From Patescibacteria group bacterium (GTDB lineage Bacteria > Patescibacteriota > Patescibacteriia > WFTA01 > S139-112), in NCBI GenBank assembly GCA_015485695.1, contig WFTB01000043.1, positions 1 through 33,830 on the forward strand: DNA of 33,830 nt, given 5' to 3'. This document shows positions 1 through 33,830 of this stretch, piece after piece (positions within the stretch are counted from its first letter, which is position 1; every line of letters starts with the position of its first letter). The translations under genes were made by a program, and so were the position numbers. The notes beneath the pieces are model-generated. The model made no database searches. It was not told the DNA's origin and saw only the letters and a program-made list of their open reading frames with translations.

Positions 1-504
1 ATAGACAATTGGATGGAATCGCTTCTTGAAACTCGACCGGCTGTTATTACTGTGCATGGACGCACCGCCAAGAACATGTCCAACGTTCCCGCCGATTGGG
101 AATCGATTGGACGCGCGGTAAAAATCGCTCAAGGAAGCGATACGCTTGTTATCGGCAATGGCGATGTGAAATCTTTGGAAGAAGCGCAAGAGAAAGTTGG
201 TCGGTACGGTGTTGACGGCGTAATGTTTGGTCGCGCGATATTCGGCAATCACTGGTTGTTTGACCGCAATAGAGCGAAACAACCGACAGCGAACGAAAAA
301 CTGGATGCGTTGGTCAGACATGCGGAGCTTTATGAAAAAACGTGGGCAAACAAACGAAACTTCGCGGCGCTTCGCAAGCACTTTAGAGCGTATACGACAA
401 ACATGACGGGAGGCAAACAGCTTCGTATAACTCTCATGGAAGCGAAGACGAGCGAAGAAATAAAGAGAATTATAATTGATTGGAGAAAAAGCAATGATCG
501 TTGA
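1..504 (+). CDS. dus: tRNA-dihydrouridine synthase, C-terminal part (partial at window start)
   Basis: The frame is open to base 1, so the gene begins upstream and only about 167 C-terminal residues are present. Dus enzymes are FMN-dependent and reduce uridines in the tRNA D-loop. The visible part carries the second half of the TIM barrel: 'VHGRTAKNMSN' (the conserved HGRT strand), 'VIGNGDV' (phosphate/FMN binding, normally IGNGD) and 'GVDGVMFGRAIFGNHWLF' (normally GVMIGRGALGNPW), followed by the helical tRNA-binding region with 'LRKHFRAY' (normally R-KH--WY). The catalytic cysteine lies in the missing N-terminal half. It ends in TGA, 52 nt before recQ on the same strand. The family call is firm; the subfamily (A, B or C) cannot be told from this part. 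The minus-strand ORF at 330-545 is a shadow. Confidence 0.9.
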   Translation: MDNWMESLLETRPAVITVHGRTAKNMSNVPADWESIGRAVKIAQGSDTLVIGNGDVKSLEEAQEKVGRYGVDGVMFGRAIFGNHWLFDRNRAKQPTANEKLDALVRHAELYEKTWANKRNFAALRKHFRAYTTNMTGGKQLRITLMEAKTSEEIKRIIIDWRKSNDR

Positions 505-556
505 ACGGAAAATTTCGCCAATGACGTTTTTTGAACTTGCCTCATTTTAATATTTC

Positions 557-2716
557 ATGAGTAATATCAATTTCGCGTTAAAGCGACATTTCGGATACGA
601 TACGTTTCGACCTCAACAAAGAGAGATTGTTTTGAACGTGCTTGATGGGAAAGATACGTTTGTTCTAATGCCGACCGGAAGCGGGAAGTCATTGTGTTAT
701 CAGTTGCCGGCGGTCGCGAGTGACGGGGTGGCGCTTGTTATTTCTCCTTTAATCGCGCTTATGAAAGACCAAGTTGATTCTCTGATTCAAAACGGCATTC
801 AAGCGGCGTACATAAATTCAACGCTTAACAAAGATGAAATAAGAACAATCATGACCGACGCCAAAAGCGGAATGCTCGATATACTATATGTCGCTCCGGA
901 GAGGCTTTCGATAAATGACTTTCAAGAGTTTTTACAATCGCTCAGCATCAGCTTGATTGCGATAGATGAAGCTCATTGCATCTCGGAGTGGGGGCATGAT
1001 TTCAGGCCCGAATATCGAAATCTTCGTCAATTCAAATCCATGTTCCCCGGCGTTCCGATTATTGCGCTTACCGCTACTGCGACAGAAAAAGTTCGAAAGG
1101 ATATAATCTATCAGCTATCACTCGATGACCCTGAGATTTTCATATCCGGTTTCAATAGAGAAAATCTAACACTGAACGTATATCCTAAAAAAAACGCTTA
1201 CGGCACAATCACCAAATTACTCGACAAATACAAAGGCGAATCGGCAATCATTTATTGTTTTTCTCGTAAAAACACGGAAGAATTGGCATATGATTTGGCA
1301 GAGGACGGATATTGCGCTCTTGCGTATCATGCGGGTCTTGACCCGGTGACGCGCAAGAAAAACCAAGAAGCGTTCGTCGCCGATCGTGTGGATATCATTG
1401 TCGCGACAATCGCGTTTGGCATGGGTATCGATAAGCCGGATGTCAGATTGGTTATTCATCACACATTACCGAAGTCTCTTGAAGGATATTATCAAGAGAT
1501 TGGGCGAGCCGGTCGTGACGGGTTGCCGGCGGAGTGTGTCATGCTGTATTCTTACGGCGATAAAACGAAACATGAGTATTTTTTTCGGGATATCAAAGAC
1601 AATAAAGAGCGTGACAACGCTCGCATTAAACTGCAACAGGTGATTGACTATGCTTCATTGCGATCATGTCGCAGAAAACACATTCTTGAGTATTTCGGTG
1701 AAAATTATGAGTCGGAAAATTGTGGCGGATGCGATATTTGCATGAATCCGTCCGAGATGTTTGACGCGACGGAGATTACACAGAAAATTTTATCAGCGTG
1801 TATTCGCACGGGCAACAGGTTCGGGAAGAATTATCTGATTGATATTTTAAAGGGGAAAAAGACCGACCAAGTATTGAGAAACAAACATCACGATTTGTCG
1901 GTTTTCGGTATCGTGTCCGATTATACTCGAGACCAATTAAAAGATATTGTTTCAATGCTTATTCCAACAGGGTACATGTCGATTCGCAAGGGAGAGTATC
2001 CGACACTTTCCGTCACGCGGAAAGCCGCGGAATGGCTTAACGATAAAAACGCAAAGATTGAATTGCCGAAAATAAAAGGAACGGTCATTGACGCATATCG
2101 GGAGGTTTCCGAGGAGTTTGGATTTGACGCCGGGCTTTTTGCAAAGTTGCGCGAACTTCGCAAAAACATTGCGAACGATAAAGGTGTTCCGCCGTTTATA
2201 GTTTTCGGTGATGTGTCACTTCGTGAAATGGCGCGATTTATGCCACAAACACGACAAGAATTCTCGCGAATATCAGGCGTTGGCTCTCAAAAACTGAAAC
2301 TGTTCGGAGACGCGTTTTTATCGGTTATAAGCAAATACCGCCAAGACAACGGAGTTTCGCCGATGTCGTTTCCAAGCATGCCTTCGGCTCGAACGCGAAT
2401 TAGAAAAGGCTCGGCTGGAGCTGATTCCAGATACCAAAAAACAAAAGAACTGTTAGAACAAAAAAAGTCGCTAAAAGATATCGCCGCCGCGCATGGATTC
2501 ACCGTCGGGACAATTCTAAGTCACATAGAAAGGCTCATCGCGGTGGGGGAGAAGCTTGATTTGGCGTATCTAATGCCGAATCAAAAAACCTTCGACGCAG
2601 TGTCAGAGGCATTAGATGTGTGTGGCGACGAAACTCTCGGACCTGTATTCAAACACCTCGACGAAAAATACTCGTATGACACCATTAAACTTGTGAGGTT
2701 GTTGAGGCGGTTTTAA
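557..2716 (+). CDS. recQ: ATP-dependent DNA helicase RecQ
   Basis: A 3'-5' superfamily-2 DNA helicase used in recombination and repair of stalled forks. All landmarks are present in 719 aa: Walker A 'PTGSGKS' (about 39-45), motif II 'IDEAH' (136-140) followed by the RecQ aromatic-rich loop 'CISEWGHDFRPEYRNL', motif III 'TATAT', and motif VI 'QEIGRAGRDG' (313-322). The RecQ zinc site has four cysteines (371, 389, 392, 395). A winged-helix RQC region, an HRDC domain (about 520-590) and a C-terminal 'helix-turn-helix 40' type domain ('KDIAAAHGFTVGTILSHIERL') follow. That matches the long domain order of many bacterial RecQ proteins. The start is the first in-frame ATG; no clear Shine-Dalgarno is seen, but an AT-rich 'TTTAAT' lies 5 nt upstream, as in other near-leaderless genes here. 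Ends in TAA; the next gene is convergent. Confidence 0.97.
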   Translation: MSNINFALKRHFGYDTFRPQQREIVLNVLDGKDTFVLMPTGSGKSLCYQLPAVASDGVALVISPLIALMKDQVDSLIQNGIQAAYINSTLNKDEIRTIMTDAKSGMLDILYVAPERLSINDFQEFLQSLSISLIAIDEAHCISEWGHDFRPEYRNLRQFKSMFPGVPIIALTATATEKVRKDIIYQLSLDDPEIFISGFNRENLTLNVYPKKNAYGTITKLLDKYKGESAIIYCFSRKNTEELAYDLAEDGYCALAYHAGLDPVTRKKNQEAFVADRVDIIVATIAFGMGIDKPDVRLVIHHTLPKSLEGYYQEIGRAGRDGLPAECVMLYSYGDKTKHEYFFRDIKDNKERDNARIKLQQVIDYASLRSCRRKHILEYFGENYESENCGGCDICMNPSEMFDATEITQKILSACIRTGNRFGKNYLIDILKGKKTDQVLRNKHHDLSVFGIVSDYTRDQLKDIVSMLIPTGYMSIRKGEYPTLSVTRKAAEWLNDKNAKIELPKIKGTVIDAYREVSEEFGFDAGLFAKLRELRKNIANDKGVPPFIVFGDVSLREMARFMPQTRQEFSRISGVGSQKLKLFGDAFLSVISKYRQDNGVSPMSFPSMPSARTRIRKGSAGADSRYQKTKELLEQKKSLKDIAAAHGFTVGTILSHIERLIAVGEKLDLAYLMPNQKTFDAVSEALDVCGDETLGPVFKHLDEKYSYDTIKLVRLLRRF

Positions 2717-2780
2717 GTCGTTGCGCGCTTGGTATCGGTTATTTGTGTTTTGGAAGTCTTTGAGATATTTGTCTCTCGTT

Positions 2781-3100
2781 TTACGAACGACCAGATTTGA
2801 TTGTTTCGAGTTCGAGTCGTTGTTTTATTATTGATTCTTTTATTCTTTCTATTTCTTTCAATAAAATCAAATCATCCTCCGTTAACCGGACGGAATGTGA
2901 CGTCACTTCGTTATCGGTATCTTGCGTAAATCTGTAATCCTCTAAAACTGCCGTGTTGTTTTGGCGCGGTGACGGAATCTGCTCTTGTAGTTTTGCGAGC
3001 AATCCTTGCAGTGCTAATTCATCGATTGCAATTCCCGCTTTCAGTTCTGCAATTTTTTTTTCATTTCTTTTTCTCTCTTGCGGTCGGGGTTTTCGAACAT
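2781..3100 (-). pseudogene. Small charged coiled-coil protein, reading frame broken at an A9 tract
   Basis: The ORF track shows 73 aa starting at a TTG (3002), but the coding signal extends upstream. On the minus strand an ATG at 3100 (or a GTG at 3121) opens 'MFENPDRKREKEMKKK', then nine consecutive A residues, then a stop after 'LQN'. One base re-read or one extra A in the tract gives 'MKKKIAELKAGIAIDELALQGLLAKLQEQIPSP' and continues in frame to the end of the tracked ORF, a coherent protein of about 106 aa. It is rich in Lys/Glu/Leu, with a C-terminal helix 'LLKEIERIKESIIKQRLELETIKS' that looks like a coiled coil. No family is recognised. The break may be a sequencing indel, transcriptional slippage, a -1 frameshift or true decay. 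It is convergent with recQ, 64 nt apart. Confidence 0.5.
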
Positions 3101-3160
3101 GTGTTTTCGTATTATGTTCACTTTATATTGATAAGTGAAACGACTTTTTTGTGTGATTTT

Positions 3161-3169
3161 ATTATACCA
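3161..3169 (-). promoter_or_regulatory. Extended -10 promoter candidate for the small minus-strand gene
   Basis: Read on the minus strand this is TGGTATAAT, a consensus extended -10. A transcript would start about 7 nt downstream and cover the GTG (3121) and ATG (3100) starts of the frameshifted small gene. No good -35 is seen, which is normal for extended -10 promoters. Confidence 0.4.
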
Positions 3170-3185
3170 TGGAATGTGCACGTTT

Positions 3186-3362
3186 TTAATCTTTTGTAAT
3201 TAATGCGTTGTTTAATGTTTGCGCGTTGTATTTATCAAGAACGGTTTTGAATAGGAATTCAGATTCGTATTCCATTGAATCATGTCCGGAAAAAGACATG
3301 AATGCATAACTCGTCTCGTATCGTTTCAATAGATCAATGCATGATATTGTATAGTCTTTCAA
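3186..3362 (-). CDS. Hypothetical small ORF (58 aa), possibly a gene remnant
   Basis: This minus-strand ORF is just below the size limit of the track. From a TTG at 3362 it reads 'MKDYTISCIDLLKRYETSYAF...' and continues 'MEYESEFLFKTVLDKYNAQTLNNALITKD' to a TAA. The composition is protein-like (balanced hydrophobic and charged residues, amphipathic C-terminal helix), but no family is recognised. An internal ATG at 3299 would give 37 aa. The upstream end abuts the first copy of the 28-bp repeat, whose sequence supplies the upstream in-frame stop. Given the debris around it, this may be the tail of a longer lost gene. Confidence 0.3.
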   Translation of the reverse strand: MKDYTISCIDLLKRYETSYAFMSFSGHDSMEYESEFLFKTVLDKYNAQTLNNALITKD

Positions 3363-3388
3363 TCTCTAATTCGCGCGAATAGGCGAAT
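3361..3388 (+). repeat. 28-bp direct repeat, copy 1
   Basis: Identical over 28 bases to 4013-4040. The core contains the perfect palindrome ATTCGCGCGAAT followed by AGGCGAAT. The two copies enclose a 624-bp block of gene fragments. Confidence 0.85.
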
Positions 3389-3395
3389 AGCGTAT

Positions 3396-3575
3396 TTATT
3401 CCACCGCCACGAACTTGCCATCCCGAATCGTCTTCATTTCAAAATTGGACCATTGGATTTGACCCTTTTTATTGAAGGATATGGTATCTGTCCCCACACC
3501 TTCTATCGATAGAGAGTCTAATGCGCTCTTAATCTCGGTTCCTTTACGCGCTCCTGCGCGAAATGCTTGCACGAC
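3396..3575 (-). pseudogene. C-terminal stub of an ABC transporter substrate-binding protein (LivJ-like)
   Basis: The minus strand, antisense to the tracked ORF at 3472-4005, encodes about 59 residues: '..GTEIKSALDSLSIEGVGTDTISFNKKGQ..' and a terminus 'MKTIRDGKFVAVE' followed by TAA. This is the typical end of periplasmic-binding fold type 1 proteins (branched-chain amino acid or amide binding), in which a short helix, 'G-TG-I-FD--G' and '---DGKFV-V' close the protein. Upstream of position 3575 the frame is closed by stops, so the other roughly 300 residues are missing. It is a remnant without start codon or function. It shows that this segment once carried, or received, transporter DNA. The call rests on recognisable end motifs. 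Confidence 0.6.
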
Positions 3576-4005
3576 TTATTTTTATAATCCGCACGAATGG
3601 TTTTTTATTGCGCACGAGTACGAGTCGAAAGCATATTTTGAGAGTATCGAATCATACGGAGTTGAACATTATACGGTAGTGGGATCTCGCTCCGACTTGG
3701 ATTTATGGTCAGAAAAAAAGCATCCTGAAAAAACTCTTCGCTACTACTGTTCACCCAAGCAACTCTTCAATCATCGTCTTTACCTCACCGCAATAGGTCA
3801 GTATTATATTCAGGTAAAAATTAGTGAAGAAATGGCGGTAAATATCGACAAACTGTTTCATGACACCAAATTTGATATTGATTCACAAGAACCCCCACAA
3901 CACGTCTCAGATTTCTTCAAACAAAAATCGCCATGCACCATGACGATTGAGAAAAACGCGGAAAAAGCGGAGAAATTCAAGCGGAAGATTGGGAGGTATT
4001 TTTAG
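3472..4005 (+). pseudogene. Chimeric ORF; real coding part probably only about 3576-4005
   Basis: The track gives 177 aa from a TTG, but the first 34 codons are the antisense of the substrate-binding-protein stub, so they are unlikely to be real protein. From about 3576 the composition becomes protein-like: 'YNPHEWFFIAHEYESKAYF', 'GVEHYTVVGSRSDLDLW', 'LYLTAIGQYYIQVKI' and a Lys-rich end 'KNAEKAEKFKRKIGRYF'. This resembles the ligand-sensing C-terminal half of regulator proteins seen in Patescibacteria (TrmB-like), but that is only an impression. The N-terminal half, which would hold any DNA-binding domain, is absent. No credible start codon or ribosome site lies at the junction. It is most likely a truncated gene fused by chance to unrelated DNA. 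Confidence 0.45.
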
Positions 4006-4012
4006 ATACCTT

Positions 4013-4040
4013 AATCTCTAATTCGCGCGAATAGGCGAAT
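4013..4040 (+). repeat. 28-bp direct repeat, copy 2
   Basis: Exact copy of 3361-3388. It sits 8 nt after the stop codon of the chimeric ORF and 183 nt before the leucine-dehydrogenase gene. Confidence 0.85.
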
Positions 4041-4052
4041 GGTGCTTTTGTT

Positions 4053-4154
4053 TCACGGTTGTACGACCGCAATACAGACGAAATATGTTGTGCCGGTATC
4101 GATTGGTGTTAATTTACATCCTTTCGTTGTTTGCGTATCGAATTTAACGTTAGT
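4053..4154 (-). other. Possible further gene remnant (33 codons)
   Basis: Between the second repeat and the next gene the minus strand is open for 33 codons, with 'TKGCKLTPIDTGTTYFVCIAVVQP' before a TGA. It has no start codon and is closed upstream by TAA. The pattern (Cys-bounded hydrophobic end) resembles the tail of a pilin-like or exported protein. It may be chance. Confidence 0.15.
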
Positions 4155-4198
4155 TTAACGGTTGTGGAATACTGCTGTTGCATTGTGGCTCGTATGGG

Positions 4199-4204
4199 TA
4201 TAAA
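4199..4204 (+). promoter_or_regulatory. Promoter candidate for the amino acid dehydrogenase gene
   Basis: TATAAA lies 18 nt before the TTG start, with TTGCAT 15 nt upstream as a weak -35 at short spacing. It is the only plausible promoter in the gap. Confidence 0.3.
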
Positions 4205-4222
4205 GTCCAAATGATGCGATAA

Positions 4223-5287
4223 TTGGAAATATTCGGAACGTATATGCATACACTATCGGAAATGATGTCAAAAAACCATGAACGAGTGTACTTTGGATAC
4301 GACAAAGCCTCGGGCTTGAAAGCGATTATAGCCGTTCATAGCACAGTCCTCGGTCCTGCTCTTGGCGGGACGCGAATGTGGGATTATTCCTCTGAGGAGC
4401 TTGCGTTGCAGGACGTATTGCGTCTTTCGCGTGGCATGACATACAAAGCGGCCATGGCGGGACTCGCGTTGGGAGGAGGGAAAGCGGTTATTATCGGCGA
4501 CTCGACAAAGGATAAAACAGATGACATGATGCGCGCTTTTGGGCGCATGGTTGAGGAACTGGACGGAAAATACATTACAGCGGAAGACGTCGGAACGACC
4601 GAACATGACATGAGCGTGATTTATTCTCAAACAAGACACGTAACCGGTATTCCCAAGTCGTTTGGCGGTAGTGGCGACCCGTCGCCCGTAACAGCGCGCG
4701 GTGTTTATCAAGGCATTCGCGCATGCGTAAAAGAATCGATGCGCGTGACATCGCTGGACGGTTTGAGGGTTGCGGTTCAAGGAATCGGCAATGTTGGTTG
4801 GTATTTGTGCGGATATTTGCACGCTCGCGGAGTTAAACTTTTTATAACGGACATAAATGAATATCGACTTCAAGCGGCGGTCAAGCAATTTGGCGCGACC
4901 GCGGTTGGACCGGATGAAATATATGACGCAGATGTCGATGTTTTTGCGCCGTGCGCTCTCGGCGCGGTTCTGAACGATAATACGGTTTCGCGAATTCGAG
5001 CGCGTATTGTTGCGGGCGGGGCGAACAATCAGCTTGCTCCGGATTTGGCGGACGATGCTCTGATGCGACGCGGCATTCTGTATGCTCCCGATTATGTCAT
5101 CAACGCCGGCGGTCTTATCAGCGCTTCAAGCGAAAAACTAAATCACAGCAATAGAGAAGTTCTGGAAAAGACTGACAATATATATTATACGCTTGAGCGT
5201 ATCTTTAAGTCCTCCGCCGTCGAAGGCGTGCCCACTCACATTATGTCGGATCGTCTTGCCGAACGGCGAATTCAAGGAGCGGTATGA
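4223..5287 (+). CDS. Leucine dehydrogenase-type amino acid dehydrogenase
   Basis: A member of the Glu/Leu/Phe/Val dehydrogenase family, NAD-dependent oxidative deamination of branched-chain amino acids in the cytoplasm. At 354 aa it matches the short Leu dehydrogenase class of Bacillus, not 410-450 aa glutamate dehydrogenases. Visible landmarks: 'SGLKAIIAVHSTVLGPALGGTRMWDY', 'MTYKAAMAGLALGGGKAVI' (substrate and catalytic lysines), 'ITAEDVGT', 'GSGDPSPVTARGVYQG', the dinucleotide fold 'VAVQGIGNVGWYLC', 'APCALGAVLND', 'GGANNQLA' and 'YAPDYVINAGGLI'. The TTG start gives 'MEIF', aligning with the usual '-LEIF' beginning, so it is preferred over the ATG at 4244. A terminator follows at once, so it is monocistronic. 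Such an enzyme is unexpected in a reduced Patescibacteria genome, and it lies next to gene debris, so transfer is possible. Confidence 0.92.
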   Translation: MEIFGTYMHTLSEMMSKNHERVYFGYDKASGLKAIIAVHSTVLGPALGGTRMWDYSSEELALQDVLRLSRGMTYKAAMAGLALGGGKAVIIGDSTKDKTDDMMRAFGRMVEELDGKYITAEDVGTTEHDMSVIYSQTRHVTGIPKSFGGSGDPSPVTARGVYQGIRACVKESMRVTSLDGLRVAVQGIGNVGWYLCGYLHARGVKLFITDINEYRLQAAVKQFGATAVGPDEIYDADVDVFAPCALGAVLNDNTVSRIRARIVAGGANNQLAPDLADDALMRRGILYAPDYVINAGGLISASSEKLNHSNREVLEKTDNIYYTLERIFKSSAVEGVPTHIMSDRLAERRIQGAV

Positions 5288-5313
5288 TGCATGTATTGTT
5301 ATGTATTTGTGAC

Positions 5314-5339
5314 AAAAACCGATGGAGTATCGGTTTTTT
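5314..5339 (+). terminator. Intrinsic terminator of the amino acid dehydrogenase gene
   Basis: AAAACCGAT, a 5-nt loop and ATCGGTTTTTT form a 10-bp hairpin with a T-run, 27 nt after the stop codon. Confidence 0.85.
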
Positions 5340-5353
5340 GTTTTTTGTATTAT

Positions 5354-5359
5354 TATAAT
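5354..5359 (+). promoter_or_regulatory. -10 box immediately before the CAP gene (leaderless start)
   Basis: A perfect TATAAT ends 5 nt before the ATG at 5365. Transcription would begin on or next to the A of the start codon, leaving no room for a ribosome-binding site. Confidence 0.6.
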
Positions 5360-5364
5360 GGTGT

Positions 5365-6645
5365 ATGAAAATTCACGAAATTTTTGGAAAAAGCATTATC
5401 TATGTCGTTTTCGGGACCGTTGTGTCGATAATGATAGCATATACGGCTTTTGCAATTGACATTTCAGATCGACTAAGCGGGCGAATCGTTCTTCAGGTGG
5501 AACGGGCGGGTCAGGCGTGGTATATAAATCCGGTTGACAAGAGGCGTTATTACATGGGAAGACCGAAGGACGCTTTTTCGCTTATGCGTGAATTGGGTCT
5601 TGGAATTTCCAATGATAATCTTGCGAAAATACCAATCGCGAATCAGGGCGCAAAATCGATAGACGTGAATTTGGCAAATAGACTCAAAGGGCGCATTTTG
5701 CTTCAGGTTGAGGATAAGGGTCAAGCTTGGTATGTGAATCCGGTTGACGGCAACAGGTATTATCTGGGTCGCCCAAAAGACGCTTTTTCAATAATGCGGA
5801 ATTTCGGTCTAGGAATAACTGACGATGACATTTCTCTGATAAGCGTTGCCAGAGGCGAGCCGGTCGAATTGAATTTGCAAGACGCCGATTTTAACTTGAA
5901 GCAAATAGGCAATCAGGAGGTAAGTTTGTCCGGTCCGCTTAAAATCGATGGAAGCGCTCCGATGGATTCCTATTTGACAAATACCGGAATTTTTTTGGAG
6001 ACAAATATGCGCAGGGTTGCCAATGAATTACCCGAATTCAGATACAGCAACGAATTGAGTAAAATGGCTCAGAAAAAAGTTGACGACATGATTGCCAACG
6101 GATATTTCGCTCATGTGTCTCCCGATGGAGTGGGCATAGAGGATTTGGCGCTTGATGTGGGGTACGATTATATTTCAATAGGAGAAAACCTCGCGCTCGG
6201 TAATGTGTTTACAGATGCTTCTCTTCTTGAAGGGTGGATGAACAGTCCGGGTCATCGGGCTAACATATTGAATGATAAGTTCAGCGAGCTTGGTGTAGCG
6301 TCGGCTCAGGGCGAGTATAACGGAACAACCGTTTGGTTCGCGGTTCAGGAATTCGGAAAGCCGATATCGGACTGTCCCGTCGTTGATGATACGCTTAATG
6401 ATAAAATTTCCGTGGAGCAAAAATCCATTGATAAATTGTCAGACATAATTTCGCAACAAAGAAAACGTCTCAACGATTACGCACCGTTGGATACCGGGAA
6501 TCCGGAAGAGGTGAGTGCTTATAATTCCGATGTGGCGACTTATAATTCTCTGGTCAATACATTTAATTCCCAACTGGAGTATTTGAAAAATTTGATTGAT
6601 GAATACAACTCTCAAGTAATCGCGTACACCGAATGCGCTGAATAG
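5365..6645 (+). CDS. Secreted CAP/SCP (YkwD-like) protein with twin N-terminal surface repeats
   Basis: 426 aa. An uncleaved anchor or signal segment 'IIYVVFGTVVSIMIAYTAFAI' starts at about residue 10. Two near-identical repeats of about 55 residues follow: 'GRIVLQVERAGQAWYINP...RRYYMGRPKDAFSLMRELGLGIS' and 'GRILLQVEDKGQAWYVNP...NRYYLGRPKDAFSIMRNFGLGIT', a module common in exported Patescibacteria proteins and of unknown role. Residues about 210-335 are a CAP domain with its marker motifs 'YFAHVSPDG', 'IGENLA' and 'WMNSPGHRANILN'. CAP proteins lacking enzymatic proof are thought to act at the cell wall or extracellularly. The last 70 residues are a predicted coiled coil ('SVEQKSIDKLSDIISQQRKRL'). 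The ATG is fixed by the adjacent -10 box. Confidence 0.9.
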   Translation: MKIHEIFGKSIIYVVFGTVVSIMIAYTAFAIDISDRLSGRIVLQVERAGQAWYINPVDKRRYYMGRPKDAFSLMRELGLGISNDNLAKIPIANQGAKSIDVNLANRLKGRILLQVEDKGQAWYVNPVDGNRYYLGRPKDAFSIMRNFGLGITDDDISLISVARGEPVELNLQDADFNLKQIGNQEVSLSGPLKIDGSAPMDSYLTNTGIFLETNMRRVANELPEFRYSNELSKMAQKKVDDMIANGYFAHVSPDGVGIEDLALDVGYDYISIGENLALGNVFTDASLLEGWMNSPGHRANILNDKFSELGVASAQGEYNGTTVWFAVQEFGKPISDCPVVDDTLNDKISVEQKSIDKLSDIISQQRKRLNDYAPLDTGNPEEVSAYNSDVATYNSLVNTFNSQLEYLKNLIDEYNSQVIAYTECAE

Positions 6646-6756
6646 ATATATCGGCTTCGACTATAAATTACGCTTTAACCTTCGACTGGCTTTTCGGATT
6701 AAATGAAAACAGATTAACATTTGGGTCGTAGACGGCTTTTTGTTTTGTCGTATATT

Positions 6757-6765
6757 TGGTATACT
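6757..6765 (+). promoter_or_regulatory. Extended -10 box immediately before the AI-2E transporter gene (leaderless start)
   Basis: TGGTATACT ends 6 nt before the ATG at 6772, so the transcript starts at or within a base or two of the start codon. This decides the start: the 17 extra codons in the ORF track (TTG at 6721) are promoter sequence. Confidence 0.6.
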
Positions 6766-6771
6766 TCGCGT

Positions 6772-7827
6772 ATGAGATTTGGAGTATTTCAACAATATTT
6801 GTTTATAATTCTGCTATTATCGGTTAGTTTTGTGTTCTTATGGCTCATATTGCCGTTTTTGCAACCGATTTTTTGGGCAATAGTTCTTGCAACTTTGTTT
6901 TATCCGTTGCAAAAATTCTGGGAAAGAGCGACTCATGGTCTTGTTTCTGTAAGCGCATTGCTTACAATCGTTTCCATATCGCTTTTGGTGTTTGTTCCGA
7001 TATATTTTTTGGGAAGCGCGATGCTTCAAGAGACCATAAATGTTTATTATAAAGTGAGCGATTCCGGAGTTGATGTGAGTCAATTGGAAGACGGTCAAAT
7101 GTTAAAACCTGTTCTTCAGTATGTAGATCGTATCGGTTTGAGCGAAGAGAGGGTCATGGAACGGATTTCGGACGGAATGAGAAACGCAAGCGGTTATATA
7201 GCTTCACGCGCTTTGTCGATAGGGCAAAACGCGTTGCGTTTCGCATTGCAGACATTCGTCATGTTGTATATATTGTTTTATCTTCTAAGAAAGGGTCCTG
7301 ATATTTTGCACAAAATATTGCACATAATTCCATTGGGAGCTCGCAAAGAAAAGCGCCTCATAAAGAAATTCATAAGAACCTCAAGAGCGACGATTAAAGG
7401 GACACTTATCATAGGTATAATACAAGGAATTCTCGGCGGAATTTTGTTTTGGGCCGTCGGTATTGGCGGCGCACTGTTATGGGGGTCGGTTATGGCAGTA
7501 TTATCCATTATACCCGCGGTCGGTGCGGGTCTTATTTGGGGTCCGGCAGGTATTTTATTGATTGTCAGTGGCCAGGTAACAGAAGGAGTCATTGTTTTGT
7601 TCGCCGGGACTTTAATAATCGGCATGGTTGACAATGTGCTTCGCCCGCCACTTGTCGGAAAAGATACGCAAATGCCGGATGTCTTGGTCTTACTCTCCAC
7701 ATTAGGAGGTCTTGCTTTGTTTGGCGTTTCCGGATTTATTATAGGTCCGATAATTACATCTCTCTTTATTGCCATGTGGGAGATGTTTGAGGAGGAGCAC
7801 AGAGATGAATTGGTGAAGATGGGATAA
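6772..7827 (+). CDS. AI-2E family transporter (PurR-regulated permease-like membrane protein)
   Basis: 351 aa from the ATG at 6772. Members of PF01594 (TqsA, PerM, YhhT) are seven- to eight-helix membrane proteins that export autoinducer-2, sodium/protons or unknown solutes. Visible features: two N-terminal helices ('YLFIILLLSVSFVFLWLILPFL', 'IFWAIVLATLFYPL'), a third from 'VSVSALLTIVSISLLVFVPIYFLG', a soluble segment (about residues 90-150), then the conserved C-terminal membrane core with 'GTLIIGIIQGILGGILFWAVGI', 'LSIIPAVGAGLIWGPAGILLI' and 'DNVLRPPLVGK...MPDVLVLLSTLGGLALFGVSGFIIGPI', which are family signatures. The longer tracked start would add charged residues before the first helix and overlaps the promoter, so it was not used. 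The substrate cannot be told. Confidence 0.9.
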   Translation: MRFGVFQQYLFIILLLSVSFVFLWLILPFLQPIFWAIVLATLFYPLQKFWERATHGLVSVSALLTIVSISLLVFVPIYFLGSAMLQETINVYYKVSDSGVDVSQLEDGQMLKPVLQYVDRIGLSEERVMERISDGMRNASGYIASRALSIGQNALRFALQTFVMLYILFYLLRKGPDILHKILHIIPLGARKEKRLIKKFIRTSRATIKGTLIIGIIQGILGGILFWAVGIGGALLWGSVMAVLSIIPAVGAGLIWGPAGILLIVSGQVTEGVIVLFAGTLIIGMVDNVLRPPLVGKDTQMPDVLVLLSTLGGLALFGVSGFIIGPIITSLFIAMWEMFEEEHRDELVKMG

Positions 7828-7876
7828 GTTTTGTTATAATCGAAAAGCGAGAAATTCCGTGTTTTTTTATAATTAA

Positions 7877-7925
7877 AAAAAACACCAAGTAGCCATGTCG
7901 AATGAACGGTCTTGGCGCTTTTTTG
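7877..7925. terminator. Bidirectional terminator between convergent genes
   Basis: ACACCAAG and CTTGGCGC form the stem of a hairpin with a 20-nt loop; A-runs and T-runs on either side serve both the transporter gene (+) and the PsiE-like gene (-). Confidence 0.55.
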
Positions 7926-7933
7926 TATTCTCT

Positions 7934-8368
7934 TTAGAGAGTGAATGTTGTTGATTCTCGCTCTCTTTTATCTATGGTGGTCAGTTTCTCGTGAAACGCC
8001 AGATACAGAGCGAGACTTGCCAAGCTGAACACTCCGAACAGAATGTTGATGGGCAAGGATTGATTTTGATGCGCGAATATTATTTCTATTGCCGGAGCGA
8101 TAATCGATATTTCGACTATATATTTTATGCTTATGTGGTGCTTTCGGAAATAAAAAAGCAAAACCCTGTACGCTTTAACAAGAACTATAATCAAAGCTAT
8201 GCTATGTATAACATCAATGGCGCTCAAATTAAACAAATCTATAACCAGGTTATACACTTGCATCATCGTGAATACCAATAGAACTACAATCGCGACAAGA
8301 ATACACAAAGAAAAAAGGTAATTCACGATTCCCGTAATATATTTGGTTATCATTTGATGAATTTTCAT
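7934..8368 (-). CDS. PsiE-like integral membrane protein
   Basis: 144 aa with four hydrophobic segments: 'LFSLCILVAIVVLLVFTMMQVYNLV', 'VIHSIALIIVLVKAYRVLLFYF', 'IVEISIIAPAIEIIFA' and 'INILFGVFSLASLALYLAF'. The order 'helix - long acidic loop - helix - RVLLFYFRKHHISIKYIVEISIIA' agrees with the phosphate-starvation-inducible PsiE family (PF06146), where a conserved HHI-rich loop joins helices 2 and 3. Function in that family is not established. The start is the ATG at 8368, with no strong ribosome site. It is co-oriented with hsp20 but separated from it by the 116-bp inverted-repeat element, so an operon is doubtful. Confidence 0.65.
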   Translation of the reverse strand: MKIHQMITKYITGIVNYLFSLCILVAIVVLLVFTMMQVYNLVIDLFNLSAIDVIHSIALIIVLVKAYRVLLFYFRKHHISIKYIVEISIIAPAIEIIFAHQNQSLPINILFGVFSLASLALYLAFHEKLTTIDKRERESTTFTL

Positions 8369-8444
8369 ACTCGCATTGTCATTTGTTTGTTTTATATTTA
8401 TTTGTCTGAATTCCGATTTAGGCGCTTTAAAGCATCATGCATTA

Positions 8445-8560
8445 ACAACACCGACTCTGTGGATTCCGTCTTAATCGTGAATGGGCGGAGAGAAGGGGCA
8501 CCCAAACACATGAATAGACATGATGTGGTTACGAGACGGAATCCCCAGAGTCGGTGTTGT
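8445..8560. repeat. 116-bp element with 27-bp near-perfect terminal inverted repeats
   Basis: The left arm (8445-8471, beginning ACAACACCGACTCTG) and the right arm (8534-8560, ending CAGAGTCGGTGTTGT) are inverted copies matching at 26 of 27 positions. They enclose 62 nt that contain a smaller CACAT/ATGTG hairpin. It lies between the hsp20 stop and the PsiE-like start. No target-site duplication is visible. It may be a MITE-like element, a structured RNA or an oversized terminator for hsp20; see findings. Confidence 0.8.
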
Positions 8561-8611
8561 AAGGTTGATGTCTCCAAGTCGGGAAGCCAGAGCATAGATT
8601 GTGTGTATTTC

Positions 8612-9118
8612 CTATGTCTGAATATCCACACTTATTTTTTTCTTCTGTGCTTCTGGCTTTTTAGGTATATACAGCGATAGGGTACCGTTTTTGTTCGTGG
8701 CTTTTATATTGTCGATATCCAGTCCGCCCGGCAGATTGAAAATCCTGTTGAACGCGCCCGATTGTCTTTCGATTCGTATGTAGTTTTCATTCTTCTCTTT
8801 TTCTTCTTTTGTCGTTGTTCCGTTTACGACAAGAGTGTCCCGGTCTGCTTCTATGGTAATGTCCTTCGGGTCAACACCTGGAATATCCATTTTTATTTTA
8901 ATCGACTTGTCTGTTTCGGTTATGTCCGTCCTTGGCCACCATACTTCATTTGAGCGCGAATCGTCGGTCAAAGAATTATAACCATGTGCCGGAAGGTTGA
9001 ACCATGCGTCATCGAACATTCGATTCATTGCATCTTGAAGACTGGATATTGTTTGTGTGAATGGCGATATTGAAGTTGTATTTGCCGACTCTCTTCGTTT
9101 TGTCGTAGGTAGTTTCAT
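8612..9118 (-). CDS. Small heat-shock protein, Hsp20/alpha-crystallin family
   Basis: 168 aa. An ATP-independent chaperone that holds unfolding proteins in oligomers in the cytoplasm. The alpha-crystallin domain spans about residues 60-160: 'WWPRTDITETDKSIKIKMDIPGVDPKDITIEADRDTLVVNG', 'RSGAF-like QSGAFNRIFNLPGGLD' and the signature 'ATNKNGTLSLYIPK'. The C-terminal tail has no obvious I-x-I motif apart from 'ISVDI'. The start is well fixed: AGGAGGTGA lies 6 nt before the ATG (9125-9133), by far the strongest Shine-Dalgarno in the window, suggesting high translation on induction. No CIRCE lies upstream, but another inverted repeat does (9148-9212). Confidence 0.95.
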   Translation of the reverse strand: MKLPTTKRRESANTTSISPFTQTISSLQDAMNRMFDDAWFNLPAHGYNSLTDDSRSNEVWWPRTDITETDKSIKIKMDIPGVDPKDITIEADRDTLVVNGTTTKEEKEKNENYIRIERQSGAFNRIFNLPGGLDIDNIKATNKNGTLSLYIPKKPEAQKKKISVDIQT

Positions 9119-9147
9119 ATAGTCTCACCTCCTTTCTTTGAAAATCT

Positions 9148-9212
9148 CTGTTAGTTTGATTTCGACCTTTATCATCTGATATAACGCAAACAAAGTTTTA
9201 TGTAACTAACAG
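9148..9212. promoter_or_regulatory. Operator-like inverted repeat upstream of hsp20
   Basis: CTGTTAGTT (9148-9156) and AACTAACAG (9204-9212) are perfect 9-bp inverted arms 47 nt apart, framing the region where the hsp20 promoter must lie. This differs from CIRCE, so hsp20 may be under a separate regulator or DNA looping. Confidence 0.35.
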
Positions 9213-10077
9213 GATTGAATTGTTCTTGTATTTTAGTAACCGTATTTTCGCGACGTGATTTAAAGTATTTTCACGAACGCTCTTCCTTCTCTCTGGCTTC
9301 CTCGCTTGGAGACACCGGAATTTTAAACCTCAAGATTATGACCGGTGTCCCGTCTTTCTCGGTTTTTCATATGTTTGAAGTTTTATTTCGCGTCACATAA
9401 AATGTTTCTCTCTTCGATAAGTGCCCCGCGGACGGTCGTACTTTTTGCACGGCTCGCCCGAACTCGATCGTCGATGTACCGTCAGCGCGTAAGTCGTGAC
9501 GCCATATCTCACGCGCTCCGTGTACATTCGAGATCTTATAAGGGTCTTTTTCGAAGGAGCAACGTTAAAAGGCCCTGTTTGTAAAATAACATCGATTTTG
9601 AATAATTGTTAATATATCAAGTTTCCAATGGCGAATGTTTTTCACGTACAGACCCTTGTTTTGTTATAAAATCTTATTTAGCGATTATAGCTCTCGGTTC
9701 AGGAGGTTTCGCATACCGGATTGATACCGGCATGCCTCTGTCCACGCTCGTCGCGTGCACAGTTTATCGCTTTTCGGTTATTGTTGAATTGTTTTGTATG
9801 AGCAATGTATTCATCGGTTCTATGGCTCTTGTTTTGAGAGTTGGGCTAAATATTATTCTCCCTAAAGGCGTACCATCTGAGCCACTTTAAATTGCTCGAA
9901 CAGTATCGCATACGGGTTTTGTTAATCATCTTCACACAAGAGCGACCTTTGGGTTTTATCCTCTCTCACTATATTAAACACGCAAATCCAAAAAAGGTTT
10001 CATTTGTCGTTTCCATCATTTTTATTTTTCCCGAAAGCGTTTGTTTTTTCGTCTATTGGTTCTTGGCGCGCTCTAAA
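9213..10077. other. Long stretch without a supported gene
   Basis: About 865 nt between hsp20 and the sigma-factor gene. The four plus-strand ORFs of the track here have poor protein character and no ribosome sites. On the minus strand only short ORFs occur, for example 'MINKTRMRYCSSNLKWLRWYAFRENNI' near 9850-9930. Several inverted repeats are visible (GACACCGG/CCGGTGTC near 9310-9350; GACGGT/ACCGTC near 9430-9483), so structured RNA or element remnants are possible. Confidence 0.4.
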
Positions 10078-10752
10078 TCACTTTTTATTAATCGGTTTTT
10101 TGAATGCCGGCATGGTGTGTGGTCGGTTGTCGAGTTGAGTGAATTGTTTTATATCGCTGATGTGCGGATGTTCTTTGAGTTTTTTTCGAGCCCTGGACAG
10201 AAGTATTTTAACCGCATTTGGCGTTTTATTCATTACAATCGCTATGTCTTTAATCGGAATTTCCGAACGATAAAACATAAGAAGCGCGTCGCGTTCGTTA
10301 ATTGACAGATTTTGTATAGCTCTCCACAAACGCTCAGCCAAAAGTTTGCGCGTGATTTCTTGTTCGACCGTTATTTCATCCGGCACGTCCGCGATTTCAT
10401 CCAGGGGTATGAAAGGTTTTTTGCGAAAATGGTTTGCCAATATGTTTCTTGCTATTGTGAACAAATATGTCCGATATGAATAACCGCGTTGCTCAAATGT
10501 TGATATGTTTTTGAACGCTCGCACAAACACTTCTTGAGTCAAATCTTCCGCAATATCGGCATCGTGTCCGACTCTGTACCATATATAATTGTACACGTCG
10601 TTCGCGTATTTTTTGTAAATCGATTCATATGCAAGAGGGTCTTTCTTTGACTTTTCCAGAATTAGAGCATCTTCGTCATTTGACGATTCTTTGATTTCAG
10701 AATCAGAAGTTTTCCGGCGCTTTTTCGAGCTTGATTTTGATTTCTTTTTCAT
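10078..10752 (-). CDS. RNA polymerase sigma factor, sigma-70 family (ECF-like)
   Basis: 224 aa. Region 2: 'YESIYKKYANDVYNYIWYRVGHDADIAEDLTQEVFVRAFKNISTF' (core binding and -10 recognition, with the usual D-x-A-E-D-L-x-Q-E-x-F motif). Region 4: 'LSINERDALLMFYRSEIPIKDIAIVMNKTPNAVKILLSRARKKLKE', a helix-turn-helix for the -35. Regions 1 and 3 are absent, so it is ECF-type. A Lys/Ser-rich N-terminal tail of about 25 residues and a 25-residue C-terminal tail are extra. Its ATG lies inside the end of htrA (50-bp overlap), giving translational coupling and placing it in the CIRCE-controlled operon. No anti-sigma gene is adjacent; the membrane protease before it may play a part in its control, but that is inference. 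The Shine-Dalgarno-like AGGAG directly touches the ATG. Confidence 0.9.
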   Translation of the reverse strand: MKKKSKSSSKKRRKTSDSEIKESSNDEDALILEKSKKDPLAYESIYKKYANDVYNYIWYRVGHDADIAEDLTQEVFVRAFKNISTFEQRGYSYRTYLFTIARNILANHFRKKPFIPLDEIADVPDEITVEQEITRKLLAERLWRAIQNLSINERDALLMFYRSEIPIKDIAIVMNKTPNAVKILLSRARKKLKEHPHISDIKQFTQLDNRPHTMPAFKKPINKK

Positions 10753-11971
10753 CTCCTTTTTGATAAATTTTCAGAGTTATTTCTTGCCCGACTTTTTTTT
10801 GTCTTATGATTGACGCCAGCGATGTTCCTTTTTCGAGTTTTTTCCCGTCAACTTCCAATATGATGTCGTTTTCCACTATTCCGGCTTTGTCCGCAGGACT
10901 TCCGGGTATAACGGCAAGCTCATCCGGTGTGTTGCCACGCAACACCAATGCTCCGTATTCGACCGGAAGATTATTCTTTTTTTTCAGGCTGTCCGTTATT
11001 TGCACATAACGAATTCCCATATAAGGTCTTACAATTTCGCCGTTCTCTTTGACAGATTCCACTATGCTTGATACGGCGTTTGACGGCAGAGCGAATCCGA
11101 TATTTTCCGAACCTTTCGCGACCGCCACGTTTACACCGATTACGTTTCCGTTCAAATCAAGCAAAGGACCTCCGGAGTTGCCCGGATTTATCGCGGCGTC
11201 TGTTTGTATGACTCCTTCCAATAATTCGGATTGGCCCATGCCGCTTCCCGCGACTATCGATCTCGATAGTCCGGATACGACACCGACTGAAACGGAATTT
11301 CTAAACTCCGCAAGAGCGTTGCCTATAGCTATTACGCTTTGCCCCGGTTTTAGAGAGTCGGAATCCCCGAAATCCAGGTATTTGAATCCGTTTCCTTTGA
11401 CTTTCAAGACGGCGATATCAAGAACGGAGTCTTTTGCCAAAACTTCGGCTTCAAACTTTTCTCCGTCATTTGTCAGCACCGTATATTCCGCTTCGCTGTC
11501 GTTTACCACATGGCGATTCGTAACTATCAGCCCGTCCGATGTCACAAAAAACCCCGATCCTCCACCTATCTCTTTTTCTTCGGTGCCGTTTTGTCTCTGT
11601 CTTGGTATCCTGATTCCGAATCGTCTGTTGAACATGTCGAAAGGGGAGTCGAACAGTCCGAAATTTTCGAAATAATTCTCTATTATCGGAACGTCTTTTG
11701 TTATTACGATAGATATAACGGCGGGGCTTGCATTTTCAACTATATCGACAATCCTGGTTTCCGTTGACACTTCTTCGATTGACGGGTTGTTGAATTCCTT
11801 TTGTTGTTTATTGTCGATTTCCAGATACGACACAACGGCATTTTTGATTTCGCTCTTGTTGAAAATGAAAATTGACGCGATAAATGCGACAATAAGAGTG
11901 AGTATGATAAGATTCACAATCACGCTTATCATCACTATTGATTTATTGTTGTTTGAGTGTTTTTTGTCCAT
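10703..11971 (-). CDS. Membrane-anchored HtrA/DegP-like serine protease with one PDZ domain
   Basis: 422 aa from the ATG at 11971 (the tracked start is a TTG 9 nt upstream). N-terminal anchor 'MISVIVNLIILTLIVAFIASIFIF' at about residues 14-40, then a trypsin-like domain with the catalytic triad visible: His in 'VTNRHVV', Asp in 'DIAVLKV', Ser in 'NPGNSGGPL'. One PDZ domain follows ('YMGIRYVQIT', 'IPGSPADKAGIVENDIILEVDGKKL'). This matches DegS/HtrA envelope quality-control proteases acting outside the membrane. GGAAAG precedes the ATG closely. The promoter and a perfect CIRCE operator are 190-260 nt upstream, making it a heat-shock gene, and the downstream sigma-factor gene overlaps it by 50 bp. 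Confidence 0.94.
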   Translation of the reverse strand: MDKKHSNNNKSIVMISVIVNLIILTLIVAFIASIFIFNKSEIKNAVVSYLEIDNKQQKEFNNPSIEEVSTETRIVDIVENASPAVISIVITKDVPIIENYFENFGLFDSPFDMFNRRFGIRIPRQRQNGTEEKEIGGGSGFFVTSDGLIVTNRHVVNDSEAEYTVLTNDGEKFEAEVLAKDSVLDIAVLKVKGNGFKYLDFGDSDSLKPGQSVIAIGNALAEFRNSVSVGVVSGLSRSIVAGSGMGQSELLEGVIQTDAAINPGNSGGPLLDLNGNVIGVNVAVAKGSENIGFALPSNAVSSIVESVKENGEIVRPYMGIRYVQITDSLKKKNNLPVEYGALVLRGNTPDELAVIPGSPADKAGIVENDIILEVDGKKLEKGTSLASIIRQKKVGQEITLKIYQKGDEKEIKIKLEKAPENF

Positions 11972-12159
11972 ACTTTCCAAAAATAAACTTCAGTGTAACC
12001 GGTTTGTGATATCCTCAAAATTATATTATGCCTTGTCGGTCTTGCATTTGTTGTGCTGTGCGATTTGTGATTCGAAATCTTTGTATTGACGATTTCGGCG
12101 CGAAAAAGACTCCGCTCCCAAGCTGTTGCATTAAGCGCGTTGACGGGGGTGCTTATTAG

Positions 12160-12186
12160 TTAGCACTCTTGCCATGGGAGTGCTAA
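12160..12186. promoter_or_regulatory. CIRCE operator (perfect) of the htrA-sigma operon
   Basis: TTAGCACTC-N9-GAGTGCTAA, an exact match to the HrcA-binding CIRCE element. It lies 11 nt downstream of the -10 box on the minus strand, where HrcA would block initiation. An hrcA gene is not in this window. Confidence 0.93.
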
Positions 12187-12197
12187 CTTCCGATTCG

Positions 12198-12227
12198 ATT
12201 ATACAAAATATAAAAATAAAATGTCAA
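12198..12227 (-). promoter_or_regulatory. Consensus sigma-70 promoter of the htrA-sigma operon
   Basis: Minus strand TTGACA, 18-nt AT-rich spacer, TATAAT. Both hexamers are perfect. It fires toward htrA with a leader of about 220 nt that contains CIRCE. A second weaker TATAAT near 12025 could be an additional start. Confidence 0.85.
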
Positions 12228-12274
12228 GAGGTTGTACAGTTGGCGAGTTCTGTTTCATATCTCAAGCATTATCT

Positions 12275-12754
12275 CTATCTGTTGACCGTAGGGTTTTTCC
12301 CGGTTCGGATTATTTCAGATAGCGCGCAAATCATTTCTTTGAAATAGAAAAGAACGCCTTGTTTACTGTATGTTTCTTTAAAATGAGACGGCTTGAATCG
12401 TTGATAATAGTATGCTCGTGACCAACATCTGCTCATCCTTACAAATAGAGTTATGTAATATTCAATTCCACTCTTTTGAACGAAATGCTCAATTATTTTT
12501 TTGCGAATGCTTAACGGTACACAGTAATGATGAGTAAGGGTTATTATGTCATCAAAAGGGGAGGTTAGATATTTAAATGTGTGAAAATCTACATGGAACC
12601 ATGAAATCTTCTTTTTATCTTTTTTGATAATTATGTTATAGGGAGCGGTATCAAATAGTGGCACGTTTGCGTTCGACAAGAATATTGAAATTATATCTTT
12701 CTTTACTTTCTTTATTTCCGTGATTATGTCATGCTTCCCGGCTATTAGTAGCAA
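12275..12754 (-). pseudogene. Kinase-like protein, C-lobe half (out of frame with its N-lobe)
   Basis: The frame is open upstream to the C9 tract (through 'KEIKFYPYHIKNVIRDLEELLLI'), so the tracked TTG start is not a real start. The segment 'DTAPYNIIIKKDKKKISWFHVDFHTF' fits the catalytic loop and metal motif of the protein-kinase-like fold: a catalytic Asp, Asn five residues later, a beta-hairpin, and Asp in the position of DFG. The rest is helical, as in the C-lobe of RIO/Bud32/LPS-kinase-like or aminoglycoside phosphotransferase-like enzymes. The joined protein would be about 280 aa. Substrate unknown. Whether the gene is dead, phase-variable or mis-assembled is open. Confidence 0.5.
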
Positions 12755-12779
12755 TTCTTCTAAGTCACGAATTACATTT

Positions 12780-13118
12780 TTAATGTGATATGGATAAAAC
12801 TTTATTTCCTTTGTGGGGGGGGGTGACTTGCATTTTTTTAATATCTTCTACAATAGAGAAAAACAATTTTTCCATAGTGTCCTTGCTGTACTGTTTTGAG
12901 CGCGCTACCTCAGAAAGAGTCTCTCCATGTATATATTCGGTTGTGATGTATTCAGGTGAATAATGCAGTATGTTCGGGACAGGAACATCGGATTTTCGAG
13001 CATGAAGAAGGCCTTCTTTTTCATAAAAGATTTCTTTTTGTCGGTTAGCTTTTTTCGTGTATGTCAGGAATGCTCGATCTCTAGATGCTCTCTCAAGATT
13101 TTTTTGTAATTTTATCAT
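12780..13118 (-). pseudogene. Kinase-like protein, N-lobe half, frame lost at a C9 tract
   Basis: 112 aa. 'FYEKEGLLHARKSDVPVPNILHYSPEYITTEYIHGETLSEV' is typical of the N-lobe and hinge of kinase-like phosphotransferases (E-x-x-L-L-x-x-A-x-x-x-x-V-P-x-P-x-V/I-L ... L-x-x-E-Y-I-x-G). An upstream lysine in 'FLTYTKKANRQ' may be the ATP-binding lysine. The protein continues sensibly to 'IKKMQVTPP', where nine consecutive C residues (minus strand) shift it to a short false end 'HKGNKVLSISH'. With 8 or 11 C the frame joins the C-lobe ORF. The gene begins 15 nt after the fic stop on the same strand, so both are probably one operon. Confidence 0.55.
12815..12823. repeat. G9/C9 homopolymer tract inside the kinase-like gene
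   Basis: Nine G on the plus strand, flanked by TTGT and TGAC, exactly where the two halves of the kinase-like gene change frame. It is the longest G/C run in this moderate-GC window. Confidence 0.9.
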
Positions 13119-13133
13119 CTGGTATTTGCTTAA

Positions 13134-14258
13134 TTATTTAAAAATATCCAAATATTTTTTATAAACAAAAGAGCGACCGTATTTTTGGCTTTCGTCTTTT
13201 TGGGACAAAATGCCAAGTTTTACAAAGCGATCAATAACTTTTTGCGCTCCTTGTCTGGTAAAGCCCGTCCATTCTTGAATTTTTGCAACATTAACAATCG
13301 GCATTTGAAAGAGTTTTGGTAAAATTTTGATAGCGCTTTCAGATGAGGTCTTGCTTAAAGATTGAATTTTTTTCATATCTTCTTCTCGCAAAACAGTTAT
13401 TTTTTTGACCGTTTCAATGGCTTCATCAGCGGTTTCAATTACCCCATCCAAAAAAAATTCCAACCATTCTTCCATTCCGTTATCTCGGTATACATCTAAC
13501 TTTTGATAGTATAGTTTTTGGTATTTTTTGAAATACCACGACAAAAAGAGAATAGGCAATTCCAACAAACCGGATAAATGCAGATACAAAGTAATCAACA
13601 TCCGCCCGGTTCTGCCGTTTCCGTCTAAAAACGGATGTATTGTTTCAAATTGAGCATGCAAAATCCCCGCTTTTATAATTGGCAAAACATCATCTTGTTG
13701 GTGTAAAAATTTTTCCAAATCATCAAGCGCTTGATTCATTTCATAAGGTGGCGGAGGTACAAATTGAGCGTTATCGGGCATTGTTCCTCCAATCCAATTT
13801 TGAGAAGCGCGGAAGTTTCCGGGATCGGAAAATTGTGTTGAACGCGCATCTTTCATAAGCTCTTTGTGGACTTCTGTTATAAGACGCAAGCTCATTGGGA
13901 GCGTATTTAGTCGTTTAATTCCGTAATTAAGAGCTTTTATATAATGCAAAATATCATCAACATCTTTTGGGAAATTTTCAGAAGTCTCAGATTCAGCCTC
14001 AATGGCGTCAATCATAGTTGCCCTTGTGCCTTCAATTTGACTGGAATAAGCGGCGTCTTTGCGAATATACATAAAAAGAAAAAAATCAATATCGGGCAGA
14101 AGCTGGGTTATGCCGTCCAGTTTCCCTATTTTAAGGGTGGCAATGTTGGCTTTTTGTATTATTTTTGCTGACAAATCAAATCCGCCTCGTGGAGGGAATG
14201 AGTTGAGAATAAAAGCCTTGAAACCTTGCGGTTGTTGTATATTTTTTCCTATTTTCAT
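13134..14258 (-). CDS. Fic family protein (putative AMPylator) with C-terminal winged helix
   Basis: 374 aa. Fic enzymes usually transfer AMP from ATP to Ser/Thr/Tyr hydroxyls of target proteins. The catalytic motif is complete: 'HPFLDGNGRTGR' (208-219; His is catalytic and the Asn/Arg residues bind the phosphates). An inhibitory helix of class II type lies N-terminal: 'SSQIEGTR' (72-79; motif S/T-x-x-x-E-G/N), so activity is likely self-restrained. The N-terminal Fic_N-like part (about 1-115) and a C-terminal winged helix (about 305-374, 'NVAKIQEWTGFTRQGAQKVIDRFVKLGIL') complete the usual 'Fic/DOC N-terminal plus HTH' architecture. The HTH and the palindromic operator over its own promoter suggest self-regulation. 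It is the first gene of a two-gene operon with the kinase-like gene. Confidence 0.94.
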   Translation of the reverse strand: MKIGKNIQQPQGFKAFILNSFPPRGGFDLSAKIIQKANIATLKIGKLDGITQLLPDIDFFLFMYIRKDAAYSSQIEGTRATMIDAIEAESETSENFPKDVDDILHYIKALNYGIKRLNTLPMSLRLITEVHKELMKDARSTQFSDPGNFRASQNWIGGTMPDNAQFVPPPPYEMNQALDDLEKFLHQQDDVLPIIKAGILHAQFETIHPFLDGNGRTGRMLITLYLHLSGLLELPILFLSWYFKKYQKLYYQKLDVYRDNGMEEWLEFFLDGVIETADEAIETVKKITVLREEDMKKIQSLSKTSSESAIKILPKLFQMPIVNVAKIQEWTGFTRQGAQKVIDRFVKLGILSQKDESQKYGRSFVYKKYLDIFK

Positions 14259-14260
14259 AA

Positions 14261-14288
14261 TGTTTACATCTTACTCCAGATGTAAACA
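14261..14288. promoter_or_regulatory. Palindromic operator at the fic start
   Basis: TGTTTACATCT and AGATGTAAACA are perfect 11-bp inverted arms separated by 6 nt, between the -10 box and the fic ATG. A third half-site GTTTACA lies at 14303-14309, between the -35 and -10 boxes. Likely bound by the winged-helix domain of Fic or an unknown repressor. Confidence 0.7.
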
Positions 14289-14316
14289 ATTTATCAAAAA
14301 CCGTTTACATTGTCAA
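14289..14316 (-). promoter_or_regulatory. Promoter of the fic operon
   Basis: Minus strand TTGACA, 16-nt spacer, ATAAAT. The -35 is perfect. The predicted start of transcription falls in the palindromic operator, about 24 nt before the fic ATG. Confidence 0.6.
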
Positions 14317-14420
14317 GAACAAAATAGTGGTGGAGAAAGAAAACCAGAAAATCGAAAGTAAATTGATTTGATTTTTTGAACGTCGGATCGGGGAAATGCA
14401 ACGTGAGGCGCGGAAGGTTG

Positions 14421-14624
14421 TCACATGCCTAAATGCGTATGCAGAAGAGTAAAATCATTATGTTCTCCACATTCAAGAAACACCATCAAATGCAACTTCC
14501 GCTTCCGAAAGCAAACCGTACCCCGCGCCACGGGCGCGCACGTGGAAACGCCTACCTCTACGCGCCTCAGCGTGCGATCAGGCGTTCCGTTCAAAATATG
14601 TTCGCATAAAGGACAAAATCTCAC
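14421..14624 (-). CDS. Hypothetical small Cys/His-rich protein
   Basis: 67 aa from a GTG, 'MRFCPLCEHILNGTPDRTLRRVEVGVSTCAPVARGTVCFRKRKLHLMVFLECGEHNDFTLLHTHLGM'-type sequence with a 'CPLC' knuckle, three further Cys and four His, which could form a zinc-ribbon-like site. No family is recognised. The plus-strand ORF over the same DNA (14425-14634) is less protein-like (Arg/Ser/Cys-rich). A GGTGAG overlaps the GTG start region, but no clear ribosome site is seen. The stretch is more GC-rich than the flanks. It could equally be non-coding. Confidence 0.35.
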   Translation of the reverse strand: MRFCPLCEHILNGTPDRTLRRVEVGVSTCAPVARGTVCFRKRKLHLMVFLECGEHNDFTLLHTHLGM

Positions 14625-14738
14625 CGTCTTATAAAAACTCCATATTTATGAATTAAATACTGAATTTTATTTTATCACACCAACAGTATTTTATCGGATA
14701 GTTTTTAAGTGATTTTTCGTATTGTGTGTTTGGAGTTG

Positions 14739-15443
14739 TTATTGTGCTTCAATACTCCAGGATCCTTTCGCTGTAACAGCGAAGATGTAATTGCCATCAA
14801 AGACATTTTTGTATTCAAAAACAAGATCGGTGTCGCCGATTTCGTTGACAAGGCGTGAAGTTGAGTTTCCGTTCTCGTCAAAAAGTGTGACTATGAAATT
14901 GCCGCCGCCGGTGTGCGTGGCACGGAATTTATTTATTCCTTCTTTTAGAAAGAATTTTTCTGTTACATTATCACCTATGCCGTCAAATTTTTTCATTTTC
15001 TCTGCGTTCTTTTTCAGTTTTTCCGGCTGTGTAACAGTTATCTCCCACTTGCCACCATCAACCGAGATGTAATAATCTGAATTATATGCTTTGAATGAGA
15101 TTTTTCCATTGTATGCTTCTGCGGCTTTGTATCCCACACTGATGCCGACTCCCGTCCATCCTTCTCCGGAATCAAGTTTTCCATCACCATTTTCATCACG
15201 AGTAACATTGATTGAGAATGAGTCGTTTGGTCCCGTGGAGTTCTTTGCATGGATTATGGTAAGCCCTTCTTTTAGGCTGATTGGTCCCAAAGTCTGTTGT
15301 CCCTCACCGGATAATGTATATTCGGTTTTGTTTCCTGCTTTTTCTTCTTTGGCGGGTGTTTCGGGGGGTTGCAGTAATAATCCAAAAGCGGTTCCCAAAA
15401 CAAATGCGATCAAGATTGCGATTATGTTTGCCTTGTTTTGCAT
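14739..15443 (-). CDS. Exported membrane-anchored protein with two beta-sandwich-like repeats
   Basis: 234 aa. An N-terminal hydrophobic segment 'IIAILIAFVLGTAFGLLL' (about 7-24) anchors it or serves as a signal, followed by a Pro/Lys linker. Two similar halves follow: 'GPISLKEGLTIIHAKNSTGPNDSFSINVTRDENGD...YYISVDGGKWEITV' and 'EKFFLKEGINKFRATHTGGGNFIVTLFDENGN...YIFAVTAKGSWSIEA', each with the same closing pattern (aromatic, then 'G-W-I'). The first holds a Dx[DN]xDG-type calcium loop 'DENGDGKLD'. This suggests an extracellular binding domain; no enzyme motif is seen. It is transcribed divergently from the large surface protein, sharing a 134-nt promoter region. Confidence 0.7.
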   Translation of the reverse strand: MQNKANIIAILIAFVLGTAFGLLLQPPETPAKEEKAGNKTEYTLSGEGQQTLGPISLKEGLTIIHAKNSTGPNDSFSINVTRDENGDGKLDSGEGWTGVGISVGYKAAEAYNGKISFKAYNSDYYISVDGGKWEITVTQPEKLKKNAEKMKKFDGIGDNVTEKFFLKEGINKFRATHTGGGNFIVTLFDENGNSTSRLVNEIGDTDLVFEYKNVFDGNYIFAVTAKGSWSIEAQ

Positions 15444-15487
15444 AGATTTTTGTTGTTAACATTGGTAATTTATCTTGTGTATGCCCA

Positions 15488-15496
15488 ATTATACCA
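15488..15496 (-). promoter_or_regulatory. Extended -10 promoter of the exported two-repeat protein
   Basis: Minus strand TGGTATAAT, with TTGTAA 18 nt upstream as -35. The leader is about 38 nt. Confidence 0.5.
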
Positions 15497-15510
15497 AACT
15501 CTGTAATTTA

Positions 15511-15540
15511 TTTACAAATATAATTGACGGGGTGTATAAT
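15511..15540 (+). promoter_or_regulatory. Promoter of the large surface protein gene
   Basis: TTTACA, 18-nt spacer, TATAAT; the ATG at 15578 lies 38 nt further on. It overlaps the divergent promoter region. Confidence 0.5.
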
Positions 15541-15577
15541 AAAAAATACATATTACCAGTTCTAATTTTCAAACAGT

Positions 15578-17530
15578 ATGTGGCAAATTGTAAAACAAAC
15601 TGTCAAACCGATTTTTTCCGGAAGCAAGGCGGCGGTTAAATTTTGGGGAAGTGCAATTTTGTTGTTATTGGGTGCTGTGGTAACAACTGTGTATATGATG
15701 ACCGTGTTCGGCGGTAATGTGCGGTATGATGCAATTGCTGTTTGGCAAAACGACGGGGGAGATTCATGGGATATTGTCTACTCTATATACAGCGCAGATA
15801 AGAATCAATGGACAACACGTATTTCATATCCTGCAGGCACCGCCGGCGATAATACAGAAAGAATCGGACTAGTTGGTGCCCTTGAGGGAGACGATCAAGA
15901 CCCGGATATTTCAAGCGCCAAACAGCGGGCTATTGTCGTGTGGAGCAACAGTGGAGCTTCGGGAAATGCCGGCTCTGATATTTTTTATGCGGTATGGGGA
16001 ATGGGCGAGAAAGGGGAGTTTGCATGGAGTATGCCTGAGCGTCTGGCGAGTTTGCCTTATGATGATTATGATCCAACAATCTATATGCCTGATGGGCAAA
16101 ATGCTCTTGCAGTATGGATAAATAAAGGAGTTTATGAAGAGAAGCTTTATTTTGCCGAGTATAAGAACAATAAATGGAGTTCACCGGAAGTTATACAAAT
16201 GCCGTTTACGCTAAATACAATTACCGGCCCGGAACTTGCTTTCAGCGATATTAACACTCGCTATCTTTTGAGTTTTACCGCCCGTGACGGAACGGAAGAG
16301 AAGCCGTTTTTGGGTGTGTATGCAAATGGTGCATGGTCTGTTGCGCAGTTGAAAACGGATTTTCCGGCGCGTGTGGATGAATCGGTGCCGAACACATACC
16401 GCACCGCGTCCGTGATGGATGATTCAATGAAATTGCATATTGCATATACCGGCAAAGACGACAGTTTATGGCTTTATGCACTTACGGGAAGTGATGATAA
16501 AAATAAAAAACCAAAGCGCCTTGCTTCAGATGCAACGCGTCCGGGATTGCTTGCGGACAGCGCTGGTGCGCGGGTGCTTTATTCAGAGCCTGCTTCGCTT
16601 GCGGAAGTTGATGAGTCTGGCAAGGAAAAGATATTTGTAGCGACCACTGAAAACGGGAACACAAGGATTGATGCAGTAAATTTGTATTCCGGTGCGGGCA
16701 AGAAATCACTTGCGCTTTGGAGCAGTCAATCTGCTGGAGGGTCTGATATTAAGTTTTCAACATACAGTTCAAAATGGACGGAACCTGAATTCATAGAAAA
16801 TAAGTATGTCGGAGATGATCTCGCTCCCGCCGTAACTCCGATTGAAGTTGTTGTGGGGAAGGATAAAACAATACGCAAGGAAGAACAGCTTCCTATTGAT
16901 TGGGCCATATGCGGAAATGGTGTTATAGATGACCCTATTGAGGAGTGTGAGATAGGAGTTTCGTGCGCGGCTGCAAGCGATATGTGTGATTGGGATGTTA
17001 TTACCAATGCGCTTGGAAAAGCTTTCGCGGTGGCGTTTGCGTCTTGTGAATGTACAACACCTGATGATATGATTGACGGCGGCAATACAGGAAAGAACAA
17101 AAAACAAGGTCGTGGCGGTTCACTTCCCAGGTTTCCAAACCCATTTGAAGGTTTAGATGCACCCAATGTTGCGGATGTTAGTGTTTATTCGGGAGCGGCA
17201 TGCGGTTTTGACAAATTAACCATAGTGAAAGAAAAAGAAGACGAAGTAATGGTTACTTTTACCCCTGCTTCTTCCAGTGGTGATACTGAATCATTTACTT
17301 TAAATGACAGTGGAAGTTGGTCGGTTACCAACACTACCGGGACAATGAAAATATTCCCCAAAGCCGGTGTCGGCGATCAGCCATCCGCAATTGTATTTTT
17401 AGAGATTGGTCCGGATACCGTTAAGATGAGAGGATTGGTTGCGTCAAACGGATTTCAGCTTTGCGATGGGAAGTTTAGTGAAGATGGTTCTGCTACTGGG
17501 GGGAATTTAAAGCCTGCTCCGGCGCAGTAG
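15578..17530 (+). CDS. Large membrane-anchored surface protein with propeller-like repeats
   Basis: 650 aa. A single N-terminal membrane segment 'FWGSAILLLLGAVVTTVYMMTVFG' (about 23-46) has a positively charged cytoplasmic side. Residues 50-430 hold recurrent strands of the type 'DAIAVWQNDGG-SWDIVYSIYS', 'QRAIVVWSNSGA-GSDIFYAVW', 'NALAVWINKGV-EEKLYFAEY', 'SLALWSSQSAGGSDIKFSTYSSKWTEPEFI', as in BNR/sialidase-like beta-propellers without visible catalytic residues. A Cys-rich 'CGNGVIDDPIEECEIGVSC' motif (a module of many bacterial surface proteins, normally CGNGV-D-GEECD) follows, then a Gly/Lys linker and a final beta domain of about 120 residues ending 'NLKPAPAQ'. Probably a binding or adhesion protein. 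No cell-wall sorting motif is seen. The function is not known. Confidence 0.8.
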   Translation: MWQIVKQTVKPIFSGSKAAVKFWGSAILLLLGAVVTTVYMMTVFGGNVRYDAIAVWQNDGGDSWDIVYSIYSADKNQWTTRISYPAGTAGDNTERIGLVGALEGDDQDPDISSAKQRAIVVWSNSGASGNAGSDIFYAVWGMGEKGEFAWSMPERLASLPYDDYDPTIYMPDGQNALAVWINKGVYEEKLYFAEYKNNKWSSPEVIQMPFTLNTITGPELAFSDINTRYLLSFTARDGTEEKPFLGVYANGAWSVAQLKTDFPARVDESVPNTYRTASVMDDSMKLHIAYTGKDDSLWLYALTGSDDKNKKPKRLASDATRPGLLADSAGARVLYSEPASLAEVDESGKEKIFVATTENGNTRIDAVNLYSGAGKKSLALWSSQSAGGSDIKFSTYSSKWTEPEFIENKYVGDDLAPAVTPIEVVVGKDKTIRKEEQLPIDWAICGNGVIDDPIEECEIGVSCAAASDMCDWDVITNALGKAFAVAFASCECTTPDDMIDGGNTGKNKKQGRGGSLPRFPNPFEGLDAPNVADVSVYSGAACGFDKLTIVKEKEDEVMVTFTPASSSGDTESFTLNDSGSWSVTNTTGTMKIFPKAGVGDQPSAIVFLEIGPDTVKMRGLVASNGFQLCDGKFSEDGSATGGNLKPAPAQ

Positions 17531-17545
17531 TGGTGGATATGATTT

Positions 17546-17875
17546 AAAAAGTAAGGAATTCATGTCCTGCGATTACTACGCTACGCTCATAAGTATCGCT
17601 GAACGTGGCTCGCGGTGCTTGCGCTTGGGAAGCGCGCTCGCACAATGATCCGTCGTTCTTAGTCACTACGTAAAGCGCGCAAGCGCTTTTCTCACTCTCG
17701 CGGGTCTTACTCCGTGTGTGCGTTGCACACACGGAATTTGCCGAAGTGAGGACGGAGCGACCCCGAGGCGCGGTGGAGTTAGTGTTACTACGCGCTCCGC
17801 GCGTAAGATGAAGTTTGAAGCTGCCACGCGCTCGATGCGTGCGTCAGTCGGGGTTCTGTTCAAAAAAAGTTAGAA
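17546..17875. other. Non-coding hairpin-rich, GC-rich island
   Basis: No supported gene. Several perfect hairpins lie close together: AAAGCGC/GCGCTTT (about 17672), CCGTGTGTGC/GCACACACGG (about 17711-17733), ACGCGC/GCGCGT (about 17790). The base composition and CpG content are clearly higher than in the flanking genes. Short ORFs here are Arg/Ala-rich shadows. Confidence 0.5.
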
Positions 17876-17891
17876 TTTCAATCAAAAGGTA

Positions 17892-17940
17892 CCGCCAAAA
17901 TAAAAACTCCATAACAATTATGGAGTTTTTATTTTGGCGG
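17892..17940. terminator. 23-bp perfect palindrome that enters the tRNA-Ser 3' end
   Basis: CCGCCAAAATAAAAACTCC and its inverse flank a 3-nt loop, with 23 paired bases. It is a strong terminator for tRNA-Ser on the minus strand, but its right arm contains the last bases and CCA of the tRNA. Confidence 0.8.
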
Positions 17941-18024
17941 AGAGGGGGGGATTCGAACCCCCGATGCCCGTGAAGACATACCGCCTTTCCAAGGCGGCGC
18001 ACTCGGCCACTATGCGACCTCTCC
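17935..18024 (-). tRNA. tRNA-Ser(GGA), CCA encoded
   Basis: On the minus strand: acceptor GGAGAGG pairing with CCTCTCC, D arm 'GTGGCCGAGTGC', anticodon stem CCGCC/GGCGG with loop TTGGAAA (anticodon GGA), a long variable arm (about 16 nt, typical of class II tRNAs), T arm GGGGG-TTCGAATC-CCCCC, discriminator G and encoded CCA. 90 nt. Confidence 0.96.
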
Positions 18025-18130
18025 GTGTGGGCGTATATTATACCAAAATCGTCAATTTGTCGATGTTTGGTCGTTGTGAATCTTTTTTTATCGTTTTTGA
18101 GGCTGTTGAGGTGTTATTTGGGTTTTTATG

Positions 18131-18167
18131 ACAAACACAAAAGCCCCGTTTTTGGGGCTTTGTTTGT
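18131..18167 (-). terminator. Terminator of the phosphoenolpyruvate synthase gene
   Basis: AAAGCCCC and GGGGCTTT with a short T-rich loop form a strong hairpin, extended by the ACAAACA/TGTTTGT flanks, 12 nt after the stop codon on the minus strand. Confidence 0.75.
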
Positions 18168-18178
18168 ATTGGGTATTT

Positions 18179-20572
18179 TTATCGCTTTGCTAATTTTAGT
18201 CGCGTGGACAAGGCGGTGTCAGGAGTTAATGAGATTGAGTCAATATTCTCTTTTAGCAGGAATTTGGCGAACTCGGGGTAATCAGAGGGTGCTTGTCCAC
18301 AGATTCCTATTTTAATTTTGTGTTTCTTGGCGATGTCTATCGCGTATTTTATGAGCGATTTCACGGATTCGTTCTGCTCGTCGTAAACATGAGATACTAT
18401 TTCCGAGTCTCTGTCCACCCCCAAAGTCAGTTGGGTTAAGTCGTTTGATCCTATTGAAAATCCATCGAATATTTTGGCGAATTGATCGGCGAGGACAACA
18501 TTGGACGGTACTTCAACCATCATGTATATTTGCAAATCGTTTTTGCCTTGAACCAGTCCGTTTTTTTTCATTATGCCTATTACGTTTTTAGCCTCTTCGA
18601 TGGTCCTGACAAACGGTACCATTATCTTGACGTTGACAAGTCCCATGTCTCTTCTCACTTTTTTGAAAGCCATGCACTCCATGTCGAACGCGGGTCTGAA
18701 GGTTGGGTCATAATAACGGCTCGCTCCTCGCCACCCAATCATCGGATTCGACTCTTCCGGCTCGAATTCTTCACCGCCAATCAAACTGCGGTATTCGTTG
18801 GTTTTGAAATCCGACAAGCGAACAATCACGTCTTTTGGATAAAAAGCGGCGGCGATTCTCGCTATTCCTTCGGTTAGCTCGCTTATGAACATCTCTTTTC
18901 CGTTTGAATATCCTTTTTCGGTGATTATTTTTTCGATTTGCTTTTTTGTCTTTGCGTTTTTCAGTTTTTTGACGTTTAGCAATGCGAGAGGGTGAGCTTT
19001 GATGTGTTCGTTTATTATGAATTCCAGGCGCGCCAGACCCACGCCGTCGTTCGGTATTTTGCTAAAAGAGAATGCCCTAGACGGTTCCCCGACGTTTAAC
19101 ATTATTTTTGATGAGAGTTTGGGTATTTTCGATATGTTCGTCTCTTTCACGTCAAACGGAATTATTCCTTCGTATATTTTCCCTATATCGCCCTGAGAAC
19201 AGTCTACCGTTATTTTGCTACCGGTTTTTATTTTTTCGGAAGCGTCGCGTGTTCCGACTATCGCGGGTATTCCAAGTTCCCGAGACACAATCGCGGCGTG
19301 AGCCGTCCTGCCTCCGAAGTCGGTTACTATCGCTGATGCCATTTTCATTATCGGCTCCCAATCGGGAGTAGTCATATCCGTTATCAGAACTTCTCCCTTT
19401 TTGAATGTGTGCATGTCTGAACTGTCCATTATTACTCTCGCTTTTCCTTGACCGATTTTCTTACCGACCGATACTCCCGTCGCGAGCGTTACTCGAGGTT
19501 TATTTTTTAGGCTGTATTCGCGCAGAATTTGCGAATCTTCTCCGGAACGCACCGTCTCCGGTCTTGCTTGTACGATGAACAATTTGCCGGTTATTCCGTC
19601 CTTCGCCCACTCTATGTCCATTGGTTTTTTGTAGTGATTCTCGATTAGCACCGCCCATTTCGCGAGTTGCGTGATTTCCTTGTCCGTGATCGAGAATTTC
19701 ATCTGTTCGGAGCGTTTTACGGGTATGTTCTTTACCGGTTTCTTTGTGTCATATACCATGCGCATGCTTTTGGTTCCCATCCGTTTGCTCAATATCGCGT
19801 ACTTTCCTTTTGCCAGTGTCGGCTTGAACACTATGAATTCATCCGGCCTTACCGCTCCTTGGACTATGTTTTCCCCGAGTCCGTAGATTGAATTTATCAG
19901 AACCACATCTTTGAATCCGGATTCGGTGTCCAGTGTAAACATAACCCCAGAACTTGCTTTGTCCGATCGCACCATGAGTTGTACGCCGACCGAGAGCGCA
20001 ACCTTCATGTGACTGAATCCCTTATCCTCTCTGTATGAAATCGCCCTGTCGGTGAACAATGACGCGAACGCTCTTCGAACCGCGTCCAAAACATTGTCTA
20101 TGCCTCGAATGTTAAGATATGTGTCTTGCTGGCCCGCAAATGAAGCGTCCGGCAAATCTTCGGCTGTCGCCGATGACCTTATGGCGACGTCAGCCCCGGG
20201 TTTTTTTCTCTTGCCTCCTAGTTTTAGGTATGCTCCGACTATCGCTTGTTCTAACTCTTCCGGAAATTCGCCATTTAGCATTGCGGATCGTATTTTTTCG
20301 CCTTTTTGCGCCAAATTTTTCGTATCATTCGTATTGAGTCCTCTTAGCGTGGTTTGGATTTTGTCTCTCAATTTATTGTGCTCAAGGAACAAACGATAAC
20401 TTTCCGCGGTTACCGCGAATCCGTTCGGCACCGGCACTCCGGATGACCTTAGTTTTTGAAACATTTCTCCGAGGGAAGCGTTTTTTCCTCCGACCAACGA
20501 GACATCGGTGTTGCTGATTTCGTCAAACCATAGAATTAGAGAAGGGGATTTGTGAGCCATATTTTCGTTCAT
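18179..20572 (-). CDS. ppsA: Phosphoenolpyruvate synthase (pyruvate, water dikinase)
   Basis: 797 aa, the usual length. It converts pyruvate, ATP and water to PEP, AMP and phosphate (gluconeogenic direction) in the cytoplasm. N-terminal ATP-grasp-like pyruvate-phosphate dikinase domain: 'SLVGGKNASLGEM' and 'VRSSATAEDLPDASFAGQQDTYLN'. The central swivelling domain carries the phosphorylated His in 'DFGGRTAHAAIVSRELGIPAIVGT' (about residue 420). The C-terminal TIM barrel contains 'EFEPEESNPMIGWRGASRYY', 'MVEVPSNVVLADQFA', 'FSIGSNDLTQLTLGVDRDS' and the catalytic-Cys region 'IGICGQAPSDYPEFA'. All key motifs are intact. The start is either the ATG at 20572 or the one at 20560; a TATAAT ends 13 nt before the former, giving a leader of only a few bases. 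Downstream of the membrane-protein gene but with its own promoter. Confidence 0.96.
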   Translation of the reverse strand: MNENMAHKSPSLILWFDEISNTDVSLVGGKNASLGEMFQKLRSSGVPVPNGFAVTAESYRLFLEHNKLRDKIQTTLRGLNTNDTKNLAQKGEKIRSAMLNGEFPEELEQAIVGAYLKLGGKRKKPGADVAIRSSATAEDLPDASFAGQQDTYLNIRGIDNVLDAVRRAFASLFTDRAISYREDKGFSHMKVALSVGVQLMVRSDKASSGVMFTLDTESGFKDVVLINSIYGLGENIVQGAVRPDEFIVFKPTLAKGKYAILSKRMGTKSMRMVYDTKKPVKNIPVKRSEQMKFSITDKEITQLAKWAVLIENHYKKPMDIEWAKDGITGKLFIVQARPETVRSGEDSQILREYSLKNKPRVTLATGVSVGKKIGQGKARVIMDSSDMHTFKKGEVLITDMTTPDWEPIMKMASAIVTDFGGRTAHAAIVSRELGIPAIVGTRDASEKIKTGSKITVDCSQGDIGKIYEGIIPFDVKETNISKIPKLSSKIMLNVGEPSRAFSFSKIPNDGVGLARLEFIINEHIKAHPLALLNVKKLKNAKTKKQIEKIITEKGYSNGKEMFISELTEGIARIAAAFYPKDVIVRLSDFKTNEYRSLIGGEEFEPEESNPMIGWRGASRYYDPTFRPAFDMECMAFKKVRRDMGLVNVKIMVPFVRTIEEAKNVIGIMKKNGLVQGKNDLQIYMMVEVPSNVVLADQFAKIFDGFSIGSNDLTQLTLGVDRDSEIVSHVYDEQNESVKSLIKYAIDIAKKHKIKIGICGQAPSDYPEFAKFLLKENIDSISLTPDTALSTRLKLAKR

Positions 20573-20584
20573 TATGTTGAATTT

Positions 20585-20590
20585 ATTATA
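20585..20590 (-). promoter_or_regulatory. -10 box of the phosphoenolpyruvate synthase gene
   Basis: Minus-strand TATAAT, 12 nt before the ATG at 20572; the leader would be about 6 nt, so another nearly leaderless start. The -35 is weak. Confidence 0.45.
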
Positions 20591-20617
20591 AGTATTGATT
20601 TTGTTTAAGCTTTTTAT

Positions 20618-21133
20618 TTATATTGATTGATTTTGCGTACTTGAATCTTCCGTCGAATAAAATATTCCGCTTACAATGCTTGCGATTCCGGCGAATATCG
20701 CTCCTTCCGATCCGTGCGCTATCGGCTCTATGAACATATTGACTATCGTCCACGTTTCCATGAACATGAATATTTTGAACAAAGCGACGTAAATTCCCAG
20801 AAAAACTCCAATAATCAATCCCGAAGAAATCGGAATCAGAAACCTTTCGAATGCGTGTTTTTCGTTTTTTCTGTATTTTGCAATCAGCCACCCGACCCAG
20901 GCGTATGATATGAATTCAATTACGGTTACAACCGATGTGAACACAAAGTCAAACATGGCGTTCATGTTCGGAAGCATTCCGACAAGGTACAGCGCGGAGT
21001 TCAATGCAGACAGGTATATCACTGCTCGCGCTATAAATCCGTGGTGAAGTTTGACGCCGGACAGTATAAGACGACACGCGATAAATGAGTCGCTTGGTTT
21101 CGAAGCTTTGCTTGTTTGATTGATTTTGTCCAT
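20618..21133 (-). CDS. Integral membrane protein, function unknown
   Basis: 171 aa, at least four hydrophobic segments: 'HGFIARAVIYLSALNSALYLVGML', 'FDFVFTSVVTVIEFISYAWVGWLIAKY', 'FLIPISSGLIIGVFLGIYVALFKIFMFM' and 'GSEGAIFAGIASIVSGIFY'. The N-terminus (about 35 residues) is polar. No family is recognised. It lies between the groESL terminator and the pps promoter, co-directional with both. The ORF at 20586-20891 is a shadow. Confidence 0.7.
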   Translation of the reverse strand: MDKINQTSKASKPSDSFIACRLILSGVKLHHGFIARAVIYLSALNSALYLVGMLPNMNAMFDFVFTSVVTVIEFISYAWVGWLIAKYRKNEKHAFERFLIPISSGLIIGVFLGIYVALFKIFMFMETWTIVNMFIEPIAHGSEGAIFAGIASIVSGIFYSTEDSSTQNQSI

Positions 21134-21186
21134 GCTTGTGACGAGCGAGTCTTGTTGCGGGGTTAATTATAGCATTTTAGCGGAGA

Positions 21187-21216
21187 AAACAAAAACTCCG
21201 GCATTAGCCGGAGTTT
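21187..21216 (-). terminator. Terminator of groES-groEL
   Basis: AAACTCCGGC, loop ATTA, GCCGGAGTTT: a 10-bp perfect hairpin followed on the minus strand by TTGTTTT. It starts 24 nt after the groEL stop. Confidence 0.9.
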
Positions 21217-21239
21217 GTTCTTGATTTGCGGTTTTGAGT

Positions 21240-22889
<1,650 letters not shown>

Positions 22890-22892
22890 CTA

Positions 22893-23183
22893 TTATTCTA
22901 CTATTGCGATTATGTCTGATTCGGAGAGGACCAAATATTCTTCTCCATCGACCTTGATTTCATCCGGTGCGTATTTTTTAAATATCACCGTTTGACCGAC
23001 GCTTACCGACATTTCGGCGCGTTGTCCGTTATCGAGCATTTTGCCCGGACCAACCGCGACAACTTCGCCCTTCTCCGGGCGCTCCTTATCGGCGGTATCC
23101 GGCAATACTATCCCTGCTTTCGTCGTGGTATCTTCCGAGACACCTTTGACGATGATGTTGTTACCGATTGGTTTGATTTTCAT
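22893..23183 (-). CDS. groES: Co-chaperonin GroES (Hsp10)
   Basis: 96 aa. The heptameric lid of GroEL. 'MKIKPIGNNIIVKGVSEDTTTKAGIVLPDTADKERPEKGEVVAVGPG' shows the mobile loop (about 16-32) with the conserved G-I-V/I-L-P hydrophobic tripeptide that docks into GroEL. The C-terminal half 'VIFKKYAPDEIKVDGEEYLVLSESDIIAIVE' is standard. AAAGGTG is 6 nt before the ATG. First gene of the groESL operon. Confidence 0.99.
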   Translation of the reverse strand: MKIKPIGNNIIVKGVSEDTTTKAGIVLPDTADKERPEKGEVVAVGPGKMLDNGQRAEMSVSVGQTVIFKKYAPDEIKVDGEEYLVLSESDIIAIVE

Positions 23184-23200
23184 AAAACACCTTTATTGAA

Positions 23201-23227
23201 TTAGCACTCTTGTTGTGAAAGTGCTAA
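23201..23227. promoter_or_regulatory. CIRCE operator of groESL
   Basis: TTAGCACTC-N9-AAGTGCTAA, one mismatch to the consensus (first base of the right arm). It lies between the promoter and the groES ATG. Confidence 0.93.
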
Positions 23228-23243
23228 AATTAATAACAAGCAA

Positions 23244-23272
23244 ATTCTAAGACAGTTTTTTATCTTTGTCAA
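23244..23272 (-). promoter_or_regulatory. Promoter of groESL
   Basis: Minus strand TTGACA, 17-nt spacer, TAGAAT, directly upstream of the CIRCE. Same layout as the htrA operon promoter. Confidence 0.8.
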
Positions 23273-23325
23273 GAGCAAATTATCCTTGTAATACGACGTA
23301 AAACGATATAGAATTCAGTGAGCTT

Positions 23326-24540
23326 ATGAAAATGTATAAAAATGATTTTCCATTGCTTGTTTTTGATACGAATCTTGCGTATTTGGACAGTGGAGCGACG
23401 TCTCAAAAACCTCAATGCGTCATTGACGCGGTGAGTGAATTTTACGCTCGAAAAAACTCCAACATACACAGAGGTATTTACAAACTCTCTGAAAATGCGA
23501 CAATCGAATATGAAGGGGTTCGAGAAAAAGTCAAACGGTTCATAAATGCCGAATCTTCAGAAGAGATAGTGTTAACGTCGGGCGCGACAGAATCTATTAA
23601 TCTGGTCGCGGGGAGCTTGTCAAAATATCGCCCTTGGTCGAATGAAGAAGAAAAACGCCCATTGAGAGTTTTGTTATCCGTTGCCGAGCATCACGCCAAC
23701 ATAATTCCGTGGCAATTAAATGGCTGTGAATTGAAAACAGTTAAGTATGACTCCGATTTTCGTTTGGATATCGAGAATTATAAAAGCGAGCTTTCAAAAG
23801 GTGTTGACCTTGTGGCGATAAATCATGTATCCAATGTTCTCGGAACGGTTAATCCGATTAAAGAAATAGTTGATTTGGCTCACGGCGCCGGCGCTCGAGT
23901 GTTGGTCGATGGTGCTCAAGCGGTTCCGCACTTGCCGGTGAATGTTCGAGAGTTGGGCGCGGATTTTTACGTGTTTTCCGGTCATAAGATGTGCGGTCCG
24001 ACGGGTACGGGAGTGTTATATGCGAAAATGGAGTTACTTGATTCCATGGAGCCGATTATTGGAGGAGGGGACATGGTCGAGCGTGTCGGATTTGACGTGT
24101 CGGAATGGACGGGCGCTCCGTGGAAATTCGAGCCTGGAACTCCCAATATAGCCGGTATAATCGGTCTTGGTCGCGCCATTGATTATTTGTACGATATCGG
24201 TTTTGACGAAATTCGAAAAAAAGAAGTCGAAATTGGGAAATACGCTCTGGAAAAGATAAGCCGGATAGACGGATTAAGATTATACGGACCCGATACGATG
24301 ACAGACAGAGTCGCCGTGTTTTCGTTTGCTTTTGACGGCATACACGCGCATGACATAGCATCGATTCTCGATGAGCGAAATATAGCGGTTCGCGCCGGAC
24401 ATCATTGTTGTATGCCTTTGCATGACGGTTTTATAAATCAACCCGCAACCGTCAGGGCGAGCTTATATATTTACAACGAAAAAAACGATATTGACAGATT
24501 GGCAGACGGTTTGGAAGAGGTGAAAAAAATATTAAAGTAA
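23326..24540 (+). CDS. sufS: Cysteine desulfurase, SufS type
   Basis: 404 aa. PLP-dependent class V aminotransferase fold that takes sulfur from L-cysteine for Fe-S cluster assembly. 'YLDSGATSQKPQCVIDA' N-terminal start, 'SNIHRGIYKLSENATIEYE', 'ATESINLVA', 'VDGAQAVPHLPVNV', the PLP lysine in 'YVFSGHKMCGPTGTGVLYA', 'MEPIIGGGDMV', and the active-site Cys in 'VRAGHHCCMPLH' are all visible and follow SufS/Csd order. Group II length and the short Cys loop fit SufS, not IscS. A TATAGA ends 13 nt before the ATG; the leader is only about 7 nt. Partner gene sufU follows after 88 nt. Confidence 0.96.
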   Translation: MKMYKNDFPLLVFDTNLAYLDSGATSQKPQCVIDAVSEFYARKNSNIHRGIYKLSENATIEYEGVREKVKRFINAESSEEIVLTSGATESINLVAGSLSKYRPWSNEEEKRPLRVLLSVAEHHANIIPWQLNGCELKTVKYDSDFRLDIENYKSELSKGVDLVAINHVSNVLGTVNPIKEIVDLAHGAGARVLVDGAQAVPHLPVNVRELGADFYVFSGHKMCGPTGTGVLYAKMELLDSMEPIIGGGDMVERVGFDVSEWTGAPWKFEPGTPNIAGIIGLGRAIDYLYDIGFDEIRKKEVEIGKYALEKISRIDGLRLYGPDTMTDRVAVFSFAFDGIHAHDIASILDERNIAVRAGHHCCMPLHDGFINQPATVRASLYIYNEKNDIDRLADGLEEVKKILK

Positions 24541-24628
24541 GTTTGATGATTGGGCGTTTGCCGAAAAGAAATCGATTTTCAATTCATACACGGTTTGTAA
24601 ATACTCGCGATAGGGAAAATATTTAAAC

Positions 24629-25009
24629 ATGTCAACTTTGTATAAAGAAGAATTGCTGGAACACTATAAAAATCCGAATAATTTCGGCGCGCTTGAAGAC
24701 GCCGATTTTGCGCTTGAAAAAATAAATCCGCTATGCGGTGACAAGCAAAAGTGGTACATTAAATTCGCTTTAAACGAAACGGGCGACAAGATCGTATCAA
24801 GCGCAGGATTCACGGGAGACGGGTGCGCCATATCAATCGCCATGGCATCGATTTTGTCAGAAGCGATAAAAGGAAAGACAAAAGAAGATATACTAAACAT
24901 TACAAAAGACAATATGTCGGACATGATTGGGACTCAAGTGTCTCCCGCGCGAACGAAATGTCTGTTACTATCCTTGCATGCTGTTCAAGAAATTGTCAAT
25001 CAACAATAA
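24629..25009 (+). CDS. sufU: SufU/NifU-like Fe-S scaffold or sulfur-relay protein
   Basis: 126 aa. Conserved cysteines sit in 'INPLCGDK', 'FTGDGCAISIAMASILSEAI' and 'SPARTKCLLLSLHAV', the three ligand positions of IscU/SufU proteins; the Asp of 'CGD' is also present. SufU accepts persulfide sulfur from SufS (zinc-dependent in Firmicutes) and passes it on. The N-terminal 'LYKEELLEHYKNPNNFGALEDAD' is typical. The pairing with sufS upstream supports a minimal SUF system; sufBCD are not in this window. The end overlaps the next gene by 30 nt. Confidence 0.93.
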   Translation: MSTLYKEELLEHYKNPNNFGALEDADFALEKINPLCGDKQKWYIKFALNETGDKIVSSAGFTGDGCAISIAMASILSEAIKGKTKEDILNITKDNMSDMIGTQVSPARTKCLLLSLHAVQEIVNQQ

Positions 25010-26468
25010 ATCGATATTCTTTTTTGTTTTTTGCATTGTAGTATTGATTGCGTTCGGATTGAGATTGTACGGTCTTGATATAAAACCGATGCATTTTGAT
25101 GAAGGTGTTCATTGGGATTATTTTGTTCGGAAAATATCAATAGGAGAACCGTTGACGTATTATCCAAATTTTCACGGATTTACTTCTTGGTATCTTAGCG
25201 CCATACCTGTTTTTTTTATTGAAAACTCAATCGTCGCTATGCGTGTCGCAGTCGCAATCGCCGGTTCTTTGATTGTTGCGTTTTGGTGGTTTTTGAAGAA
25301 TGGTGTCGGAAGATTCGGCATGCTTGTCTCGGGGGCGTTCATGGCGATTTCGCCGACTTTCATATATTACGGAAGGCATGTGGCGCAACACACTTATTTT
25401 GTATTGTTTACGCTGATTGTCGTGCTGTCGGTCTTCGCTTATCTTAGAACGCTGAAAAATCGATATTTTTATCTCTCCGCATTTGTGTCGGCTCTTCTTT
25501 ATACCACTCACGGATTCTCGATGTTGTTTTTCGCCATTCTCGTTTCTTTTGCCGGTGTTGCGTATTATTTTACTATCGACGCGACAAGAACAACGGAACA
25601 TTTCCGGAGAATTGCTCGCGCATTCAGTATCAAGACCTTTATCATCGGATTGTTGATTTTCGCGTTTGTGGTGACGGCGGTAATGTCATCGTTTTTCGCG
25701 GATATGTCCGGTCTTTCGGATTTCGTCAGAAATCAAATATCATCATCCGAATTTCAAAAAACTTTCAACACAGGGCACAATAAGCCTTTTCTGTATTATA
25801 TTAAAACGTTTTTGCCGATTGAGTCTTTCGCCTTTCTCGGCTTTGCTTTGTATTTCTTTTTCTTTCGCAGGACGTATTTTTCGATGTTCACTCTGTATTG
25901 GACATTGGTCAGTTTGTTCGTGTTTTCCATTATTCCGTACAAGATACCTTGGTTGTTCATCATCGTTTTATTGCCCATGTATGTTTTATCCGGCATTACG
26001 ATTGATGAGATATTAAAGCGAACAAGACAAAATAGAATCGCGAGATTCTTCGTGTGCGCCATATTGTCCGTTCTAATCGTGTATACGGGATACCTTACTG
26101 TCTTGTATAATTATATCCTGCCTACGGCATACGCAAGAGAAAATCCGCTAAATTATGTCGGGCCCGTAAACGACAGTTACCGGTTTATAAGTGATTTGAA
26201 AAACGTCGCGGGGAGAATCGATAATCCTCGAATTTTGATAGGTACGAACGGCGTTCCGGAATCCAGATATTATTTGAATGGCGAATATTTGAAAATAATA
26301 CCGGACGATGTGTCAGACCTTAATCCGTTTTATTCTTCTTTTGATATTTTCGTAGTTCCGCAATCGGCATCGTATGATAGCGATATGGTAAAGGATTTGG
26401 GATTATATGAAATCAGAGAAAGATATTTTGTCCGGTTGTTGATAAGCGCTCCTCAAACCGGCTCTTAA
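24980..26468 (+). CDS. GT39-like polytopic membrane glycosyltransferase (PMT superfamily)
   Basis: About 496 aa from the ATG at 24980, chosen because it immediately precedes the first membrane helix; the tracked start adds 18 residues that are shadow of sufU. Ten or so hydrophobic segments. The first luminal loop 'YGLDIKPMHFDEGVHWDYF' contains the acidic pair 'DE' after helix 1, the catalytic hallmark of dolichyl/undecaprenyl-phosphate-dependent GT-C enzymes. A following 'YYPNFHGFTSWYLSAIPVFF' and 'ISPTFIYYGRHVAQHTYFVLFTL' fit the TIGR03663 group of such proteins. A soluble tail (about 410-496) follows the last helix. It probably transfers a lipid-linked sugar outside the membrane; substrate unknown. 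It overlaps sufU by 30 nt, suggesting coupling. Confidence 0.78.
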
Positions 26469-26478
26469 GATACGTACT

Positions 26479-27165
26479 TTAATCTTTGAATCGATATTTG
26501 ATAAGTGTCCATGCCGTAATCAAGCCGTCCTTTGCGCGCATTTTTTTGCCTTCGCTGATTCGACGCGGATTGTATGAAATCGGGACTTCGAATATTCGTA
26601 TGTTTTTTTTGGCTATTTTCGCAGTCACCTCGGGACAGAATTCAAATCCTTCGCATTTTAAATCGATACCCTTGAGTACTTCCGAGCGAAACAGTTTATA
26701 GCAAGTCGGTTCGTCCGTTATATTTGTTTTATAAAGAACATTGGTAAGCCATGTGACAAGCGCGCCACCCCAGAAAAACAACATGTGCGAGTGCCGAGTG
26801 TTGGACCGGTTTAAACGGCGAGAGCCGTATACCACGGATTCTCCTTCGTTTAAAATCGGAGCGAGCAAAGACGGATAATCGTCAACTCTGTATTCCATGT
26901 CCGCATCTTGTATAATTATTAAATCTCCCGTAGCGTGTTTTATTCCGGATCGTATCGCCGCGCCTTTGCCCATGTTGCGATTATGATATATTTTTATTAT
27001 ATCGTCCGGAAGGTTAGCGATTATCGCTCCGGTTCCGTCGGTTGATCCGTCATCGATAATTATGATTTCCTTTTTTGTCGGAAGGTTTATCGCTCGCACT
27101 CTGGATATTATTTCTCGAAGCGTATTTTTTTCGTTGTAAACGGGAATTATTATCGTAAGAGTCAT
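26479..27165 (-). CDS. Glycosyltransferase family 2 (DPM1/polyprenyl-phosphate sugar synthase-like)
   Basis: 228 aa. GT-A fold: 'LTIIIPVYNEKNTLREII', 'EIIIIDDGSTDGTGAII', 'NMGKGAAIRSGIKHATGDLIIIQDADMEYRVDDYPSLL' with the metal-binding 'QDADME' (DxD-like), and 'EVTAKIAKKNIRIFEVPISYNPRRISEGKKMRAKDGL', all usual for enzymes moving sugar from a nucleotide to a polyprenyl phosphate. There is no C-terminal membrane domain. It stops 11 nt from the convergent GT39 gene; a DPM1-like enzyme would supply the lipid-sugar donor that a GT39 enzyme uses, so they may act in one pathway. Confidence 0.92.
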   Translation of the reverse strand: MTLTIIIPVYNEKNTLREIISRVRAINLPTKKEIIIIDDGSTDGTGAIIANLPDDIIKIYHNRNMGKGAAIRSGIKHATGDLIIIQDADMEYRVDDYPSLLAPILNEGESVVYGSRRLNRSNTRHSHMLFFWGGALVTWLTNVLYKTNITDEPTCYKLFRSEVLKGIDLKCEGFEFCPEVTAKIAKKNIRIFEVPISYNPRRISEGKKMRAKDGLITAWTLIKYRFKD

Positions 27166-27226
27166 GGTTTTCGAGTTAATGAAGTTTATGGTATCATGAC
27201 TTCGACAAACGAGACAAACTTTTAAT

Positions 27227-27481
27227 GTGGCTTATCGTCGTATGGATGATGATAAACAATCACCTATATCAAAAGATTCGATTTTGGGCGATGTTGTCCA
27301 GCGATATCCCGAAACCGCGGAGATTATGCTCGAATACGGACTGCATTGCGTGGGGTGTTTCGCGAATCAGTTTGACACGGTAGAGCAAGGGGCGCTTCTT
27401 CACGGCATGGACGAAGAGGAGATAGAAGAGATGCTCGACAGGGTGAATGAAGCCGTTCGGGAACGGGAATCTCATACCTGA
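27227..27481 (+). CDS. DUF1858 domain protein (redox-disulfide type, CxxC)
   Basis: 84 aa from GTG (an ATG at 27242 gives 79 aa and is equally possible). 'SPISKDSILGDVVQRYPETAEIMLEYGLHCVGCFANQFDTVEQGALLHGMDEEEIEEMLDRVNEAV' is the full DUF1858 / hybrid-cluster-associated redox domain: a short helical bundle with a 'C-V-G-C' pair after 'GLHC', which is thought to bind a metal or undergo thiol redox. An extended -10 TGGTATCAT lies at 27189-27197, with a leader of about 23 nt. Followed by a ferredoxin gene after 90 nt, so a redox role is plausible. Confidence 0.85.
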   Translation: MAYRRMDDDKQSPISKDSILGDVVQRYPETAEIMLEYGLHCVGCFANQFDTVEQGALLHGMDEEEIEEMLDRVNEAVRERESHT

Positions 27482-27571
27482 TGCTAGTTTTAAATTTTAA
27501 ATTTAGCAATTAGTTTTCAATAATCTGATTTTAATTTAAAATCGAGAATTGAAAATTCATAAATTAAATCC

Positions 27572-27835
27572 ATGACCGAATACAAACAAGAAAAAAAACG
27601 GCAACGCAAGATTGCCAAAATAGTTGTTAAAAGAGAAGATTGCATTGGCGCGTCTCCGTGTATCGCGGTTGCTCCCGACGCGTATGAATTGGACGAAGAA
27701 AACATTGCGGTGGTAAAGAGCAGTTGGAAAAATCATTCAGATGAAGAGATTTTGCTTTCGGCTCAGTCGTGTCCGACTTTTGCGATATACCTTTATGACG
27801 CAGATGGCAATCAGATATTCCCCGAGGACGGTTAA
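27572..27835 (+). CDS. Ferredoxin, [3Fe-4S]-type motif
   Basis: 87 aa. 'VKREDCIGASPCIAVAPDAYELDEENIAVV' and 'LLSAQSCPTFAIYLYDADG' give the pattern C-x5-C ... CP, with Ala/Ser where the second ligand cysteine of a [4Fe-4S] ferredoxin would be. This is the motif of single-cluster [3Fe-4S] ferredoxins (for example cytochrome P450 partners); a [4Fe-4S] form with a non-Cys ligand cannot be excluded. The N-terminal 15 residues are Lys/Arg/Glu-rich. It follows the DUF1858 gene; its electron partner is unknown. It ends 1 nt before the stop of the convergent gene (they overlap by 4 nt). Confidence 0.85.
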   Translation: MTEYKQEKKRQRKIAKIVVKREDCIGASPCIAVAPDAYELDEENIAVVKSSWKNHSDEEILLSAQSCPTFAIYLYDADGNQIFPEDG

Positions 27836-28314
27836 AGTTTCGGAATATTGATTTGCGCCCATATAAGCGACAACAATAACGGTATTTGTATCGCGATGCC
27901 CGACTTCAGGGACAGATTGTCCTTCCAGGTGTTTTGAATCTTATCGTGAAGTTTTGATATTGTTCCGAGCGGTTTTATTCGTTTTCCGGTGATTATATAA
28001 AGGCCCCATATCAAATCCGGAACAGCGGAACCGACGGACGTCCAGTATGCCACTTCCGGATTCGATATCGGCAGTCGTTTCATGGCAAATATCGCAAACA
28101 CCCATACAAACAAAATATCCGTTAACGCTACGAATAGGATTTTTATCTTTTTTCGTTTTGGAGTTTTTTCAACCCATTCTTTCAGTCCCTTGTCGCCGTG
28201 CGGGAAAAAATCCAAAAACAAATGAGATATTACGCCCGCGACGAAACCAATGATTCGCGATGAGATTGTTTCCGATATTACGACCGCTGTTGCGACGTGA
28301 ACCGTTATGAACAT
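27832..28314 (-). CDS. Integral membrane protein, YdjM/membrane-bound metal-dependent hydrolase-like
   Basis: 160 aa. 'ATAVVISETISSRIIGFVAGVISHLFLDFFPHGDK' contains the H-x3-D-x3-H arrangement that resembles the metal site of YdjM/LexA-regulated membrane hydrolases (PF04307). 'ILFVALTDILFVWVFAIF' and 'TSVGSAVPDLIWGLYII' are further membrane segments, with acidic residues inside them (TD, PD). The fit is partial and the substrate unknown. It starts from ATG at 28314, 81 nt from the divergent tRNA. Confidence 0.55.
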   Translation of the reverse strand: MFITVHVATAVVISETISSRIIGFVAGVISHLFLDFFPHGDKGLKEWVEKTPKRKKIKILFVALTDILFVWVFAIFAMKRLPISNPEVAYWTSVGSAVPDLIWGLYIITGKRIKPLGTISKLHDKIQNTWKDNLSLKSGIAIQIPLLLSLIWAQINIPKL

Positions 28315-28395
28315 ATATTATTTCTCGTTTGATATTGACATCAATTCCCGTATGCAGTATACTGCGCGGTGACGTTGAATGCAATATAACGATGA

Positions 28396-28470
28396 CGCGG
28401 GGTAGAGCAATGGCAGCTCGTCTGGCTCATAACCAGAAGGTTGTCGGTTCGAATCCGACCCCCGCCACCA
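28396..28470 (+). tRNA. Initiator tRNA-Met(CAT), CCA encoded
   Basis: CGCGGGG acceptor strand pairs with CCCGC except position 1, where C1 faces C72 (E. coli initiator has C1-A72). D stem GAGC/GCTC gives the initiator-type A11-T24 pair. Anticodon loop CTCATAA, anticodon CAT. T arm GTCGG-TTCGAAT-CCGAC, discriminator A, CCA. The anticodon stem is CTGG/CCAG, so the usual three G-C pairs at its base are T-A, G-C, G-C here. 75 nt. The unpaired first base and A11-T24 argue for an initiator, not an elongator or Ile2. Confidence 0.9.
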
Positions 28471-28500
28471 AAAAACACCGACCGCAAGTCGGTGTTTTTT
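28470..28500 (+). terminator. Terminator of the initiator tRNA
   Basis: AAAAAACACCGAC, loop CGCAA, GTCGGTGTTTTTT: 13-bp perfect hairpin, symmetric enough to serve the convergent TrpR-like gene too. Confidence 0.9.
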
Positions 28501-28509
28501 GATATTGAA

Positions 28510-28752
28510 TCATTTGTTTAATATTTTATAAAACGCGCTCTGTCTGTTGGCAAGTATGTGCGAACCGCGCGTAACGGTATTGATCCCCACGCCTAATTCA
28601 TCGACAATCTCACGTTGGCTCATACCTTCGTTTAGCAGTTTGACCACTTGCCATCGTTGCGCAAGATATAGCTGTTCGGCGGGAGTTAGAAGGTCTGTGA
28701 GAAACGCGGTTAGAGATTGTTTGGTGTGAGCCGATTTTTGTATGAGAGTTAT
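28510..28752 (-). CDS. TrpR-family regulator lacking a canonical start codon
   Basis: Not in the ORF track. The minus strand is open from the stop at 28510 upstream and reads '..SLTAFLTDLLTPAEQLYLAQRWQVVKLLNEGMSQREIVDELGVGINTVTRGSHILANRQSAFYKILNK'. 'GMSQREI-DELG-GI-TVTRGS' is the TrpR helix-turn-helix (E. coli '[22 protein letters not shown]') and 'LTPAEQ..LAQRWQVVKLL' its preceding helices, about 80 aa in all. No ATG, GTG, TTG or CTG occurs in frame before the conserved domain. The natural start would be the ATA at 28752, which overlaps the TAA stop of the rpe-like gene as ATAA, just as ATG overlaps TGA in common ATGA junctions. Non-canonical initiation, a point mutation or a base-calling error are all possible. 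Confidence 0.75.
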   Translation of the reverse strand: MTLIQKSAHTKQSLTAFLTDLLTPAEQLYLAQRWQVVKLLNEGMSQREIVDELGVGINTVTRGSHILANRQSAFYKILNK

Positions 28753-29396
28753 ATTGCTACAAGTTGATTTAAACTTTCATATTCGTCTTTAGGGTTGTCA
28801 GATTTCCAAATACCGGAGCCGATTACGATTCGATTTGCTCCCGCTAGAGAAATATCGGTGATGTTGTCTTTTTTTATACCGCCGTCAATTTCTATCGTTA
28901 TGTCTTTGTCGTTTTTTCGTATTTCGCGGATTTTGTTCAGAGTTTCGCGCTCGAACCGACGGCCCTGAGCGCCGGGCGTTACGGAGAGCAATAATACGAA
29001 ATCAATATCATGCATTTGCGCTTTGATATCTTCAATCGGCGTTTTTGGGTTTATGGCAAACCCTATTTCCATTCCGTACTCTCGCATTTCTCTGATTATC
29101 CTGTTCGGTTCTTCCATGGCTTCCATGTGCGCCGATACGCGATTGAATCCGAGTGAATACAAAGTGGCGAAATACCGTTCCGGATTTTGGACCATAAGAT
29201 GCGCTTCTAGGGTGAGTGTATTGTCGGAAACCGCGAATGCGTCAAGTTCGTCCGGAGACAATGTCTTGGAATCGACGAACTTGCCATCGGTAAAATCGAT
29301 TTGGACCGTTTGAGCGCCAAACTCTTCGGCTTGCTTTAACTGGGATTTGAGCACGGCATTATCATCGGTAAGAATGGCGGGAATTATTTCTATCAT
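28749..29396 (-). CDS. Ribulose-phosphate 3-epimerase-like protein, divergent active site
   Basis: 215 aa, TIM-barrel length of Rpe, an enzyme that interconverts ribulose-5-P and xylulose-5-P. Alignable: 'IIPAILTDD', 'QIDFTDGKFVD', 'EAHLMVQNPERY', 'GFAINPKTPIEDI', 'DFVLLLSVTPGAQGRRF', 'IEIDGGIKKDNI' and 'RIVIGSGIW'. Of the usual catalytic/metal residues the Asp of 'IDF', the His of 'AHLM' and the Asp of 'IDGG' are kept, but the first His (normally H-x-D-x-M-D) is Gln, the Ser of 'APSIL' is Ala, and the 'NPGFGGQ' phosphate loop is altered. Activity is therefore uncertain. The gene is coupled to the TrpR-like gene downstream. No ribosome site is clear. Confidence 0.75.
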   Translation of the reverse strand: MIEIIPAILTDDNAVLKSQLKQAEEFGAQTVQIDFTDGKFVDSKTLSPDELDAFAVSDNTLTLEAHLMVQNPERYFATLYSLGFNRVSAHMEAMEEPNRIIREMREYGMEIGFAINPKTPIEDIKAQMHDIDFVLLLSVTPGAQGRRFERETLNKIREIRKNDKDITIEIDGGIKKDNITDISLAGANRIVIGSGIWKSDNPKDEYESLNQLVAI

Positions 29397-29508
29397 ATAT
29401 CACAGAAAACATAAAACCACATTATCACCCCGTAAGTATATCACGGTGCGTGTTTTTTGAATATGCGCGCCATGGAAGTGCGCTACGATACAATGAGCAT
29501 ACATCGAC

Positions 29509-29540
29509 TTGACAACTCTCTCTCTCTCTCTGCTTAGATG
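29509..29540 (+). promoter_or_regulatory. Promoter candidate with a (CT)8 tract as spacer
   Basis: TTGACA at 29509-29514, then (CT)8 at 29516-29531, then TTAGATG. The spacer to TAGATG is 20 nt and to TTAGAT 19 nt. Loss of one CT unit would give 18 or 17. An alternative -10 is TACAAT (29547-29552). Confidence 0.4.
29516..29531 (+). repeat. (CT)8 dinucleotide tract
   Basis: Eight uninterrupted CT units, the only dinucleotide microsatellite of this size noticed in the window. Confidence 0.95.
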
Positions 29541-29579
29541 AGCGGATACAATCCGTTCTTTTTTCACATTTATCTTAAA

Positions 29580-29595
29580 CCACCCTAGCGGGTGG
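29580..29595 (+). promoter_or_regulatory. Leader hairpin next to the ribosome site of the 45-aa protein
   Basis: CCACCC-TAGC-GGGTGG, a 6-bp GC-rich stem with a 4-nt loop, ending 1 nt before GAAAGGAG. It may adjust translation. Confidence 0.45.
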
Positions 29596-29609
29596 GAAAG
29601 GAGCGCGCG

Positions 29610-29747
29610 ATGCCACTTTTAGCTGTCGCCATAGCATTTTTTTTGTTTTTCATTATTTTTGCGGGGGATGTCGTAAAGTCTCTCAGTCGCATCGCTGATG
29701 CGATTGAGAGACTGAAGAATCAGGACGATTCTTCTTTCGAAGGGTGA
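29610..29747 (+). CDS. Small single-span membrane protein (45 aa)
   Basis: Too short for the ORF track but well supported. AAAGGAG lies 7-8 nt before the ATG, one of the best ribosome sites in the window, and a strong terminator starts 6 nt after the TGA. The product begins 'MPLLAVAIAFFLFFIIFAGD', a membrane helix of about 18 residues, followed by an amphipathic acidic-basic tail 'VVKSLSRIADAIERLK' and a polar end. The size and shape match small regulatory or toxin-like membrane peptides, but no family is recognised. It stands alone between rpe (-) and the O-antigen ligase gene (-) on the opposite strand. A hairpin and a (CT)8 tract precede it. Confidence 0.75.
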   Translation: MPLLAVAIAFFLFFIIFAGDVVKSLSRIADAIERLKNQDDSSFEG

Positions 29748-29753
29748 TTTTAT

Positions 29754-29792
29754 CGGGAGATAACACGTATGTGCGATCTCCCGCCTTTTTTT
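29754..29792 (+). terminator. Terminator after the 45-aa membrane protein gene
   Basis: CGGGAGAT and ATCTCCCG form an 8-bp stem around a 14-nt loop, followed by CC and seven T. It can also end the convergent O-antigen ligase transcript. Confidence 0.88.
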
Positions 29793-29797
29793 ATCTC

Positions 29798-31141
29798 TTA
29801 ATTCATTCGGTATTCCAGGTTTGCTCGTTGTATAACGGACATGATAAGCCACCATATAAAAAACATCGAAGGAAGAGTCCAGAGATAGTGATCGAACAAT
29901 CCGAGCAATAACAATGAAACAAGAATCGTCGCGAACGCCGTTTTCTCGACAGCCAATTCTCGGCTTTGTTTCGGTATTACTATGTTAAGGGCTATTATTA
30001 TAATCAACGCGATCAAGCCTGCAATGCCGAGTTCTGCAAATACGAGCAAATATACGTTATGAACAGGCTGAATATCATAATCCTCTCTTTGGGGATTTTT
30101 TTGTTGTAAGGTTTTTGTATATGTTCCTATTCCGACGCCAAGAATAGGTTTTGCCTGTATCATATCTCTCGCTTCAGATATGCCCGCGACGCGTTCCGTT
30201 ATGCTTCGCTGTTCGAGACGTCCTGACGCGTCAAGTCGGGAATCGATAATGGACGGATATATCGCAACATACAAAGAGATTATCGTTATTATCGGAAGAA
30301 TCGCGATTTGAGCGAAGCTTGCGGGTTTTAATGGCTTGGATAATCGCTTTGCGAGACATGCGATTGCGATAATTGAAATCGCGACCCACGCGGACCTTGA
30401 AAATGTCAACAGAAGAGAAATGGCAAGCAAGATATAACAGGCGACAAGCGACAATCTCTTGATTATGAAAACTTCATAACTCTTTTTGAATTCCAGAGTT
30501 TGTATCAGATAGCTGACAAGAATCATTCCGATGACAATCAATCCTCCCAGCACGTTCGGATGAGGCTGTGAACCGTACGCTCGAAGCCACCTGCCGTCAC
30601 TTGTCTCTATGACCGATGTTCCGGATACCGACGCGTCATGAGGCGCCATGCCGAGCCATTTGCTTGTTATGATGTCGCTTTGCGTTAAGAACTGCGCGAT
30701 TCCAAGTGTCGCTTGAATCGTTATCGCAAGCGCCAAAACAATCGAGAGTTTTCTGATATTGACGGATGTTTTCGGTATTATATGCAAAATCGTTATTCCG
30801 AGCAACAGCCTGATTGACCAATACAGAGATAGATTCACATCGAATGACCTAATGACGCTGATTAAAGATATTATCAAAAGAAAGCATGATATCAGGATAA
30901 TCCAATGATACCGGTTTTTGGTGTCAAATCCGGACGGTATTTTGATGTCCGAATTTTTAATTCCTTTGAAAAACCATATAACGACAACGGCAATGAGAAC
31001 GATGTCAAATGCGTAGATGCTCATCTGCTGAAATGGTATATCGGAGTCAACAAAAATCCACCGCGTTTGCAGTGGCAATAAAAACACAAAAAGATAGATG
31101 AGTGAATCTATGAGGTTGTTTTGTTTGAGCAGGCGAAACAT
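29798..31141 (-). CDS. O-antigen ligase family membrane protein
   Basis: 447 aa with about eleven to twelve hydrophobic segments. Wzy_C/WaaL-type landmarks: 'RAYGSQPHPNVLGGLIVIGMILVSYL' in the first third to half (the 'HPN--G' motif) and the periplasmic loop 'RVAGISEARDMIQAKPILGVGIGTYTKTL...IQPVHNVYLLVFAELGIAGLIALI', which carries the conserved 'G-G-G-' and 'HN-YL---ELG--G' signature with the catalytic His. Such proteins attach or polymerise lipid-linked glycans on the outer face of the membrane. The ATG at 31141 precedes the first helix. Codes for a surface-glycan step together with the GT2/GT39 genes. No nearby wzx or wzz. Confidence 0.9.
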   Translation of the reverse strand: MFRLLKQNNLIDSLIYLFVFLLPLQTRWIFVDSDIPFQQMSIYAFDIVLIAVVVIWFFKGIKNSDIKIPSGFDTKNRYHWIILISCFLLIISLISVIRSFDVNLSLYWSIRLLLGITILHIIPKTSVNIRKLSIVLALAITIQATLGIAQFLTQSDIITSKWLGMAPHDASVSGTSVIETSDGRWLRAYGSQPHPNVLGGLIVIGMILVSYLIQTLEFKKSYEVFIIKRLSLVACYILLAISLLLTFSRSAWVAISIIAIACLAKRLSKPLKPASFAQIAILPIITIISLYVAIYPSIIDSRLDASGRLEQRSITERVAGISEARDMIQAKPILGVGIGTYTKTLQQKNPQREDYDIQPVHNVYLLVFAELGIAGLIALIIIIALNIVIPKQSRELAVEKTAFATILVSLLLLGLFDHYLWTLPSMFFIWWLIMSVIQRANLEYRMN

Positions 31142-31278
31142 GGAATATGGCGTGTTAACCTGCGCGATAAAAAATTGACGGTTTGAAAATTTTCAATTAT
31201 CGATTTTCACCGAATTTTCTATTTTTGCGTGTGTTTATTGAAAATTGGAAATTGAAATATTGATTATTGGGAACGTGA
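31142..31278. other. AT-rich spacer with ATTGAAAATT-type repeats
   Basis: No gene. It contains TTGAAAATTTTCAA (palindromic) and several ATTGAAA/ATTGGAAATTGAAA variants; a similar spacer lies at 27485-27570 before the ferredoxin gene. Confidence 0.5.
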
Positions 31279-32229
31279 TTATGTAAATTGATTTTGAATG
31301 ACACTTTGTGTTCTTTGAGCCCATAGTTCTTTATAGCGCTTTCTTCTGTCTTGGTCGTGGAATTTTAGCATAGTGTCGGAAATTACAACAGCGTTTGTCG
31401 AGTCTTTCCCCATTTTTTTGAGTTTTTCGGGCATGATTCGCATCTCGAACCATCTGGCTAAACGTTCTTGATATTTTGCGTCAAATATCGACATCATGCC
31501 GTGTACCCAAGTCGGTGGCGGATTTATTCTGCGTCGATAAGCTGGTATATAAGATATTTCATTCGGGACATAACTTTGCGTCCACGAATTTCGTTGAACG
31601 AATTTTTCGTATGTTTGGTTTTTGTTATAAATCGGAACAATGGTGCTTATCCAATACGCAAGATATATGTCATCCGGTATTGCGATTGCTCTCAGGTCGC
31701 AGTCGGTGTCGGTTATATAAAAACTCGCGTCGATTTTATCTTTTCGGTTTTCGCGCGCGTCTCCAAAACGCTTGAGCCTGGGGCGTAATCTGAGAACCCT
31801 AAGAGGAGCGACAACAAAAAATCTTGTAATCCATATACGACCGTTTTCGGTTATTATGAACAAATCTATATCGGAGTCGTCTTTCGCGTTGCTTATTCCG
31901 AGTGTGTTGCAAACGGATATCATATTAATCCATGGAATGAAAGATAATATTTTGGAAATTTTCAACGCGCGCTTGAATTTGCGTTCTGCATGGTTGTATC
32001 GCGTTTTACGAGAGCGAACAGTATCGCTTCGTCCTTTTAGAAAAAAGAACGCCTCGGAAGATTCAATCCGCTTGTTCAATTCTTTCGAGTTTTGGAGTGA
32101 ATTCTCAACTTCGGACAGTTCGGCTTTGTGTCGCCACAGGTGCCGGTGGATTTCACGAGAAGTAAGAGGAAAGTCAAACAAGTCGAACCAGGCTAGAGTT
32201 TTGATTATGGCGTTATCGAGCGCGTTCAT
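31279..32229 (-). CDS. Nucleotidyltransferase-fold protein of unknown target
   Basis: 316 aa from the ATG at 32229. The tracked start (32391) would add 54 residues that overlap the murA end and are not protein-like, and a -10 box sits 6 nt before the ATG at 32229, so this start is preferred. 'MISVCNTLGISNAKDDSDIDLFIITENGRIWITRFF' shows the minimal nucleotidyltransferase motif: G-x-S followed by D-x-D ('SDIDLFI'). The N-terminal part (about 1-95) is helical, with a winged-helix look 'FDLFDFPLTSREIHRHLW', common in this Patescibacteria group. The C-terminal part is helical, rich in Trp and Tyr. It may transfer a nucleotide to a sugar, a protein or tRNA; unknown. It sits between O-antigen ligase and murA on one strand. 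Confidence 0.75.
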   Translation of the reverse strand: MNALDNAIIKTLAWFDLFDFPLTSREIHRHLWRHKAELSEVENSLQNSKELNKRIESSEAFFFLKGRSDTVRSRKTRYNHAERKFKRALKISKILSFIPWINMISVCNTLGISNAKDDSDIDLFIITENGRIWITRFFVVAPLRVLRLRPRLKRFGDARENRKDKIDASFYITDTDCDLRAIAIPDDIYLAYWISTIVPIYNKNQTYEKFVQRNSWTQSYVPNEISYIPAYRRRINPPPTWVHGMMSIFDAKYQERLARWFEMRIMPEKLKKMGKDSTNAVVISDTMLKFHDQDRRKRYKELWAQRTQSVIQNQFT

Positions 32230-32235
32230 AATGTG

Positions 32236-32241
32236 ATAATA
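32236..32241 (-). promoter_or_regulatory. -10 box immediately before the nucleotidyltransferase gene
   Basis: Minus-strand TATTAT, 6 nt before the ATG at 32229, so transcription would begin on the start codon. No convincing -35. Confidence 0.4.
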
Positions 32242-32333
32242 GTCAAGGAACAAGTTGCGAAAATAAACAAAATCAAACCCAGGCGGACAAGCGTTTAAAA
32301 AATCCGGAATTATGTTTTTCGCGAGCTTGTTTT

Positions 32334-33830
32334 TCAAGTTATCCCTTGAAGTATTGTAATATCCGCGCCGAGTTTGTTCAAGCGGGGGCAAACATCTTCA
32401 TAACCGCGATTTATTGTGTAGACGTTTCGAAGTATTGATGTCCCTTTTGCCGCCAGCATTGCGATTAGCAACATGGCGGCGGGTCTGAGCGCCGGGGGCG
32501 AGACGATGTCGGCGGGCGCGAAATCGGTCGGGCCGTCTATGTATATTCTATGCGGGTCTGCCAGAGTTACGCGAGCCCCAAGTTTGTTAAGTTCGGTCAT
32601 GTATATCGCGCGGTTTTCGTACATCCAGTCATGGATAAGGGTGCGTCCGGATGCCAACGCCGCGATAGGGGCGAAAAAAGGAAGATTGTCGGCATTGATA
32701 CCCGGATAGGGGAGTGAATGGATTTTGTCCGTGCCACCGAGGGCGGTAAGTTTCGATTGATATGTCTTTATGTCCACAAGATCGGTATATCCGTTGGCCG
32801 CCTTGTATTGTCGTGTTATTTCATACTTAAATCCCATGTTCTCAAGTTTTAGAAGTTCGAGTTCGAGAAAATCTATGGGACAACGTTTTACCGTTATCGA
32901 CGATTGCGTCACTATGCCTGCAGTGATAAACAGCATCGACTCAATCGGGTCTTCCGTCAAAGTATATGTTATATCGGTATTGATGTCCGGTTTTCCTCGC
33001 ACGACAAGTTTGGATGTTCCTATGCCCTCTATCTTAACACCAAGCGCTTGCAGGAAATAGCATGTTTCTTGCACTTGATAATTTGCGGGAGCTTTTTTGA
33101 TTGTTGTGACGCCGTCTATTGTCGCCGCCGCGAGAAGGGCGTTTTCGACCACCGTGTCGCCGGCTTCGTACAGCACTATGGTATTTGCTCGCTTTTCCTT
33201 GATTGATACGGTGTATGTTTTGTCTTTAATCTCAATATTCAACCCGAGCTTTTCAAGGGCAAGCAAGTGTGGCTTGACGGTTCGCACTCCAAGTACGCAA
33301 CCTCCCGCAAACGGAATACTATACCGTTTCAGCTTATGGCTCAATGCGCCAAGCAACAAAAAAGCGATGCGAGTTCGTCGCGCCGATTCGATATTGATTG
33401 TGTTCATCGACGGTTTTTTCGGAGGGATTATCGTCAGGTCTCTTCCATGCCATTTGATTGATACGCCGATACTTGTCAGAACTTCTATAACTCGATGCAC
33501 TTCTTCGATATGGGGTACGTTTTTTATGGTTGTTGCGCCTTTGTTTATGAGAGACGCGAACAAAAGGGCGATTGCTCCGTTTTTTGACGTATTGGTCGTT
33601 ATGCTTCCTCTCAGTTTTTTACCGCCAACAACTTTATAACTGATGGTGCCCCGAGAGAGTGAGATAATATTGTGGTTCAGCGCGGTACTGATTTTGAGGA
33701 GCATCTCGGTGCTGAAATTTTGTTCACCCTTTTCCATGCGCGCGACGGCGGACTGGCTGGTGTTGAGCATTTTTGCAAACTCCTTTTGCGTGATATGCTG
33801 GCGCTTGCGCAACTCGGTAATGAATTTACC
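32334..33830 (-). CDS. murA: UDP-GlcNAc 1-carboxyvinyltransferase (MurA) with N-terminal XRE-type HTH (partial at window end)
   Basis: The frame is open to the last base ('GKFITELRKRQH...'), so the start lies outside; the TTG at 33812 in the track is not it. Residues 1-60 of the visible part are a helix-turn-helix of the XRE/Cro type: 'ITQKEFAKMLNTSQSAVARMEKGEQNFSTEMLLKISTAL'. From about residue 60 the MurA body follows ('YKVVGGKKLRGSITTNTSKNGAIALL...'), an EPSP-synthase fold that adds enolpyruvate to UDP-GlcNAc, the first step of peptidoglycan synthesis. The catalytic Cys loop is present: 'PFAGGCVLGVRTVKPH' (normally GGCAIG-RPVD-H). Also present: 'YEAGDTVVENALLAAATIDGVTTIKKA' and 'PALRPAAMLLIAMLAAKGTS'. 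Some family positions differ (D for N in places), so activity is likely but not sure. The fusion is not the standard MurA. Confidence 0.88.
   Translation of the reverse strand, partial: GKFITELRKRQHITQKEFAKMLNTSQSAVARMEKGEQNFSTEMLLKISTALNHNIISLSRGTISYKVVGGKKLRGSITTNTSKNGAIALLFASLINKGATTIKNVPHIEEVHRVIEVLTSIGVSIKWHGRDLTIIPPKKPSMNTINIESARRTRIAFLLLGALSHKLKRYSIPFAGGCVLGVRTVKPHLLALEKLGLNIEIKDKTYTVSIKEKRANTIVLYEAGDTVVENALLAAATIDGVTTIKKAPANYQVQETCYFLQALGVKIEGIGTSKLVVRGKPDINTDITYTLTEDPIESMLFITAGIVTQSSITVKRCPIDFLELELLKLENMGFKYEITRQYKAANGYTDLVDIKTYQSKLTALGGTDKIHSLPYPGINADNLPFFAPIAALASGRTLIHDWMYENRAIYMTELNKLGARVTLADPHRIYIDGPTDFAPADIVSPPALRPAAMLLIAMLAAKGTSILRNVYTINRGYEDVCPRLNKLGADITILQGIT

Follow-up and report, generated by a model that had tools for sequence, protein, structure and literature searches.

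RNase III is the enzyme that cuts the long stems of rRNA and of intercistronic regions. When a strong stem-loop is placed in the slrA 3' UTR of Bacillus subtilis, it blocks PNPase, and a decay intermediate ends at the stem (PMC9040804). Cyanobacteria are Rho-less, and many or most of their 3' ends are unlike canonical terminators and lack strong structure (PMC13289151). A literature search for small RNAs of CPR bacteria and for hsp20 intercistronic stems found nothing on point. Here, we describe a long inverted repeat next to an hsp20 gene in a stretch of 33,830 nucleotides from a Patescibacteria group bacterium (contig C43, hereafter the window). The genome comprises 983,626 bases in 47 contigs and is 99.5% complete.

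The locus shares features with four known systems. As in the exonuclease-blocking stem-loops of 3' UTRs and intercistronic regions exemplified by slrA (PMC9040804), a strong stem stands past a stop codon and between genes, a U-tract is not needed, and PNPase is encoded in the genome of the window. The stem is longer, however (27 bp, with a 62-nt loop), and any effect on RNA is putative. The precursor stalks of rRNA and tRNA that are processed by RNase III, such as the 5S stalk of the same genome, likewise have arms of about 27 bp around a long interior, whereas the interior of the present element is no recognised RNA and folds weakly. Intrinsic (Rho-independent) terminators share the position of a hairpin after a gene, and a counterpart hairpin in a related genome has a U-rich tail; the element differs from them in its large loop and in having no U-tract on either strand. 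MITE and REP elements share the small size and the terminal inverted repeats, but the element is present in one copy, with no relatives and no target duplication.

The 116-bp element lies between hsp20 and a PsiE-like gene, both on the minus strand, where the earlier note had placed it. On that strand, 51 nt separate it from the stop codon of hsp20 upstream and 76 nt from the start codon of the PsiE-like gene downstream. It is a stable stem directly downstream of a coding gene and between co-directional genes. In 7800–9400, a scan for consensus signals found neither a terminator nor a minus-strand promoter. A second, weaker hairpin spans the hsp20 stop codon, where the last hsp20 codons (AAGCCAGAAGCACAGA, coding strand) pair with the 3' UTR (TCTATGCTCTGGCTT). 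Coordinates are collected in the table.

Table. Features of the hsp20/PsiE-like locus and RNA stalks of comparable size in the same genome. Positions without a locus label are those of the window.
Feature	Position	Strand	Details
Left arm	8445..8471		ACAACACCGACTCTGTGGATTCCGTCT; from inverted-repeat search and genome scan
Interior	8472..8533		62 nt; two hairpins, both weak; significance absent on + and marginal on -
Right arm	8534..8560		AGACGGAATCCCCAGAGTCGGTGTTGT; pairs with left arm at 26/27
hsp20 / alpha-crystallin (PF00011)	8612..9118	-	168 aa; precedes the element in minus-strand reading
PsiE-domain membrane protein	7934..8368	-	144 aa; PF06146 at 24.3 bits, barely above cut-off; downstream of the element
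Second, weaker hairpin over hsp20 stop codon	8584..8660 (about)	-	z -4.6 on -, z -4.5 on +
5S rRNA precursor stalk	L049 5578-5719		27-bp arms
tRNA-enclosing stem	L050 3426-3591		21-bp arms; on the strand of the tRNA, pairing continues beyond them without a break (-85.5 kcal/mol)

The hairpin is real, extreme and far beyond chance. The inverted-repeat search reproduced the match of 26 of 27 bases reported earlier for the arms (96% complementary, 62 nt apart), and in a scan of the genome (~0.98 Mb, taken as stretches) the element at 8445-8560 was the top-scoring inverted repeat. It also ranked first among 742 gene-downstream regions. Base composition predicts about 1e-6 such arm pairs per genome, and in five Markov-1 genomes of equal size no pair exceeded 19 matched bp, compared with 26 in the element. 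Folding of 8430-8575 as RNA gave -65.8 kcal/mol on the plus strand (z -7.8) and -64.5 kcal/mol on the minus strand (z -7.5), an energy matched by 0 of 200 shuffles; these near-equal values discriminate neither the functional strand nor action at the level of RNA. The interior had been described as carrying its own hairpin, which is present but weak, with the 62 nt folded alone reaching z -0.3 on the plus strand and z -2.3 on the minus strand.

Near-perfect, long terminal inverted repeats and an overall length of 116 bp would suit a MITE or REP-type mobile or repetitive element, now a lone relic, as the earlier note had considered. The genome search for additional copies of the arms that it proposed was run by DNA search, by a pattern allowing three mismatches and by blastn with 7-base words, and returned the single known copy. 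Of the refuting conditions that the note had listed, single copy alone is thereby settled. Among a set of 57 related genomes, own genome included, no copy beyond its own was found; 381 genomes of the class yielded only chance-level matches (best E 0.026); the exact arm pattern was absent from GTDB contigs and IMG/VR; and blastn against plasmids and phages found no match to the element. We agree with the earlier observation that no target-site duplication is visible, as the flanks CATTA and AAGGT differ. With one copy, none in the collections searched and no flank duplication, the mobile-element reading is therefore unsupported; in addition, the arms still match at 26 of 27 bases, with no relatives. 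We regard a mobile origin as very unlikely, and a structured RNA fits better.

Action as a DNA site, either a segment inverted by a recombinase (inverton) or another cruciform-forming site, is extremely unlikely. The element is a short segment between inverted repeats, and the genome encodes three proteins with tyrosine-recombinase domains. Such domains are general, however, being found in all 14 named genomes of a control search, and no recombinase adjoins the site. The interior is without a promoter-like site, and the two flanking genes are not of the surface-structure type usual for invertons. An integron attC site was also considered and rejected, since the core motifs RYYYAAC and GTTRRRY were both absent from 8425-8580.

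The size of the hairpin indeed exceeds that of an ordinary terminator, as had been claimed, but the U-tract that defines a terminator is missing: none lies within the stem or follows it on either side, the tails being TTAATGCATGATG on the minus strand and AAGGTTGATG on the plus strand. The RNA-binding domain of Rho (PF07497) was not detected in the 99.5%-complete genome, in a search that recovered it from 9 of the 14 named genomes used as controls. This result, together with the position directly after hsp20, could speak for an unusual intrinsic terminator of hsp20 without a canonical U-tract, or for a remnant that lost its U-tract. The equivalent hairpin of the related genome does carry a U-rich tail, and most transcript ends of the cyanobacteria, likewise without Rho, are unlike canonical terminators (PMC13289151). 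Those cyanobacterial ends are without strong structure, however, unlike the element; its 62-nt loop is long for a terminator, neither strand is U-rich after the stem, and hairpins with U-tracts occur elsewhere in the same genome. A terminator of this type is unlikely.

The other long hairpins of the genome provide a background for this comparison. Above a fixed score, 31 were found, 27 of them intergenic according to gene calls made as plain open reading frames of about ≥100 codons, which makes the counts rough. T/A tracts accompanied 19 of the 27, many of which lay between convergent genes and look like bidirectional intrinsic terminators; the remaining eight had no tract, again a rough count given the simple rule applied (TTTT in an arm or ≤10 nt from the stem). 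Seven of the eight tract-less hairpins stand between co-directional genes, an arrangement that the element shares. Within the window, a hairpin at 17892-17940, with 23 bp paired without mismatch around a 3-nt loop and with A/T tracts, directly adjoins a tRNA (17938-18024, minus strand) and looks like a bidirectional terminator. Two further tract-less hairpins were recorded. At L065 5389-5511 (G000:C29:5389-5511), an orphan rod-like hairpin with 25-nt arms, a 73-nt interior and no U-tract lies between a beta-lactamase-fold gene and ruvB and has no above-chance Rfam match. The hairpin at L083 8834-8903 (G000:C2:28634-28703) has 19-nt arms and follows a subtilase gene. Its fold is clearly better on the strand of the genes (-57 kcal/mol, against -46 on the other), a bias that suggests a role in RNA.

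Comparison within the family covers one genome, that of the nearest relative, G001. There, a long hairpin (z -6.5) of unrelated sequence with a U-rich tail stands directly after the best match to hsp20 (37-38% identical), and the gene after that hairpin differs from the PsiE-like gene of the window. The parallel to the element is suggestive; given its U-rich tail, the G001 hairpin could also be a plain terminator. A survey of other hsp20 genes of the class did not show a long 3' hairpin as a general rule. A query with the window's hsp20 against GTDB yielded no more than three loci, all of them distant (31-33% identity), IMG/VR yielded no hsp20 or PsiE loci, and the PsiE-like protein had no match among 56 relatives. 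No orthologous sequence of the element was found for an analysis of covariation.

The 5S rRNA stalk and the tRNA-enclosing stem show that this genome does use RNA stalks of such size. This raises the alternative that the element is a stand-alone small non-coding RNA, a 62-nt core freed from an RNase III stalk, with the order of the host genes incidental. Its architecture, with 27-bp arms, is the same as that of the 5S rRNA locus, release from such a stalk also seems to apply to the 5S rRNA and to one tRNA of this genome, RNase III is present, and the orphan rod at L065 is comparable. The core itself, however, folds no better than shuffles on the plus strand and slightly better on the minus strand, and sequence conservation is absent. 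The locus also shows no consensus promoter close upstream and no terminator around it, and no Rfam family matched in either mode (best chance match E 7). We consider a stand-alone small RNA rather unlikely. Signal recognition particle RNA found no support as the identity of the hairpin. As a separate observation, the small SRP RNA model RF00169 gave no match at E≤0.001 in 38 genomes of the class (G000 and 37 others), although it matched in 11 of 14 control genomes; judged by this small model only, the SRP RNA of the class is either very divergent or missed.

The reading that we prefer, to which we give about an even chance, is that the element acts in RNA as a stem at the 3' end of the hsp20 message or between the two cistrons, serving as an exonuclease barrier, an RNase III site or both. 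A structured RNA made from the hsp20 transcript had been the second suggestion of the earlier note, and the context favours it: the gene order, the presence of RNase III and PNPase, the lack of detectable Rho, the 5S rRNA and tRNA stalks and the hairpin of G001. The extreme strength of the stem, its freedom from U-tracts and the further hairpin over the hsp20 stop codon speak for the same reading, and the slrA stem-loop (PMC9040804) is published support for the barrier step. Against it stand the class survey, in which a long 3' hairpin was no general rule, the U-rich tail and low hsp20 identity of G001, and the near-equal folding on the two strands. The RNase III gene was identified at E 1e-42 and a PNPase gene was also found, so the genome combines a long double-stranded stem of 27 bp with the enzyme that would cut it. 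We infer the transcription of the element, its cleavage and the stabilisation of the message as follows. The stem of about 27 bp in the hsp20/PsiE-like spacer would be read mainly within the minus-strand hsp20 transcript, and read-through RNA would form a long double-stranded stem. RNase III may then cleave this stem and so separate the hsp20 and PsiE-like cistrons. In addition or instead, 3' exonucleases of the PNPase type may stall at it, which would leave a defined, stable hsp20 3' end.

Most likely, the element is a new example of a type of RNA structure already known, a single strong hairpin whose explanation is ordinary. It is decidedly unlikely that it represents something new, namely a small RNA of this reduced-genome lineage that is released from an RNase III stalk beside hsp20, or Rho-less 3'-end formation at long stems free of U-tracts, of which the element would be the strongest case and the hairpins at L065 5389-5511 and L083 8834-8903 further ones. 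If the preferred reading is true, the locus would offer a concrete and testable case of how a small genome in which Rho is undetected ends or separates its messages, here that of a heat-shock gene, and the other long hairpins without U-tracts between co-directional genes would be candidates for the same role.
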